From Flavivirga sp. 57AJ16 (GTDB lineage: Bacteria; Bacteroidota; Bacteroidia; Flavobacteriales; Flavobacteriaceae): a stretch of 64,000 nucleotides of DNA. The notes below the pieces were generated by a model that worked only from the letters and a program-made list of their open reading frames with translations, had not been told where the DNA came from and made no database searches. Location of the stretch: positions 248,001 to 312,000 of the forward strand of contig NZ_JAQZAT010000003.1 in assembly GCF_028736925.1 (NCBI RefSeq), in the 5' to 3' direction. Shown here piece by piece: positions 1 through 64,000 of the stretch. How positions within the stretch are numbered: the first letter of the stretch is position 1; each line of letters starts with the position of its first letter. Position numbers and translations under genes: made by a program.

Positions 1-1011
1 TACGTATACAAAACGAATGGATTGGTTTGTACCAATGATTTCATCAGGTATCATAATAGCATCGTGCTCTGCACTACCACTAATTTTGGCCTTACCAAAC
101 ATACCCGGTTCCAGTAAATGGTCTGTATTTGGTAAAACAGCTCTACTTTCTATAGTTCCAGTCCTGCTATCTATTTGGTTATCTACGAAATCCATTTTTG
201 CTTCATGAAGAAAGTCATCTTCATCTTGAAGTTTAATATACACAGGAATGCCATTTGTACGTACGTCATCTCTTTCCCCTTTTCTGGCTAAACGCGCATA
301 GCGTAAATAGTCAGATTCGCTACCTGTAAAGTAAAAGTGAATTGGGCTTGTAGCTACAATTGTTGTTAATAATGTTGAGTTAGAAGACCCTCCATCAATT
401 AAGTTGCCTTCATTTACTTTGTCCCTACTAACCAAACCTGAAATTGGTGCTTTCACTCTGGTAAATTCTAAGTTAAGTTTAGCTTCATCTACACGGGCTT
501 GTGATAGTTGAATGCTGGCTTTTGCAAATTCTAAAGCTTGTTTCCTGCGGTCATATTCTTCTATGGATACAGCCCCAGACTCACGTAAGTCAGCAACTCT
601 TTCAAAATTGTCTTGGGCTGTTTTTAAATTAGCCTTAGCTTGTGCATAATTGGCGTTTGCTTGATTCAGCGCTATTTTAAAAGGTCGATTATCTATAGTG
701 AAAAGCACATCGCCTTTATTTACCACTTGACCGTCTTTAAAGTTTACACTTTCTAAAAAGCCACTTACACGTGCTCTAACGTCTGCTTTGTTGCTTGCTT
801 CAAAGCGTCCCGTGTATTCGTCCCATTCTGTGATTTTCTCGTAAACGGGATGAGCTACTTCAACTGGCAATGGTTGTGCTTTTGCTGTTTGTTCTGGCTC
901 AGATGTGTCTGCTGCTGAAAATGCTGACACAATAATTGTTATTGCTAAAAGACCAATAATAATGAAGGTTGCCCTTTTATTTTTTTTAATGTTTAATTTA
1001 CCTTTTCTCAT
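1..1011 (-). CDS. RND efflux periplasmic adaptor subunit (3' end outside window)
   Basis: Membrane-fusion protein of the AcrA/MexA type, which links an inner-membrane RND pump to an outer-membrane channel. The 337 visible residues read from ATG at 1011 to the left edge. There is an N-terminal signal/anchor segment (about residues 11-27), then the typical start of the beta-barrel region (EWDEYTGRFEA), the lipoyl half-motifs (VRARVSGFLESV; FTRVKAPISGLVSRDKV) and between them an alpha-helical hairpin rich in Ala, Gln and Asn. The C-terminal membrane-proximal domain lies outside the window, where the pump gene would be expected next. A TAAATTTG -7 box (1053-1060) and an 18-bp box shared with the next gene lie upstream. 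The family assignment is firm; the transported substrate cannot be told. Confidence 0.93.
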   Translation of the reverse strand, partial: MRKGKLNIKKNKRATFIIIGLLAITIIVSAFSAADTSEPEQTAKAQPLPVEVAHPVYEKITEWDEYTGRFEASNKADVRARVSGFLESVNFKDGQVVNKGDVLFTIDNRPFKIALNQANANYAQAKANLKTAQDNFERVADLRESGAVSIEEYDRRKQALEFAKASIQLSQARVDEAKLNLEFTRVKAPISGLVSRDKVNEGNLIDGGSSNSTLLTTIVATSPIHFYFTGSESDYLRYARLARKGERDDVRTNGIPVYIKLQDEDDFLHEAKMDFVDNQIDSRTGTIESRAVLPNTDHLLEPGMFGKAKISGSAEHDAIMIPDEIIGTNQSIRFVYV

Positions 1012-1052
1012 TTTGATTTGTTTTTAATATTCAATGATTTGTTTTGCTGGGA

Positions 1053-1060
1053 CAAATTTA
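1053..1060 (-). promoter_or_regulatory. -7 promoter box (TAAATTTG) of the efflux adaptor gene
   Basis: This matches the Bacteroidota consensus TAnnTTTG on the minus strand, 42 bases upstream of the adaptor ATG. No clear -33 TTG is seen at the usual 19-21 base spacing. That would fit an activator-dependent promoter using the box at 1102-1119. Confidence 0.5.
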
Positions 1061-1101
1061 TTAGTAGATCCTTGCTTACTTATAACCATAATAATTACAT
1101 A

Positions 1102-1119
1102 AATGACCAAAATCTAATA
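1102..1119 (-). promoter_or_regulatory. 18-bp shared upstream box, copy 1 (candidate operator)
   Basis: On the minus strand this reads TATTAGATTTTGGTCATT. An identical 18-mer lies at 1697-1714. Each copy sits 41-42 bases upstream of a TAnnTTTG -7 box (1053-1060 and 1649-1656), the position expected of an activator site. The identity and the spacing are seen directly; the role as operator is inferred. Confidence 0.5.
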
Positions 1120-1144
1120 TTGATAAGATAGTGCCTCGACCTTT

Positions 1145-1615
1145 CTAAAAATTTGAACCGAAGGCTTTTTCTAAATCATCTAGGTAGCCATTAAAAGTTG
1201 TACTTCTAATTTTATTATACAAAATGGATAATGTAGAGATGTCAAGTCTATTTATAAATGATATTTCTTTCTTATTTAAGTAGCTTATAAATTCAGATAC
1301 GGAATCTGACTTTCTAGCGGCTATTTTAAGTTGTTTTAATATTTCGTCCTCAGACAGAGATTTATTAGAAAAAACATACACTCTTTTTGAAGCTACTGAT
1401 CTTTTTAGTGATTTTCTATAATTAAAATCTTCGTTTAATACAATTTTAGAAACCATGGTCTTATAAGGCTGTTTAGAACTTTCAGGAATTGTGTCTAACA
1501 GAATGTGGCTAGATGTTGCTCCTTTATTGTTTTGCTGAGCATTTAGGTTAATCGTAAATATGCTTAAAACAATTATTATAAACATCTGTTCGGGGTAATA
1601 ATATAGTGCTTTCAT
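1145..1615 (-). CDS. Small secreted protein of unknown function
   Basis: A 156-residue protein with an N-terminal hydrophobic segment (about residues 11-26) that ends at NAQQ, so probably exported to the periplasm. The mature part is basic and mostly helical in character, with no Cys and no family motif that I recognise. It stands alone between the efflux adaptor gene and the ppk remnant, on the same strand as the adaptor. It has its own TATCTTTG -7 box (1649-1656) and the same 18-bp upstream box as the adaptor gene, so the two are probably switched on by the same regulator. The start at 1615 is the only one giving a signal peptide. Function unknown. Confidence 0.7.
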   Translation of the reverse strand: MKALYYYPEQMFIIIVLSIFTINLNAQQNNKGATSSHILLDTIPESSKQPYKTMVSKIVLNEDFNYRKSLKRSVASKRVYVFSNKSLSEDEILKQLKIAARKSDSVSEFISYLNKKEISFINRLDISTLSILYNKIRSTTFNGYLDDLEKAFGSNF

Positions 1616-1648
1616 AATATGAGTTTTTGATTATACAATTTGATATTA

Positions 1649-1656
1649 CAAAGATA
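1649..1656 (-). promoter_or_regulatory. -7 promoter box (TATCTTTG) of the small secreted protein gene
   Basis: Fits TAnnTTTG on the minus strand, 33 bases upstream of the ATG at 1615. The shared 18-bp box begins 41 bases further upstream. Confidence 0.45.
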
Positions 1657-1696
1657 TTAGCAAAAGAAAGCTTAGAATAACCCAAAAAATGTATGT

Positions 1697-1714
1697 AATG
1701 ACCAAAATCTAATA
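1697..1714 (-). promoter_or_regulatory. 18-bp shared upstream box, copy 2 (candidate operator)
   Basis: Identical 18 of 18 to the box at 1102-1119 (minus-strand TATTAGATTTTGGTCATT) and at the same distance from its -7 box. See the entry for copy 1. Confidence 0.5.
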
Positions 1715-2265
1715 AATCAAAATATTTGTCTTATTAAAAAATTGGACAAGCATTCTGGAATTTACATTCCATTTTATTTGGTAAAAATAGAAGTCCTTTG
1801 TTTTACATCTTAATTGATAATACTTTTTCATAGAGCAACCCAATAGCCATATATTTTCGTCTAATTTTTAGAGTAATCGAAAAATATAAATATGAAGCCG
1901 GTCAAGATTAAAAATGCTAAAAATCATGACACTAATTATTCTTTCAATCTTAAATTTGAAGTGGTTGACTTAATAATACTAGTTTTGGGAAGTCACATTT
2001 ATAAAGAAAAACTTAACTAAAGACATTGTAGATGTGGCATTCTTAAAGCTTCCATATTAATTACAGGTACAGATAAAGATGATTATTTTGTTATTTCAAG
2101 AAGGATATATACGTGTTAATGATTATGTATTCTATCGTTCTTCAAATAGGTCTATTTATAGACTCTATCATACTCCTCTTTTTTTAACGTATTGATAATA
2201 AACCTGTTATTAAACCAACATCTATTTAATCCTTGTTTTATCTCTTACAACTAAATTAGTTAGAC
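1715..2265. other. Intergenic stretch without a recognisable gene
   Basis: AT-rich. It holds only a short plus-strand open frame (ATG at 1893, about 42 codons) with no family resemblance, followed by stop-rich sequence. It may be further decayed coding sequence upstream of the ppk remnant, but nothing identifies it. Confidence 0.4.
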
Positions 2266-3248
2266 ATGAAAACAAAAGAGAAAACTAAAAAGCAACTTTT
2301 TAAGAATCTTGAAATTAATTGGTTACCCTTTAACGAGAGAGCTTTAAAAGAGGCTACCTACAAAACCAATCCTTTGTATGAACGTATTAAGTTTCTCCCA
2401 ATATTTTCATCAAACCTTGATGAGTTTTTTAAGGTTAGAGTATCTAAGTGAAGGCAGATAAAAACTATTAAAAAAACTATCCGAAAACCTTTAGTCTTAA
2501 AACCGAACAAAACCCTAAAAATTGTTCTCAAAGAAGTCTCTAGACAACAAGAAGAATTTGGAAGGATATTTTATAATGAAATAAAACCGGAACTCACTAA
2601 ATTTGGGATTACTATTTTAGAGCTGTCGGATTATACTCCAAATGACATTAATTTTCTTAAGGATGCTTTTCACAAAAAAATCAAACCAGAAATTCAATTA
2701 ATGCCTCAGCATGACATTGAAAAATAATTCCTTTGAGGATGGGGAAATATACTTGGTATTAAGTCTTAAAAATAGTCAAGACATATCATTTATATCTATT
2801 CCCACAAAAACCATAGGTCGGTTTGTTGACGTTTCACCTAAGGATCATAGGTATCGGGTTCCTTGAAGATGAATATGAAGGTGAATGGATACAACAAATT
2901 TATGATGCTTTGCCAAAAAGAGAGCAAGGGCACCCTACAAGGCTTCTCCACGAAGAAAATATGTCTGATGTTGCATTGAACAAGGTCCAGGGTTTATTGA
3001 AATTAGGTCCAGCAGATACGGTATCAGGAGGCAAGCACCACAATTTTAGAGATTTCTTTAATTTTTACAACCCTCTAAAAAACCCAGATTTAAACTATAA
3101 ACCCTTCCCTCCAATTATTCACAAAGATTTTCAAAATACTGTGAGTATATTTAGGTTGATACGCAAATCAGATAGACTATTGCATTATCCCTATCATAGT
3201 TTTGGGCATTTAGAAAATTTTCTAGAACAATCTGCAATTGATAAAAAA
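2266..3248 (+). pseudogene. ppk1: Polyphosphate kinase remnant, frameshifted and truncated
   Basis: The family makes polyphosphate from ATP. The N-terminal part is clear: [13 protein letters not shown] and [15 protein letters not shown] match the conserved PPK1 start. An in-frame TGA at 2449 interrupts it; the frame then runs on to TAA at 2725. Coding resemblance moves to another frame after an A-rich run near 2720 (EIYLVLSLKN ... SIPTKTIGRFV). An internal stretch is missing before a third segment (2823 on: FLEDEYEGEW, KHHNFRDFF, LLHYPYHSF, FLEQSAID). Homology stops at about 3248, roughly halfway along the usual ~690 residues, so the catalytic histidine region is absent. The break lies 25 bases from the end of the first sugar-locus gene. 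Clearly non-functional. Confidence 0.88.
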
Positions 3249-3272
3249 GGTCTATTACTAATAATTAATATT

Positions 3273-5204
3273 TCACTTAATAAATTGAAGAATAAAACCA
3301 CCTCTTGGCCGTAATGTATAATTCCATTCTGGCTCTATTGGAATTATATTACTTTGAAAATCTATTAACGGATCTTCACCTTCGCAAATCAATCTAATAT
3401 TAGTAAAAGTATTTGTATATTCTTTTAAATCTAATTTAATGGGAAGATTATCAGTTGTTCCATTAATTCCAACAATATAAGTAAGTGAATCTTTTTTTCG
3501 CAAAAGGACAATCGCTTTACCTGGATTTCCTATTAAACATTCTGTTTTGTCCCAAGTTGCTGGTAGTTCTATTAATAAGTTTTTAATATCATTGGGAAGT
3601 GACTCAAATGTTTCTTTTGAGTCTGCAAAATGTATTATTCCTGAGGTATAAATCATTGAAGTTGCCAACTCATGTACTGCTGAATTCAAACGAGGAAACC
3701 TTCTTGAAGTAAGGGCTACTGGAGTGTAATCCGTCGGACCAGCAACATTTCTGGTAAAAGGCAAGACTGTATTTTGTTCTGCTGCTTTGGAAGGAAATCT
3801 ATCATCATAAAAATAGGACTCAGTCCCCAGAACAGCCTCCGCAGTCACAAAATTGGGCCATGTTCTATGCCAACCTCTTGGCATTGTTATGCCATGTAGA
3901 TTAACCAATAATTTTTCATTTGCTGCATCTTCAAACACTCCGTGTATGGTTTTCATAACTTCCTGCCTATCTGAACACCAAAAATCAATTTTAACTCCTG
4001 AGATCCCCATGCCGCTAAGTTCTTTAAATCGCTCTCTTCTTTTTTGTGCATCAAAAAAACTCCCTGCCCAACCCCAAACTAATGGTTTTACACCCTTTGA
4101 AATGGCTTTCTCAATAATGGCTCCTGATTGATTGGCTTTTTCCCATCCAGCGTCAAAAAGCGTATATTCCCAACCGAAGTCAACAGCCAAATCGGTAAAA
4201 TCATTATACGTTTGAGCACTTTTATCATCAGGATGCGACCACCAGGACCAAGACGCCTTACCAGGAGAAATCCATGAAGTATCTTCAATTTTTGACCCAG
4301 GGGCCAGATCTGTGATTAACGTTGACAACAATATATCTCCAGCCTTATCTCCAATAATTACAACTCTCCAAGGCAAGACATAAGGATAATGGGATTCCGG
4401 TTTAAATTTGTTGCCATCTAAAGGAAGGTTGAACATTTCATCTTTCTTTGCGAAAGCAATATTATACAAACCTTCATTGGATTTTAATTCTAAATGACAT
4501 CCACTATATGAGCCATCGGTACCTGATTCAGCAATAAGAATCCAATTTTTTTCATTGTTAACGTTAAAGAGTGCTGGCATACAAAAACCTTCCGACGGAT
4601 TTCTCGAATCAGTAATGGAGTCTCCGGCACTCATTTTAAAATAAAAATCTTCATAAGCTGGTGTGTAGTCTCCTGCTTTATTGTAGGGTTGTAACCATGC
4701 TTTTGCTTCTTTGTTTATTTGAAATCCTGTAATTTCCTTTTCAACCACACATATTGAATCTTCCAATTTTGGTAGCCTATACCTAAATGCAATACCTTCA
4801 TTCCCTGCAATCAAATCTAAAATCATCAATGCTCCATTTGGGTTTTTAAAAGTCACACTTTTACTTGTAAAAAGTTGATCTACTTTCTTTACATGCCCCA
4901 CTTTGAGCGTATATGATTCCCGTTGTTCTTTAACATCAGATACTTCAACTATTTCCAATCCTTTACTAAAATCCTGATTATTACAGACCAGTCCCAATGG
5001 AGATTTCTCTAAAATATTTCCATTATTATGGCTTACTTCAAATTCAAGCTCTCCCCTGTCATTCAACATTAATCCTATTTCATTAACACCGTTTTTGGAA
5101 GCTAAAAATAATTCCGATCTGTAATCATGCTGTTCACAATTTAACAGAAAAAATGAAAGACCAATTAGCAGCTGGATTTTTAAGTTTGGGAAAAATAAAT
5201 TCAT
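3273..5204 (-). CDS. GH97 glycoside hydrolase, probable retaining alpha-galactosidase (lipoprotein)
   Basis: 643 residues with a lipoprotein signal (LLNC, Cys23). The order is N-terminal beta-sandwich, a (beta/alpha)8 barrel (about 290-540: SWISPGKASWSWW, YTLFDAGWE, GVKIDFW) and a C-terminal beta domain. GH97 holds inverting enzymes that use a Glu base and retaining enzymes with an Asp nucleophile. Here the site reads GVKIDFW with Asp407, as in retaining alpha-galactosidases of the family. It is the last gene of the leftward run starting at the MFS gene. It probably sits in the periplasm or on the outer membrane, trimming alpha-galactosyl ends from imported oligosaccharides. The family is firm; the exact substrate is inferred. 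Confidence 0.9.
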   Translation of the reverse strand: MNLFFPNLKIQLLIGLSFFLLNCEQHDYRSELFLASKNGVNEIGLMLNDRGELEFEVSHNNGNILEKSPLGLVCNNQDFSKGLEIVEVSDVKEQRESYTLKVGHVKKVDQLFTSKSVTFKNPNGALMILDLIAGNEGIAFRYRLPKLEDSICVVEKEITGFQINKEAKAWLQPYNKAGDYTPAYEDFYFKMSAGDSITDSRNPSEGFCMPALFNVNNEKNWILIAESGTDGSYSGCHLELKSNEGLYNIAFAKKDEMFNLPLDGNKFKPESHYPYVLPWRVVIIGDKAGDILLSTLITDLAPGSKIEDTSWISPGKASWSWWSHPDDKSAQTYNDFTDLAVDFGWEYTLFDAGWEKANQSGAIIEKAISKGVKPLVWGWAGSFFDAQKRRERFKELSGMGISGVKIDFWCSDRQEVMKTIHGVFEDAANEKLLVNLHGITMPRGWHRTWPNFVTAEAVLGTESYFYDDRFPSKAAEQNTVLPFTRNVAGPTDYTPVALTSRRFPRLNSAVHELATSMIYTSGIIHFADSKETFESLPNDIKNLLIELPATWDKTECLIGNPGKAIVLLRKKDSLTYIVGINGTTDNLPIKLDLKEYTNTFTNIRLICEGEDPLIDFQSNIIPIEPEWNYTLRPRGGFILQFIK

Positions 5205-5370
5205 TCTTTTGGTTTATTAATTCAGTTTGTTGCTTTACGCTATCCTTATTGTTTTGAAATGACCAACAATGATTAAAACACGACTTAAACAAAACTTTAA
5301 TTTTATATTTAGATTTAGCATTTTTTTACCCCGACAGCAGTTAAAAATATCATCCTAAAACGTAAGTAAT

Positions 5371-8052
5371 TTACTGTTTGATATATTTAAAATTTTGGGA
5401 TATATTTTCTGATGTCAATACCTTTATAAAATAAATGCCTGTTTGCAATTTATTTACAGGTATTTCTGGACTTAAAAGACCCTCAGCATTAAAAATTGTA
5501 TTCATTATTTCTTTACCACTTAAATCATACATTGAAAGCTTTATTGGTCCTTGAATTTCATTTGAAAATTTTATTCTAACATTTGTTGTTGCTGGGCTAG
5601 GAAAAACATAGCTATTATTTAATGCTTCATCCTGATCAGAAACACTCAAAGATTCAGAAGTAACGGCATAAAAAACGGCATCTCTGGGTGCAATGGACAC
5701 ACTTAATGTTCCTTGCGCATTACCAGTAGTTCCTGAAAACAGTTCCTTAACCGTGTAATCTCCAGAATTGAGCCCTAAGCGGCTTAATTCTATATCATTG
5801 TTCATAGAAGTACTTCCGTAGTTAAACACAGCCACATAGGTAGTATTATCTTTTGTACCATAAAATATGTTTGATGCACTTATACTGGTATTTCCTTCAG
5901 CTGGAATAAAATTTACTTCAGCACGAGCGACATCCAAAACATCATCATTCTGATAAAGATCTATGGATTTTGTGTGCCAAACCCCATTGGTATAATAATC
6001 ATCTCCAGCCGTAACAGTTCCAATCACTACACTTGCCAATAATCTGGCTCTATTTTCTTCAATTGATGTGTTTCCAAAAAAAACAGCATCGGAATCTAAA
6101 TAGTCATAAATCTGATTTTGCCACCAACCATAAGTGGCACTGTTTAGTTGATATTCCGTATCTTGATAATTCCCCTGTCTATAGGTATCGCATGCTATGC
6201 GGCGCATATGTGCATATGGTCCTGTTGAAAGATTTGGACAGATTGCGGCCTCTACTAGCATGGAATTACCAATCTCATCTATCAAGTATTGCATCCCTTC
6301 ATGATATGCCTCCATTCCAGTATGGATACTCGTATTATAATAACTATCTGCTTCTAAGCTACCGTGAGTTAAAAAATCTATTTTCAGCATTTCAAAACCA
6401 GCCGCTTTAAAACGGTCAATATAGAACTTCATTCTATCTTTTGTACCTGGATGGGTAGGATCAACAGCATAAGCACCTGAGCGCTCAAAAGGTTGCCCGT
6501 TAATTTTGGTCCAAATAGCGGCATAGCTATAAAAACTTCCTTCTACTTGACGATCCCACTTACCCCAATCTACCAATGGCGCCCAATAAATACCTGCTTT
6601 AAACCCTTTACTATTTGCATAGGTTACGAATTGGGCCAATTGGGCATCAGTCATATTATCCCAATAAGAATCAAGATCTATGAACAAGGTATTATCTTCA
6701 CTTCTGAAACTAGAACAATCATCAGAAAAGAAATCTACCACTGCTGTTGATTTTGCATAATCAAGTGTTGTACCATAAGCGGCCCAACTATTCCATCCAA
6801 ATGGTTTTGGATCTACCCAATCAAAAACATATTTTGGCTGTATAGCAGCACTGGCGCTACCAAATTCCTCAAAGGCTGTGCGCCAATCGTCATTGCTATT
6901 AATTATAACTTTAGGCGATGGACAACTGGTTTGCCCAACATTGACCCACCCATGCCCTCTACCATCATGGGTTATATTAGAATCTGTCCATCCAGCAATT
7001 ACTGACACATATGCAGAAGTAGCATCGCCTCCGTAAACGTCTATACCTGTTTTCCATTGCGAACGATCTAAAGACCCTATTACCAACCCATTACGATTGG
7101 TGTTGTTATAAATATTTGTAACTTCTGAGGCCGTAAAATCCGCATATTGCAATACATAAGCATTGTAAGTAATCCATTCATCATTATCATAAGGCACAAA
7201 TACAGCTCTAGTATCCCCTGTTCCAAAATTTGGAGTGACTTGATTACTTGTCAACGGAGACATTTTATAACAGTTCGAACCTGTACCGGTAAGGATAACT
7301 TGGGTTACCAAATAATCTTCACTATCGTATACATAAAAAACTTGCTGCATCCCCAAGCTATAATTTCCGCTAAGCGTAAAAATATGCTTGGTTCCAGAGC
7401 CTAAATTATCTGTAAAGGCTTCTGATGTATAAGTACTTGATGCATAGTTTGTACTGTAATACTCTTGGTTACTAAAAGCGTAAGCCGATGCATTGTTCAC
7501 AACGATTTCGCCATCAAATAATACATCATATGTTTTATTAGTAAGATCATAAACTACCGAATTGTTAGCTCCAAAATTAATTGTTTGCAGACTTGGGGCA
7601 CCAACTACTGTAAGCTCAAATTTATCTAAATTAGGTGCGAAACCATTTTCATTTTCCCACACCAAATTGGTACTACCTGCATTAAGATAAACCTGTATAT
7701 TTTTGGATGCAGGGGTCGTCCAGCCACCACTAGGCTCACATGGAATAACAATGGTGGAACCTGAACCAGGTTTTAATCGCACAATTCTAGGATCTGCCGT
7801 ACAATACGTTAAATCTAAATTATACCAGCCTTCAGTAGCCACATTGACAGCGAACGAGGCTGTACTTTCAAAACCAACATAACTAACCATATTACCCGAA
7901 CAAGAAGGGCAGCTATCAACATATGCAAAACCAGTTAGAGTGCCTGATTCAAATTCATAAGTTTGGGCAAACCCTAAAGCAGAGCATGATATCAACATAA
8001 GGCTAAAAAAGACCTTTAAAAAAGACTCATTTTTAAATATTTTTAATTTCAT
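5371..8052 (-). CDS. Clan GH-D (GH27/GH36-like) glycoside hydrolase with CBM35-like module and T9SS tail
   Basis: About 893 residues from the ATG at 8052, which places the signal peptide (LMLISCSALGFAQ) at the N-terminus; an upstream ATG at 8091 only adds a 13-residue polar leader. A jelly-roll module beginning YEFESG (about 30-145) resembles CBM35. A long linker beta region follows, then a clan-D barrel: PFGWNSWAAYG, FIDLDSYWD, GFKAGIYWAP, MLKIDFLTHG (Asp559, expected nucleophile) and RIACDTYRQ (Asp622, expected acid/base). The C-terminus (FPSPATTNVRIKF ... GIYFIKV) is a T9SS type A sorting domain, so the enzyme is exported to the surface. It is distant from ordinary GH27 and GH36 sequences. 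Alpha-galactosidase activity is likely but unproven. Confidence 0.82.
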   Translation of the reverse strand: MKLKIFKNESFLKVFFSLMLISCSALGFAQTYEFESGTLTGFAYVDSCPSCSGNMVSYVGFESTASFAVNVATEGWYNLDLTYCTADPRIVRLKPGSGSTIVIPCEPSGGWTTPASKNIQVYLNAGSTNLVWENENGFAPNLDKFELTVVGAPSLQTINFGANNSVVYDLTNKTYDVLFDGEIVVNNASAYAFSNQEYYSTNYASSTYTSEAFTDNLGSGTKHIFTLSGNYSLGMQQVFYVYDSEDYLVTQVILTGTGSNCYKMSPLTSNQVTPNFGTGDTRAVFVPYDNDEWITYNAYVLQYADFTASEVTNIYNNTNRNGLVIGSLDRSQWKTGIDVYGGDATSAYVSVIAGWTDSNITHDGRGHGWVNVGQTSCPSPKVIINSNDDWRTAFEEFGSASAAIQPKYVFDWVDPKPFGWNSWAAYGTTLDYAKSTAVVDFFSDDCSSFRSEDNTLFIDLDSYWDNMTDAQLAQFVTYANSKGFKAGIYWAPLVDWGKWDRQVEGSFYSYAAIWTKINGQPFERSGAYAVDPTHPGTKDRMKFYIDRFKAAGFEMLKIDFLTHGSLEADSYYNTSIHTGMEAYHEGMQYLIDEIGNSMLVEAAICPNLSTGPYAHMRRIACDTYRQGNYQDTEYQLNSATYGWWQNQIYDYLDSDAVFFGNTSIEENRARLLASVVIGTVTAGDDYYTNGVWHTKSIDLYQNDDVLDVARAEVNFIPAEGNTSISASNIFYGTKDNTTYVAVFNYGSTSMNNDIELSRLGLNSGDYTVKELFSGTTGNAQGTLSVSIAPRDAVFYAVTSESLSVSDQDEALNNSYVFPSPATTNVRIKFSNEIQGPIKLSMYDLSGKEIMNTIFNAEGLLSPEIPVNKLQTGIYFIKVLTSENISQNFKYIKQ

Positions 8053-8122
8053 GACTATTTTTTTAAAATTATTTTTGTTAAATACCATCACATAACATAG
8101 TTGAAAATGTTTTTGTATAATA

Positions 8123-10315
8123 TTAAATTTTAGTTATTCTTAAGACAACACTAGTGTGATACAAACTAACACGGGGGTTAATACCTATTTTCATTAAAAA
8201 GTCTCCGCTATATATCTTTGTGTTAACTACAGGAGTTTTATTTGGATAAACATTTATTTCTTCTACTTTATAATTTTGACCTGCAGCTAAGCCTTTCATT
8301 TTTATTGGATTAAATGACCCGCTTCCATAACGATTATTAACTAAATAATTAAACATTACTGCTTCATTTCCAGTATGGTTTACATACATTAAAGAAGCCA
8401 CATCATTGTCCTCGGGACTTTGTAGCCGATATTGTGTACCATGCAAAATAGTATTCCCCAATGCTCCATAGTTTTTTATGGCACTTTGACAAAACAAAAG
8501 ATCGTTTGCATTTAATTCTTCAACAACAATATCAAAGCCCAATTTACCCATCATAGCAACATCAGTACGAAACTTTATGGGTTGTTTACCCCAATCGGTA
8601 ACATGATTTGCCGTAGCTATTGCAGGATAAAAATAAGAGTATTCCCATTGCATAAAAATACGCTCTATTGGGTCTGTGTTATCACTTGGCCAAAACTCAG
8701 TAAAATATTTTAAAGCGGCATAATCTACTCTACCACCACCACCAGAGCAAAGCATCATAGGCTTTTTAGGATATTTCGCCCGTATACGTTCTAACACTTT
8801 ATAAAGTCCCTGAACATAATCAACATAAAGATGCGACTGATTTTCACCTAAATATTTTGAATACGCGTTATAAATCACTGCATTACAATCCCATTTAATA
8901 TAGGCTAATTCAGGGTTTTCTGTAAAAAGTTGATCCACTACGTCAAAAACAAAATCTTGAACATTTGGATTGGATAAATCTAAAACCAATTGATTTCTAA
9001 AATAGTGTTCTTTCCTACCTAGTTGTTTAATAACCCAATCTGGGTGCTTTTTATAAAGATTACTTTCAGGGCTAACCATTTCTGGCTCTATCCAAATGCC
9101 AAACCCTACGTTGTTCTTTTTGGCAGTTTTTACCAATGTACCAATCCCATTGGGGAGCTTCTTCTTATTTACTTCCCAATCACCTAATGCAGCATTATCG
9201 CTATTTCTTGGATATTCATTACCAAACCACCCATCATCAAGTAAAAAGAGATCCACGCCTAGTTTTTTACTGTCTACAATTAATTGCTTTAGTTTGGATT
9301 CATCAAAATCAAAATAAGTCGCTTCCCAGTTATTAAGTAATGTATAACGAGGTCCTTTTCCATCTAATATTTTATATTGACGTGCCCAATCATGTAAATT
9401 TCTACTAGCAAGTCCTTTGCCCTTTGATGAGAAAGTATACCAAAACTTTGGAGTCGTAAACGTTTTATTTTTTTGCAATTTATAATTCGAAGCAGCATTA
9501 TTAATTCCTGAGATAATTCTTAAATTATTTAATGGATCTAATTCTAAATCAGTACGAAAATTACCTGACCATTCAAGACCAGCAAACAATACTTCCCCTT
9601 CATCTTCTGTGGCCGGTTTTTCTAAAGACACCATGAAAACTGAAGGTTGAAACAAATTAGCTCTAGCTCCTAATTTAGAATCTAAAACTTTAATGCCATG
9701 CGTTAGTTTTGTTTCTTCTGAACGCATCTCTTTAGCCCAATCTCCATGATAATGATTCAACCAAAACGCTTTATGACCTTGTAGATATAAATTTGCAGAA
9801 GCATATTTATTTAAAATGACAGAACCTTTTTCTGAATGTTTAATAGTAGACCATTGTTCAATAACATCATTTTCAAAATAAGCAAGAAAAAACAAATGTA
9901 CTTCAAAAGGATATACTGGGTCTTTTAACAAAATATCCGTTTGAGTGATTCCTTTACTTATTTCGGTCGTGCTTTTGCTAACAAAAAGTAAATCCAATGA
10001 GGTATTACCATCAGCATGTGTTACTGTAATTGCGGGTTCTAACAAATTCTTTGATCCCGAAGACGTATACGTTGCATTATAAATACCTGTATAATCTGTT
10101 CCTTGATTATATTCATTTGAAATCAATGTATAATCTTGCTCACTATTAAGATTATTTCCATAATAAATGGTACTTAACTCTTTACTTGAATTCACATGTA
10201 AAGCTAACGTGTTACTTTTCGTGTTAATTAGAATATGTTGCTGCGCAACTATTGGTGTAACATATGTAATAAAAAACAGAATTACTATTATAACAAATTG
10301 TCGATTTTTCTTCAT
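8123..10315 (-). CDS. GH36 alpha-galactosidase, secreted
   Basis: About 730 residues from the ATG at 10315, which gives a clean signal peptide (FVIIVILFFITYVTPIVAQ); a longer frame from 10372 has a polar leader and is less likely. Family marks in order are NNWEATYFDF, LFLLDDGWFG, FGIWIEPEMVSP, YIKWDCN (Asp476, nucleophile), MLCSGGGGR and WPSDNTDP (Asp545, acid/base). This is the classic retaining alpha-galactosidase layout of beta-supersandwich, barrel and C-terminal sheet. No sorting tail is seen, so it is probably periplasmic. It lies directly downstream of the first SusD gene in the same leftward run. Confidence 0.93.
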   Translation of the reverse strand: MKKNRQFVIIVILFFITYVTPIVAQQHILINTKSNTLALHVNSSKELSTIYYGNNLNSEQDYTLISNEYNQGTDYTGIYNATYTSSGSKNLLEPAITVTHADGNTSLDLLFVSKSTTEISKGITQTDILLKDPVYPFEVHLFFLAYFENDVIEQWSTIKHSEKGSVILNKYASANLYLQGHKAFWLNHYHGDWAKEMRSEETKLTHGIKVLDSKLGARANLFQPSVFMVSLEKPATEDEGEVLFAGLEWSGNFRTDLELDPLNNLRIISGINNAASNYKLQKNKTFTTPKFWYTFSSKGKGLASRNLHDWARQYKILDGKGPRYTLLNNWEATYFDFDESKLKQLIVDSKKLGVDLFLLDDGWFGNEYPRNSDNAALGDWEVNKKKLPNGIGTLVKTAKKNNVGFGIWIEPEMVSPESNLYKKHPDWVIKQLGRKEHYFRNQLVLDLSNPNVQDFVFDVVDQLFTENPELAYIKWDCNAVIYNAYSKYLGENQSHLYVDYVQGLYKVLERIRAKYPKKPMMLCSGGGGRVDYAALKYFTEFWPSDNTDPIERIFMQWEYSYFYPAIATANHVTDWGKQPIKFRTDVAMMGKLGFDIVVEELNANDLLFCQSAIKNYGALGNTILHGTQYRLQSPEDNDVASLMYVNHTGNEAVMFNYLVNNRYGSGSFNPIKMKGLAAGQNYKVEEINVYPNKTPVVNTKIYSGDFLMKIGINPRVSLYHTSVVLRITKI

Positions 10316-10521
10316 ATTCAATTTTTTCCTTTTATTTATGTTAGTGCCTTGAAAAAACATATTAATTTTCATTATAATTTATATGTATAATAAGTACACG
10401 TTTTTTTAATTTTATCAAAAATCTTAAAACTAACATGATTAAAATGTTGCTTTGAGAAAGCTATTTTACTCAAAGCAACAGCAACTAAACTCACAACTAA
10501 CTAAGTGTGAAAAAACTATTT

Positions 10522-12051
10522 TTAATAGCCTTCATTTTGATCCGTTTCATCTATATCAAGATTTAAGACAATTTCAGTTTCTGGTATTGGATATCTGTTA
10601 TGGAAATTTGCGATCGTTCCGCCTTCATTTGCCCATGGGTTATGAGCACTTACTAAATCAACTAATTTCCCAGTTCGAATAAGATCCATTCTTCTCCAGC
10701 CTTCAAATGCTAATTCTCGCATACGCTCATCCATAATATTTGTTCTAAAATCTGATTGTGACAAGCCACTCCAAGCCATTCCAGGTGGTAAAGTACCACC
10801 AAAACCTCTGGCTCTAACCTGGTTTACATAATCTTCAGCCTCGGCTGTATTACCTAGTTCATTTAGACATTCAGCATAGCATAGTAAAACATCTGCATAC
10901 CTTAAATATGGCTTATTTTTACCCGAGTACCAAAATGATAAGGCACCTTGAGTTCTTAAATCTTCATATTTTTTAATATGTGGATCTAGTTCATCGCCTC
11001 CTACTCCAGCAGGTATTGGTGGAACTGTTCCTTGATATGTAAAGTCATAGCGAATACTGGCATTTTTACGCAAATCGCCTGGTTCCCATATACCCCCATT
11101 AGCCTTATCTTCATAGCAATATTCTGTTGGCAAAAGTAAATCATAGCCGCCAAAGTAAGCGTATTGATCCCTGTTAGCTACGGCTCTCGAACCTGTTTGC
11201 CATTGTATTTGGTTATTGTCTGGCCAAACATTATTAAATTGGAATTCATAAATAGATTCTTGTGAATTTGGACTAAAAGGAGAAAATAAACTAGCATAAG
11301 ATGGTACAAGATTGTAAGCACCAGAATTTATTAACTTTTCAAACCAACTTTTTGAAAGTTCGTAATTGCGAAAAGTAGAAGCCTCTGGCGCAGACAAATA
11401 GACTTTTCCTAGCATGGCTTGCGCTAATCCTTTAGTTGGTAATGCCGGATTATCCTGTGTCGCAGGAAGATTAGCCTCTGCAACTGTTAAATCGTTAATT
11501 ATATAGGTAAACACATCTTCAAGAGGTTGACGCCCACCTCCCAATTCAGCTACTCGACCATAATCAATAATTTGAATTTCGCCCCAGTACATGGCAAGTT
11601 CAAACATCATGACTGCTCTAACAAAGCTAGCTTGACCTAATAAATTAGATTTACGCGCTTCATCTTCTTCTTCATTAAGATTTAGGAAATAAATTGCTTG
11701 TGCCATCGGTCCAATAACTTTCACACGTGAATCCCATTGTGTGCTAACAACACTGTTTTCTGCAGATAAGAAACCGTTATAGTAATCAAAACTAGCTTGT
11801 TCTGCATTAGTAGTTACTTGATATGCTCCTTGTTTTGATTCGTCTGTACCAAGCTGTACAATTAGACCTCCTCTGTCTTTTTGAAGATTTCTCCATGAAG
11901 TTAAACTTCCTAAAACCAAAGGTTCCATTTTATCAAGAGAACCAAATATTTGTTCGTCTGTTAATGCCGTTTCTGGATCTATTTCTAAAAAATCAGAACA
12001 AGAAACAAACAATAGTACTGATGCCACTATAGCTAAAAATTTTGTCTTCAT
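10522..12051 (-). CDS. SusD/RagB-family outer-membrane glycan-binding lipoprotein (pair 1)
   Basis: 509 residues with lipoprotein signal LLFVSCSDFLEIDP, whose Cys is followed by the usual SusD start. Helical TPR-like segments and the conserved C-terminal pattern (KPYLRYADVLLCYAECLNELGN, VRARG, ERMRELAFEGWRRMDLIRTGKL) are present. It caps the SusC transporter encoded 32 bases upstream and captures oligosaccharide at the cell surface. Its position beside GH36 and GH97 enzymes suggests a galactose-containing ligand. The family is certain; the ligand is inferred. Confidence 0.95.
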   Translation of the reverse strand: MKTKFLAIVASVLLFVSCSDFLEIDPETALTDEQIFGSLDKMEPLVLGSLTSWRNLQKDRGGLIVQLGTDESKQGAYQVTTNAEQASFDYYNGFLSAENSVVSTQWDSRVKVIGPMAQAIYFLNLNEEEDEARKSNLLGQASFVRAVMMFELAMYWGEIQIIDYGRVAELGGGRQPLEDVFTYIINDLTVAEANLPATQDNPALPTKGLAQAMLGKVYLSAPEASTFRNYELSKSWFEKLINSGAYNLVPSYASLFSPFSPNSQESIYEFQFNNVWPDNNQIQWQTGSRAVANRDQYAYFGGYDLLLPTEYCYEDKANGGIWEPGDLRKNASIRYDFTYQGTVPPIPAGVGGDELDPHIKKYEDLRTQGALSFWYSGKNKPYLRYADVLLCYAECLNELGNTAEAEDYVNQVRARGFGGTLPPGMAWSGLSQSDFRTNIMDERMRELAFEGWRRMDLIRTGKLVDLVSAHNPWANEGGTIANFHNRYPIPETEIVLNLDIDETDQNEGY

Positions 12052-12083
12052 AATAATATTTTTATATTTTATTTATACTTTTC

Positions 12084-15000
12084 TTACAAGGAAATTTGGG
12101 TTCCAAATACAAACATTCTTGAATTAGGATAATTATCGCCACCTTCTGGGTCATATCCTTTATATTTAGTTATAGTAAATAAATTAGAACCCGTTACGTA
12201 TACGCGACATTTCTTTAGATTCAATTTTTCAGTAATTGTATTGGGAAGACTATAAGAGAGTGTCAATGCGTTCAATCGTAGAAACGATGCATTTTGTATG
12301 GCTTTATCCGTTTGAAACATACTAAATCGTCCACCTCCATTGAAAGCTCTTGGAATATCTGTATCTGTATTAGTTGGCGTCCAGCGGTTTAGCAAATCAA
12401 TATGGGCAGCTCCCAAACCATTGGAATTTACAAAACTTTCATAAATACCACTTATTTTTTTACCTCCTATGGAGTAGGCAAACACAGTATTAAGGCTAAA
12501 CCCTTTATAATTAAAATTAGAACTAAACCCACCATACAGATCGGGATCTGTTTTACCAACTACATATCTATCATCTGGACTAATTCTACCATCTCCATTA
12601 CGATCCACTGGTAAAATATCACCAGGCATAACTGTTCTACCACCTAAATCTAAGGTATTAACATAATCCATATCCGATTCTTGTGCGATTTTGTTAAACT
12701 CATAAACGTAAATAGAATTAATGGACTCACCAACAAACAGGTTACCAGTTCTTTGTATTTCAGCTCCTGTAGACCCTCCCAGGTTTGGTAAAAAAGGAAC
12801 TCCATCAAAAAGTTTGGTTACTTTATTTACAGCAGAGGATATATTTGCTGTCACCCCCCATGAAAAATCTTTATTATCCAGAACTTTTACATTGGTAGTA
12901 ATTTCAATACCTTTATTAGTCGTTTCACCAACGTTAAATATTTGTTGAGTATACCCAAAACCTATAGCTGGGGATAGAGCTTTTTCTATAAGTAAATCGG
13001 AATTTACTATATCAAAATAGTCAACACTTAATCCTAACTTACTATTGAATAAAGACATATCAACACCAACATTGAATTGTTTTTGCTTTTCCCAACGCAA
13101 ATTGGGGTTTGTAAAATATCCATAAGGTTGATATGTCGTTTCTCCGTTCGAAACAGATGGGCGATACAATGACAAATTTCCAAAACTCGGAATATTTTGG
13201 TTACCAACCAATCCATAACCCACACGAAGTTTCAACTGATTTATGTTGGAGGCATCTTTTAGGAAATTCTCTCTAGCAATATCCCAGCTTACTGATAATG
13301 AAGGAAAAGCACCCCATCTATTCTTTGGAGGAAACTTCGAAGATGCATCAAAACGCGTGGTTGCTGTAATGGCATATTTTCTATCGTAGGTATAAACCAC
13401 TCTACCCAGAAACGATACCAGTGAGTTATCATTAAAACCAGAACCAAGATAATTATTTGCCTCTTGCTCTGCAGCTTGAAGATAATGATAGGTTAAATCA
13501 TCAGATTCAAAACCTACACCATAAACATCCGTATTGTTATTACTGCTTTTAGATACTGTAAACCCTCCTAAAACATTTATATCATGCTTATCACTGATTA
13601 ATGTTCTATAATTAATGGTATTATCCCATTGGTAATTAAATGCTGCGTATCGGTAGTGATGTGCTTGACCATCCTTTGAATTTCTTATAGATTGCCCTGT
13701 TGTAGACGGTATATATTCGAAATTTGCTTGGTCTATGACATCTACAGATAATGTAGTTCTTAAATTTAAACCATCCATCGGCTTAATATTTATAAAATTA
13801 CTACTCGTCAAATGGTTTTTAGTACTGGTATTATCAATTGTTAAACTCAAAATTGGGTTATAATGATCCTGATTCTCAATATCTGCATATTTTAAATAGG
13901 GATCTTCACCATTTATTGCTAAAAATGGATTGGCATTAAGCGCATTTCTAAAAGCACTACCTTCAATATAGGTTGTGGTATTTCTTGAAAAGGTCGTATT
14001 GGTACCTACCTGAAGCCATGGTTTAACATCCCGCGTTAAATTAATTTTCGCATTATACCTTTTAAAAGAAGAATTTTTTAATAACCCCTTTTGGTCTGCG
14101 TAGTTAAAACTTATAAAGTAAGTACCTTTATCTCCTCCTCCAGAAAAACTCAAATTGTGATTACTTTGAATTCCTGTACGGGTAACTTGATCTAGCCAAT
14201 TATAACTTTCGCCATTTCTATAAGCATCCAATTCATATTGTGCAAACACATCTGAACCATCTGATGTTATTTGAGTAATATAAGCATTTCTATCTGCTCC
14301 TGGGTTAGCCTCTATATAGGCATTGGAAAAGGCATCCACTCTCAGGTCAAATAATTGGTTGGCATTCATTAGAGGAATAGAATTACTGAATTCAGAAACA
14401 CCTAGCCATGAACCATACTCTATAGTATCAGAACCTGTTCTTGAACCCTTTTTAGTCGTTATAACTATAACACCGTTAGACGCTTTAGACCCATATATGG
14501 CAGTAGCCGATGCATCTTTTAAAACATCTACACTGGCAACATCATTAGGGTTTATAGCTTCAAAAGCATTCTCCATAACCAACCCATCTACAACAAATAT
14601 TGGATTATTTCCAAATTTCATTGAGTTATTACCCCTTATTTGTATAGAAGGCGTTGCTCCAGGGTATGCACTTTGCTGAATATAAACCCCTGAAAGGCGT
14701 CCTTGTAAAGACTGTATGACATTTGAAGAAGGGGTTTCAGTCAGCTCACCACCAGAAATATTGCCTACGGCTCCTGTTAAATCATTCCTTTTCACAACAG
14801 CACCAACTACAACAATTTCATCCAGTACGTTCAAGTCCGTTTGTAAACTGACATTTATTGTTGTTTGTGAACCTACCGTAATGGTTTGTGTAATAAAACC
14901 AATATAGCTGAATTCCAGTAATGAGTTAGCTGAAACATTGTCTAAGGTATAACCACCATCAAAATCTGTGACCACTCCTCTTTGTGTGCCTTTAATTATG

Positions 15001-15125
15001 ATACTGACTCCTGGCAGCGGTAAATTTTGATCATCAGTAACACTTCCTGTAATGGTTTGAGAGTATGCTTCTCCCAGATACATGATAGCAATTAACAAGC
15101 ACAAATAGCTTATTCTTTTTTTCAT
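12084..15125 (-). CDS. SusC-family TonB-dependent oligosaccharide transporter (pair 1)
   Basis: 1013 residues with signal peptide. A carboxypeptidase-D-like regulatory domain (about 25-105: ITGSVTDDQNLPLPGVSI) is followed by a plug domain with TonB box region (LDEIVVVG), IQIRGN and the ASATAIYGSKASNGVIVITTKKG block, then a 22-strand-type barrel ending FGTQISL. It imports oligosaccharide energised by TonB. Unlike the second SusC it lacks an STN domain, so it is not expected to signal to a FecR; that agrees with the AraC regulator in this half of the locus. A GGGTTAACCC palindrome lies 59 bases upstream of its start. Confidence 0.96.
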   Translation of the reverse strand: MKKRISYLCLLIAIMYLGEAYSQTITGSVTDDQNLPLPGVSIIIKGTQRGVVTDFDGGYTLDNVSANSLLEFSYIGFITQTITVGSQTTINVSLQTDLNVLDEIVVVGAVVKRNDLTGAVGNISGGELTETPSSNVIQSLQGRLSGVYIQQSAYPGATPSIQIRGNNSMKFGNNPIFVVDGLVMENAFEAINPNDVASVDVLKDASATAIYGSKASNGVIVITTKKGSRTGSDTIEYGSWLGVSEFSNSIPLMNANQLFDLRVDAFSNAYIEANPGADRNAYITQITSDGSDVFAQYELDAYRNGESYNWLDQVTRTGIQSNHNLSFSGGGDKGTYFISFNYADQKGLLKNSSFKRYNAKINLTRDVKPWLQVGTNTTFSRNTTTYIEGSAFRNALNANPFLAINGEDPYLKYADIENQDHYNPILSLTIDNTSTKNHLTSSNFINIKPMDGLNLRTTLSVDVIDQANFEYIPSTTGQSIRNSKDGQAHHYRYAAFNYQWDNTINYRTLISDKHDINVLGGFTVSKSSNNNTDVYGVGFESDDLTYHYLQAAEQEANNYLGSGFNDNSLVSFLGRVVYTYDRKYAITATTRFDASSKFPPKNRWGAFPSLSVSWDIARENFLKDASNINQLKLRVGYGLVGNQNIPSFGNLSLYRPSVSNGETTYQPYGYFTNPNLRWEKQKQFNVGVDMSLFNSKLGLSVDYFDIVNSDLLIEKALSPAIGFGYTQQIFNVGETTNKGIEITTNVKVLDNKDFSWGVTANISSAVNKVTKLFDGVPFLPNLGGSTGAEIQRTGNLFVGESINSIYVYEFNKIAQESDMDYVNTLDLGGRTVMPGDILPVDRNGDGRISPDDRYVVGKTDPDLYGGFSSNFNYKGFSLNTVFAYSIGGKKISGIYESFVNSNGLGAAHIDLLNRWTPTNTDTDIPRAFNGGGRFSMFQTDKAIQNASFLRLNALTLSYSLPNTITEKLNLKKCRVYVTGSNLFTITKYKGYDPEGGDNYPNSRMFVFGTQISL

Positions 15126-15183
15126 AATTTTAGTTTTATGTTATTAATATTTAGATAGTTTTTAGTTTGATTTTAGTTAAAAT

Positions 15184-15193
15184 GGGTTAACCC
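15184..15193. promoter_or_regulatory. GGGTTAACCC palindrome upstream of susC pair 1
   Basis: A perfect 10-base palindrome in the 139-base gap between the DUF5107 gene and the first SusC gene. A regulator site is possible. No promoter box could be placed beside it and no second copy was noticed. Confidence 0.25.
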
Positions 15194-15264
15194 CTCATAT
15201 ATTTAGTATTTTAATCATTAACAAAAGATGTAATAATTATAAATCATTTAAAATTTATTTATTT

Positions 15265-18200
15265 TTAAACAACCTCTTTTTTATGGTCACCTTTAAGCAT
15301 TTTTAAATGCAGATTGACACCTAAATGACTCTTCTCTAGTTTAAGAACTTTGCTAAAGGCTTCTTTTGCTTCAACATGTTTGTTTAAACCCATATAGCCA
15401 AGTCCTTGCATATATAGACAATGAATGTAGTTTCGCTTATCTAAATCATCTTCCCAAATCATTAAATCGGGGAGTGAAACAGCAAAATAATCAATGATAA
15501 TAGCATCATTTTCATGACTTTTCCCATAATCTATAAGTCTTTGAAAGCGATTGTTTGCAGCGTCTTTATTCTTTAAACTCAACAGCGCAAGACCTTGATA
15601 GAAAATCTTATCTGGTTGTTGATCATTATAGAAAATAGCGGCTGCAGGCTCACTCAGGCCTTCACTGGCCAACTGATAGTGTTTTTTTGCTTCTGCTTCT
15701 AAACCTTTCTTTTTATAAGCGACACCCAACCAATAATGAATATCATTTTCTTGAGTACCATGGAGTTTTCCTTCACCAAGATTCTCAGGGTATTGACCTG
15801 CCTGAATTAAATAATCAATGGCAGTATCATATTCACCTTCTCTAATACAGTTTTTTGACATTTCAATAAGGCTATACAGATATTGTCCAGAAACTTTACC
15901 TTCACCACCTTCCCAAGGATGGAACATACGGTTTTGCAATAAGGCATATGCTTTCTTATGCTCACCCAATAAATTATATATCGTGATACGTTCCAAGTAT
16001 ACATCATCACGCTGTTCAACCAACTCTAAATGATTTTCTAAAAAATCAAGTCTAAATTCCAAGCCCTTATTAAGGCGCTTATACAACTGGTCAAGTTCCA
16101 TAAAAATTCTAGCATCCGTTGAGTCTAAGGCGAAAGCACTTTCCAAATACTCCATCGCTTTAATTTCTTCTCCTGATTTATTAAAATACCCCAAGGATAG
16201 ATTACGGTAAACTGTTGGAAAGCCATTGTCTATTTGAACAGATTTTTCCCAATTTGAAATAGCATCTTTATATTGCTTAGCCGCGTACCAGAAGTTTCCA
16301 ATATAGTAATGTGCTTTAGCATCAGAAGGGTTTAAACTTATTGCTGAATTCAATGCTTGGACCGATTCAATTTGATTGGGAAAACAATAATCCGGACTTA
16401 CAATTGAGGCTTTTTTGCTAGCTTCAGTTGCCTTGGCAATATCATTTGATTTTTGATAAAACCATCCCAGATAATACCATGCCATTGGATAGTTGGCATT
16501 GATCTCTATACCTAAATTGATTAATTCAATGGCTTCTTTGTAAAAACCAGCACTTGCATAATCTAACGCATACTCTATATAATTGTGGATATTGCCTCTT
16601 AAGAGACATTTCATGTTGTCCAAATCTGCAAGATTGTTACTGATTAAATACTTCTCATAAAGCACTCCGAAATTAAAATGGTCTTCCATTTGGTATTCCT
16701 CATTAAGTTCTAATGCTTTTTCATTTTCACCAAGCTTTCTTAATATGCCTAGCTGCAGGTGAAGCGCCCTATGGTCTTGAGTATTTTTTGAAATGGATTT
16801 TTTTATATGAGTCAAGGCTTCATTATAGTTTCCTTTTAATGCATCCAATTGAGCTATATGTAAATAGGCTTGATTTTGCCATGCAGCATTCCAAGCCGAT
16901 TTGTAGAAGGCAGTATAAGCTTTTTCATTTTTACCCTGATACTTAAGGCATAGACCTAGATTAAAATAGGGCTCTCCATCATACGGGTTAGGGTTCCTTT
17001 TGGTTAAAGTCTTAATAGCTGTTCTGAAATAGTTCTCTGCTTTAGAAAATTTTGCTCTTCGCATTAACCAAAGTCCTAAAGCATTGTTACAACGAATATC
17101 ATTAGGATCTCTTCTTAATGCTTCTTCATAATATGGAATCGGACTATAAGTAGCGTGGCGGTATTGTTCCAAATGTTGACCCGTGAGGAACAACTGCTCA
17201 TTATGCTTAATATCTTCTGGTGCCAAAGCTGGTTGTGCCGGGTCTGGGATATCACTTTCATTATCTCCTTCATACTCCCAATCTACTAACACGTTATCAT
17301 CGGCATCAAAAACATATATAGATAGGTTCTCTAATGTTTCATTGTTGAAATCAATTACTTTTTCATAAGAATTCTTTGGTGAGGCATTTATTTCATCTTG
17401 AATTAAAGCAGTATTTCCATCTTTAACCACAATTTTCATTTTAGGATAAGTTCCTGTTGTGTAAACCTTGGCTATCAGTTTATTATCTATTTTCTCTAAA
17501 TTGACCATAGCATTTTTTGTCGCATTTTTAACGACACCAAGATCTCTGTAAGGCATAAAATACTGTACAAAATCTTTTTGTTCACCAGGCATTAACCATG
17601 TAAAATCAGGTTGATTGTCTGTATAAACCCCACACATTAATTCAATATATGGACCATCTTCATCTGTTAAATTCCGATCCCATGCCACACCAAAATCCCC
17701 ATGCCCCCATGTCCATTGTTTTTTACCTGGAGACACATGGTGATTGGCTACATGTAGCAACCCTCCTTTTGTATCATTTTCATAGCCTCCAACAAAATCA
17801 TATTTAGAAGTTATAGCCATATATGATGTTGGCACTGGAATATTTTTATATTTGGAAATATCAGTACCTGGCGAATAATCAATTTTATAGTAAGTTCCTT
17901 TTGCAATAGGAAAAGACGACACATCCCGCTTACCATGGTCAAAAACGGCATTGACATCAGGCGGAAAAACTGATTGATAATCATCATTCACCTTTACTGC
18001 CGGATTTGCCCACCATAAAAACGTTTGCGGAAATGGCGTACGATTATACAGTTTGGCCTTTATCTCTAAATATGCTTTATCTGGATGTAGTGTAAAACCG
18101 GCCATTCCTTTAGTACGGAACATGCGTTCCAATTCACTACACCAAATAGTGGCACTGCCATCTGCATGTTCTTCAATTGTAAAATCAACTGGATCAAATG

Positions 18201-18579
18201 TTGTTGGCCTATGGTGTTGTGGCCAGTTAAATTCAATGCCTCCTGATATCCATGGACCGGTCAAACCAACTAATGCTGGTTTTACTACTTGATTATAATA
18301 TACAAAATGGCGCTCTTTTATTTTATCATAAGCCATATGCACACGACCACCTAATTCTGGCAAAATCATTATTTTAATGAAATCATTTTCCAAAAAAACT
18401 GCTTGATATTCTTTATCTGTCTTTTCATTTGCTATTTTTTCAATAACTGGATAAGGATAAACCGAACCACTACTACCCTGATAAACTCTTTTTTCAATGA
18501 ATACAGGATTTTTTTCTGGTTTGCCAACTTCATATGTAGGTAAGATTATTTTTTCTTTCCAAACATTTACTTTTTGCAT
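15265..18579 (-). CDS. Cytoplasmic DUF5107-TPR protein, candidate sugar-active enzyme
   Basis: 1104 residues without a signal peptide. The N-terminal ~400 residues form a beta-rich DUF5107-type region related in general form to galactose-mutarotase folds (MILPELGGRVHMAYDK, GGIEFNWPQHHRPT, LWWANPAVKVNDDYQSVFP, TWGHGDFGVAWDRNL), with many aromatic and His residues as in a sugar pocket. From about residue 460 on there is a long array of TPR repeats. The gene starts 25 bases after the sugar porter gene and precedes the SusC gene, so it is part of the same run. This suggests that it handles sugars after uptake. No catalytic activity is known to me for this architecture; hydrolase, epimerase or sensor roles are all open. 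Confidence 0.75.
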   Translation of the reverse strand: MQKVNVWKEKIILPTYEVGKPEKNPVFIEKRVYQGSSGSVYPYPVIEKIANEKTDKEYQAVFLENDFIKIMILPELGGRVHMAYDKIKERHFVYYNQVVKPALVGLTGPWISGGIEFNWPQHHRPTTFDPVDFTIEEHADGSATIWCSELERMFRTKGMAGFTLHPDKAYLEIKAKLYNRTPFPQTFLWWANPAVKVNDDYQSVFPPDVNAVFDHGKRDVSSFPIAKGTYYKIDYSPGTDISKYKNIPVPTSYMAITSKYDFVGGYENDTKGGLLHVANHHVSPGKKQWTWGHGDFGVAWDRNLTDEDGPYIELMCGVYTDNQPDFTWLMPGEQKDFVQYFMPYRDLGVVKNATKNAMVNLEKIDNKLIAKVYTTGTYPKMKIVVKDGNTALIQDEINASPKNSYEKVIDFNNETLENLSIYVFDADDNVLVDWEYEGDNESDIPDPAQPALAPEDIKHNEQLFLTGQHLEQYRHATYSPIPYYEEALRRDPNDIRCNNALGLWLMRRAKFSKAENYFRTAIKTLTKRNPNPYDGEPYFNLGLCLKYQGKNEKAYTAFYKSAWNAAWQNQAYLHIAQLDALKGNYNEALTHIKKSISKNTQDHRALHLQLGILRKLGENEKALELNEEYQMEDHFNFGVLYEKYLISNNLADLDNMKCLLRGNIHNYIEYALDYASAGFYKEAIELINLGIEINANYPMAWYYLGWFYQKSNDIAKATEASKKASIVSPDYCFPNQIESVQALNSAISLNPSDAKAHYYIGNFWYAAKQYKDAISNWEKSVQIDNGFPTVYRNLSLGYFNKSGEEIKAMEYLESAFALDSTDARIFMELDQLYKRLNKGLEFRLDFLENHLELVEQRDDVYLERITIYNLLGEHKKAYALLQNRMFHPWEGGEGKVSGQYLYSLIEMSKNCIREGEYDTAIDYLIQAGQYPENLGEGKLHGTQENDIHYWLGVAYKKKGLEAEAKKHYQLASEGLSEPAAAIFYNDQQPDKIFYQGLALLSLKNKDAANNRFQRLIDYGKSHENDAIIIDYFAVSLPDLMIWEDDLDKRNYIHCLYMQGLGYMGLNKHVEAKEAFSKVLKLEKSHLGVNLHLKMLKGDHKKEVV

Positions 18580-18604
18580 ATTTATATGATTAATTATATT
18601 AATG

Positions 18605-19999
18605 TTATTCTTCTTTTAGAAATTGTTGTTCTATCTCTTCAAGGCTTTTGCTTTTTGTTTCTGGCAATAGTTTAAGGATATACACAAACCCTAATGCACA
18701 AATAATTCCGTACAGCCAAAAAATTCCAGATTCACCAAAAAACTCATTAAGCATAGGGAATGTTTGAACTAATAACGCAGAGGCTACCCATAAAGCAAAA
18801 GTTGAAATTGACATGGCTACTCCCCGAATACGGTTAGGAAAAATTTCCGAAAGTATCACCCATGTAATTGGCGCCATGGTCATAGCATAAACAGCTATGG
18901 CCAGCATGACCAATAAGAGTAGTGGGAAGCCCGTGATGTTTACATAGTAAAAATATCCCAGCAATGCGTAAATTACAGTTAGTGCACCATATCCAATAAG
19001 TATTAGTTTTTTACGTCCTAATTTATCTACAGTTCCCATAGCAACTAGTGTAAATATCAAGTTGATTGAGCCTGTAATTACAATATTCACAAACAGGTCA
19101 TTGATACTATATCCCGCAGATACAAATACTTCTTGAGCATAGTTAAAAATGATATTGATGCCACACCATTGCTGCAAAACTGCAAGAACAACACCTAAAG
19201 ATATTATTCGTATTGCTTTTTTGTTAAGAAGTGCTTTCACTGGAGTCCCTGAAAAATCCTCCCCTATAAATGATTCTTTGATCTTCTTAATGGTGTTGTG
19301 TGCATATTTGATACCACCTATTTTAACAAGGGTCTTTTCAGCAGAATTATACTTATCTCTTTTTATAAGATACCTTGGACTTTCTGGTATAAGAAACATC
19401 AGTCCAAAAAACAAAATTGCTGGAACTAATTCAGCCCAAAACATATACCTCCAACCACTTTGTCCATTCCATGAATTTAAAATATCAATAGAAGTGTACT
19501 CACTGGGCACATCATTGGAGATTACCATATTTACAATTTGCGCCGCCAATATACCTATAACTACAGTTAACTGATTTAAAGAAACAAATAAGCCTCTAGT
19601 TTGCTGGGGAGCAATTTCAGCTATATAAAGCGGTGATATTGTTGAGGCAATTCCGATACCCACACCTCCAATAATACGCCATATAATAAACACCTTAAAT
19701 GTTTCTGATAAACCTGTACCCAAGGCAGAAAGACTAAAAAGTATAGCGGCAATAATCAAAAGCAATCGTCTGCCATATGCATCGGCAAATTTTCCAGATA
19801 ACATAGCTCCAAGTACACAACCGACAAGCGCGCTACTCATGGCCCATCCTTGTAAAGCTGGAGAATCAGCTATACCAAAATAAAGTTCATAAAATGGTTT
19901 AGCTCCTCCTATTACAACCCAATCATACCCAAAAAGCAGACCGCCAAGTGCAGCAACAAGACTTATACATAAAAGAAATGTATACTTGGTATTTTTCAT
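18605..19999 (-). CDS. MFS sugar porter (sugar:proton symporter type)
   Basis: 464 residues with twelve hydrophobic segments. Sugar-porter signatures are present: GGLLFGYDWVVIGGA in helix 1, DAYGRRLLL after helix 2, RIIGGVGIGIAS, PESPRYLIKRDK, QQWCGINIIFNYA in helix 7, DKLGRKKLI, NRIRGVAMS and PETKSKSLEEIE near the C-terminus. This is the inner-membrane XylE/GLUT-like family, moving monosaccharides, sometimes disaccharides, with protons. It is the first gene of the leftward run MFS, DUF5107, SusC, SusD, GH36, clan-D, GH97. Galactose is the plausible cargo from context only. Confidence 0.92.
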   Translation of the reverse strand: MKNTKYTFLLCISLVAALGGLLFGYDWVVIGGAKPFYELYFGIADSPALQGWAMSSALVGCVLGAMLSGKFADAYGRRLLLIIAAILFSLSALGTGLSETFKVFIIWRIIGGVGIGIASTISPLYIAEIAPQQTRGLFVSLNQLTVVIGILAAQIVNMVISNDVPSEYTSIDILNSWNGQSGWRYMFWAELVPAILFFGLMFLIPESPRYLIKRDKYNSAEKTLVKIGGIKYAHNTIKKIKESFIGEDFSGTPVKALLNKKAIRIISLGVVLAVLQQWCGINIIFNYAQEVFVSAGYSINDLFVNIVITGSINLIFTLVAMGTVDKLGRKKLILIGYGALTVIYALLGYFYYVNITGFPLLLLVMLAIAVYAMTMAPITWVILSEIFPNRIRGVAMSISTFALWVASALLVQTFPMLNEFFGESGIFWLYGIICALGFVYILKLLPETKSKSLEEIEQQFLKEE

Positions 20000-20127
20000 T
20001 AAAATATATTTAGTTTAGTAGATTGTAAAACTAATACAATTTACACGTAGATATATGGATATTTTTTTTGTATTTATGGATTATCGTATGATTACATTTG
20101 TTGTTTTCAAATGACTATACCATAGAC

Positions 20128-21042
20128 TTAATGACCATATTTTTTACGATATTGAAGGGGGGAGCTACTCATAATTTTTTTAAACAACCTTGAAAAATAC
20201 AAGGGATCATTATACCCTAATGCAAAACTAATCTCTTTAACACTTTTAGTAGTAAAAATAAGGTATTGACAAGCCTTTTGTATTTTTAAATAGTTAAAAT
20301 AATGGATTGGGGAATACCCTGTTTTCTGCTTAAACAAAGTAAACAAATGAGATGAAGAATAATTAAATTTAGCAGCTATGTCATCAATTTTTAATGCCAT
20401 ATTAAGATTTTCCTTCATATGGCCAATTATAGATTCAACTGTATTATTCTCTGAAAATTTTTTTCTATCCTCAACATAAAAATGTTTGTAAAGAAAGGTG
20501 TTTAATAATTGCCATAAGGACAAGTTTACATATTCTAAATTTACAGTACTATAACCATCTTCCATAACGCCAATAAGATTTTCAAAAAGATTTATTCGAC
20601 GTTCTTTCAAGGCAATTTGAACAGGGCTATCTAAATATTCAGAAATAAACTTATTATAAAAATGTCCAGCCATATTTCCCGTAAAATGAACCCAGTAAAT
20701 ACTCCAAGGGTTATTATCCTTGGCGTAGTATTCGTGTGGTTCGCCCGGGGCTATAATATAGAAAGAATTCGACTTGATAATTTTATTCTTATTATCTACC
20801 CTTATCACACCTTCTCCCTCACAGCAATAAATTAAAATAAACTCCTTACTACCTTTTAATCTTTTTACAGAATGATGGTTAGCCCTAGGAAAAAAACCAA
20901 TATCCGTAAAATACAATGTGTTAATAAGCGGGTTTTTCTGAACACCGTTAATAATTTTTTTAGGCAACACAATCATGCGCTGCCCTAAAAAGCCTTCTTC
21001 AACTAATGTGGTTTTTTCTTTCATAGCATTATTTGCTTTCAT
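20128..21042 (-). CDS. AraC-family transcription regulator
   Basis: 304 residues from the ATG at 21042. An N-terminal cupin sugar-binding half (FILIYCCEGEGVIR, YIIAPGEPHEYY, WSIYWVHFTG) precedes a C-terminal pair of helix-turn-helix motifs (IDDIAAKFNYSSSHLFTLFKQKTG; VKEISFALGYNDPLYFSRLFKK). A longer frame from 21117 adds about 25 residues that are hydrophobic (WILFLYLWIIFCIFILIS); I take this as AT-rich leader, though a membrane-anchored form cannot be excluded. It lies upstream of the sugar porter gene and is divergent from galM, so it is the likely activator of both flanking units in response to a released sugar. Confidence 0.9.
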   Translation of the reverse strand: MKANNAMKEKTTLVEEGFLGQRMIVLPKKIINGVQKNPLINTLYFTDIGFFPRANHHSVKRLKGSKEFILIYCCEGEGVIRVDNKNKIIKSNSFYIIAPGEPHEYYAKDNNPWSIYWVHFTGNMAGHFYNKFISEYLDSPVQIALKERRINLFENLIGVMEDGYSTVNLEYVNLSLWQLLNTFLYKHFYVEDRKKFSENNTVESIIGHMKENLNMALKIDDIAAKFNYSSSHLFTLFKQKTGYSPIHYFNYLKIQKACQYLIFTTKSVKEISFALGYNDPLYFSRLFKKIMSSSPLQYRKKYGH

Positions 21043-21226
21043 GTAATTTTGAGAAATCAAAATGAAAATGCAGAATATAATCCATAAATATAAAAATAAA
21101 ATCCATTTTTTTATCAATAAATGATTCTAAATTTGGAATTAATTTACACCTCTTTCTTAATTTAAATAAAAATATTTTTTAATTATCTAAGTTAAAATCA
21201 ACTTTAAGTTTAAAGAAAAACAATCA

Positions 21227-22252
21227 GTGAATCAAGTATTTAACAAAATAAAAAAAAACGTTTTTGGCTACAAAGACAATAAAAAAATTTATGTTTTTAG
21301 ACTTATTAATTCCAATGGCAATTATGTTGAATTAACTAATTATGGAGCCGCAGTAAAATCCATAGTAGTGCCTGATAAATTCGGAAATAAAGAGAATGTG
21401 GCACTAGGATACCCGACATTCCTAGGGTATGAATCCGACCCATGCTATATTGGTAGTACTGTTGGTCCTTTTGCTAACAGAATTGCTAATGCTAAGTTTA
21501 AGATTGGACATAATACTTATTACTTGGATAAAAATGATGGGGCAAATAATAATCATAGTGGAAGTGCTGGCTTCAACACTAAGGTTTTTGATTTTTTGAT
21601 TGATGATGATTCAATAATTTTCACATTAAAAAGCCCCCATTGTGAAGGTGGGTTCCCAGGTAATCTTGAAGCAAAAGTCATCTACAAATGGTCCGATGAA
21701 AACAAGCTAAATATTGAATATTTTGCAACAACAGATTTACTTACACCTGTAAATTTCACCAACCATACATATTTTAATCTCACAGCTGGAAAGGAACAAA
21801 TTCATAATCATAAACTTGACATTGCTTCAAATACTGTGCTAGAATGCCATAGTGATGATATTCCAACTGGAGCAACCTCCTTTATCGGTAATTTAAAGTC
21901 TACAAATCTGGCAATTATTAAAATGATAATCAGGGGTGAGTACAATAAATACTTCATTTTTAATAGTGACAGAAAAAAAGAATCGCCAGCATGCACACTA
22001 TACGATGACGTATCTGGAAGAACCTTAAACATTTACACTACCTACCCTGGACTTCAGTTATATACGGGACAATTTTTAAGAAGCAAACATAAGGGAACAA
22101 AAAACAGGACCTACAAACCTTTTGATGGTCTTTGCTTAGAATGCCAATATTATCCTGATAGCCCAAATCATTCACATTTTCCAAACACTTTACTAAAGCC
22201 AAGTGAAATTTATAACGAAACTATAACATATGCATTTGATGTGGAATCATAA
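21227..22252 (+). CDS. galM: Aldose 1-epimerase (galactose mutarotase)
   Basis: 341 residues, cytoplasmic, interconverting alpha- and beta-anomers of aldoses such as galactose before phosphorylation. Family marks are LTNYGAAVKSIVVPDK, TVGPFANRIANAKF, NNHSG, NFTNHTYFNLT, GLQLYTGQFL and the C-terminal CLECQYYPDSPNH, whose Glu is the expected catalytic base. The start is GTG at 21227: an in-frame TAA lies at 21188 and no ATG is available before conserved sequence. It is divergent from the araC gene. Its presence beside several alpha-galactosidases supports galactose as a main product of the locus. Confidence 0.9.
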   Translation: MNQVFNKIKKNVFGYKDNKKIYVFRLINSNGNYVELTNYGAAVKSIVVPDKFGNKENVALGYPTFLGYESDPCYIGSTVGPFANRIANAKFKIGHNTYYLDKNDGANNNHSGSAGFNTKVFDFLIDDDSIIFTLKSPHCEGGFPGNLEAKVIYKWSDENKLNIEYFATTDLLTPVNFTNHTYFNLTAGKEQIHNHKLDIASNTVLECHSDDIPTGATSFIGNLKSTNLAIIKMIIRGEYNKYFIFNSDRKKESPACTLYDDVSGRTLNIYTTYPGLQLYTGQFLRSKHKGTKNRTYKPFDGLCLECQYYPDSPNHSHFPNTLLKPSEIYNETITYAFDVES

Positions 22253-22330
22253 AACCATTATGTAAATATTACATCACATGTTTAATAAATAGCTATGACT
22301 AAACATATTAACCATTAAAATTTTATTATT

Positions 22331-23143
22331 ATGAAAACAAAACTACACTATTTAGCAATTTTAAACATCTTCTTTTCCCTGTCAACTTTGACGTATGGGC
22401 AAACTACCTACGTCAACGATTTTGAACCAGGTTCCGATTCTTTCATAACCAAATATGGAGCAACTTATGTAAATGTTACTAATCCTTCACCAACGGGAAA
22501 CTCAACTGCCAATTGTGCAAGAATTGGGAGTACTTCAGGTAATTGGTATGAACTTATAGAATTTGTAGGTAATTTTACGGTGCCTGCCAATACTACTAAA
22601 TACATCCATGTAAGAGTTCTATGCACTGTTGTTCCTGATTTCCGGGCCAATGTTGATGCTACCGCTGGAAATGACGGTACGGACTTTATAGATCCCATGA
22701 CTGCATATACTGGGTCAGGTTTATGGGAAGACTTAGTGTTCCAAGTAGATGGTGGGTCTGGAGGAATAACTCCCCTTAAACTAATATTTTTAACAGATGT
22801 AGGAAATCAATTAGGTGATACAGATTCTATTTCTCTTTATCTTGACGAAATTATCGTTAGCGATAGTTCTTCTCCAATTTTGGGAGTTAATGATTTAGAA
22901 AAAAACAATACGTTCAGAGCATACCCTAATCCAACTAAAGATTTTTGGACTTTTGCCACCAAGAATAACAGCAGTATTTCTTCAATTCAAATTATTGACT
23001 TAATGGGTAAAACAGTACTTACAAAAAGTAATCCATCAAACAAAGCGAATGTAGATGCCTCCAACTTAACTAAAGGCATTTATTTTGCTAAAATAACCTC
23101 AACAGACAACATAGTTCAAACCGTAAAACTCATAAAAAACTAA
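22331..23143 (+). CDS. Secreted beta-sandwich protein with T9SS sorting tail, candidate glycan-binding protein
   Basis: 270 residues. A signal peptide ends at LTYGQ. One central jelly-roll-like domain (about 24-185: YVNDFEPGSDSF, YIHVRVLC, LYLDEIIVSD) resembles carbohydrate-binding modules in form but matches no numbered family that I recognise. A T9SS type A tail follows (FRAYPNPTKDFWTF ... GIYFAKITS ... VKLIKN). No catalytic motif is seen. It sits 78 bases after galM and is followed by a strong terminator. As the first half of the locus has no SusE-like gene, this may supply the surface binding role. The function is inferred. Confidence 0.7.
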   Translation: MKTKLHYLAILNIFFSLSTLTYGQTTYVNDFEPGSDSFITKYGATYVNVTNPSPTGNSTANCARIGSTSGNWYELIEFVGNFTVPANTTKYIHVRVLCTVVPDFRANVDATAGNDGTDFIDPMTAYTGSGLWEDLVFQVDGGSGGITPLKLIFLTDVGNQLGDTDSISLYLDEIIVSDSSSPILGVNDLEKNNTFRAYPNPTKDFWTFATKNNSSISSIQIIDLMGKTVLTKSNPSNKANVDASNLTKGIYFAKITSTDNIVQTVKLIKN

Positions 23144-23163
23144 ACACTAAAGATTAATAGCGG

Positions 23164-23208
23164 TAAAAAATTTGGTTGGCTTAAAGTAGCCCGCCAAATT
23201 TTTTAGCT
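23164..23208 (+). terminator. Intrinsic terminator after the T9SS binding-type protein
   Basis: A perfect 12-base stem (TAAAAAATTTGG 23164-23175 with its complement 23194-23205) has a smaller inner GGC/GCC stem (178-180 with 189-191 of the 23 kb block), so the transcript can fold into one hairpin. The T run lies within the 3' arm. It separates the galM unit from the GH2 gene. Confidence 0.75.
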
Positions 23209-23278
23209 TTATAATTATCCATTAAAGCACAAATATCATCACTCAAACAACCGTAACACCCTAATCAAAAAACACCTC

Positions 23279-25921
23279 ATGTTTAGCACAAGATCTCTTT
23301 TCATTAATTTTCTGTTTTTTATTTCTTTAAATACAATTAGAGCACAACAAACCACCATTCAGAGCATCAACACAGGTTGGAGTTTTTTTAAGGGAGACAT
23401 CAATAATTCAACAGATCTAGACTGGCAAGCAATCAACATTCCCCATAGCTGGAACACAGACGACACCTTAGACGAGACACCAGGGTACTACAGAGGGATT
23501 GGTTGGTACAAAAAAAACATTTACATTTCACAAAACTGGAAAGATAAAGATATTTTTATTTTTTTTGAGGGTGCAAACCAAGAGACAGAAGTTTATGTAA
23601 ACGGAACCTTGGTAGGCCATCATATTGGTGGTTACACTGCATTTAATTTTAACATCACAGCATATCTACAACCAACCAACAATGAGATTCTAGTTAAGGT
23701 AGATAACGCACATAATGAAGATATTCCCCCACTAAGTGGAGATTTTTCATATTATGGTGGCATCTATAGAGACGTTTATCTTAAAGCGGTAAATCGTACC
23801 CATTTTAAAATAGATAAGTACACTTCTCCTGGTGTTTTTATAACAACTCCAACGGTAACAGATGAAAAAGCTTCTGTCCTTGTTAAGGGAAGTATTTCGG
23901 GACCAACCAAAAATATAGTATTACAAATAGAAATCTTAGATACCGAAGGGTTATTAATAGATGAAAAACAAAGCCAAATAAACAAAAATAGTGCCTTCGA
24001 AGTTGGTTTCAAAAATATAGAATCTCCAAAATTATGGTCCCCAGACTCACCATACCTCTACAAAGTAGTAGCTACGCTAATAGATAAAACCAATAAAACA
24101 ACCTTAGATAAAATTGTGCAACCTTTAGGGTTTCGTTGGTTCAACTTTGACGCTGTTACTGGTTTCTCTTTAAATGGCAAACCTTTAAAACTCATAGGAG
24201 CCAGCAGACATCAGGATTATAAAAATATGGGGAATGCCTTAGTTGATGCATTGCACAAAAATGATGTAGAACTATTAAAAGATATGGGAGGTAATTTTAT
24301 TAGAGTTGCACATTACCCTCAGGACCCAACTATTTTAGAAACTTGTGACCGACTTGGTATATTGGCCGCTGTAGAAACCCCAGGTAATAATCGTGTTACT
24401 GAAACCAATGCATTTACACATAACTCTTTGGAAATGCAAAAGGAAATGATTAGACAAGGTTATAATCACCCAAGTGTTATGATGTGGGGCTATATGAATG
24501 AAGTATTGATTCACCCTAGATATGATAATGACACCTTAGAACGAGAAAAATATTATACTTTTCTTAGAGAACTTGCACAAAAAATTGAAACCCTTACCCG
24601 GCAAGAGGATCCAAACCGTTATACAATAATAGCATTTCATGGAGATTACGAACGCTATAAAAAAGTAGGTTTAATTAATATACCCAAAATTGCTGGATGG
24701 AATTTATATCATGGTTGGTATGTAGGTGAGTTTTCTGGTTTTGGAGCCTTCATGGACAGATTCCATGAGGACTACCCCAATACACCCACATTAATAACTG
24801 AATATGGTGCTGGGTCTGACCAGAGTCTGCATGATTTCACTCCTAACCGTTTCGATTTTACCGAAGAGTATAATGTGGCTTATCATACTGCTTATTTAAG
24901 AGCCATTCTGGATAGATCTTATATATCTGGGGGGATCATTTGGAACTTAGTGGAATTCAACAACGAGTATAGGGAAGATGTTGTTCCCCATATTAATAGC
25001 AAAGGTATTTTAACAACTGACAGAAAACCCAAAGACACCTATTGGTTCTATAAAGCGAATTTAATCACAAAGCCTTTTGTTAAAATAGGAGCTGAAAATT
25101 GGACAAAAAGATCTCAACAAGCTAATAGTGGCAGTGAATTAATAGCAACTCAACCTGTTATCGTTTTTAGTAACTCTGAAGCTGTTCAACTGTTTTTAAA
25201 TGGAAAAAAGATTGGTACTGAAACGCCTAATCTCGGTATGGCTACCTTTCAGGTCCCTTTCAAAAATGGCCAAAATATACTGAGAGCTAAAGGAGAAGAT
25301 ACTGAAGATTTTTTAATAATAGAATTCCAAGTTATACCTAACAATCTAAAATCCAAAGAAAATGCATTCGCCTCTCTTAATGTCAGTCTAGGTGACCAAC
25401 GTATGTATTTTGATGCTCAAACTAAAACAGCCTGGGTTCCAGAAAAAGAATACACTACTGGCAACTGGGGCTATGTAGGTGGCAAAGTTTTTAGAACAAA
25501 CCCTTCTGATGACCGTTACGGCTCTTTTAATAATATTTTCGGAACAGAAAGCAATTCCCTTTATGAAACACAACGAACTGGAATAACAGCCTTTAAAGCT
25601 GATGTACCAAATGGCGTCTATGATATTACTATACATTTGGCCGAATTACTATCCAGTGATCAATTAAAAAACTTGATTTATAATTTAGAAGATGGTACGG
25701 ATAAAAGCAAATCAACATTAGCAGTAAGGGATTTTGATATTTTGATAAATGACCAAATTATTTTGAAAAACATTTCAAACAATAACTACTTAAAACCTTT
25801 TAAAGCCTATCGTTTAAAAACACGAACTTTTGTTCAAGACAATCAAGGGATAACCATAAATTTCAATTCCTTTAAAGGTGAAAGCATTTTGAATGCCATT
25901 CAAATTGAAAAGGTTTTTTAA
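23279..25921 (+). CDS. GH2 beta-galactosidase-type enzyme with C-terminal malectin-like domain
   Basis: 880 residues with a signal peptide ending at IRAQ. The GH2 layout is complete: sugar-binding domain (GWSFFKGD, IPHSWN, YYRGIGWYKK, FFEGANQETEVYVNG), immunoglobulin-like domain, then the barrel with HYPQDP, MMWGYMNE (Glu408, acid/base) and LITEYGAG (Glu508, nucleophile). The last ~190 residues (SLNVSLGDQRMYFDA, VFRTNPSDDRYGSF, FDILINDQ) resemble a malectin-like binding domain. No T9SS tail is seen, so it is probably periplasmic. Beta-galactosidase is the likeliest activity; beta-glucuronidase or other GH2 activities cannot be excluded from sequence alone. Confidence 0.88.
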   Translation: MFSTRSLFINFLFFISLNTIRAQQTTIQSINTGWSFFKGDINNSTDLDWQAINIPHSWNTDDTLDETPGYYRGIGWYKKNIYISQNWKDKDIFIFFEGANQETEVYVNGTLVGHHIGGYTAFNFNITAYLQPTNNEILVKVDNAHNEDIPPLSGDFSYYGGIYRDVYLKAVNRTHFKIDKYTSPGVFITTPTVTDEKASVLVKGSISGPTKNIVLQIEILDTEGLLIDEKQSQINKNSAFEVGFKNIESPKLWSPDSPYLYKVVATLIDKTNKTTLDKIVQPLGFRWFNFDAVTGFSLNGKPLKLIGASRHQDYKNMGNALVDALHKNDVELLKDMGGNFIRVAHYPQDPTILETCDRLGILAAVETPGNNRVTETNAFTHNSLEMQKEMIRQGYNHPSVMMWGYMNEVLIHPRYDNDTLEREKYYTFLRELAQKIETLTRQEDPNRYTIIAFHGDYERYKKVGLINIPKIAGWNLYHGWYVGEFSGFGAFMDRFHEDYPNTPTLITEYGAGSDQSLHDFTPNRFDFTEEYNVAYHTAYLRAILDRSYISGGIIWNLVEFNNEYREDVVPHINSKGILTTDRKPKDTYWFYKANLITKPFVKIGAENWTKRSQQANSGSELIATQPVIVFSNSEAVQLFLNGKKIGTETPNLGMATFQVPFKNGQNILRAKGEDTEDFLIIEFQVIPNNLKSKENAFASLNVSLGDQRMYFDAQTKTAWVPEKEYTTGNWGYVGGKVFRTNPSDDRYGSFNNIFGTESNSLYETQRTGITAFKADVPNGVYDITIHLAELLSSDQLKNLIYNLEDGTDKSKSTLAVRDFDILINDQIILKNISNNNYLKPFKAYRLKTRTFVQDNQGITINFNSFKGESILNAIQIEKVF

Positions 25922-26433
25922 ACCAACCATTGAGCGTATTATAGACGTTAAATACATTTACCTAATCAATAACAAATAATGCATTATTACTAGACTGCAG
26001 AACCGTCTAGTCCTAAAATATAGCTACAGATTTTTATATATTAATAATAAAATTTTAATAACTAATTTTTTAAATTTCTATTTCTACTTTTTCGCCACTT
26101 TTAACCCTTTTAACAATTCGGTCAACACTTTTTAAAAAACTAATTTGTTATACCATTTGTTGACTTTTTCAACCGTATTTTTTGCTTTCTTATAAAATTG
26201 TTAAAAATTCAAAGAGGGTGTCTAAAAAGTCTTTATAATTTGATTTGTCAGGTTGAGCCTGTCGAAACCGATATTGATTATCAGTAAGTTAAAAATATTT
26301 CGACAAGCTCAATATGACATCGAACTTACTTTTTAGACACCCTCTTTTATATAGACTGATATACTATTTTGTCAAGGACGGCAAGAAGCCTATTCGTTTA
26401 TCCAATATTCTATATATCAATTAAATACCACAA
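25922..26433. other. Convergent intergenic region holding a nested inverted repeat
   Basis: 512 bases between the ends of the GH2 and GH31 genes. The left 290 bases are AT-rich with nothing recognised; the right part holds the repeat at 26211-26347. Confidence 0.6.
26211..26347. repeat. 137-bp nested inverted repeat (MITE- or REP-like)
   Basis: The outer arms are perfect 20-mers: AAAGAGGGTGTCTAAAAAGT at 26211-26230 and its complement at 26328-26347. Inside lie 21-base imperfect arms (26247-26267 and 26298-26318, differing at three positions). The whole can fold into a long hairpin between two convergent genes, so it may also end transcription from both sides. No coding capacity. It resembles the short repeats common in flavobacterial genomes; copies elsewhere in the genome cannot be checked here. 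Confidence 0.8.
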
Positions 26434-29400
26434 TTAAAAAGATGGGAAAAGACTGGTTTTAGCAATTTTATCTGATGAAAAATCAACAGAAAGCTCTTGT
26501 CCATAATTGCCTTGAAAATATTCTACACGTATTGGTAAAAGTCCTTTCTTTAAGGTTATTTCAGCACTTTTTTCTTCAAAAGCATGCAATCCATCATTAT
26601 TAATAAGTAATTGGTTGTTGATATAAAACTTACTTCCATCATCAGAAGCTATATAAAAAGTGTACTTCCCATCCGAAGGAATATTTATGAATCCATTATA
26701 AACCAAACCATAATTATTGGAATCATGTTTGATTTTTTTCAAATCAAAATCAGGAACATATCCTTTATCTATTGGGGTAAGATGATTAAAATCAGGCATT
26801 TTATTCCAAGCTCCTTTGTACAAACTATAGCTTAATCCTGTCTTTTTATTGAAAAATATTTTTGAAGTAACCGAGCTGCAAGAACCGTTATCCAAAGGGC
26901 AAGCAATAGCTTTTACACGCGCAGGAACGCGCACATCAAAAGGTTTTTTGTAAAGCTTAGAGTTACGTGTAGGCACAGAACCATCTGTTGTGTAATATAT
27001 TTTATCCGTGCCTTTTTGAACAAACTCGACCTTTACTTTGGTATCAGACACCAATTCACTTTCGTTGTTTTTGAATTCAGGTCTTTCAGCAATACTTCCA
27101 TAAGCTTTAAGTAGCTCGTAATAAGGTTTATAAACTTTATTTGTTTCGCTAATAGATTGAATGGTTAAAAGCACATTGTTCCAACGGTCTCCAAATCCAT
27201 CAATTTCTTTTTTGATATCTGAAAGGTTGTATTCTAGATTTTGACCAAATTGAGAAAGCGACATGATTTCGAAAGGACTGTATAATCCATCATTCCAATA
27301 ATTCATTAAACGAAATGCTTCGAATTTTTTCATGTACTTAATTTGTCCTTTTTTACCTGAAAGAAGCTGTTGATCATAATCTGGAAATTGTAACTCTACC
27401 GAAACTTTTTTATTAGTTGGGAATTCTGGAACATAAACACGTGTTTCTAAATCATCTCCAACGTAAGACCAATGACCTACTTTGGCATCGGCACTATATG
27501 GCATGTTTTCGCCATTCACTGTTACCGTTTTTGGAGGAAAAGAACCGGGGAAACGGAGTTCATATCCTCTCGATGTCAACATTCCTGGAAATGAACCTTC
27601 CACAGGTGCAATAACAATGTTCATTGTATTCTTTTCATGTTCTGAAGTTACCGGTGTATAGGTGAAATTTCCCTTTTTAAAATTATTATTATTACCCTCA
27701 TCTTCATAGAGTTTCAAGGCACCTTTTTTTCCAGGGTAAAAAGAAAGAATAAGAGGATTAAGGGGTTTTTCGTCTGTCCTTTCCACTTTTGTCTGCATTG
27801 GAATAATGGCGCCTTCTTTTACAAAAACGGGAATGTCACTTAAAGTAAATGGCATTGCCACTTTTTTACCACCTTCAATGATGCTTCCTGTACTGTATTC
27901 ATACCATTTCCCTTCTGGAAGCCAGGTTTCTTGTTGTACAGCTACGTTGTTCCCTTCCAAAGGTTTAGTAATTGGATTCACAATCATATCACGGCCAAAC
28001 ATATATTGGTTAGCTATAGAATAGGCATTTTCGTCCTTTGGATAATCGTAATACATTGGGTGTACCGTAGAAACACCAGTTTCATAAGTGTTATGCGCTT
28101 CATTATACAAATAAGGCACTAAAGAATATCTTAGTAAATAAGCATCTCGCATAATAAGGAAATTATCGAGTGGATATGCCCATATTCTTCTTTCGTGCTG
28201 TGGTGCTGCGGTAGCATGGGTTCTAAATATTGGGCTAAAAATACCCCATTGAATCCATCTTGTATATAGTTCTGCAGTACCTGCATCTCCTTGATGTCCG
28301 CCAATATCATGACTCCAATAACCAAACCCTACATTGGCAGCTGTTGAGGTAAAATAAGGTTGATAATTTAAAGATTCCCAAGTTACATGTGTATCTCCAG
28401 AAAACCCAATTTGATACCTGTGATTTCCTAATCCGCCCCAGCGATGGAATATAAGCGGACGTACTTTGTTCTGACGTTCCATATCACTATAATGCACATA
28501 ATTTAAATAAAAGGTTGGGTTAACTCCAGGAATATCTGTACTTCCCCATTGTTGCCAGTCTAACCACCAAAAGTCAACACCAGCTTTTTCAATAGGATGT
28601 AACACCAGATTCATATAATTAGTGGCAAACTTTTTATCTGTAATATCAAAAGGGACATATTTTTTTGTAGCTGGATCAATCCCCATGGCTTTTGCCATTT
28701 CAGGATATACTTCTTCATAAGGTTGTATTCCAGAAGCTGGATGTAGATTAAGACACGTTTTAAGGTGCTGGTCGTCCGTCCATTTTAAAAACTTTTCTGG
28801 AGAAGGAAACAAATTTTTATTCCATGTAAAACCTGTCCACCCTGAATCTTCACCAGCTTGATCTTTTTGTCGCTGTCCATCTTTGAAAAATTCAGGTAAT
28901 GATTTTACGTGCCAGTCCATATCAATTACAAATACATCAAGAGGAACATCGTGCATTTTGAACTCTCCAACAAGGTCACGAAATTCGGTATCGGAATATT
29001 CTCTATATCTTGACCACCAAGAACCAAAAGCAAATCTAGGAGGCATTGCTATTTTACCAGCAATATCCGTGTAGTCTTTTAAGGCCATTTTATAATCTGA
29101 ATCATAAGCAAATAAGTATAAATCTTGAGATTTATTCTCAGGGCGTGCTTTTACCCAAGCCCAATCTGAGTTATCAAAAATCGGACGTTCGCTATCATCT
29201 ATTAAGTACCATCCATCACGTGAAATTATACCTTTTTCAAGCTCTTTAGACTCCCCATCGACTCCATCTAAAGTACGTGTTGTACCCATAAGATTGCCAT
29301 TGTTGGGCATCCCTGGTTTCCATATAGTCGTTTTACCATTAACGGTAAACTCAACACTCAAATTTTTGTCGTTAAACTTACCCGAACCTATTTTATAGTT

Positions 29401-29682
29401 TAGTTTTACTAAATCGGTAACAATTTGTAATACACCATTAGTTTCTTTTTTAGTAAACGTTGGTACTGTAACGTTTCTATTAACAAAAGTTAATGAAGCA
29501 TTGTCTACAAACTTGCCGTCTGCGCTCCATTCCATACGGATGACACGTGGAGAGAGCACTGTAAATCTCGTATTCTCAGACAATACCACTGCCAATGGAT
29601 TTGCTTTAGGGTTATATTCTTGGGCAAATAGAGTTGCCGAAGCAAGTAAAAAAAATGTAATTAAAAATTGTTTTGTTTTCAT
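26434..29682 (-). CDS. GH31 glycoside hydrolase with C-terminal PA14 domain
   Basis: 1082 residues with a signal peptide ending at TLFAQ. GH31 N-terminal sandwich (FTVLSPRVIRMEW, SRDGWYLIDDSERPI), barrel with FVIDMDWH, FWWLDWQQW (Asp375, nucleophile) and FSGDTHVTW (Asp430, acid/base), then GHDIGGH and FRTHAT. After the GH31 C-terminal sheets comes a short beta domain (KIYYTTDGSVPTRNSKLY) of the kind found in chitobiase C-termini, and then a PA14 domain (about 945-1082: YGLVYNGFINIPSDGKYTFYIASDDGSKFYIN). No T9SS tail. The family covers alpha-glucosidases, alpha-xylosidases and alpha-galactosidases; the substrate here is not determined. It is the last gene of the right-half leftward run. Confidence 0.9.
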   Translation of the reverse strand: MKTKQFLITFFLLASATLFAQEYNPKANPLAVVLSENTRFTVLSPRVIRMEWSADGKFVDNASLTFVNRNVTVPTFTKKETNGVLQIVTDLVKLNYKIGSGKFNDKNLSVEFTVNGKTTIWKPGMPNNGNLMGTTRTLDGVDGESKELEKGIISRDGWYLIDDSERPIFDNSDWAWVKARPENKSQDLYLFAYDSDYKMALKDYTDIAGKIAMPPRFAFGSWWSRYREYSDTEFRDLVGEFKMHDVPLDVFVIDMDWHVKSLPEFFKDGQRQKDQAGEDSGWTGFTWNKNLFPSPEKFLKWTDDQHLKTCLNLHPASGIQPYEEVYPEMAKAMGIDPATKKYVPFDITDKKFATNYMNLVLHPIEKAGVDFWWLDWQQWGSTDIPGVNPTFYLNYVHYSDMERQNKVRPLIFHRWGGLGNHRYQIGFSGDTHVTWESLNYQPYFTSTAANVGFGYWSHDIGGHQGDAGTAELYTRWIQWGIFSPIFRTHATAAPQHERRIWAYPLDNFLIMRDAYLLRYSLVPYLYNEAHNTYETGVSTVHPMYYDYPKDENAYSIANQYMFGRDMIVNPITKPLEGNNVAVQQETWLPEGKWYEYSTGSIIEGGKKVAMPFTLSDIPVFVKEGAIIPMQTKVERTDEKPLNPLILSFYPGKKGALKLYEDEGNNNNFKKGNFTYTPVTSEHEKNTMNIVIAPVEGSFPGMLTSRGYELRFPGSFPPKTVTVNGENMPYSADAKVGHWSYVGDDLETRVYVPEFPTNKKVSVELQFPDYDQQLLSGKKGQIKYMKKFEAFRLMNYWNDGLYSPFEIMSLSQFGQNLEYNLSDIKKEIDGFGDRWNNVLLTIQSISETNKVYKPYYELLKAYGSIAERPEFKNNESELVSDTKVKVEFVQKGTDKIYYTTDGSVPTRNSKLYKKPFDVRVPARVKAIACPLDNGSCSSVTSKIFFNKKTGLSYSLYKGAWNKMPDFNHLTPIDKGYVPDFDLKKIKHDSNNYGLVYNGFINIPSDGKYTFYIASDDGSKFYINNQLLINNDGLHAFEEKSAEITLKKGLLPIRVEYFQGNYGQELSVDFSSDKIAKTSLFPSF

Positions 29683-29776
29683 ATTGTGCTTTAATAGTTA
29701 ATCTTTAAATCTATTCATCAAAAGGAATGCCTTTTTACATTTCAAAGATTTTGTTTGAAGTATTTCTTTTTTTGGT

Positions 29777-32290
29777 TTATTTCTTTATGAATTTTTGAAT
29801 TTTTTCAACTCCATTTATTTGAATTTTCAGAAAATAAATGCCCTGGGATAAATTCCCCACATACAAATCGTCTCCATGTTTTTTAGGGGTATTCATTAAT
29901 CTACCTTGAATATTGTAAATTTGAATATCTGCAGCTGACAAATTAATATCTGAAATAATATGCAAGAGTTGATCGACAGGATTTAATATTATGGTTTTAT
30001 GTTTCGGTTCTTGATCATGAACACCTAAAGCACTTTGATAAAATTGTGACATTGGTATGACTTCTCTTCCTTGCATAAAATTTGACCATTCCAGCTTGCA
30101 ATTAGCTGCACTACCGTTTTCATAATATTCTAATTTTAGATTGTATTTTTGACCAGCTGTAAGATAAATTTCACCTGTATATTGGCCTACATCCTCAGTC
30201 CATTTATCAATAATCAACTCATCATTTACCCATAATCTTCTACCGTTATTACTGGTCACATAAAACGTATACACGCCACTATACTTTGGTTGTACTAGAC
30301 CAGACCAACGTACTGAAAATTGATCTTGATAAACACTCCCGTCTGGAGAATTAAATGCCCAGTCAAAATCAATAGTAGTATCTGTTCTGCTAAACACAAG
30401 TGTTTCAAAATTCATTCCGTTGAAATAATTTCCCAATAAACCAGTTCCACTGCCAATTGTGGGATTTAAATCTGGCATTAAATCAAGTTTCCAACGTTGT
30501 GCATCATTATTATAATCTTCCCACTGTTGTACATTTGTACCTGGTTGTGAGAGATTATTATCAACATCAAGACATTTAGTTGTGCCTTTATGTGTTAGTT
30601 TAAAATAACCGTCTGGCATCAACTCAAGTTTCCAGCGTTGCGCATCATTATTAGTATCATCCCATTGTTGTACATTGGCCCCACTATCACTGCTATTATC
30701 TTGAACATCTAAAACTTGGTTGGTTCCCTTATGGTTCAACTTATAAAAACCGTCACTTTCAAGTGTAATATACCAACGCTGAGCATTAACATTTCCATTA
30801 TCTGTCCATTGATGTATATTGGTTCCTGGTGTCGTTCTATCTCGATCTACGCTTAAAACCTGATTGGTGCCTTTATGGGTCAACTTGTATAATCCACCAG
30901 AAACAATCGGAATTTCAATTAATTTTAATTCCCATCGTTGCCCATCATCACCATTATCTGTAAATTGGTTTACATTGGTTAAAGGAGTACTACTATTTTG
31001 ATCTACATTTAAACATTGGTTGGTTCCTTTATGCGTCAATTTAAAATATCCATCTGTCATAGATTCTAATTTCCAACGTTGTTCATCATTCCCATTGTCT
31101 GTACTTTGTTGTACATTAATCTCTGGTAAATTATTATTATCAGCTACTTCTAAACATTGATCTGTGCTTTTATGCGTTAATTTATAAAAACCATCTGATT
31201 CAAGAGTGATTATCCAGCGCTGTGCATCGGTATCGTTTTCTGTATTTTGGCGAACATTAGCGCCAGACTGAGTGCTATTACCTGCGACCTCCAAATATTG
31301 ATTAGTGTCTTTGTGCCTTAATTTATAAACACCTCCTGAAACAATCGGACTTACAGGTAAAGATAAACATGAATTATCGGGCACTCTTGGTTGTACCCCA
31401 TAATTAGTCATATTTACAGGATCAATAAGTCCTGATGCGTTGAAATACATATGATCGATAGCAATTTGTCTTTCTCCACTTGATTCATTTTCATAACGAT
31501 GATATACAATATAGTACTCATCACAATCGCCCATTTTTATAACAGAGTGATGACCTGGCCCTTTGTCTTCTACATTAGAACTAAGTATAACACCTTGGTA
31601 GGTCCAAGGTCCCATTGGAGAATTAGATGTTGAATAACGAACATTATAAGTTTCATTCCCCCAATAACCATTGGAATACATCATATAATAAACACCATTT
31701 CTTTTTACCATAAACGGAGCTTCTGTGTAATCTTGCGGAGTTATATCTGTTGGACCTGTAGCCAAAGTAACCATATCGGCATTTAATTTTCGTACTACCA
31801 TCCTACTTTTCCCTGATCCCCCATAATAAATATAAGCTTCGCCATCATCGTCAATAAAAACATTAGCATCAATAATATCATCCGTATATGGATCTACTCC
31901 TATAAGTGGTTCGCCTATATCTTCAAAAGGACCAGTAGGTGTATCACCCACAGCCACACCTATTTTGGTTTCTGCAGTATAATAGAAATAGTATTTATTA
32001 TTTCGAAAAACTACAGCTGGTGCCCAGCCGTTATATTGTGCCCAAGGACTATCGGGAAAAAGATCAAAAATAAGTCCTTCATCCTGCCAGTTTGTCAAAT
32101 CATTAGAGGAATAAGCATGAAACTGAGTCCCATAAATAGCTGTAGTATAAATGTAATATTTATTATTAAAGTAATGAATTTCCGGGTCTGCTCCTGTAAA
32201 TAAAGGATTCCCTGTTAATTGGGCTTGCATGGAGTTTCCAAATCCAATAAGCAAACATAGTAATAAGATGTATTTTGTTTTGTTTTTCAT
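29777..32290 (-). CDS. GH43-type hydrolase with six ricin-type repeats, PA14 and T9SS tail
   Basis: 837 residues with a signal peptide ending at MQAQ. A five-bladed propeller (about 24-310) holds the GH43 triad: GADPE (Asp34, base), IIDANVF (Asp140) and YTEAPF (Glu189, acid). Then come six ~47-residue beta-trefoil units (about 315-607), each with a YKLTHKGTNQ-like start and a QRW end (QxW motif), which make two ricin/CBM13-type lectin domains. A PA14 domain (about 615-750) and a T9SS tail (IQIYNIQGRLMN ... GIYFLKI) follow. A surface enzyme with strong sugar-binding capacity. GH43 members act on arabinosides, xylosides or beta-galactans; exo-galactanase or arabinofuranosidase would fit the locus, but this is not shown. 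Confidence 0.88.
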   Translation of the reverse strand: MKNKTKYILLLCLLIGFGNSMQAQLTGNPLFTGADPEIHYFNNKYYIYTTAIYGTQFHAYSSNDLTNWQDEGLIFDLFPDSPWAQYNGWAPAVVFRNNKYYFYYTAETKIGVAVGDTPTGPFEDIGEPLIGVDPYTDDIIDANVFIDDDGEAYIYYGGSGKSRMVVRKLNADMVTLATGPTDITPQDYTEAPFMVKRNGVYYMMYSNGYWGNETYNVRYSTSNSPMGPWTYQGVILSSNVEDKGPGHHSVIKMGDCDEYYIVYHRYENESSGERQIAIDHMYFNASGLIDPVNMTNYGVQPRVPDNSCLSLPVSPIVSGGVYKLRHKDTNQYLEVAGNSTQSGANVRQNTENDTDAQRWIITLESDGFYKLTHKSTDQCLEVADNNNLPEINVQQSTDNGNDEQRWKLESMTDGYFKLTHKGTNQCLNVDQNSSTPLTNVNQFTDNGDDGQRWELKLIEIPIVSGGLYKLTHKGTNQVLSVDRDRTTPGTNIHQWTDNGNVNAQRWYITLESDGFYKLNHKGTNQVLDVQDNSSDSGANVQQWDDTNNDAQRWKLELMPDGYFKLTHKGTTKCLDVDNNLSQPGTNVQQWEDYNNDAQRWKLDLMPDLNPTIGSGTGLLGNYFNGMNFETLVFSRTDTTIDFDWAFNSPDGSVYQDQFSVRWSGLVQPKYSGVYTFYVTSNNGRRLWVNDELIIDKWTEDVGQYTGEIYLTAGQKYNLKLEYYENGSAANCKLEWSNFMQGREVIPMSQFYQSALGVHDQEPKHKTIILNPVDQLLHIISDINLSAADIQIYNIQGRLMNTPKKHGDDLYVGNLSQGIYFLKIQINGVEKIQKFIKK
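30470..31343 (-). repeat. Six tandem coding repeats (ricin-type units)
   Basis: Six coding units of about 138-150 bases within the GH43 gene. The nucleotide sequence recurs visibly (for example ACCCATAAAGG/GGGTACC-type starts and CAACGTTGGAAA-type ends on the coding strand). The repetition arises from the protein beta-trefoils and not from a CRISPR or mobile repeat. Confidence 0.75.
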
Positions 32291-32412
32291 AGTAGATCTT
32301 TTAAGTAGTTAACATGCTTTTATTTATCAATGCTAAATCGTTTGCCAGTTAAGATGGCATCTTGTTGTACGTCTTCCAGTATATCTATAAAAGCATCTAA
32401 TTCGTTTTGTTT

Positions 32413-34083
32413 TTAATTTCCTAAAACATTCAGATTTGAAAGCTGAATTTTATCAATATCAGGCAACCAGCCTGTTGCATTCGAAACACGTATTGTATTA
32501 TAACCTTCATTTAAAGCGACATTCAATGTCACATCCTTTAGTGCACTAAATGAGCCCGAGTTTAAATTTGTAAGCACTGTATCTACACCGTTTACAATAA
32601 TTGTAGCGTCCCTGTCTTGACCACTTAAATATGACATCGTAAGCATATAGTTGCCTGCTACCGGTGTAAAAACATCTCGAAACTCAATATAGTTGTCTAG
32701 ACCATTACCTAACCAACCTGCTTTTGCCCGCCCAGAACAAGTGCCGTCATTAATAGCACGGCCTTGATCGGGAATGAGTTCTTCTGCCTGATTTGGGTAT
32801 GTACTGGATTGATATACATTAAAATTATTAATCCAGGCATACTCTGCTTCAAAAACGTCTTGTAACTTAGCGCCACTTCCTACAACTTTTAATACCACGA
32901 CACCATGTGAAGGAACAGTAGTCGTATACATAGTGTCTTGACTACCCAGATTGGTGTGCGCCCATAGGTCACGAACGGTAGCTGGACCAACCAAATTGAG
33001 ATCTGACCACTTGACAGATATAGAGGCCGCCTTATCGCTTCTATTAAAAAGAAGAACAGCTCGCTCTTTACTTTGTTTTCCATTAATATTTTTTGCCCAT
33101 ACCTGCAAACCTGCACCATCATCAGAAACACGATGTGCCTGACCGCCTGTAACATCTTGATTTATGGCAATCAACTCTAAATTTGTTAATATTTCTTTGG
33201 TCGATGCGGTCATTGTTGTTAAGTTATTACCTAAAAGCAGTGGAGAAGACATAATACACCACAAGCTAAAATGACTTTTATCTTCTTCGGCTGTCAATCC
33301 TCTTCCTACTTGTAGCATATCCATATCATTATAATGGCCTGGACTGGAGTAAGCAGCCAGAAATGCATTTTTATCAAAATTATGAACAACGCTATTCCAA
33401 TTTGCTCCAATGTCATCTGAAACCCTCCAAGAGTCTGCTACAGATGTAACCCAAGCTCCTGGAAATCTCCATCTGCAAACATTAAAGTTAATGTCTGTTC
33501 TACCTGTATTGTCAATAGCCTGTTTAATTGCAGTGTAGCGCGTTTTCTCATCCAGCTTTAGTGCTTTCCCTCCACAATAATCCACTTTCAGGAAATCATA
33601 TCCCCATGTTTTGAATATTAAATCAACATCTTGTTGGTCGTGATTATACAAACCAACACCAACGCCTCCTGTCTGCCCATCATACATAGAGCCACAGGTA
33701 TCTGAGCCTGCTTCTGAATAAAATCCAGCTTTTAGCCCTTTGCTATGTATATAGTCTGCTAAAAATTTCATCCCACTTGGAAATTTAACAGCGTCTATTC
33801 GTAAGGAACCATCTGCATTACGACCATCAAAAAAACCATCGTCAATGTTTATGTATTTGTACCCAGCATCAATCAATCCAGATGATACCATAGCATCGGC
33901 TTGTCCTTTAATTATAGATTCATTAATGTTCGCTCGAAATTCATTCCAACTTGCCCATCCCATGATTGGTGGCTTTATAGTTTGAGCTGAAACTATTAAA
34001 ACATTTAATCCAAAGAATAATGGTATAATTAATCTATGCGTCCCAAGTAGTCTTGCTTTTGTATTAATAAAAATTAGTTTCAT
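32413..34083 (-). CDS. GH27 alpha-galactosidase with C-terminal CBM35-like domain
   Basis: 556 residues from the ATG at 34083, with signal peptide LIIPLFFGLNVLIVSAQ. The GH27 barrel has MGWASWNEF, YINIDDGF, FLKVDYCGG (Asp168, nucleophile), CRWRFPGAW, WRVSDDIG (Asp224, acid/base) and GHYNDMDML. An antiparallel sheet domain is followed by a jelly roll (about 425-555: DVFEAEYAWINNF, NYIEFRDVF) like CBM35. No T9SS tail. An in-frame ATG at 34125 adds MRIFQYSLYLNDLI; a near-identical leader peptide precedes the GH76 gene, so the true start could be either. It lies 59 bases after the GH31 gene when counted from 34083. Confidence 0.92.
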   Translation of the reverse strand: MKLIFINTKARLLGTHRLIIPLFFGLNVLIVSAQTIKPPIMGWASWNEFRANINESIIKGQADAMVSSGLIDAGYKYINIDDGFFDGRNADGSLRIDAVKFPSGMKFLADYIHSKGLKAGFYSEAGSDTCGSMYDGQTGGVGVGLYNHDQQDVDLIFKTWGYDFLKVDYCGGKALKLDEKTRYTAIKQAIDNTGRTDINFNVCRWRFPGAWVTSVADSWRVSDDIGANWNSVVHNFDKNAFLAAYSSPGHYNDMDMLQVGRGLTAEEDKSHFSLWCIMSSPLLLGNNLTTMTASTKEILTNLELIAINQDVTGGQAHRVSDDGAGLQVWAKNINGKQSKERAVLLFNRSDKAASISVKWSDLNLVGPATVRDLWAHTNLGSQDTMYTTTVPSHGVVVLKVVGSGAKLQDVFEAEYAWINNFNVYQSSTYPNQAEELIPDQGRAINDGTCSGRAKAGWLGNGLDNYIEFRDVFTPVAGNYMLTMSYLSGQDRDATIIVNGVDTVLTNLNSGSFSALKDVTLNVALNEGYNTIRVSNATGWLPDIDKIQLSNLNVLGN

Positions 34084-34142
34084 AATTAAATCGTTTAAGT
34101 ATAGAGAGTATTGAAAAATTCGCATTGTTTATCAAGTGTTAC

Positions 34143-37100
34143 TTATTCCTTTATAAATTTTTTTACAATTTGTTTTCCTTTTATGTTTGCGATGATAAAA
34201 TAAACACCTGTATTTAATTTAGAAACATCAACACTATTATTGTTACTTACTTCTTGTTCTAAAACCAAGCTTCCTGTTGGAGAAAAAATACTAACTTTAG
34301 TTACTTCAATTTCTGTAGAAAAAAAAAGAGTGTTCCCTACTGGATTTGGGTAGAGAAAAAAAATTTCTTTTGTTGAACTAGTTAACCCCAAGTTTTTAGT
34401 GATGTTTTGAAAAACTATTTTGTTCGTTTCAAGGTTAACCGTTACTTTGTATATTCCTGTTTCTTCAGCTTTCACTTTCCATTTATTATCGGGAGCAGTA
34501 CATCCATCTGCTTTTACAAATTCAGTATCCGATAGTGATTGGTCGGCTACCGATGCAGTCAACCATACATCGTCACAGAAGCCACCTGAACCAGAATGGA
34601 ATTTGAATTTACCTTCAGTAGTACCATTAGTGGCAGATAATATGCCTATCCAGGTAAAGAGGTTTAAGTTATCAAAAGATTGTTCCATCAATAATCCTTT
34701 GGTGTCCCAACCGATAGATGTGGCATCGCCTACAATAGCCAAGGACTCTAATATTACTTTTTGGATATTTATTTGCTTTGTTACAACATCAACTGTTATC
34801 TTATAAGTACCTGTTTCGCCAGGTTGTACTTTCCATTTATTATCTGCAATAGTACATCCGTTTTCTATTGTAAGAGTCTTGTCAGATATTGATTGGTCTG
34901 GAACAGTTGCATATAACCAAATGTCGTCGCAGAGACCATTGTTGCCTGAATGAAATTTAAAACTTCCATTCTCGGTCAATACCCCTGTCCATGTGAAAAC
35001 ACTATTGTTGTCATCCGATTGTTGCATCAAAAGTCCTTTTGGATCCCAGCCAATGGTTGTCGCATCTCCAACTATTGCCAAAGTGGTGATTATTTTTTCT
35101 ATTTTGATTTTTTTAGCATCAACATCTACAATGATTTTATAGGTGCCTTTTTCGTCTGATTGAACTTTCCATTTATTATCAGGATCGGTGCAAGTATCTG
35201 TCACAAATGATATTTCAGATAAAGCTTGATCAGCTACAGTAGAATGCAACCACATTCCGTCGCACCAACCGCTACCACCACCCGCATGAATTTTAAATTT
35301 TCCTTCGGTAGTACCGTCACTTGGTGTTAATGTTCCTGTCCATGTATAAATGTTGGCTTGATCTGCAGATTGTTGCATGGGCAACCCTTTTGCATCCCAA
35401 CCAATAGTTGTAGCATCTCCCACTATGGCCAAAGCACTAGGGAGTTTCTCTATGTTTATGGAATTCGTTTCAAGATTGATAATTATTTTGTAGGTTCCTG
35501 TTTCTCCTGTCGGTACTTTCCATTTGTTATCAGGAACTGAACATCCATTTGCTTTTACAAAGCTAGTACCCGACAAAAACTGGTCTGCAGTAGTTGCATA
35601 TAACCATACATCATCACAGAAGCCACCTGAACCAGAATGAAATTTGAATTTTCCTTCAGTGCTCCCGTTGCTAGTAGCTAGTGTTCCCATCCATGTGAAA
35701 ACATTCAAATTATCGATGGATTGTTGCATCTGTAATCCTTTTGAATCCCATCCTATTTCGGTTGCATCTCCAACTATTACTAATGAATTAAGTACTGGTG
35801 TTTTTTGAATTGTATATTTTAATGTTACTTGATCAAATGTTATACTATAGTTGTCGGTTGTAGGCACTTTAAAAGAAATAGTAGCATGACCATCAGTAGT
35901 CTCTATGGCAGTTCCCGTTAATCCTGCTGCATCTCCCCATTCCAATCCCGGTAGATCTTTGCTTTGTATAAACTTGAATGTATAGGTTTGACCTCCAGTC
36001 AAATTTAACGAATCAAGCTTCCATTTCTTTACCCCAACATTTATCATTGGAGCTGCATCTGCATTAAAACTTCCTTTAATAAACATTGAGTTTACCATAC
36101 TCAAATCAATGTTTGGTTTATTATCTTTTATAATTGGTATATAACGAACCATACTTGTTGACCAAGCTGAAAATACAATGCCGTTATCAGTAACATATCC
36201 AATTCTACTTGTACGATTCATGTTTTTGCTCCCTCCAATTTGGTTGATAACTACTTTTAATGAATCTGCATTGTGTTTCGTCACATAGATTCCATGCGTC
36301 GCGTAATCATTAGTTTTGTAACCAAATCCATCGCCGTCATCATGATACAATTCACCTGCTGCTGTTCCGTCTTCTAGTGGGTTTATCAGATAAGTGATTT
36401 TATCACTTTTATAATCGACCGTGCTTTGAATTACTTCTCCAACAGGAATAACGGCCCCTGGTCTTACAAACAGTAGTGATTGATACCTATCGTCTTCTGT
36501 ACTTTCAAGTGTTATTTTGTTCCAATTACCTTTTGGCAAATTAGGATTTTTAGCCCATCTTGGAACGACCAACAAATCTTTTCCAAGCATAAAAGCTTGT
36601 TGTTCATTTCTTAAATTCAAGTCTGTATTGTCAGCAAAGAAAACAGGTCGCATCAAAGGCATCCCTGTTTCTGAGGCTTCTCGCAATAGGGTATACATAT
36701 AAGGCAAAAGGCGATAACGACGATTGATTGCTGTGCGGGAAACATTTTCAATTTGAGTTCCAAAAGCCCAAGGTTCTTGAGGTAATGATCCTGAAATGGT
36801 ATGATTTCTTGAAAAAGGATAATAAGCACCAATAGCCATCCAATGCCCTAACAGGTCTGCTGTGCAATTACCCGTAAAACCACCTATGTCCGGCCCAGAA
36901 ATAGGCTGACCAGAAAGTCCTAATGTAATAGACATTGGAATAGACAGCTTTAAATGTTCCCAAGTAGATGAGTTGTCTCCTGTCCAAGTTGCGGCATATT
37001 GTTGCCCCCCAAGGAAATTAGATCGGGATAAAACAAACGGACGTTTAGAAGGGTTAGCTGCCAATATACCTTCTCGGCTCGCTTTTACCATTAAATAACC

Positions 37101-38255
37101 ATATACATTGTGATAACGCAAATGGGGACCTGCTGGTAAATCTCCTCCTCCAGAATGAAGAGCATTTTCTGGTAGAGTCTTATTTGGTGTATTAAACACT
37201 GACGGTTCGTTCATATCATTCCAAACTCCGTCCATACCTGTTGCCATAAAATTTTTGTACAATCCACTCCACCATGTTCTTGTTTGTGGTCGAGTAAAGT
37301 CAGGAAATGAAACAACAGGAGGCCAAACTTGACCATTGAATTCTGATCCATCTGCATTTTTTATCCAATGATTTCCATCTGTTCCCTGATCGTACACAAA
37401 ATAACCAGGTTCCGTTTTTACGCCTGGATCGATCATGTAAACTGCTTTGAAGTTTTTACTGTGCAAATAGTCATTCAGTCCTTTTGGATCACTAAATTCA
37501 ACAGGATTAAAAGTAAATACTTTGTATTTGTCCATATAGTCAATATCCATCCAAATGACATCACATGGGATTTTTCTATTTCTAAATTCATCTGCTATAC
37601 TCTTTACCTTGGTGTCTGGTGTATATGAAAATCGACTCTGCTGAAATCCGAGTGTCCACAATGCAGGTAGTTCTATTTTCCCTGTTAAATCAGTTAAAAC
37701 TTTCAGTAATTCTTGCGGACTATCTCTTTCAATCACAATGACTCTAAATCCAGGCCCATCAGAAGTGATTGTTATTGGATTTATTATTTCGAAAGATTGT
37801 TTCCAAGTATTATCAGCGATAATCCCGAAAGCAGTACCATTAGGACGAACACCCATAATCCATGGATGCGATTGATAAAGTCGTTTGCCATTATCAACCC
37901 CAAATGCTGGATTGTCTGTATTCCATAATGTTACCTCGGTGCCATTACGCCTTAAAGCACCTGAAACTTCTCCATTACCATAAAAATCAATACTTCCTGT
38001 ATAGGGAATCCTTACTACATTTTTTCCATTTTCAATACTAAACTCAGGCTTTACAGACCATGTTGAAGGAACTGTTCCTACTGTATTTAAATCATTTTTG
38101 AAAATAAAAGAAGGTGAATTTTCTGCGAAATCAAAATTGCTAGGATAAAAAGCTACTATATTATCACCAACCAAATTGGAAGTTTGTCCCAAAGATATGA
38201 ACGCATTTAGTGTTAGTATTGAAGCTAATAGAAAAAGTTTAAAACCTTTTTTCAT
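34143..38255 (-). CDS. GH31 enzyme fused to four SusE/F-like modules and a T9SS tail
   Basis: 1370 residues, signal peptide ending at LGQ. The GH31 part is of the classic alpha-glucosidase form: WMDIDYMD, DGVWNDMNEP (Asp347, nucleophile), LSRSNFLGGQQYAATWTGDN (Asp427, acid/base), GPDIGGF. Four repeats of about 115 residues follow (about 822-1288), each beginning LAIVGDATxIGWD and carrying FTWxG, KFKFHSG, CDDxW and DNKWKV. They resemble the starch-binding SusE/SusF domains normally found in separate lipoproteins. A T9SS tail (FLYPNPVGNTLFF ... GVYFIIANI) ends the protein. Probably a surface alpha-glucosidase-like enzyme with its own binding array; specificity is unproven. Confidence 0.9.
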   Translation of the reverse strand: MKKGFKLFLLASILTLNAFISLGQTSNLVGDNIVAFYPSNFDFAENSPSFIFKNDLNTVGTVPSTWSVKPEFSIENGKNVVRIPYTGSIDFYGNGEVSGALRRNGTEVTLWNTDNPAFGVDNGKRLYQSHPWIMGVRPNGTAFGIIADNTWKQSFEIINPITITSDGPGFRVIVIERDSPQELLKVLTDLTGKIELPALWTLGFQQSRFSYTPDTKVKSIADEFRNRKIPCDVIWMDIDYMDKYKVFTFNPVEFSDPKGLNDYLHSKNFKAVYMIDPGVKTEPGYFVYDQGTDGNHWIKNADGSEFNGQVWPPVVSFPDFTRPQTRTWWSGLYKNFMATGMDGVWNDMNEPSVFNTPNKTLPENALHSGGGDLPAGPHLRYHNVYGYLMVKASREGILAANPSKRPFVLSRSNFLGGQQYAATWTGDNSSTWEHLKLSIPMSITLGLSGQPISGPDIGGFTGNCTADLLGHWMAIGAYYPFSRNHTISGSLPQEPWAFGTQIENVSRTAINRRYRLLPYMYTLLREASETGMPLMRPVFFADNTDLNLRNEQQAFMLGKDLLVVPRWAKNPNLPKGNWNKITLESTEDDRYQSLLFVRPGAVIPVGEVIQSTVDYKSDKITYLINPLEDGTAAGELYHDDGDGFGYKTNDYATHGIYVTKHNADSLKVVINQIGGSKNMNRTSRIGYVTDNGIVFSAWSTSMVRYIPIIKDNKPNIDLSMVNSMFIKGSFNADAAPMINVGVKKWKLDSLNLTGGQTYTFKFIQSKDLPGLEWGDAAGLTGTAIETTDGHATISFKVPTTDNYSITFDQVTLKYTIQKTPVLNSLVIVGDATEIGWDSKGLQMQQSIDNLNVFTWMGTLATSNGSTEGKFKFHSGSGGFCDDVWLYATTADQFLSGTSFVKANGCSVPDNKWKVPTGETGTYKIIINLETNSINIEKLPSALAIVGDATTIGWDAKGLPMQQSADQANIYTWTGTLTPSDGTTEGKFKIHAGGGSGWCDGMWLHSTVADQALSEISFVTDTCTDPDNKWKVQSDEKGTYKIIVDVDAKKIKIEKIITTLAIVGDATTIGWDPKGLLMQQSDDNNSVFTWTGVLTENGSFKFHSGNNGLCDDIWLYATVPDQSISDKTLTIENGCTIADNKWKVQPGETGTYKITVDVVTKQINIQKVILESLAIVGDATSIGWDTKGLLMEQSFDNLNLFTWIGILSATNGTTEGKFKFHSGSGGFCDDVWLTASVADQSLSDTEFVKADGCTAPDNKWKVKAEETGIYKVTVNLETNKIVFQNITKNLGLTSSTKEIFFLYPNPVGNTLFFSTEIEVTKVSIFSPTGSLVLEQEVSNNNSVDVSKLNTGVYFIIANIKGKQIVKKFIKE
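34390..35790 (-). repeat. Four tandem coding repeats (SusE/F-like modules)
   Basis: Four units of about 335-350 bases in the 3' third of the GH31 gene. Units 1 and 4 (in protein order) are the most alike, sharing KFKFHSGSGGFCDDVWL without change. This suggests internal duplication or conversion. One unit lacks the short STEG insertion. Confidence 0.75.
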
Positions 38256-38265
38256 AATTAAAAAT

Positions 38266-40635
38266 TTATTTCTTTACGATTTTATTTACTATTTGTTTTC
38301 CTTCTTTATTTGCAATAATGATATAGATACCCGTTTTTAAATTGGAAACATCAAGACTGTTTTTGGGGTCTACTTTTTGATTCATTAGCAAACTTCCTGT
38401 TAGAGAAAAAACACTAATATTTGCTCCTTCCATTTCTGTGCTAAAGTAAAGTGTGTTTTCTACCGGATTTGGAATTATCTTTTTAGAAGATGCTATTCCA
38501 TCATTTTGATTTTTAGTACTCAACGCCTCTAAGGTTATTAATTTCCATTGTCCACTACCTTGGCTATTCACATCTTCCCATTGCTGTACATTTGCACCAT
38601 TGGTAGTACTAAAACCAGAAACCTCAACTAATTTCCCGCTTACTCTAGGTATAATTTTGTAATATCCATCACCTGTTGATACCAGTACAAACTGTTGGTT
38701 TGGAGCTCCACTGTAATCAGATTGACTTACATTAACGCCATTATCTGAGTTATAGTCCTCAATGGTTATTGCCTTATTGCTGTGTTTTGCAATAATTTTA
38801 TACAAACCATCCCCTAGATGGGTAAAAATAAATTTTTGATTATCGCCTGCGCCAATCATGTCTTGTACTATATTGCCTCCATCAGATTGACTAGAACCTA
38901 AGACAGCCATATTTAAATTACTATGTTTATTTTGTAAATTATAGACTACGCTTCCCAAAGTAGTGTCACCATTGGCACGAACACGTAAGGAACTTGTTTT
39001 GTTATTCCAATCGATAAGCCCATCATTATCTGAAGTGAAATCTTTTGAGTTTCCTGTAAAATTATCGCCATCATATAGTGTCACTTTAAATCCTTTTGAG
39101 ATTTTTAAAGAGCTAATATCATTATCTAACACCCCTTTTTCTTGCAATTGCGATAGTATATAATCACCAAGATCCAAAGCAACATTATATCCAGTATAAT
39201 TTTCTTCTTGAAAAACATTCATCACAGTCGTATCTACAGGAATAGGCCCTTCAATCGGATCATTGTTATCTACAATTTTTATAGAAGAAATTCGATCATT
39301 CCAATCATCAAGCCAAGCCGAATTTGCTGTAAATATTTTAGAAGCTCCTGTAAAATTATCATTTTCGTAAACGGTAACTTCATAGCCTTGAGGAATAGTC
39401 AATGAAGTGATAAAGTTATCAGGAGTTCCTCTCGACAAAAGCTGTGCTGATGTATAGTCACCAGCAGATAGTTGTGAATAAAATCCAGCATAATTAATAT
39501 CTTGATAAATATGCACCTTGTTTAAACTAGCAACCGATTCAAATAAATGAAGGCTCGCTGTTTGAGTCGACAAATCTATCGATCCCGTTGGTAATTTTTT
39601 CCAATCAGAGTTGGTCAAAAAATTTGACTTATTTACGGCATGGCTCCATACATAATCGGCTGTATAATTAATTGTTTGTAAGTAATGTTCTTTTTTGGCT
39701 TGAGGTAAATTGGCAATACGAACAAACTCAATAAACCATTTTGCAAAAATCCCCTTAAATAAACCACCATCCCCTTGTCCTGTTTCATTTAAGTAAAAAG
39801 CTCCGCCACCGTTCCTTTTAAAGTTCATCATAAAATCACTGGCCTTGATACCATCATCGATATAAGACTGTTCTCCTGTAACAAGGTTGAGTTCCAAACA
39901 TGCGGCGATAAACATACCTGAGTTATAAGAGAATAGCCAATCAGGATCAAAATTAGTTGGACTGTCCCAAATACCCCCATCTGAATTAAATACATTTGTC
40001 TTCATCCAGGCATAGATATCTTTTGCCATTTGCAAGTTGGCATTATCTCCTTCCAATTGATATAATTTAACAGCAATAACAATAGCGGGACTGTTGGCTA
40101 TAGAGTTTTTACAAGGCGTAGTACAACCTTTTCTCCATGACATGGCACCATCTGTATACCCTGTTTTAATTTCAGTCCACATTTGATGTACCGCATCTAG
40201 AAACTCTGAATCTTTGGTAGCATTATAGCAATTGAAACTTGCTAAACACAGCCACTCCAAGTCATCATAATAATCGTTGTGATACGTCCCTACACCATAG
40301 TTGTTGTAGTTTCGAATTCCAGCTATAATATTTTTCATTCGATCTACATAGATAGTATTACGAGTCCTTTGATACGCATCTGCCAATGTTTCAAGAGTAT
40401 GTGCCTGTGTCCAATAACCATAACCGTACGGGTTATTGTCCGAAGCGCTATTATGTTTATAATAACTTCCATCAGAAGACATAAAGATAGTATTAGTACC
40501 ATCCTGTATATTTTCTGCTCTTTGATCTGCTGTTTGTGCAGATGCAAATAAAATATTTAGTACAAAGAATAATATCATAATTAATTTATTCGTCGTACGT
40601 AATTTTGGTCTTACTTTAATTAAAATTAGTTCCAT
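38266..40635 (-). CDS. GH76 endo-alpha-1,6-mannanase-type enzyme with two beta-gamma-crystallin domains, ricin-type lectin and T9SS tail
   Basis: 789 residues with signal peptide (LIMILFFVLNILFASAQ). The GH76 (alpha/alpha)6 domain spans about 36-380, with the catalytic Asp pair in YYDDLEW (Asp124-Asp125), GYGYWTQAHTLETLA and AMSWRKGC. Two beta-gamma-crystallin domains follow (about 383-465 and 478-560). All four calcium motifs fit the [ND][ND]xx[ST]S rule: DNFITS, NDRISS, DNDISS, NNKTSS. Next is a ricin-type trefoil (about 565-705, ending GANVQQWED) and a T9SS tail (IPNPVENTLYF ... GIYIIIANK). This should be a surface, calcium-stabilised alpha-mannan endo-enzyme. The combination is unusual; the start is supported by the signal peptide. 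Confidence 0.9.
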   Translation of the reverse strand: MELILIKVRPKLRTTNKLIMILFFVLNILFASAQTADQRAENIQDGTNTIFMSSDGSYYKHNSASDNNPYGYGYWTQAHTLETLADAYQRTRNTIYVDRMKNIIAGIRNYNNYGVGTYHNDYYDDLEWLCLASFNCYNATKDSEFLDAVHQMWTEIKTGYTDGAMSWRKGCTTPCKNSIANSPAIVIAVKLYQLEGDNANLQMAKDIYAWMKTNVFNSDGGIWDSPTNFDPDWLFSYNSGMFIAACLELNLVTGEQSYIDDGIKASDFMMNFKRNGGGAFYLNETGQGDGGLFKGIFAKWFIEFVRIANLPQAKKEHYLQTINYTADYVWSHAVNKSNFLTNSDWKKLPTGSIDLSTQTASLHLFESVASLNKVHIYQDINYAGFYSQLSAGDYTSAQLLSRGTPDNFITSLTIPQGYEVTVYENDNFTGASKIFTANSAWLDDWNDRISSIKIVDNNDPIEGPIPVDTTVMNVFQEENYTGYNVALDLGDYILSQLQEKGVLDNDISSLKISKGFKVTLYDGDNFTGNSKDFTSDNDGLIDWNNKTSSLRVRANGDTTLGSVVYNLQNKHSNLNMAVLGSSQSDGGNIVQDMIGAGDNQKFIFTHLGDGLYKIIAKHSNKAITIEDYNSDNGVNVSQSDYSGAPNQQFVLVSTGDGYYKIIPRVSGKLVEVSGFSTTNGANVQQWEDVNSQGSGQWKLITLEALSTKNQNDGIASSKKIIPNPVENTLYFSTEMEGANISVFSLTGSLLMNQKVDPKNSLDVSNLKTGIYIIIANKEGKQIVNKIVKK

Positions 40636-40678
40636 AAATTAAATCGTTTAGATAAAGGAACCTTTGAAAGATTCTCAT
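40616..40678 (-). CDS. Candidate leader peptide overlapping the GH76 start
   Basis: A 20-codon frame, MRIFQRFLYLNDLIYGTNFN, begins three bases after the stop of the upstream GH31 and runs across the GH76 ATG in another frame. The same peptide start (MRIFQ..LYLNDLI) precedes the GH27 gene, where it is in frame with the enzyme. Of the seven codons that differ among the first fourteen, five are synonymous, which hints at selection on the peptide. Alternatively it is a duplicated leader in which one extra T broke an older, longer reading frame. Confidence 0.4.
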   Translation of the reverse strand: MRIFQRFLYLNDLIYGTNFN

Positions 40679-40681
40679 TGT

Positions 40682-43600
40682 TTATTCTTTTATAACTTTT
40701 ATTGTGAAATTTTCATGGTTTTTGTTTGCTATAACAAAATAAATCCCTGTGCTTAATTTCGACATATCAACACTATTGTTGCTATCTACTTTTTGTTCTA
40801 AAACCAATATTCCTGTTGGAGAGAAAACACGAACATTAGCCCCAGATATATCAGTATTAAAGAAAAAGGATTTGATTACAGGATTAGGAAATAACTTTAC
40901 TTTTTGCTTATTAATTTCATCCTGTAAAGAAAGGGATTCATCTAAAGAAATTATTTTATCTTCTAAAACAGAGGACTCATCTAGATGAATATAAATTATC
41001 TCATTATCAACCCACCAACCTTCTCCTGAATTGGGTTCAATGTTATTCAAAACGTTATTGTTTAAAAAAATCTTAGTAGGGGTTGTTGCATTATACAATA
41101 CAATATCATAACTACGATTTTGAACCGATCCAACATAATTGCCTTGTTGGGCTCCTATTGTAAGTTTCTTTTGTGAATTATTATAATTAATATTTGTCAG
41201 AGCAAACTGATTGACTTTGTAATTTAAATTATCTCCTTCATCTTCATAAAGTGTAAAATCGCCATCAGCACCAGCATATACTTTTAAAGTAAGCTCATTA
41301 TCTACTTTTTGCCTAACAAAGTCAGAATATGATTTTAGAGGAATAATTCCACCAGCTTTAACAAATACAGGCATTGTACTATAGTTAGCTGATATCGTTT
41401 TAGTAGTAGGACCAGTTATAATTTCGTTTGTAAAAAAATGAGTCCATTTACCTTCAGGAAACCAAACCTCTGTAGAGGCGACTTCTCCTGCTGTAACAAT
41501 GGGTGAAACCAATATATGTTCTCCATAAAAATATTGTTTATCAAACGCGTATGCTTGAGGCATTTCAGGATAATAAAAATACATCCCTCTCACTATAGGT
41601 AAACCACCTGTAGAAGACTCGTAGGCTAAGGAATAAGTATAAGGTACTAATGCATGACGCAAGCGAATAAAGTCTTTTGCTTGTTCTTCTACATTAGGAT
41701 ACTGCCAGGGCAAACGATAACTATCATCATGGTCATCAGAATGTAAACGGAAAATAGGTTGAAATGTTCCAAATTGTAACCAACGTATATATTTGTCGTC
41801 AGTTAATGTTCTACCTTTAAAACTTCCAATGTCATGTGATATATAAGGTATGCCTAAGTTTCCTTCAGAAATTGTAAAGGTTGAAGCAAATTTAAGTAGA
41901 TTCCATTCATCAAATGTATCTCCTGTAAAATGAAGTGAATAACGATGGTCGGACCATGCCATATCTGGTACGCCGCTATCTCCATAACCATTAAAGCCGT
42001 TGCCAATACGCGAGAAAGCAAAACCTCTCATCCCACGAGCGGTCCTATTTTGTGTATAAAGATGACTCAACCAAGCTTCTTGAGGCAATCCTTTAACTTC
42101 CATACTGATTTCCCCATCGACCCAATCCAACCACCAAAAATCAATTCCTTGTTCATTAAACGATTTATGCAAATCAAAATATGCCTTTGCATGGTTTTTA
42201 TTGCTAAAGTCAAAATGATATCTACCATTACCAGTTAGTCCGCCTGCTGTAGCATTTGCTAGCCCAAACATGGGATCATCATTTTGAATTGAAGGATGTA
42301 TATTAAGGCCGATAGCAAGACCTTCTTGTTGTCCCCAATTAATAAAACTTTGTGGGTCTGGAAATAAGCTACCATTCCAACTCCAACCATTCCATTGGTG
42401 AGGAGATTTCCAATCTGTATCGACAACCAAAGCGTCTAAAGGAACTTTCTCCGCACGAAATTTAGGTAATAAAGTGGTTTCATAAAAGGAACTAGTATAG
42501 GGTTCGTATTTAGAATACCAAACGCCAAAAGCCCATTTAGGCAACAATGGAGGATTTCCCGTTATTTTGTAAAAATCCTTTAAAGCTGTTTGATAATCTG
42601 TCCCATATCCAAAAAAGTATCCATCTTGAGATCCTCCTGGATGAAATGATCTATTAGAAACCCATCCATCAGGGTCTATCAACGCTGTTTTACTATCATC
42701 AATTAAATACCATCCATCCTGACTCATAAGTCCATCCCATAAAGGGATTTCACCGCCTTTTACATCAAGCGAACGTGCGCCTCCTCCCAAATTAGTTTTT
42801 TGTGTTATGGGTTGGGGGCTTGGCAATGGATCACCTATGGCACTTACTGCTAGCCAATCTACATTTACATTATAGGTGTCTCCAGGATCACATGAAATTT
42901 TAACGGTGTTAATTCCCGTATTAAATGAAACATCTTTTTGAAAAACCGCCCAAGTGTCCCAATTAGCGGTTTTTGGTAACGATATTTGAGTTTTAACGCC
43001 GTTGACATATAAACTTATGGTACGTGTAACGTGTTGACCATCTCCACCCTGACCATTCGCATATCGTAATGAAATAGTATAGTTCCCTGAAGATAATTCA
43101 TTATTAATACCCCAAATTATACTTGAACCTAATTTATCAAGACCTGCAATGAAACCAGATCCTGAATAATCATTATGGTCTGTAGATTTAGTTGATCCTA
43201 ATAAGGTTGTATTTTCAGCCTCGCAAATTTCTTTAAATTTAGAAACAGGATTCAATTCCAACCAGTCAACATTTATGTTATAGCTGTCATTTGTTTCGCA
43301 AACAATTTTAACCACATGATGACCTTCTGTTAATGAAATATTTTTTCTAAAAACATGCCATGAATCCCAATTCGCTGTTTGTGCTAAAGTAATTTGAGTT
43401 TTTACGTTATCAATATACAAACTGATAGTCCGATCATTACCCATCCCGTTGGCATATTTTATGGATAAAGCATAATCTCTTACCGATTTAGTGTTCAAAT
43501 TCCATTCCATTCCTGCTCCAATAGTGGTAAGCCCTGCTACAAATCCTGGACCTGTATTACCACTATGATCAGTAGCCTGATGTGCGCCTCCAAAAAGAGA

Positions 43601-43990
43601 GGTGTTTTCGGCTTCGATTTTGTATCCAGAAACATTTAAAGGCCATGGTTTGGCTTCTACAGATTGGCCTTTGACATTTAGGTTGATTATGAGATTAGAT
43701 GGATCAAAACTTCCAGAATTTTGCTTGTAGCGCAAAAAAAGTTTTTCTGTTTGAATCTCAAGCCAACCATTATTAACTTGAGAAGTATAAGCGGGAACTG
43801 GTAAATCAAGATTGGTAATATTGAAACTTTTTTTCGTTTCAAAAATCCCATCCCCAGAATATTCCGTTCTAATTAAAATGGGGCTTAACACTGTAAATTT
43901 GGCGTTGCCATCAATCACAACACTTTGTTGAGCATTAATTGAATTAAAAAGAGATATACAAAATAAACTTGTAATTATAATTCTATTCAT
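40682..43990 (-). CDS. GH31 glycoside hydrolase with two CBMs nested in its N-terminal domain and a T9SS tail
   Basis: 1102 residues, signal peptide ending at SINAQ. The GH31 N-terminal sandwich begins (FTVLSPILIRTEY), is interrupted after about residue 118 by two CBM6/CBM35-like jelly rolls (123-248 and 256-384, each with EAENT, F[VI]AGL, SLRYANG-like and NVDWL), and resumes at NLGGGARSLDVKGGEIPLWDG and QDGWYLIDDS. The barrel has LVVDTDWK, FWWLDWVDG (Asp622, nucleophile) and FTGDTFDEW (Asp691, acid/base), then SHDIGSF. A T9SS tail ends it (FPNPVIKSFFFN ... GIYFVIANK). A surface enzyme of unknown GH31 specificity. It is the most upstream CAZyme of the right half. Confidence 0.9.
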   Translation of the reverse strand: MNRIIITSLFCISLFNSINAQQSVVIDGNAKFTVLSPILIRTEYSGDGIFETKKSFNITNLDLPVPAYTSQVNNGWLEIQTEKLFLRYKQNSGSFDPSNLIINLNVKGQSVEAKPWPLNVSGYKIEAENTSLFGGAHQATDHSGNTGPGFVAGLTTIGAGMEWNLNTKSVRDYALSIKYANGMGNDRTISLYIDNVKTQITLAQTANWDSWHVFRKNISLTEGHHVVKIVCETNDSYNINVDWLELNPVSKFKEICEAENTTLLGSTKSTDHNDYSGSGFIAGLDKLGSSIIWGINNELSSGNYTISLRYANGQGGDGQHVTRTISLYVNGVKTQISLPKTANWDTWAVFQKDVSFNTGINTVKISCDPGDTYNVNVDWLAVSAIGDPLPSPQPITQKTNLGGGARSLDVKGGEIPLWDGLMSQDGWYLIDDSKTALIDPDGWVSNRSFHPGGSQDGYFFGYGTDYQTALKDFYKITGNPPLLPKWAFGVWYSKYEPYTSSFYETTLLPKFRAEKVPLDALVVDTDWKSPHQWNGWSWNGSLFPDPQSFINWGQQEGLAIGLNIHPSIQNDDPMFGLANATAGGLTGNGRYHFDFSNKNHAKAYFDLHKSFNEQGIDFWWLDWVDGEISMEVKGLPQEAWLSHLYTQNRTARGMRGFAFSRIGNGFNGYGDSGVPDMAWSDHRYSLHFTGDTFDEWNLLKFASTFTISEGNLGIPYISHDIGSFKGRTLTDDKYIRWLQFGTFQPIFRLHSDDHDDSYRLPWQYPNVEEQAKDFIRLRHALVPYTYSLAYESSTGGLPIVRGMYFYYPEMPQAYAFDKQYFYGEHILVSPIVTAGEVASTEVWFPEGKWTHFFTNEIITGPTTKTISANYSTMPVFVKAGGIIPLKSYSDFVRQKVDNELTLKVYAGADGDFTLYEDEGDNLNYKVNQFALTNINYNNSQKKLTIGAQQGNYVGSVQNRSYDIVLYNATTPTKIFLNNNVLNNIEPNSGEGWWVDNEIIYIHLDESSVLEDKIISLDESLSLQDEINKQKVKLFPNPVIKSFFFNTDISGANVRVFSPTGILVLEQKVDSNNSVDMSKLSTGIYFVIANKNHENFTIKVIKE

Positions 43991-44290
43991 GTTGCATCTA
44001 TTATACGTTAATAGTGTTTTCTTTACTTTTTAATGATTTATTAATCAAAATACAATATATAAGCAGTTGATTGAGAACCAACAGTACTCAAAAATCATAT
44101 CAGAGAAATAATTAAAAAAGAGATATTAGCATAGCTTTTTAACTAACATAACGTTCATATATATGGGAAGCTACGTGTTTTGTGAGCGAGGATTTTCCGA
44201 AGAGAAATCAGAAGCTAACAAACGGGCAACTAACTTTGGTTTAGCTAAAACTAGAGATTTTTTATATGCTTAGTTATTGTGGTGTCGTTT
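43991..44290. other. Intergenic gap, no gene recognised
   Basis: 300 AT-rich bases between the GH31 start and the end of the small lipoprotein gene. No open frame or hairpin of note was seen. Confidence 0.4.
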
Positions 44291-44680
44291 TCAATTCATT
44301 TTACGTACCAAATCCATTCTTTTTAGGTATTTTCCGTCAATAAATAGCCTTAAAACATTAGCACTACCAACATAGGTCATCTCAATTTTTTTATTTTGAT
44401 TAAATAAAATTAATTTCCTATCTGTCAATTTATACTCAAACTCAGTATTCCCAAAATGTTTTCTCATTTCAGAACTTAATTTCAGTGTATTACCTGTAAA
44501 TTCGAAAGGGACTTCACCAAAGTCAGTAGCACCTAAAAAAATTATGCTTTCAGGTGTGTATTCAGGTTGATTTTTACAACCTATAATTTCATATTCCCCT
44601 TCTAATGTTATTTTCCCATTTTGACAAGAAAAACAAAGAAGCAGAGTCATTGTCAGTAGTAATGTTAGTTTTTTAATCAT
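44291..44680 (-). CDS. Small lipoprotein of unknown function
   Basis: 129 residues from the ATG at 44680, which puts the lipoprotein signal (LLLTMTLLLCFSC, lipobox Cys about 20) at the N-terminus; an upstream ATG at 44740 adds a second hydrophobic stretch and is less likely. The mature part is a short beta-rich domain (EGEYEIIGCKNQPEYTPESIIF, FGNTEFEYKLTDRKLILF) recalling small lipocalin-like or META-like folds, but no family is certain. It lies between the SusE gene and the GH31 in the same direction. It could be an accessory surface protein of the locus or an unrelated passenger. Confidence 0.65.
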   Translation of the reverse strand: MIKKLTLLLTMTLLLCFSCQNGKITLEGEYEIIGCKNQPEYTPESIIFLGATDFGEVPFEFTGNTLKLSSEMRKHFGNTEFEYKLTDRKLILFNQNKKIEMTYVGSANVLRLFIDGKYLKRMDLVRKMN

Positions 44681-44857
44681 AATCAAGAATTTTTTTATTA
44701 AATGCACCACAACAAATATGTTAAAGTATTGTAATACCAAAGTTTATTAGATAATTGGTGGAAAAGTGACCAAAAAATAGAAAAAAACTATTGGATAAAA
44801 CACATTAAAGCATAAAGCAAACCTTATTAATTACTAAAAAAAGTTTTTAGAAAGAAT

Positions 44858-44895
44858 CCAAAACTTTCCAAGACCAATTAGGTTGAAAAGTTTTG
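44858..44895 (-). terminator. Possible terminator-like hairpin after susE
   Basis: Imperfect stem with AAAACTTT-type arms (44860-44873 with 44881-44894) between the SusE and small lipoprotein genes. The T run after the stem on the minus strand is weak, so attenuation between SusCDE and the enzymes is possible but unsure. Confidence 0.35.
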
Positions 44896-44972
44896 TTTTC
44901 TATCTTTTTTTTATTGGTAGTTTAAATCACCTTAAAAAATATACATTTTCTAAAATGTCTTCTATTCTACTA

Positions 44973-46115
44973 TTATATCTTTTTTAGCATAATTGTCATG
45001 TTCGCTGGATTAACTATGAGTTCATATTGGCCAGTCTCTTCAATAACCCATTTATTATCTGGTTGAGCATTAGGCATTAACGACATTTCTATAGGTTCGG
45101 CATCAGGCACAAGTATGGTGCCATTTACTGGAGGCATTAAAGCTCTACCGTTCCAATCACCTTGCTGTGTATAAAGTTTGAATTCGCCTGCATCAAATTG
45201 TCCTGCAAATGTAAACTCTTCAGGGTTCTTAGGGTCCCAATTCATTTGCTTAGCATTTCCAATATCCCAGCCTATACCAGATATTGCCTGTCCAACCATA
45301 TAAACATTTTCATAAGGCACATATCCAAAAACATAGGTTCCTTCATCAATATCCATGTAGAGGGAATGACGACCTACTTCCTCTACTTTAAAAACATTAT
45401 CATCTGTTCTTGGATCTGTTTCGTTATAAACAATAGTATTTCCAGCAGCTGGATCATAAGAAGGTAACTCGTTACCTGGGCTTTCTATAACTTTGAACGA
45501 CCCAACTGAAAAATCTCCAACAAAATTATATATTGTTCTCTCAGTTATTTCAGGAAAACTTATACCTAAACTGTAATCCCAGCTTCCACTTATAGCATCA
45601 CCAACCATAAACAAGGGTAATGGTCCTGGGCTAAAACTTGTTGCCGAAAAACCAGCTGTAGCTATTTCTGGTTTTTGAAACTGCGCACTATTATCTACTC
45701 TTGCTATTATTTGTACTTCAAGGTTGGTGACAACATTTCCAGCACGTCCAAATTTTTTCAATAATAAAGAATTTAACTCACCTACGGTATAGGTTTTAGT
45801 CAAAACACCCGTTGGAATTTCTTCTTGCAAGGCTGTTTCTTCAGAAAAATTGTTACCTACAATATCCATGCGGAAAATATATTGCAAAGTAGTTTCAGCC
45901 CCTCTTTCATTACCTGGAGTCCAGGCAAATGTTATGGCTTCTGCATCATCATTACCAGCTGTCATAACAACATCTTCGCTAGACGGTGTTAAAGTCATCG
46001 GGTTTTCAAATACTGGATCTGTAAGCCACCCAATATTTTCAAGTCCGTTATCCTCACAAGAGGAAATAACGATACTCATTAGTATAAATGAAATTAGTTT
46101 ATTTATGTTTTTCAT
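44973..46115 (-). CDS. SusE-like outer-membrane glycan-binding lipoprotein
   Basis: 380 residues with lipoprotein signal (SIVISSCED). The N-terminal SusE domain (about 35-155: TLTPSSEDVVMTAGNDDAEAITFAWTPG) is followed by two binding modules of the SusE/F type (about 165-270 beginning LFMVGDAISGSWD; 275-380 beginning VYMVGQAISGIGWD, with EEFTFAGQF, GEFKLYTQ and DNKWVIEETGQYEL). It binds oligo- or polysaccharide at the surface beside SusC and SusD. It is the third gene of the SusC-SusD-SusE run. Its modules are of the same type as the four fused to the nearby GH31. Confidence 0.9.
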   Translation of the reverse strand: MKNINKLISFILMSIVISSCEDNGLENIGWLTDPVFENPMTLTPSSEDVVMTAGNDDAEAITFAWTPGNERGAETTLQYIFRMDIVGNNFSEETALQEEIPTGVLTKTYTVGELNSLLLKKFGRAGNVVTNLEVQIIARVDNSAQFQKPEIATAGFSATSFSPGPLPLFMVGDAISGSWDYSLGISFPEITERTIYNFVGDFSVGSFKVIESPGNELPSYDPAAGNTIVYNETDPRTDDNVFKVEEVGRHSLYMDIDEGTYVFGYVPYENVYMVGQAISGIGWDIGNAKQMNWDPKNPEEFTFAGQFDAGEFKLYTQQGDWNGRALMPPVNGTILVPDAEPIEMSLMPNAQPDNKWVIEETGQYELIVNPANMTIMLKKI

Positions 46116-46158
46116 TTTATTTAAGCTTATTTGTTTATTTATGTTTTAAAATCACATG

Positions 46159-48033
46159 CTACCAAAAAGGAGCTTGGATCAAGTTTGGATTTTTTACAAT
46201 TTCAGACAAATGCACAGGAAACCAGTAAAAAGATTTTCTATATACTCTTTTTTGATAGGGCGTTCTTTGGTAAAAATCAGTACTGTTAGTACCATAGAAA
46301 TTCATACCATAGAAATCTCTATCCAATGCTTGCTCTGCTTCTTTCCATCTTCTTAAATCGTCATAACGAATACCTTCGGTACAAAGCTCAACTCTGCGCT
46401 CCATATGTATTAGTTTTCTTATTTCTACTTGATCATTAAGTTCTACATGTATATTTTGAGCATCTGTTGCCCCTGTAGTATATGTTCTAACACCAGCTCT
46501 CTCCCTGATCTTGTTCAAATAAACCAAAATATCGGGATCGCCTGGATTCGATTCATTAAGCGCTTCTGCATAATTTAGATACACTTCCCCCAATCGATAT
46601 ACAATACCTGGACGTGGTGTAAAGTAACCATTTATTAAATCACGTGACGGATCTGTTTGCTTTCTTGACAAATAGCCGTTTTGAGGCGCATCATGTGTAT
46701 TGTTATTATCTCTTCCACCATTAAAAAAATCAAGTTTTCTGGAATCCTTAGCATGCCACTGTCCATTAAAGTTAACCGATAGATAAAAACGTGGTTCACG
46801 ATTACAATACATATTATAGGTACCGGCCAAAGTAACTTGTCCTTCATTTTGTCCTTCATTCCATTTTGTACCTCCATTTGAGGTCCAATAACCATCTTCA
46901 CCAGAAAAACCATTTTCAACATAACCTGAACTTGGGTCGGTTATTGGTAACCCATTAGTTGTAAAAAAAGCATCTACTAAAGATTGCGTAACACCATAAC
47001 CTCCAAATCCACCACTACCTCGGGGCGCTGTATGTCTATCAATTTCTACATACTCTACACTAGGTCTAGCAAACAATACTTCTGTATTTCCTTTGTTTGC
47101 TTCTGTTAAAAATAGATTTTGACAAGACATAAAAGGATCAATTTCACCTGCGTCATTCAACTCTACATATAATTTATGACCTACAGCTTCAGCACTTTGA
47201 ATTAAATCTTTACTAGCATCTGCAGCTATCTTCCATTTATTAGGATCATAGGTCGTACTAAATAAATTTATTCCTTCCTTATCAACATGATTTGAATATT
47301 CTGGATTACCATTAACTAATGGACTCGCAGCAAAGAGTAACATTCTAGCTCTTACTGCTTTACACATAATAGAGGTAGCACGACCGTATTTTCTACCATT
47401 ATCATAAGATGCTGGCAAAATTTCAGAAACATCATCCAATTCTTTCTCAACCCAAGATACAACTTCATCATAAGGCGTTTGTCCAACCAATAAATCTGAA
47501 AGGTTGTAGTCAACAGGCGTAATTTCTTCAGGATTAAAAGGAATTGGACCATAAGTATTAAGCAATAACGAGTAATAATATGCTCTCAAAAAACGGGCTT
47601 CACCAATCATCAATTTTACATCTTCCTGTGTCAAATTTTGATCAGGTATTGGATATATGGTATTCATAAGGATGTTACACTCTCTAATTTTTTGAGGCAA
47701 TAGTGACCAATAACTTGGGCTCCAGTTTGTATCTGTTGACCAGTTACCAAGAGCTATTGGTATCATTTCCCAACCATAATTACGCCATCTTTCCGATGGA
47801 GTCATATCATCTGCTAAAACTTCCCAACCTAAATGACGTTGGTATCCCCAAACAGGGTCTGGAATCATAGAATAGCAACCAGCTAACCACTGCTCTGCTT
47901 TAGCCTTACTACTAAAAACACCATCCAAAGTAAGTTCGGTATCGCTCTCTTTATCTAAATAATCAGAGCATGAATAAAAGAATAATGTCATTCCTAAAAA
48001 AAGAAAGACTGTCTTAATATATGATTTTTTCAT
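46159..48033 (-). CDS. SusD/RagB-family glycan-binding lipoprotein (pair 2)
   Basis: 624 residues with lipoprotein signal (TLFFYSCSDYLDKESD). SusD marks include GEARFLRAYYYSLLLNTYGPIPF, YRLGEVYLNYAEALNESNPG, LNKIRERAGVRTY and HMERRVELCTEGIRYDDLRRWKEAE. It lies 16 bases after the STN-bearing SusC gene. It captures the ligand that is imported by that transporter. The sequence is clearly different from the first SusD (length and core), so a different oligosaccharide is likely. Confidence 0.95.
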   Translation of the reverse strand: MKKSYIKTVFLFLGMTLFFYSCSDYLDKESDTELTLDGVFSSKAKAEQWLAGCYSMIPDPVWGYQRHLGWEVLADDMTPSERWRNYGWEMIPIALGNWSTDTNWSPSYWSLLPQKIRECNILMNTIYPIPDQNLTQEDVKLMIGEARFLRAYYYSLLLNTYGPIPFNPEEITPVDYNLSDLLVGQTPYDEVVSWVEKELDDVSEILPASYDNGRKYGRATSIMCKAVRARMLLFAASPLVNGNPEYSNHVDKEGINLFSTTYDPNKWKIAADASKDLIQSAEAVGHKLYVELNDAGEIDPFMSCQNLFLTEANKGNTEVLFARPSVEYVEIDRHTAPRGSGGFGGYGVTQSLVDAFFTTNGLPITDPSSGYVENGFSGEDGYWTSNGGTKWNEGQNEGQVTLAGTYNMYCNREPRFYLSVNFNGQWHAKDSRKLDFFNGGRDNNNTHDAPQNGYLSRKQTDPSRDLINGYFTPRPGIVYRLGEVYLNYAEALNESNPGDPDILVYLNKIRERAGVRTYTTGATDAQNIHVELNDQVEIRKLIHMERRVELCTEGIRYDDLRRWKEAEQALDRDFYGMNFYGTNSTDFYQRTPYQKRVYRKSFYWFPVHLSEIVKNPNLIQAPFW

Positions 48034-48049
48034 TTTTATTTTTTTTAAA

Positions 48050-51000
48050 TTATAAACTTATATCTAAACCAAAAAGAATTGATTTCGTTGACGGGTATCT
48101 CAATCCCGTTCTTGTATCTAATTCCGGATCCCAAAGTTTGAATTTTGAAATGTAAAACAAATTATTTCCGCTTACATACATTCTCAACCCTCCTAATTTA
48201 ATCTTTTCAGCAGCCGATTTTGTTAATGAATACCCTATTTCAAGAGATTTTAAACGAACAAAACTCATGTCTTTTTTCCACCAAGTAGAAGAAACATTAT
48301 TATTAGTATTAGTTGTATAAGTTAATCTAGGCCAAAAAACATCTTGACTTGGATTTGATTCTGTCCAGCGATCATTATAATTAGAGTAAATATTACCTAA
48401 AGTACCAGATCCACTTCCAGGAATAAAACGATTAGCATCCTCTCCACCTTGACCTATAACTTCATATGTTTTTGCTATTCCCTGAAAGAAAAAACTCAAA
48501 TCAAATTGTTTGTATTTAGACGTACTACCAAAACCAAAAATAATTTGAGGATCTCTTGTTCCTCCTATAAATCCTTCGTCTAAAGCATTTATGACACCAT
48601 CTTCATTTTTATCTTGATATTTAATATCTCCAGGACGAACTGCCACACTACTTAACTGTGGTGTAGGTAAGTCTGAATTGAGCAAACCAGTATTAGGATC
48701 AAAGTCAGATTCACTATATAGACCCAATGCTGTTTGTCCCCACAATGTGTTATTTTGAATGCCTACGCCAGATTTATAAGGATACTGCTCTCTAACACCT
48801 GCAGGCTCATCTCTTTCTATTATTTCATTTTTTACATAAGTAAAGTTTCCACGCCAACTCATGTAAAAATTAGGAGTTATTTGCTTTCTAAGATTCAATG
48901 AAACCTCCACCCCTTTATTATTCATTTTTCCGAAATTGGCAAAAGGTGTGTTAATAAAACCTGCCTGAGTAGGAACTGTATTTCTTCTAATAAAGATATC
49001 CGATCTTTTTTCTGAAAATACATCTACTATTAAGTCAACCATGTTCCATAAACCTAATTCTAGACCTATATCAGTTTTTGCAACTTTTTCCCAAGTCAAT
49101 CCAGCGACTCCAACTTCTCCTTCTTGAATACCTTCAATATAGTTACCTACCCCAGTACCCCAATTATAACCTGATGAATTACCATTTATGGTTGTTTGAT
49201 AGGCAAATCTCCTATCACTTCCAATGTTATCATTCCCTACTAAACCGTATGAAGCACGTAATTTAAGTTTATTAACAACATCTCTATAAGGCTCCATAAA
49301 CTTTTCTTCGCTTGCAATCCAACCTAAAGCAACAGATGGAAAAAATCCAAAACGTTTTCCCTTTTCAAAATTTTCAGAACCATTATAACCAAAGTTAAAC
49401 TCTCCTATATATTTTTTATCAAAACCATAAGAAATTCTTCCTGCCAATCCTTGATGCCTGTATGGCTGTACGCCTCCATTATCATAACTATTTTGATTAT
49501 ATAACAACAAGCCGTTAAAGTCATGTTTACCAAAAACACGTTTATAAGTTGTACTCGCCTCTAAATAAATACGTTTATCTCCAAACCCTGCACTATTACT
49601 TAGTCCAAGAAACTCTTGACCATATTGTTGAATATCATGAATTAAATTCCCTTCAACATCTCTAGCAAGTGCAACGTTATAATAGTCTGGACTTTTACTA
49701 CGAGTAACTCTATTTTCAGAATAATTATCAAACGAATACACTAATTTCCCTTTTAAACCTGGCGTAATAAGATTACTAAAGTCTTGTTCTAACGCCACAA
49801 AACTTTCTATTTTACTATTTCCTTGTCTGTAATACCCTTGTTGAGTTGAAATAGCCCATGGGTTTGGTCGTGCAGGCACTTTAGGAATGGTACCATCTGA
49901 ATAAATGGCTGGATGCACATATGGAGTCGTTTCGAAAGCAGTATTAAACAAATTATCAGTACTACTGTCTCCCTTTTGAAGTTGTTGTAAAAACCCTCCA
50001 ATATTAACCCTTAGTAGAGTCGTTTTAGATAAGTTAATATCTACGTTTGTACGAACAGTAACTCTGTTCAAACGTGTTTCTGAGTTATACGATTGATTTG
50101 GATCTGAATCGAGAATTCCTCTTTCATTGTAATAAGAAGTAGTCAATGCATATCTTAAAACATCTGAACCACCTGCTACATTTAAGCTAGTTCTTGTAGT
50201 AGATGCGTAGTCCTTGGTAATTGCATCTATCCAATTTATATCTGGATACAAATCTAAATCGTACTTGTTTTCTGTTTTTGTAATGCGATCTTCACTAAAT
50301 GGATGCGGAATGCCCGAATCAGCAGCCAATTCGTTTATTAAGTTCATATATGGAACAGCACTAATAAAATTTGGTAATTTTGTAGGTTCTTGAATAGCAT
50401 GTTCTGTTCTAATTTGTATGACTGGTTTTCCAACAAAACCTCTTTTAGTATTGACTAAGATGACACCATTTGCGCCTCTTACTCCGTACACTGCACTTGC
50501 GGCTGCATCTTTCAGAACAGAAAAAGATTCAATGGATGCTGGGTCAACATCGTTTAAGTTTCTTTCAATACCATCTACCAAAACCAAGGGGTTGGTCCCG
50601 CCTGCGAAAGTAGAAATACCACGAATTTTAATATCTGAAGCATCATATCCCGGCTCACCGGATCTCTGTACGGCAATGACACCTGTAATCTGTCCACCAA
50701 GGTTATTCCCTATTGTTCTAGCAGTACCTACTTGTACTAAACTAGGCTTTATAGTACTTATGGCTCCTACAACTGACTCCTTTTTTTGGGTACCATACCC
50801 AACAATTACAACTTCATCAAGGTCAGCAGCATTTTCACTTAATAAAACATTTATTATGCTTTTTCCGTTGACTTCAATTTCCTTAGTTGAATAACCCAGA
50901 TATGTTATTATTAAAACTGCGTTTTTATCTGAAACAGTAATTGAAAAGTTACCATCAAAATCGGACTGTGTTCCATTTGATGTTCCTTTTTCTAAAATAC

Positions 51001-51466
51001 TGGCACCAGGTAACGGCTGTCCATTGATGTCTTCAATTGTCCCTGTTATGGTATGCTCCTGCTTTTGTAATGGCGTATTCCCTATGTTATCTATAGGGGC
51101 TTTATCTTCCTTTTTTAGAACAATTTGTTTCTCATAAATTTCAATCTTGATATTGGAATTTGCAAACAGCCTTTCTAAAATAGATGAAACTTTTTCATTT
51201 TTAGCTTTTATGGTAACTACTTTTGTGTAATCTATCTCGTGATCAAAATAGAAAAATTTAAATTCTGTAAGGGATTCTATTTTGTTTAAAACGTTTTCTA
51301 CACTTACATTTTCAAGATTTAGAGTAATCTTTTTTCTTTGGGCATAAGACTCATTAGCTTGAATTTGAAACAAAGTAACTATAAATAAAAAGGTGGTTAG
51401 TTTCATTTTTAAGTCAAATTTTAGTGGAAAAGAAGGCAGCTTCTTTAACTTAAGAACTTTTTTCAT
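48050..51466 (-). CDS. SusC-family TonB-dependent transducer with STN domain (pair 2)
   Basis: 1138 residues from the ATG at 51466 (a further ATG at 51508 is possible). Signal peptide (LTTFLFIVTLFQIQANESYAQ), then an STN secretin/TonB short domain (about 45-125: ITLNLENVSVENVLNKIE ... KIEIYEKQIVLKK), a carboxypeptidase-D-like domain (HTITGTIEDINGQPLPGAS), a plug (LDEVVIVGYGTQKK, IKIRGI, AASAVYGVRGANGVILV) and a barrel ending FGLDISL. The STN domain lets a transporter signal through a FecR anti-sigma to an ECF sigma factor; both are encoded directly upstream. It therefore probably acts both as oligosaccharide importer and sensor. Confidence 0.95.
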   Translation of the reverse strand: MKKVLKLKKLPSFPLKFDLKMKLTTFLFIVTLFQIQANESYAQRKKITLNLENVSVENVLNKIESLTEFKFFYFDHEIDYTKVVTIKAKNEKVSSILERLFANSNIKIEIYEKQIVLKKEDKAPIDNIGNTPLQKQEHTITGTIEDINGQPLPGASILEKGTSNGTQSDFDGNFSITVSDKNAVLIITYLGYSTKEIEVNGKSIINVLLSENAADLDEVVIVGYGTQKKESVVGAISTIKPSLVQVGTARTIGNNLGGQITGVIAVQRSGEPGYDASDIKIRGISTFAGGTNPLVLVDGIERNLNDVDPASIESFSVLKDAAASAVYGVRGANGVILVNTKRGFVGKPVIQIRTEHAIQEPTKLPNFISAVPYMNLINELAADSGIPHPFSEDRITKTENKYDLDLYPDINWIDAITKDYASTTRTSLNVAGGSDVLRYALTTSYYNERGILDSDPNQSYNSETRLNRVTVRTNVDINLSKTTLLRVNIGGFLQQLQKGDSSTDNLFNTAFETTPYVHPAIYSDGTIPKVPARPNPWAISTQQGYYRQGNSKIESFVALEQDFSNLITPGLKGKLVYSFDNYSENRVTRSKSPDYYNVALARDVEGNLIHDIQQYGQEFLGLSNSAGFGDKRIYLEASTTYKRVFGKHDFNGLLLYNQNSYDNGGVQPYRHQGLAGRISYGFDKKYIGEFNFGYNGSENFEKGKRFGFFPSVALGWIASEEKFMEPYRDVVNKLKLRASYGLVGNDNIGSDRRFAYQTTINGNSSGYNWGTGVGNYIEGIQEGEVGVAGLTWEKVAKTDIGLELGLWNMVDLIVDVFSEKRSDIFIRRNTVPTQAGFINTPFANFGKMNNKGVEVSLNLRKQITPNFYMSWRGNFTYVKNEIIERDEPAGVREQYPYKSGVGIQNNTLWGQTALGLYSESDFDPNTGLLNSDLPTPQLSSVAVRPGDIKYQDKNEDGVINALDEGFIGGTRDPQIIFGFGSTSKYKQFDLSFFFQGIAKTYEVIGQGGEDANRFIPGSGSGTLGNIYSNYNDRWTESNPSQDVFWPRLTYTTNTNNNVSSTWWKKDMSFVRLKSLEIGYSLTKSAAEKIKLGGLRMYVSGNNLFYISKFKLWDPELDTRTGLRYPSTKSILFGLDISL

Positions 51467-51522
51467 ATTTTTGTTTAGAATGTTGTGGTTAATACTTATT
51501 TTAATCACTATTAATTTATAAT

Positions 51523-51554
51523 CGGAAAATGTTGTCGCATTTTCCGGTTTTTTT
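51523..51554. terminator. GC-containing hairpin between fecR and susC pair 2
   Basis: A perfect 9-base stem, CGGAAAATG (51523-51531) and its complement (51538-51546), with a 6-base loop. On the plus strand it is followed by G and a run of T, the textbook terminator form, yet no plus-strand gene precedes it. On the minus strand it lies in the leader of the SusC gene. It could separate the sigma/fecR unit from susCDE, or stop antisense transcripts. Confidence 0.5.
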
Positions 51555-51766
51555 ATGGGGTAATAAAAGAGCGTAACAAACCAACCTGTTATAATAGAAG
51601 CAAGTTAATTCATATGACTACCAAGGTCTTATCACCTTATTTATCAATAATGATTTTTGATTTTACTGCTGAAGAACTTATCTTGAATTTAATTTTTTCA
51701 AGAATTCCAGCGATGGATGGTGTTTCTATTTCATCATAGGCAAATGGTTGTTTAGTTTTGTTTAGT

Positions 51767-52888
51767 TTAGTTTATTGTTATTTGGTTATTATTAATTGAA
51801 TATTTTATATTATAACTGGTATTTAAGGTTTCTAGCACTTCTTGAATAGTTTCAATATCAAAACTTGCTGTAAGAAATTTTTCACCTAATTCCTTATTGC
51901 TATTATTAATAACAACATTATAGTGACGCTCTAGCTTTTTTATAACATTTTTAAAAGGCATGTGTCTGAAAACAATTCTACCGTCAATCCACGCTATATG
52001 CATTTCTATATCAGCTTTATCAATAGTAATTTGATTATTGGCTTTCTGCAATACAGCCATAAACCCCGGCTTTAGTTTGGTTGCCGTTTCAGTATTGTAA
52101 GTATCATCTTTTGGATAAATATTTACTGAACCTTCTACCAGTACTGTATTAATCTGATTATCTTCATGATAAGAAGATATATTAAATTCTGTGCCTAAAA
52201 CCCTAACGTTAATCTCGTTTGCGTTTACTAAAAATGGGTGACCTGTATCTTTAGTTACTGAAAAATAAGCTTCCCCTTCTAACAAATAAACTTGTCGATT
52301 TTTTCCTTTAATAAACTTTACAGGGTATTTTAAAGAAGTACCTGAATTTAAGTGTACAGTTGTACCATCAGACAAACGAATTTCAAATCGTTTTCCATAG
52401 GGTACCTTTAAAGTATTGTACACTAAAGTTTCTGTTTTTGATTCATTAGAATACACTAATTGGTTACCTGTTTGTTTACCAATAACATTTTTATCAGCAT
52501 CAACTAACTCTAATTCCGCATCTTCATTAATGATTTGTATATTTCCGTTTTCTAACTGTAGTATGACATTTTCTGAATCTAGGACCAGTGCAGGCTCATG
52601 GTTAACTCCCCCCTTATAATATGAAAATCCTAATGCTAGAGAAATTAGCAAAGTGATTGAGGCTGCAATATTTAGCCAATTATAACCCTTCTTGATCTTT
52701 ATTTTATAATTGACTTTTTTGTGTATCGCTTTTTTAACCTCTTTTTTATGTGCCTCATTGGCAAACACAGTTTCTCTATTTCTTGATAAAAGATTATTTT
52801 CAAACTCATCAAAGAGCTTCTTTTCTTTATCAGACAACTTATTTTGTTTTTGTTTTTCTAATAAGTTTTTGAATTGCTGTTCATTCAT
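51767..52888 (-). CDS. FecR-family anti-sigma factor
   Basis: 373 residues: cytoplasmic N-terminal part, one membrane segment (about 78-94: LNIAASITLLISLALGF), periplasmic FecR domain (YNTLKVPYGKRFEIRLSDGTTVHLNSGT, LEGEAYFSVTKD, VRVLGTEFNI) and a C-terminal DUF4974/STN-like domain (FKNVIKKLERHYNV, ASFDIETIQEVLETL). In the standard model it holds the ECF sigma factor until the STN domain of the loaded SusC contacts it. It lies between the sigma gene (111 bases) and the second SusC gene. Confidence 0.95.
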   Translation of the reverse strand: MNEQQFKNLLEKQKQNKLSDKEKKLFDEFENNLLSRNRETVFANEAHKKEVKKAIHKKVNYKIKIKKGYNWLNIAASITLLISLALGFSYYKGGVNHEPALVLDSENVILQLENGNIQIINEDAELELVDADKNVIGKQTGNQLVYSNESKTETLVYNTLKVPYGKRFEIRLSDGTTVHLNSGTSLKYPVKFIKGKNRQVYLLEGEAYFSVTKDTGHPFLVNANEINVRVLGTEFNISSYHEDNQINTVLVEGSVNIYPKDDTYNTETATKLKPGFMAVLQKANNQITIDKADIEMHIAWIDGRIVFRHMPFKNVIKKLERHYNVVINNSNKELGEKFLTASFDIETIQEVLETLNTSYNIKYSINNNQITIN

Positions 52889-52999
52889 AATATTGTTATC
52901 TACTTATAGATACCAAAAGTCACCTTGAACTCACATAATTATTTCGTATTTAACAATTTTTATTGCTTTTTTTATAGATATTGACAATAAATTAAGGAT

Positions 53000-53569
53000 C
53001 TAAATAAAAAAAAGGACTAATTTAAATGTCTTTTTTAAATTTTTATTTACTGCTTTTAGTGCAATGGAAATTTGATTTTCAACAGTACGCTTAGATATTC
53101 CCAGACGCTCTGCTATCTCACTATTAGGTATTCCCTCTAATCTACTTAAGGTGAATATTTCCTTACACCTTAATGGTAAATTTTTTATTGAGTCATTTAC
53201 AAGAAAAAGGGTGTCTTCTAAATTATAATGTTCTTCAATTTTTGAATTTATTGGAAGTTCATTAATAACAGCTAACTGAACATTATTATATTTAGAATCC
53301 CTTAAGTGATTATATATTTTATAGCGAACTGCTTGATATAAATAGGCCCTAATATGTTTGTTTTCAATGTTGTGTCTTCTATTCCAGTAATCAATCCATA
53401 TTTCCTGGACGATATCTTTTGCTTTACTTTCATCCATTATGATAGATTGTGCAAAAACAAATAACTGCTCCCATAATAAATTGAACAACTTATTAAAAGC
53501 TCTTTTATCAGATTCTCGTACTTTACCAGCTAAATCTTCAATTTGTTTTATTTCGGGCTTAATCACCAT
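53000..53569 (-). CDS. ECF RNA polymerase sigma factor
   Basis: 189 residues with sigma-70 region 2 (LWEQLFVFAQSIIMDESKAKDIVQEIWIDYW) and region 4 (LPLRCKEIFTLSRLEGIPNSEIAERLGISKRTVENQI). This is the FecI-like group that in Bacteroidota is paired with FecR and a SusC carrying an STN domain. It probably drives the right-half genes when the second SusC is loaded with ligand. It is the first gene of the leftward cluster. Confidence 0.95.
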   Translation of the reverse strand: MVIKPEIKQIEDLAGKVRESDKRAFNKLFNLLWEQLFVFAQSIIMDESKAKDIVQEIWIDYWNRRHNIENKHIRAYLYQAVRYKIYNHLRDSKYNNVQLAVINELPINSKIEEHYNLEDTLFLVNDSIKNLPLRCKEIFTLSRLEGIPNSEIAERLGISKRTVENQISIALKAVNKNLKKTFKLVLFFI

Positions 53570-54093
53570 TGTGGCAGCAAATTAACTAAAAATATTTTAA
53601 AAGAGTTTTTTTTAATGGACTATCTCTAATTCAGTAATCACCAAATTAATATTTAGCTCTATTTTAAATAGGGGAAAACTCATTTTATTTTGAATCCTCT
53701 TCCCATATAGGCAAATACAGGCTGTATCCCATACAAAATTTACTTAATTTGTAAGTACATTCGTTACATTTAATTTTTTGTAGAAGATATATAACACCCC
53801 AATTTGGTAAAAATACAGCAATTAAGGTTTATTATAAAAGCTTTTCTTTGAAATCAATTAAAACGAGCACATGATTTCTATTTTAAAATAAAATTTTGAA
53901 CCATTATAAGTCCACTTGATTTCAAATCTGAAAACAAAATATTAAATTTTGTTAAATCGAGATCCCTTTCGGGTACCTACAAAATCTGTTGCTTTTGGAA
54001 GTCTTATGAATATTGGACTTACTATATTTGACTAGAAATGAAGAAGGCATTGTTAATCTGCTTCACACAGTACTAAAACTCTCTTTCCTTAGG
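53570..54093. other. Intergenic gap between sigma factor and sulfatase genes
   Basis: 524 AT-rich bases. No reading frame with family resemblance and no strong hairpin were seen. It must contain the sigma gene promoter, but no clean TAnnTTTG box could be placed. Confidence 0.4.
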
Positions 54094-55584
54094 CTATCTA
54101 CGTGCTTCTGGATGAGAATTAAGGAGTTTTTCCATTTTCTTAACTAACTGAGGGTTATCCCCTGCAATGTTTTTTGTTTCCAAAAAATCATTTTTATAAT
54201 CATACAATTCATAAACAGTTTTTAAATTGGAATTTTCTTTTTTGCTCCATCTAACCATTCTGTATTGTGCTGTTCTTATAGCTTCGCCTAAATACCCCTC
54301 TTTTTGGTAAGCATGGTAGGCATGATTTTTAATTCTTTCTCTTCCATTTTTTAAAACAGGCATTAAACTCATACCGTCAATAGGTTGAGACACATTTGGC
54401 TTTGGCAAGCCTGCAAGGTCTGCAAGTGTTGGATAAATATCAACGGTTTCAATAAGGTGCTGTGTTGAACTTCCTGGTTTGGTTACTCCTGGGGCCACGA
54501 TTAAAATGGGTATATGATTGGCCTGTTCATAATTTGTATGTTTAGTCCATGTGCCATGATCTCCCAAATGCCATCCGTGATCGCCCCATAAAACGATGAT
54601 CGTGTTTTTATCCATTTTAAGTCTTTTCAGCTCATTAATTACACGCCCCAATTGAGCATCCATATAACTCATACTAGCATAATACCCATGGATTAATTTT
54701 TGTTTTAAATCGGCATCATAAATACCGCTTTCATTTTCGGGAATAGGTTTAAACTGTGAGATTTCACCCCTACGTTTTCCCGCAAAACCTGGTGCATTTT
54801 CAGGAAAACCTTCAAATTCTGGCATAGGTAACTTATCTGGGCTATATAAATCCCAGTACTTCTTTGGAGCGCAAAAGGGCAAATGCGGACGCGCAAATCC
54901 TACCGCCATAAAGAAAGGCTTCTCCTTGTTCTTTCTTAGTTGCCTTAACCTATCTATAGCATGAGCTGCCACCCGTCCATCGGCATAAGCCTCATCCAGT
55001 ACATCAGGACTTTCCCATGCTGCCCCACGGGGAAGCGCTTTGTTTCTTGGAAGATCTTCTATAAACATATGTGAATTCTCGAAATAGGCTTCTTCACGTG
55101 TTAATTTTCCATTGGTACTCTCAGGAAGCAGATATTCTATAACTTTTTCTTTATGGTGTGGAATACTCCAAGAAGCTTCGTCATTGGTATTACCATGACC
55201 TATGTGAAATACTTTTCCCATAGATTCAACATGATAGCCAGCATTTTTAAAGTACTGAGGCATTGTAACTGCATCTGGATATACATCTCTAAACTGAGTC
55301 CCAAAATTATAGATCCCTGTACTTGTTGAACGTGCACCCAACATGAGGTTATACCTAGAAGCCATACAAACGGCTTGGTTACAATATGCCATATCAAAAC
55401 GCATTCCCTGACTTGCCAAATTATCTATATTTGGGCTTACTGCAACATCATCTCCATAGCTTCCTAAAGTTGGCTTAAGATCGTCAACCAATAACAATAA
55501 AACATTTGGACGTTTGTTTTGCCCATTCAATGGCAAGGATAATACGACCCCTAAAATCAATAACGCTAATAACTTTTTCTTCAT
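54094..55584 (-). CDS. Formylglycine-dependent sulfatase (iduronate-2-sulfatase-like, S1 family)
   Basis: 496 residues with a signal peptide (LLALLILGVVLSLPLNGQ). Metal-binding Asp34-Asp35 lie in LLLVDDLKP. The maturation motif CMASR has Cys73, which would be converted to formylglycine by a sulfatase-modifying enzyme not encoded in this window. Further marks are GKVFHIGHG, FARPHLPFCAPKKYWDLY, ILWGDHGWHLGDHGTWTKH and PTLADLAGLP. It is periplasmic and removes sulfate esters from glycan. It stands alone beside the sigma gene, on the same strand. It could belong to the locus, meaning a partly sulfated substrate, or be a neighbour. Confidence 0.92.
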   Translation of the reverse strand: MKKKLLALLILGVVLSLPLNGQNKRPNVLLLLVDDLKPTLGSYGDDVAVSPNIDNLASQGMRFDMAYCNQAVCMASRYNLMLGARSTSTGIYNFGTQFRDVYPDAVTMPQYFKNAGYHVESMGKVFHIGHGNTNDEASWSIPHHKEKVIEYLLPESTNGKLTREEAYFENSHMFIEDLPRNKALPRGAAWESPDVLDEAYADGRVAAHAIDRLRQLRKNKEKPFFMAVGFARPHLPFCAPKKYWDLYSPDKLPMPEFEGFPENAPGFAGKRRGEISQFKPIPENESGIYDADLKQKLIHGYYASMSYMDAQLGRVINELKRLKMDKNTIIVLWGDHGWHLGDHGTWTKHTNYEQANHIPILIVAPGVTKPGSSTQHLIETVDIYPTLADLAGLPKPNVSQPIDGMSLMPVLKNGRERIKNHAYHAYQKEGYLGEAIRTAQYRMVRWSKKENSNLKTVYELYDYKNDFLETKNIAGDNPQLVKKMEKLLNSHPEARR

Positions 55585-55930
55585 GTGTTGGATTTTAATT
55601 TTCCATAAATCATACTTAGGCCTTAATCTGTCCCTAATTTACTAAGTCTAGCTAAAATGAGATGGTAGTTAATATAGTATTATAACCGTTGTGCATTATG
55701 ATTTAAAAGAAAAAAATTGTTCATCTTACTGATAATCAGTAAATTGTTTAATCGCAAAACATTAACAATGAACAACTTGAGTGCAAATTACGAAAGAATA
55801 TCGGAAATGTTAAAAAAATATCAAAAGAAAACCCATCAAGCTATCAAAGGCGGCAACCAAAGTAGAGTGATTTAGAATTTGCCATTTATAATAATCAAAT
55901 ACCGGTATGGCAATGTCAATAATTGTCATA
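55585..55930. other. Intergenic gap with inverted repeats
   Basis: 346 bases between the sulfatase start and the end of the cytochrome gene. It holds the palindrome TTACTGATAATCAGTAA (55726-55742) flanked by AATTGTTCAT at 55715-55724 and its near-complement at 55768-55777. These may be operator sites for the sulfatase or part of a terminator for the cytochrome gene. Confidence 0.4.
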
Positions 55931-58183
55931 TCATAAATCAGTACCGCTTAATTGCCTATAAAAATTAATATATTGGGGATTCTGAGGATTCATTTCCAAT
56001 AACCTTGCGGCCATATTTTTCGCCTTCTCTATATCTTTATGCTTTGAATATAAATATGCCAGCGTGTATAACAAACTTTCATTTCGATGGTCTATTTTTA
56101 AACCATTAACCAATGCTTTTTCTGCCTCTTTAAAATTATTCATTTTATCATATAACAAACTTAAATTATAGTAGCACCTCATATTTTGAGGCATGTATAA
56201 TATGGCTTTTTTGAGGTTCTCAATAGCATCTTCGGTTCTATTTAATTCTGCTAGCAATAAAGCATAAGAGTAATAGGTTGGACCATATTCCGGTTCTTGT
56301 TCAATAATCGTTTTAAAAGCCTCTTCGGCTTCTGCATACTGTTGGTTCGTATAATAAAGATTGGCTAAATTGATTCTCACATTATTATTGATATTGTCTA
56401 TAGCCAAAGCACTTTCATAACCTTGAATAGCCTTTTGCAGATCGCCTTTTTTAAAAAAATGATTGGCACGTTTTACACGTCCACCAACAAAATCGGCATT
56501 GATATTCAAATAAGCTTCAAACTCTCTTTTAACGTTATGATAAGCATCTTTGTATTCTGTAGGGATTTGAAGTTCGTCCAAAGCACTTATAGCGAAAAAA
56601 GCCTTCACTCTAACCGATCGTTTATTATCCTTTAATAAAGGCAAAAAGTAGTTCACATAATCGCTCGCGTTAATTTCACTCAACACATCAATGGAAGCCC
56701 CTTTAACTAATGAAGATTCATCATTTAAAAAACTTAAAAGAGTATCCATAGACTCCGAAGTTAAATAATTACTCATAGCTCTTACCGCCGAAGCTCTTGC
56801 TATTTCAGGGTATATAGTGTCTTTGGCCAGTGTTTGTAAAGCAGTCATTCCATTTTCTGCTCCAGTGAGCCCTGGGGCTAATAGCTCTGAAAAATGTTTA
56901 TAATCGGGGACACCATATTGGGCTTTAAAATTTTCCCAAGCCCAATCGTCACTTTTATCCTTATGGCATTGAGTACATGCATTTGGCACATCATATTTAA
57001 GGCTTAAATCTGGGCGTGGAATTCTAAAACTATGATCGCGCCTAAAATCATTACCCATATAATATTTCCCTGACATATGGCAATTAATACATTGTGCTCC
57101 TTCCGAACCTGAATTATGAAAGTGATGTTTTGGTGTATCGTAAACCTCTGGAACATGACATTGAGCACACAAATTATTGCCTTTAAATTTAAGTTCAAGA
57201 GAATGTGCATCATGACAATTTGTACAGGTGACATCATTGTGATACATCTTACTTTGTACAAACGACCCATACACATAATCCTCATCCAAAATTTGACCAT
57301 CAGGATGGTAGATGCCTTCAGTAATTAATTGCGGGTAATAATGGTCGAGCACAGTCCCTTCGAAGTTGTAATTTCCAGAAAACTGTTCCCTTCTCATGTG
57401 GCATCTAGCACATTGATCAACCAATTCCTTTGGAGGTGTATCCAAAGTCATTTTCATTTTCCCGGAATTTCTGTAAGCGTCCCCTAGCCTATTAACATCG
57501 GTTACATGATCTTTCCCTGGGCCATGACAGGCTTCGCAACTCACATTAATTATTGAAAACTTAGTATCGTAGCTATGTGTTGCTTCGTTGTAATTTTCCC
57601 TTACGTTGGTCGAATGGCAATCAGAACACATATTGTTCCAATTTAATCCGCCTCGTGACCAATGCAACCATTCGGAATGTACTACTTTAAAGTCTGGATA
57701 TAAGTCAAACCATTTATTCTTTTCAGAATCCCAAGCAGTTCTTAAACACTGGTAATGCCCATTAGGAAATTTAACTATGTACTGTTGTAGTGGTGTTATT
57801 CCAAAAGTGTATTCAATTTTATAATCGTGTTTTTTTCCATCTGGTCCTTCAGTATTAACATAGTACTCCCCGTCTTTTTTAAAGAATTTTGATATAACGC
57901 CCTGACTTTTAAATGTGGTATTAAAGTTCGCCAAAACCGTAGAGTCAGAAACTGTTTGCATCGCTTTATCATGGTGAGACCCTTCCCATGATTTAAACTG
58001 GTCCGCATGGCATTTTTTACAAACTGCATCACCTAAAAAATGCGCATCCGGAATTTCATTGGCAGATATAAAAGCAGTATCATTATGGTCAATATACCCA
58101 GCCTTTAATTTTTCCTTACACGAAAAAGTGATTATTATATAAGTTAATAACAGACCAATCGCCTTAGGACTGATGTTTTCCAT
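55931..58183 (-). CDS. Octaheme c-type cytochrome lipoprotein with HEAT-like and TPR repeats
   Basis: 750 residues with a lipoprotein signal (LLLTYIIITFSC, Cys22). Eight CxxCH heme motifs start at residues 55, 186, 216, 258, 320, 339, 365 and 403, in a layout like cytochrome c554-type multiheme proteins. Then come helical HEAT-like repeats (about 430-545: LTSESMDTLLSFLNDESSLVKGAS, RSVRVKAFFAISAL) and four or more TPR units (about 560-745). It would carry electrons at the outer face of a membrane and hold a partner through the TPRs. Whether it is a reductase, an oxidase or only a carrier cannot be told. No cytochrome maturation or quinol oxidoreductase genes are in the window. Confidence 0.88.
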   Translation of the reverse strand: MENISPKAIGLLLTYIIITFSCKEKLKAGYIDHNDTAFISANEIPDAHFLGDAVCKKCHADQFKSWEGSHHDKAMQTVSDSTVLANFNTTFKSQGVISKFFKKDGEYYVNTEGPDGKKHDYKIEYTFGITPLQQYIVKFPNGHYQCLRTAWDSEKNKWFDLYPDFKVVHSEWLHWSRGGLNWNNMCSDCHSTNVRENYNEATHSYDTKFSIINVSCEACHGPGKDHVTDVNRLGDAYRNSGKMKMTLDTPPKELVDQCARCHMRREQFSGNYNFEGTVLDHYYPQLITEGIYHPDGQILDEDYVYGSFVQSKMYHNDVTCTNCHDAHSLELKFKGNNLCAQCHVPEVYDTPKHHFHNSGSEGAQCINCHMSGKYYMGNDFRRDHSFRIPRPDLSLKYDVPNACTQCHKDKSDDWAWENFKAQYGVPDYKHFSELLAPGLTGAENGMTALQTLAKDTIYPEIARASAVRAMSNYLTSESMDTLLSFLNDESSLVKGASIDVLSEINASDYVNYFLPLLKDNKRSVRVKAFFAISALDELQIPTEYKDAYHNVKREFEAYLNINADFVGGRVKRANHFFKKGDLQKAIQGYESALAIDNINNNVRINLANLYYTNQQYAEAEEAFKTIIEQEPEYGPTYYSYALLLAELNRTEDAIENLKKAILYMPQNMRCYYNLSLLYDKMNNFKEAEKALVNGLKIDHRNESLLYTLAYLYSKHKDIEKAKNMAARLLEMNPQNPQYINFYRQLSGTDL

Positions 58184-58205
58184 ATTTTATATTTCTTATT
58201 GCACA

Positions 58206-58224
58206 AAAAGTGTTTCACACTTTT
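58206..58224. promoter_or_regulatory. AAAAGTGT-TTC-ACACTTTT palindrome upstream of the octaheme gene
   Basis: Perfect 8-base arms around TTC, 22 bases before the cytochrome ATG. The position suits a repressor site or a leader hairpin. No known regulator consensus is matched with certainty. Confidence 0.35.
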
Positions 58225-58674
58225 GAAGCAGGTATAGGGGTTCCAAAAGTAAACAAAAAATGGGCCATCCTTTTTTGTCTATATAGTAAGCCCATTCGAT
58301 CTTATCTGCGAACCCCTTAAAACAGCGAATAAATCTGAATTGATAAATTCCTTATTTTTATATACCACCAAATCTAATAATTTAAGCACATTAATTCAAA
58401 CGGTTAAACTACTAAATTGGTACAGGTCTAGGCATTATATTATTGCTGAACCGATGGGCCCATTGTCTATTTTTAAATGATTCTTTAAATGGCAGGGCCT
58501 TGAAAAAATAAGATTTAGGAATCCAGGATACAAAACTGGAAAGTGATTGGACGATTCGTAAATTGATCATTATCCAAATGATGCCACCATTGAAGATTCC
58601 ACAAATTTATCATGCTGGTTTTGCTTAAAAAGAAAATAGAAAACAAAGTGTGAACTAATAAATAGTTATACCAA
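58225..58674. other. Intergenic stretch without a recognised gene
   Basis: About 450 bases of AT-rich sequence between the octaheme promoter region and the terminator at 58675. No frame shows family resemblance. Confidence 0.4.
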
Positions 58675-58711
58675 TAAAAAAGCCTGAACAGTGGTATTAC
58701 TGTTCAGGCTC
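58675..58711 (-). terminator. Intrinsic terminator of the small membrane protein gene
   Basis: On the minus strand AGCCTGAACAG and its complement form a perfect 11-base stem (58700-58710 with 58681-58691), with an 8-base loop. A run of T follows on the minus strand. Confidence 0.8.
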
Positions 58712-58778
58712 AAATAATTTTAACTCTAAATAATTTATACAGCCTACTTAATTAGCACTTGTTAGGTGTTATTTTTAA

Positions 58779-59048
58779 TTAACTTACTTTTTGCTTCTCC
58801 TTCATTTTTTCCAACAACATAAGCTCATGTTTAATTTCTTCGCTTCGCTTATTATACTTTCGAAACTTCTCATCGCGCTCTTCTTGATTTTTAATCTTTT
58901 CTTGACGTCTTAATTCTTCTTTACGAGCTTCTCTTTTCTTCTCTTTGTTAAACTTTATTTTCTCCATAGCTACAGATAAGTATGAGTAACCATACATACT
59001 TAAAAACAATAATGCAACTATACCTAATATTACGTAACCGTTTTCCAT
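58779..59048 (-). CDS. Small membrane-anchored coiled-coil protein
   Basis: 89 residues: one N-terminal membrane helix (about 5-24: YVILGIVALLFLSMYGYSYL), then a long, highly charged Lys/Glu/Arg helix (about 33-85) likely to form a coiled coil in the cytoplasm. It has its own terminator downstream. No family is recognised. Such short anchors may organise partner proteins, but nothing here shows which. Confidence 0.65.
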   Translation of the reverse strand: MENGYVILGIVALLFLSMYGYSYLSVAMEKIKFNKEKKREARKEELRRQEKIKNQEERDEKFRKYNKRSEEIKHELMLLEKMKEKQKVS

Positions 59049-59432
59049 TTTTTTTAAATAAACAATAAAACCTTATAAAATAGTTGAAACCTTAAAAAAA
59101 AGCTATTTTTCTTAATGAAACATCAAAATCTTATATAAATATAAATAAAATGGTTCCTCTCTTAAAAATAAAAAAGGTAAAGTACTCAAAAAGTAGTTGA
59201 ATGATCTAATAATACCAAATGAATTTTAAAATGACAGGTAATAAATTTGAATTATATTTTCTTTAGATGTGATAAAAAACATATGCATAGCCTAGTTATG
59301 GTTATGCTTTTTTATTGAAATTTAATGGAAATAGTAATCGAAGATTCATGAACACCTATTTTTAAAATAAATGATGGTGAGCTAAACAAATTATAGGGGT
59401 TGTTTTGAGTCATAATTGGTATTAGATACCTT
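59049..59432. other. Intergenic gap holding a bidirectional terminator
   Basis: 384 bases. Apart from the hairpin at 59285-59313 no gene or repeat is seen. Confidence 0.5.
59275..59313 (-). terminator. Terminator hairpin downstream of the rhodanese genes
   Basis: The arms GCATAGCC (59285-59292) and GGTTATGC (59300-59307) pair with one G-T, with a 7-base loop. There is a T run on the plus side and, a few bases further on, one on the minus side. It most likely ends the leftward rhodanese transcript. Confidence 0.6.
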
Positions 59433-59831
59433 TTAATGAAGCTTTATTTCAAACCCTTCTTTTTCCCATCTTGTAATGCCTCCTCTCAAATCGTATATTT
59501 CCGTAAAGCCAGCGTTAAGTAATTTTCTACCACTTTTTGCACTACGCCCTCCCGATTTACAGTACAAAATAACAGGTTTCGTTTTGTCTAATTTTTCGAT
59601 ATCTGAATCGAAAGTAGCAGAAAACAAATCTATATTCTGTGCCCCCTCTATATGACCGCCTTTAAACTCTTTAGGAGTTCTAACATCTATAAGCAGCATG
59701 GCGTTTTCAATTAAAAGTGCTTGTACCTCTTTGGGAGAAACGGTTTTTACCACGCCTTTAGACGGAGCCTGTTTGCAACAAATCATGCCTAAGTTAAAAA
59801 CGGAGCATAAAAGCAGTATGAATCGCTTCAT
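59433..59831 (-). CDS. Rhodanese-like sulfurtransferase, exported lipoprotein
   Basis: 132 residues with a lipoprotein signal (NLGMICCKQ). A single rhodanese domain follows: LLIDVRTPKEFKGGHIEGAQNID and the active-site loop YCKSGGRSAKSG with Cys91. It would handle sulfane sulfur outside the cytoplasm. It begins 10 bases after the end of the second rhodanese gene, so the two are probably co-transcribed. Confidence 0.9.
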   Translation of the reverse strand: MKRFILLLCSVFNLGMICCKQAPSKGVVKTVSPKEVQALLIENAMLLIDVRTPKEFKGGHIEGAQNIDLFSATFDSDIEKLDKTKPVILYCKSGGRSAKSGRKLLNAGFTEIYDLRGGITRWEKEGFEIKLH

Positions 59832-59841
59832 CTATGTACTA

Positions 59842-60159
59842 TTAACTTAAATCGACTAAATCACCTTCCCACTCCAAAATACCTCCTTCAAGATTATAAG
59901 CATTCTCAAATCCCAACTCATCCATGATAGCACATGCCTGTCCACTTCTATTACCAGAACGGCAGTAAACATAATAATTTTTACTTTTGTCCAAGGCTTC
60001 TATTTCTGAAATAAACGCTTGTCCTTGGTATATATCAATGTGTATGGCATTAGGTATAATCCCATCAGCAACTTCTGCATCAGTCCTTACATCTAATACT
60101 ACGGCATTACTATCATCTGCCAATTGTGACGCCCATTCTTCTTGTGTTAAATCTTCCAT
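59842..60159 (-). CDS. Rhodanese-like sulfurtransferase, cytoplasmic
   Basis: 105 residues, no signal peptide, one rhodanese domain: VVLDVRTDAEVADGIIPNAIHIDI and active loop YCRSGNRSGQA with Cys66, ending NLEGGILEWEG. It pairs with the exported rhodanese directly downstream. Possible roles are persulfide handling or thiol repair; the exact substrate is unknown. Confidence 0.9.
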   Translation of the reverse strand: MEDLTQEEWASQLADDSNAVVLDVRTDAEVADGIIPNAIHIDIYQGQAFISEIEALDKSKNYYVYCRSGNRSGQACAIMDELGFENAYNLEGGILEWEGDLVDLS

Positions 60160-60288
60160 TTTTTGTATAATATAATGTGTGTATACAAAATTAATACATC
60201 TAAAACTATAGACGAAAAAAAATCCGAAATATTACACTTCAGATTTTTATATAAACATCTTCTTTTTAACGTATTTAAACTTTTTGTA

Positions 60289-60912
60289 TCATGCTTTAAT
60301 CGCGCAACCAATAGCCTTGGTTTCTGTTTGTTTAACTTCCTTTCCTGCTAAAAGAGCGTCAACAGCATGCTCTACATACTTCGTCTTTACCGCTGAAGCA
60401 TCTTTATAATTATCATCTATGGCTCCAATGTATTTTACAACATTACCGCCATCTGCTTTTTGTAATAAAAATACATGTGGTGTTTTTGTAGCGCCATATT
60501 TAGGATATACTTTTTGTTCTTTATCGATTAAATAAGGAAAAGTAAACCCTTTACTTTTTGCTCGAGTTTTCATAGCTTCCATATTATCCCCTGGTTTAGC
60601 ATCCGTATTGTTTGGCATAATAGCTATTACCGGATAACCTTTAGAAGCGTACTTTTCATTTAAAGCCATAATTCTATCTTCATACATAACGGCATATGGA
60701 CAGGTGTTACAAGTAAATATCACAATAAACCCCTTTGCATCTTTATAATCTGATAACGACACCATTTTACCATCTATATTTTTAAGCGAAAAGTCTTCTG
60801 CAACATCACCAATTTTATATCCGTCCTTTATAGTATTTTTTTCATGCATCGCAAAAGCACTAACAAAAAGCGCTATGAATGCTACTAAAATTATTCGAAC
60901 TGTTTTTTTCAT
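60289..60912 (-). CDS. Thioredoxin-fold (AhpC/TSA-type) exported protein
   Basis: 207 residues with an N-terminal signal (RIILVAFIALFVSAFA). The thioredoxin/peroxiredoxin fold shows DFSLKNIDGKMVSL, FIVIFTCNTCPYAVMYEDRI with a CxxC pair (Cys68, Cys71) and GATKTPHVFLLQK with the cis-Pro. It is probably a periplasmic thiol-disulfide or peroxide-handling protein. It is in line with the two rhodaneses downstream and the TlpA-like gene upstream, forming a small redox/sulfur group. Confidence 0.85.
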   Translation of the reverse strand: MKKTVRIILVAFIALFVSAFAMHEKNTIKDGYKIGDVAEDFSLKNIDGKMVSLSDYKDAKGFIVIFTCNTCPYAVMYEDRIMALNEKYASKGYPVIAIMPNNTDAKPGDNMEAMKTRAKSKGFTFPYLIDKEQKVYPKYGATKTPHVFLLQKADGGNVVKYIGAIDDNYKDASAVKTKYVEHAVDALLAGKEVKQTETKAIGCAIKA

Positions 60913-60930
60913 AGGTTTATTTTTATTGTT

Positions 60931-61105
60931 TTAGAGGTCATATGGAACGCCTTGATAATCATCATCGTGTGCGAAAGCAATTCTCTTGGGCGTTTCATTT
61001 ATTTAAAATTTGTAATTAATTTTTCAGCTAACGTTCTGGTTATACCTTTTGTCTCGGTTGTTCTAAACGTTTGTCCGTCATATGCCCATTGTGGGCTTTC
61101 ATTAT
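60931..61105 (-). pseudogene. Short frameshifted coding remnant between the two thioredoxin-fold genes
   Basis: Two open stretches on the minus strand read like the end of one protein. The first (60999-61105) gives ESPQWAYDGQTF and GITRTLAEKLI and stops near 61000. The second (60931-61002) continues in another frame as ETPKRIAFAHDDYQGVPYDL and then stops. Together they look like a C-terminal fragment of some 55 residues with one frameshift, its start lost. I do not recognise the family. Confidence 0.4.
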
Positions 61106-61107
61106 AT

Positions 61108-61653
61108 TTAATTTAAAAAATGTTTAACTTCTGCTTCTAAACCCTCATAAGTAAATGATTTTTCAAAAAATTTTTTGCTATCATTTTTATATATAATAGT
61201 TGCCGGTATAGATCCCGACCAATCTTTATTTACTTTTGGTATCCATGAATTCATATCCACATCATCCAAGGCGATTACTTTAGATTTTAATTTTCTTTTT
61301 TTTATAAACGGCTTTAGTTTGGATTCATATAAATGCGGAAAATCTAAACTTACCAGAATAACCTCGACATTTTTATCTCTATATTGTGAATTTAATTTCT
61401 CAAAATACGGCAGCTCTTTCACACAAGGTGCGCACCATGTAGCCCAAAAATTAATGACATAAATTTTATCATCTTTCTTATTCAAAAATTTTTCAAAGCC
61501 GTTATAATTGTAAACCTCTAATACAACATCGCTCGAATTCATTTTATCGTTAACTTCATGCTTAGTCATGTCGTGGTTATCTGCAACCCTTTTTTTCTCA
61601 TGCTTGCAACCTGTTATTATCAATATTGCAACAATTAATAGTTTTAATTTCAT
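61108..61653 (-). CDS. TlpA-like thiol-disulfide oxidoreductase (lipoprotein)
   Basis: 181 residues from the ATG at 61653, which places the lipoprotein signal (LLIVAILIITGC, Cys16) correctly; the longer frame from 61701 runs into the divergent trp promoter area. It has a thioredoxin domain with the active site FWATWCAPCVKELP (Cys74, Cys77) and SIPATIIYK with the cis-Pro. It reduces or exchanges disulfides in the periplasm. It is divergent from the trp leader and in line with the redox group downstream. Confidence 0.9.
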   Translation of the reverse strand: MKLKLLIVAILIITGCKHEKKRVADNHDMTKHEVNDKMNSSDVVLEVYNYNGFEKFLNKKDDKIYVINFWATWCAPCVKELPYFEKLNSQYRDKNVEVILVSLDFPHLYESKLKPFIKKRKLKSKVIALDDVDMNSWIPKVNKDWSGSIPATIIYKNDSKKFFEKSFTYEGLEAEVKHFLN

Positions 61654-61729
61654 AACTTTAAATTTAATTAATACTTTGATGTCTATATTATAGTTTAACA
61701 AACTTTTATATAAAAAATGTTTTAAACTA

Positions 61730-61760
61730 TTGCGTATTTATATTTTCATTTCTATATTTG
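61730..61760 (+). promoter_or_regulatory. trp operon promoter (TTG ... TATATTTG)
   Basis: A -33 TTG (61730-61732) and a -7 box TATATTTG (61753-61760) are separated by 20 bases, matching the Bacteroidota pattern. The leader peptide ATG follows 20 bases later. Confidence 0.75.
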
Positions 61761-61779
61761 AACCAACAAAAAAGTAAAA

Positions 61780-61836
61780 ATGTATCAAATTTTAAATAAT
61801 ACTTGGTGGTGGAGCTTCAGAAACTTATGTTCGTGA
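61780..61836 (+). CDS. trpL: trp operon leader peptide
   Basis: An 18-codon frame, MYQILNNTWWWSFRNLCS, with three tryptophan codons in a row (61804-61812). It lies between a well-formed promoter and a strong hairpin, with the trpE gene further on. This is the classic layout of a transcription-attenuation leader: ribosome stalling at the Trp codons reports on charged tRNA-Trp. The stop codon (61834-61836) lies inside the segment that can pair with the terminator (61831-61837 with 61885-61891). A ribosome finishing the peptide would therefore mask the antiterminator. Confidence 0.88.
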   Translation: MYQILNNTWWWSFRNLCS

Positions 61837-61891
61837 AGGAAACCTAGTATATTTAAAACTTAAAATATCAAAAAAGGCTTGTCATTCACGA
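61831..61891 (+). promoter_or_regulatory. Candidate trp antiterminator pairing
   Basis: TCGTGAA (61831-61837) is complementary to TTCACGA (61885-61891), which is the loop and first bases of the 3' arm of the terminator hairpin. The two foldings exclude each other. The pairing is seen in sequence; the switching is inferred from the known logic of trp attenuators. Confidence 0.6.
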
Positions 61892-61906
61892 CAAGCCTTT
61901 TTTAAT
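61870..61906 (+). terminator. trp attenuator terminator
   Basis: A perfect 14-base stem (AAAAAAGGCTTGTC 61870-61883 with its complement 61890-61903), a 6-base loop and a T run. It lies 33 bases after the leader peptide stop. Confidence 0.88.
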
Positions 61907-61989
61907 GCTTATTTTTGGTCATTTCCGCGAAGGCGAAAATCGTATTAAATGGAAAAATGAATGTCTAGTGAAAAAATATATTATATCTA

Positions 61990-62115
61990 TATCATGTCGA
62001 ATAAAAAAAATGGCATTGAAGTGGTTTAAACTTTTTTGATTGAAGCGAAAAATAGTGATTTTATTCCCAAATGAATGCTTTTTTGCACTGCATAGCATCG
62101 CTACGGAGTAATAAA
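61990..62115 (+). pseudogene. 3'-end remnant of an older GIY-YIG gene copy
   Basis: The coding-strand pattern (TTTAAACTTTTTTGATTGAAGCG, then TTTGCACTGCATAGCATCGCTACGGAG, both shown here only in part) parallels the end of the downstream copy (near 62420-62505: ACTTTTTGGATTTAAGCG, GAGTTGCATAGCAGAGCTACGGA). The upstream stretch is thus a diverged copy of the same tail, with stops and without the nuclease domain. Confidence 0.55.
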
Positions 62116-62125
62116 AAGATAAAAT

Positions 62126-62558
62126 ATGGGGATAAAAGGACATTTTGCAGCCAATTATAAAAAGTTTAAACCACTTCATTATATACATTGGTATGTCTGG
62201 AAATTTAAAAAATAGAATTTATCAACATAGAAATAAATATAGTAAAGGCTTCACAAGTAAATATGGATTAGACAAACTCGTTTACTATGAAAAATTCAAA
62301 TTACCGAGTGATGCTATTAAAAGAGAAAAACAGATAAAAAAATGGCATAGAGACTGGAAGATTAATTTAATTAATGATTTTAATCCAGATTGGAACGATT
62401 TAAGTTTTTTTTTAATGAACTCATTTAGACTTTTTGGATTTAAGCGAAAATTAGAAGTTTTTGGCTCTGTTGAAGACTTTTTTGAGTTGCATAGCAGAGC
62501 TACGGAAGAAAAAAAAGACAAAAGCAGAGTTGAAAACAGCCATTTTTTAGCAAATTGA
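62126..62558 (+). pseudogene. GIY-YIG endonuclease-like gene with damaged N-terminus
   Basis: The small GIY-YIG family is clear from YIGMSGNLKNRIYQHRNKY, GFTSKYGLDKLVYYEKF and AIKREKQIKKWHRDWKINLI (the typical catalytic Arg, Tyr and Glu/Lys region). The first GIY-type strand is not in frame. From ATG 62126 the frame gives MGIKGHF...KPLHYI, and a one-base shift near 62180 is needed to join YIGMSG. The open frame only begins at a TTG (62145). The tail after about residue 95 is low in conservation and recurs upstream. Probably a recent pseudogene, unless a short form is made. Confidence 0.65.
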
Positions 62559-62633
62559 AAAAGCCTAAATGAGTTCAATAACAAAACTGATTAATAAAAT
62601 TTCCGCCTTCGCGGAAAAGACATAGAATTATTT

Positions 62634-64000
62634 ATGACAAAATATAACTTATACACACACTACAAAAAAATACTGGCAGACACCATCACGCCTGTAAGTA
62701 TATACCTTAAAATTAGAGACAAGTACCCTAATAGTATATTACTTGAGAGTAGTGACTATCATGCTAACGATAACAGTTTTTCCTATATCTGTTTTAATCC
62801 AATAGCTTCAATTAAAGTTGAAAATGATCTTATTAGTCAAACGTTTCCAGACGGAAGTTCATTAGAGAGCAAAATAACAGATCGTATGAATGTCTCTGAA
62901 GAAATACATCAATTCACAAAACGATTTGAGATTAATTCAGATACCGATTTTAAATTTATAAACAATGGTATTTTTGGTTATTTAGCCTATGATGCCGTAC
63001 GTTATTTTGAAGACATTAAAATATCCAAAAAAGATAATTCAATAAATATTCCAGATGCTTATTATGCGGTTTATCAGAACATCATTGCTATAAATCATTA
63101 TAAAAATGAAGCCTATATTTTTGCACATTGCCATAATACGGAAAGTAATATTGATGAAATAGACCATTTAATAAAAGTTAAAAACTTTGCATCATATAGT
63201 TTCTATTCAAAAGGAGATATCACATCTAATTTAACAGATGATGAATATAAAACACATGTGGAATTGGCAAAAAAACACTGCGCACGAGGTGATGTATTTC
63301 AATTAGTATTATCTAAAAACTTTGCACAAGAATTTAAAGGTGATGAGTTTAATGTATATCGAGCATTAAGAAGCATAAACCCATCTCCGTACCTATTCTA
63401 TTTTGATTACGGAAACTTTAAGATTTTTGGAAGTTCGCCAGAAGCCCAACTTATTGTAAGTGATAATAAAGCTGAGATTCATCCCATCGCCGGAACATTT
63501 AAAAGGACTGGAAACGATTCCCAAGATGCCGAATTAGCAAAACAGTTGGTAAAGGACGATAAAGAAAATGCAGAACATGTCATGTTAGTGGACCTAGCTA
63601 GAAATGATTTAAGCCGACATGGTAGCCATGTTACCGTCGATACTTATAGAGAAGTTCAGTTTTTCTCACACGTTATTCATCTCGTAAGCAAAGTTACTGG
63701 TGAGAAACATAAAGGCACCTCCACTATGCAAGTAGTTGCAGATACATTTCCCGCAGGGACGTTAAGTGGTGCGCCAAAACATAGAGCGATGCAACTCATT
63801 GAACAATACGAAAAAACGAGTCGTTCTTTTTATGGCGGAGCCATTGGTTTTATGGACTTTGAAGGTAATTTTAATCATGCTATTATGATTAGAACCTTTT
63901 TAAGTAAAAACCACAAATTACATTGGCAAGCTGGAGCAGGGTTAGTTTCAAAATCTAATTCAGAAAACGAATTACAAGAAGTGTATAACAAATTAGGAGC
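62634..64000 (+). CDS. trpE: Anthranilate synthase component I (3' end outside window)
   Basis: 455 residues visible. It forms anthranilate from chorismate with the TrpG glutaminase. Marks are an N-terminal LLESSDY (tryptophan feedback site region), CARGDVFQLVLSKNF, INPSPYLFYFDYG, GSSPEAQL, HPIAGTFKRTG, HVMLVDLARNDLSRH, FPAGTLSGAPKHRAM and YGGAIGFMDF ... IMIRTFL. The ATG at 62634 is the natural start, only 12 bases after the inverted repeat of the inserted element, so its ribosome-binding region was partly supplied by the element end. It is expected to be followed by trpG and the rest of the operon. Control is by the attenuator upstream. Confidence 0.95.
   Translation, partial: MTKYNLYTHYKKILADTITPVSIYLKIRDKYPNSILLESSDYHANDNSFSYICFNPIASIKVENDLISQTFPDGSSLESKITDRMNVSEEIHQFTKRFEINSDTDFKFINNGIFGYLAYDAVRYFEDIKISKKDNSINIPDAYYAVYQNIIAINHYKNEAYIFAHCHNTESNIDEIDHLIKVKNFASYSFYSKGDITSNLTDDEYKTHVELAKKHCARGDVFQLVLSKNFAQEFKGDEFNVYRALRSINPSPYLFYFDYGNFKIFGSSPEAQLIVSDNKAEIHPIAGTFKRTGNDSQDAELAKQLVKDDKENAEHVMLVDLARNDLSRHGSHVTVDTYREVQFFSHVIHLVSKVTGEKHKGTSTMQVVADTFPAGTLSGAPKHRAMQLIEQYEKTSRSFYGGAIGFMDFEGNFNHAIMIRTFLSKNHKLHWQAGAGLVSKSNSENELQEVYNKLG

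Follow-up and report, generated by a model that had tools for sequence, protein, structure and literature searches.

A GIY-YIG nuclease gene between inverted REP-like hairpins, probably an old and now broken resident of the trp leader in Flavivirga

What is the stretch of some 700 bases that lies between the trp attenuator and trpE of Flavivirga sp. 57AJ16, and has it changed the control of the operon? It was studied in a window of 64,000 nucleotides (contig NZ_JAQZAT010000003.1, 248,001 to 312,000), and positions below are counted from the first base of this window. An initial annotation had described a unit of about 700 bases with 18-base terminal inverted repeats, carrying a GIY-YIG gene, and had read it as a selfish repeat that rewired an amino-acid operon. 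A repeat-bounded GIY-YIG element does follow the attenuator, with both ends where they had been placed, and congeners that do not have it exist; the rewiring, on the other side, was not supported, and the implied recent invasion did not hold. The reading that we favour, with reasonable confidence, is that of a 'REP-GIY-REP' cassette of some age, which several Flavobacteriaceae carry in their trp leader and which is now broken here; the nuclease would act on and spread the cassette's own hairpin ends.

The trp leader with its attenuator (61760..61906, + strand) is defined by RF01692, an inverted repeat and its fold. The attenuator, present as the initial annotation had stated, is the Rfam family Bacteroid-trp (61760-61883; 52.2 bits against a gathering score of 49), and the leader contains a peptide with WWW, read from the sequence (61780-61836, +), and a terminator hairpin (61867-61906, +; inverted repeat, fold z -5.8). 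The trpE ORF (62634..64000, +) extends beyond the window end and encodes 467 amino acids on the contig. Between the two, the element spans 61917-62622 including its GTC tags, and ends 11 nt before the ATG at 62634.

Both ends of the element are formed by one short palindrome, inverted at the second: TTTCCGCGAAGGCGAAAA at 61922-61939 (+) and TTTCCGCGAAGGCGGAAA at 62600-62617 (-). With up to three mismatches allowed, this end pattern has two matches in the window, both belonging to the element, where 0.08 are expected by chance. The left REP-like palindrome (61917..61942, +) consists of a tag GGTC and a stem ATTTCCGC/GCGAAAAT with one inner mismatch around a loop GAAG. The right one (62599..62622, -) has the tag TGTC and, on the - strand, the same 4-nt loop; its stem opens with TT and its outer pair is unmatched. 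Genome-wide, the exact ends gave 13 sites at up to two mismatches (three for a reversed-pattern control); three copies are exact, and two of these are the element itself. For these exact ends the refuting condition set by the initial annotation, no other copies in the genome, thus has a borderline outcome. The leader-type end is not a high-copy family here but close to single-copy. For a related end type, GTCATTCCYGCNNNNGCRGGAATC, 34 exact sites were counted genome-wide (control, 0).

Between the palindromes lies a small gene of the GIY-YIG superfamily (PMC1564403), in two pieces. The upstream piece (61961..62014, +) carries the first motif, YYIYI, and was found by reading the sequence, the motif being recognised by comparison with other loci. 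The downstream piece (62181..62408, +) carries the second motif, IYIG, and the conserved R and E positions. A Pfam search gave PF01541 at 62145-62408 (E 3.9e-14), in agreement with the GIY-YIG content originally proposed, and the window's piece matched GIY-YIG families only. The element is composite: in addition to the gene and the two inverted palindromes it contains two 160-bp hairpin elements of one family, units A and B, which make up about 45% of its length. Unit A splits the gene between its two name-giving motifs and unit B lies behind its conserved C-terminal part. Both hairpin elements had escaped the initial annotation; as one of them splits the gene, the long ORFs listed for the element are chimeras of hairpin element and GIY-YIG gene.

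Unit A (62018..62177, +) ends in a perfect 20-nt inverted repeat and is enclosed by a 3-bp target duplication, ATT (62015..62017, +; partner 62178-62180). Unit B (62417..62576, +; our locus L033) is enclosed by AAT at 62414-62416 and 62577-62579. Predicted folding energies are -59.6 kcal/mol for A (62015-62180; z -9.1) and -56.7 kcal/mol for B (62407-62586; z -5.9). Their tip motif, GCATAGCANNGCTACGGA, occurs at 64 genomic sites with up to two mismatches, against one for the reversed pattern. Thirty loci of these 64 sites, including the window's own two units, were scanned for ends; 29 had usable ones, and an exact 3-bp direct repeat was present in 20 of the 29, compared with 100 of 812 mispaired flanks. 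When eight copies were aligned, 19 of 50 predicted pairs had changed on both sides with pairing retained; the fold is therefore kept while the arms drift. No Rfam family matched the units near its gathering score. They form a hairpin MITE-like family, resembling MITEs in size, terminal inverted repeats, 3-bp target duplications, copy number and the lack of any gene seen of their own, but differing in that each unit folds over its full length into a single imperfect hairpin, whose tip is conserved and whose arms covary. In one congener, Flavivirga amylovorans (G007), what appear by eye to be the first bases of unit B stand directly after the terminator.

The trpE site was classed by eye in 12 genomes of the genus. 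One has the full element, four (G005-G008) have, where the element's right end would lie, a lone palindrome able to form a hairpin, and seven have neither. The lone palindromes of G005-G007 are longer than those of the element and have a different loop; five of the seven genomes with neither share a short spacer, whose small palindrome has a different sequence (by eye). Relatives without the element had been proposed as a check, and such congeners exist, but neither for this nor for any other cassette did they yield a clean empty site flanked by a target duplication; the congeners' intergenic regions are too different. The initial annotation had the element supply part of the ribosome-binding region; the sequence in front of the trpE ATG is not new, however, since three of the four lone-palindrome relatives share GGAAAAGACAT there.

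Outside the genus, two loci among the best 80 of 517 GTDB loci have a GIY-YIG gene upstream of trpE: L127, from Hyunsoonleella pacifica, and L170, from an uncultured member of the Flavobacteriaceae. L127 has the order RF01692 (1293-1417), GIY-YIG ORF (1489-1785) and trpE (1830-3236), with the palindrome core TTTCCGCGAAGGCGGAAA at both ends, so that the core of the window's left palindrome recurs there and the window's right palindrome has the position of L127's right REP. Over 75 residues, the downstream piece in the window and the L127 protein are 71% identical. L170 likewise has an unbroken GIY frame; its attenuator was judged by eye only, and its end palindromes differ in stem sequence, with an inverted-match score of 10, below the threshold used here. 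The three proteins group in a tree (98/97 support, from few columns). Since L127 and L170 both keep an unbroken gene in this position, the leader cassette appears from sequence comparison to be an old resident that was lost or decayed in most congeners and is broken in the genome studied here. In a trpE tree, of whose 11 inner branches five are well supported, G003 (without the element) stands beside G000, and leader loss or exchange must therefore have occurred.

This genome has a second such cassette, an intact GIY-YIG gene with palindromes of its own between trpB and trpA. Within the genus it is intact in five of 12 genomes, decayed in two and absent from five. Close relatives occupy the trpB-trpA gap in other genera, by record title Seonamhaeicola (L094), Tamlana (L095) and Marixanthotalea (L097), and also at L096, L098 and L145, with frames shortened in L096 and L145. 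A Winogradskyella (L139) has in this gap a GIY-YIG gene that is only distantly related (49% identity) and comes with another REP. Among nine intact copies dN/dS has a median of 0.068 and a range of 0.044-0.148 (21 of 36 pairs usable, L093 left out); with L093, which is the G007 locus and hence that of a congener, the median is 0.064 (26 of 45 pairs). By this measure the trpB-trpA cassette is under purifying selection. Covariation of left and right REP loops among the orthologues, hinted at by the other genera, was not seen within the genus.

Both trp cassettes run in the same direction in one operon, and this raises the question whether they are kept by the host as regulator or processing genes that serve the operon; they might, for instance, process mRNA at the REP hairpins, or the nuclease might be expressed under tryptophan control. 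The presence of two separate cassettes, the recurrence of both sites in other genera and the low dN/dS all fit such a role, and long residence at one site together with low dN/dS could mean host function instead of mobility. We nevertheless consider it unlikely: the leader copy is complete in a single one of the 12 genomes of the genus and is broken there, the trpB-trpA copy has the patchy distribution given above, and similar cassettes are found at unrelated loci, e.g. dut-rmlA and ridA-aldh (gene names by eye).

To see whether gene and palindromes go together more widely, GIY-YIG loci were scored for the best ungapped inverted match (+1/-2) between their 120-bp flanks, with a threshold of at least 12. 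A matched inverted repeat was present at 87 of 144 distinct GIY-YIG loci and at three of 230 neighbouring ORFs. (The 144 loci correspond to 145 rows, L204 being the same locus as L168, and the order set is left out of this count; 57 loci have no matched repeat at threshold.) The GTDB set gave 45 of 77 loci against one of 281 outward-shifted windows of the same contigs; the set from the organism's own order, 16 of 29 against one of 113 shifted windows; and two sets from the class of G166, a record titled Alphaproteobacteria, 18 of 29 against none of 98 and 24 of 39 against two of 156. Loci from a shared genome, or from orthologous positions, do not count as independent. The GTDB loci are the best 80 of 517 confirmed, less L100, L105 and L111 (frame longer than 130 aa), and the loci of the class of G166 are the best 70 listed by E-value, less L222 and L274 (flank missing); neither is a random sample. 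The own-order set omits the row of the genome itself (29 of 30) and keeps the short frames L184, L185, L193 and L199. By title, the GTDB loci with a repeat come from Bacteroidota, Omnitrophota, Elusimicrobiales, Clostridia, Saccharibacteria, Moraniibacteriota, Gastranaerophilales, Fibrobacteria and Ignavibacteria.

The repeats sit close to the gene: over 83 loci, the median distance of the inner edge is 19 nt upstream of the start codon and 14 nt downstream of the stop codon. Their type varies among loci and agrees within a locus. REP similarity correlates with protein similarity (Spearman 0.30, and 0.19 below 65% identity; reached in none of 500 permutations each) among 83 of the 87 loci, repeats longer than 45 nt being left out. 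Differences between left and right stems were compensated in 18 pairs, one-sided in nine and broken in 22, and the compensated changes are suggestive at most. A simple rule placed the GTC tag at the outer end in 41 loci and at the inner end in 17, with no assignment in 25. These comparisons give good support to a general association between small GIY-YIG nuclease genes and inverted REPs, of which many belong to the CGTC type discussed below, and the distribution of the cassettes suggests that they may be mobile.

The genome also contains inverted REP pairs with no gene between them. Four of these (L293, L294, L299 and one of L295) have GGAATCCACT or AGTGGATTCC beside the palindrome, as does the gene-bearing locus L078. 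The spacer of L293 resembles, by eye, a GIY remnant. Gene-less pairs would also be expected if the GIY-YIG gene were cargo, inserting where REP pairs or REP-rich gaps already exist, while another enzyme moves the REPs, as would the lone palindrome at the trpE site of G005-G008, and REPs are reported among the targets of insertion sequences (PMC1525189). Cargo would hardly lie so close to both REPs, however, nor explain why left and right REPs match within a locus when types differ between loci, or why REP type goes with the protein; we think it improbable, a little more so than a role in the host.

The favoured reading, a nuclease paired with its own ends, leads to the CGTC REPs. These occur in several phyla, and what moves them was left open by a survey in 2013, in whose account the superfamily apparently has no dedicated transposase (Di Nocera, De Gregorio and Rocco, PMC3733652). 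As described there, they form inverted pairs and have a tag CGTC/TGTC (often changed to TGTC or CCTC), a stem of 8-9 bp that usually opens with AT, a loop of 4-5 nt and, in most, a tail CCA; the main text of that survey does not contain the term 'GIY' (PMC3733652). Many cassette ends in our own survey resemble this superfamily, and those of L233 (CGTCATCCCGACGCAGGTCGGGATCCA) and L268 (CGTCATCCCCGCGAAGGCGGGGATCCAG) fit it exactly; the CCA tail is present in the ends of L104, L112, L233 and L268. The window's REPs have the tags GGTC (left) and TGTC (right), one mismatched pair in each stem and a 4-nt loop; they lack the CCA tail, having CG and TT in its place.

Co-occurrence across genomes gave a mixed result. 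The CGTC-type pattern was found in 34 of 193 genomes of the class of G166, and the GIY family in 23 of these 34 against 52 of the 159 others. With at least 10 CGTC-type copies, 12 of 13 genomes have the GIY family, compared with 75 of 193 overall (Fisher p 5.9e-5, with kinship and genome size uncontrolled). Among the 21 genomes of this class with at least five REP copies, four are without a GIY hit, and one of these four has 11 copies. Of 146 genomes in the organism's own order, five have a GTCATTCC-type REP pattern and 70 have the GIY family; there, the GTCATTCC-type REP therefore does not go with the GIY gene.

In the proteins the catalytic positions are conserved: Y7, Y18 and R28 are present in 145 of 145 rows and E65 in 143, and these match the catalytic residues of GIY-YIG nucleases. 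By profile, the closest solved structures are the UPF0213 members 1zg2 (E 7e-8) and 1ywl (E 1.5e-5), solved GIY-YIG proteins that are labelled hypothetical. A study by Chenal et al. (Nat Commun, 2025) reportedly describes Ssn, GIY-YIG site-specific single-stranded nucleases with cognate repeats in Neisseria. Ssn is said to be a small protein specific for a repeat that has many genomic copies, and many homologues, each with target sequences of its own, are reportedly known. The subject there is said to be cutting and transformation, not a transposable cassette in operons. The cassette protein shares the GIY-YIG catalytic core with Ssn (PF01541, with Y, Y, R and E conserved), and in view of these nucleases with cognate repeats, cutting of the REP hairpin on a single strand seems the likeliest mechanism. 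If that report is right, the pairing of GIY-YIG enzyme and repeat is partly known and its novelty is lowered; should the Ssn target repeat be a CGTC REP, the pairing would already be in print. Among the open-licence PMC papers listed for our searches, none was found to link GIY-YIG to repetitive extragenic palindromic, CGTC, REPIN or RAYT repeats, and no relevant title on a trp attenuator insertion of this kind; this is weak evidence of absence.

A comparable arrangement is the REPtron of the REP-associated tyrosine transposase (RAYT). Like the cassette, it has a gene between inverted REPs, with gene-less pairs of the same type elsewhere in the genome, but its enzyme is an HUH tyrosine transposase and not a GIY-YIG nuclease. 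As so many genes of this family are flanked by hairpins that match, the GIY-YIG enzyme may be the partner so far missing for a large class of bacterial repeats. In its boldest form, which we hold to be about evenly balanced between true and false, REP-GIY-REP would be a second, GIY-YIG-based REPtron: its nuclease would be the missing enzyme of CGTC REPs, moving itself and gene-less pairs by single-stranded hairpin cutting, with gaps within operons, the trp leader among them, as long-term homes.

A working cassette might operate as follows. The GIY-YIG nuclease gene, some 95 codons long and enclosed by two inverted REP-like hairpins similar to those of the CGTC type, would be expressed from transcripts that read through from the trp promoter. 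The nuclease would recognise the hairpin type at its own ends and cut or nick at the hairpin, probably on a single strand. Repair or copying would then spread the cassette, along with short REP pairs that have the same ends, and empty sites may be converted. An intact leader cassette, as in L127, would presumably be expressed with the operon under tryptophan shortage. The leader copy in the window would be incapable of any of this, since hairpin element A hit the gene and B came to lie behind it, each with its 3-bp duplication; what remains would be a lengthened trp leader that the attenuator probably still controls.

Has trpE, then, been uncoupled? The initial annotation had considered that the attenuator may now act at a distance, or that trpE may have become partly independent of it, and had proposed a test for a promoter inside the element. 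In 61600-62640, on both strands, a pattern scan gave one promoter-like site, TTG-N20-TATATTTG at 61730..61760 (+), which lies upstream of the leader and follows the pattern of Bacteroidetes promoters. Inside the element, this one Bacteroidetes-type pattern, in the form TTG-N17-23-TANNTTTG, has no match on either strand, and rewiring finds no support there. Since there is no promoter-like site of the scanned pattern inside the element, trpE is probably still controlled by the attenuator. A transcription attenuator acts independently of its distance to the gene, and for this reason a trpE under the attenuator with a longer leader is also the simplest reading. Lengthening of the leader, as first described, is real: the terminator and trpE are some 730 nt apart here, and 30-92 nt apart in 11 congeners. 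The two strong hairpins in this stretch could alter mRNA stability or trpE translation. With leader peptide and terminator retained and no internal promoter-like site, nothing suggests uncoupling.

The long spacing is what a recent selfish insertion that uncoupled trpE from its attenuator would leave, yet that account is very improbable: a recent insertion in the trp leader is ruled out by the unbroken same-site copies in L127 and L170, no promoter-like site of the scanned pattern lies inside, and attenuator and leader peptide are kept.

An old resident cassette, as favoured here, would mean that such cassettes can lodge in an attenuated operon between the switch and its first gene, and stay there for long without evident uncoupling. 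With ends that match within a locus and vary between loci, and a nuclease gene paired with them, the question of what moves CGTC REPs becomes open to direct biochemistry.

The trp operon of the Flavivirga sp. 57AJ16 genome (locus L092) carries a second GIY-YIG cassette, intact in this genome, in the gap between trpB and trpA (G000:C23:317167-317520; L092 8168-8530), outside the window. In the trpD-trpC gap of the same locus, around L092 5206-5362, the reading frames are rich in Phe-Asn, which points to simple repeats at the DNA level. A Flavo-1 RNA (RF01705, 54.5 bits) lies close to trpE in the congener G008 (L052 710-782).

Between prfA and pyrF, two other genomes of the genus, G002 and G005 (L347 and L348), have ~720-770 bp separating the flanks, and this gap holds an ORF that by eye resembles a signal peptidase. 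The gap is short in the other congeners, and a REP pair is present in several of them.

REP sequences also occur in arrays in the 57AJ16 genome. One locus (L295, G000:C45:116700-118700) is a tandem array of five REP pairs that carry no gene and whose spacers measure 89-92 nt, and another (L304, G000:C12:62000-64600) is a tandem of three REP-GIY copies whose proteins are near-identical, a stop falling within the family match in two of the three.

The MITE-like hairpin units of this genome, 160 bp long, vary among loci. At L014, L030 and L034 their arms contain, as judged by eye, short palindromes rich in CCTGCCTGCC. Units at L017, L018, L024, L026 and L043 bear ~23 additional nt (TACCCAGTCAAGCTGAGCACATG) in one arm only, which brings their total to 182-183 bp.

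Small GIY-YIG genes are found at four further loci of the same genome (L074, L085, L086 and L087), with tRNA-Pro or tRNA-Leu genes downstream and, on visual inspection, a partial tRNA-like copy preceding the GIY-YIG gene. These are possibly a further type of GIY-YIG element, one that uses tRNA genes.
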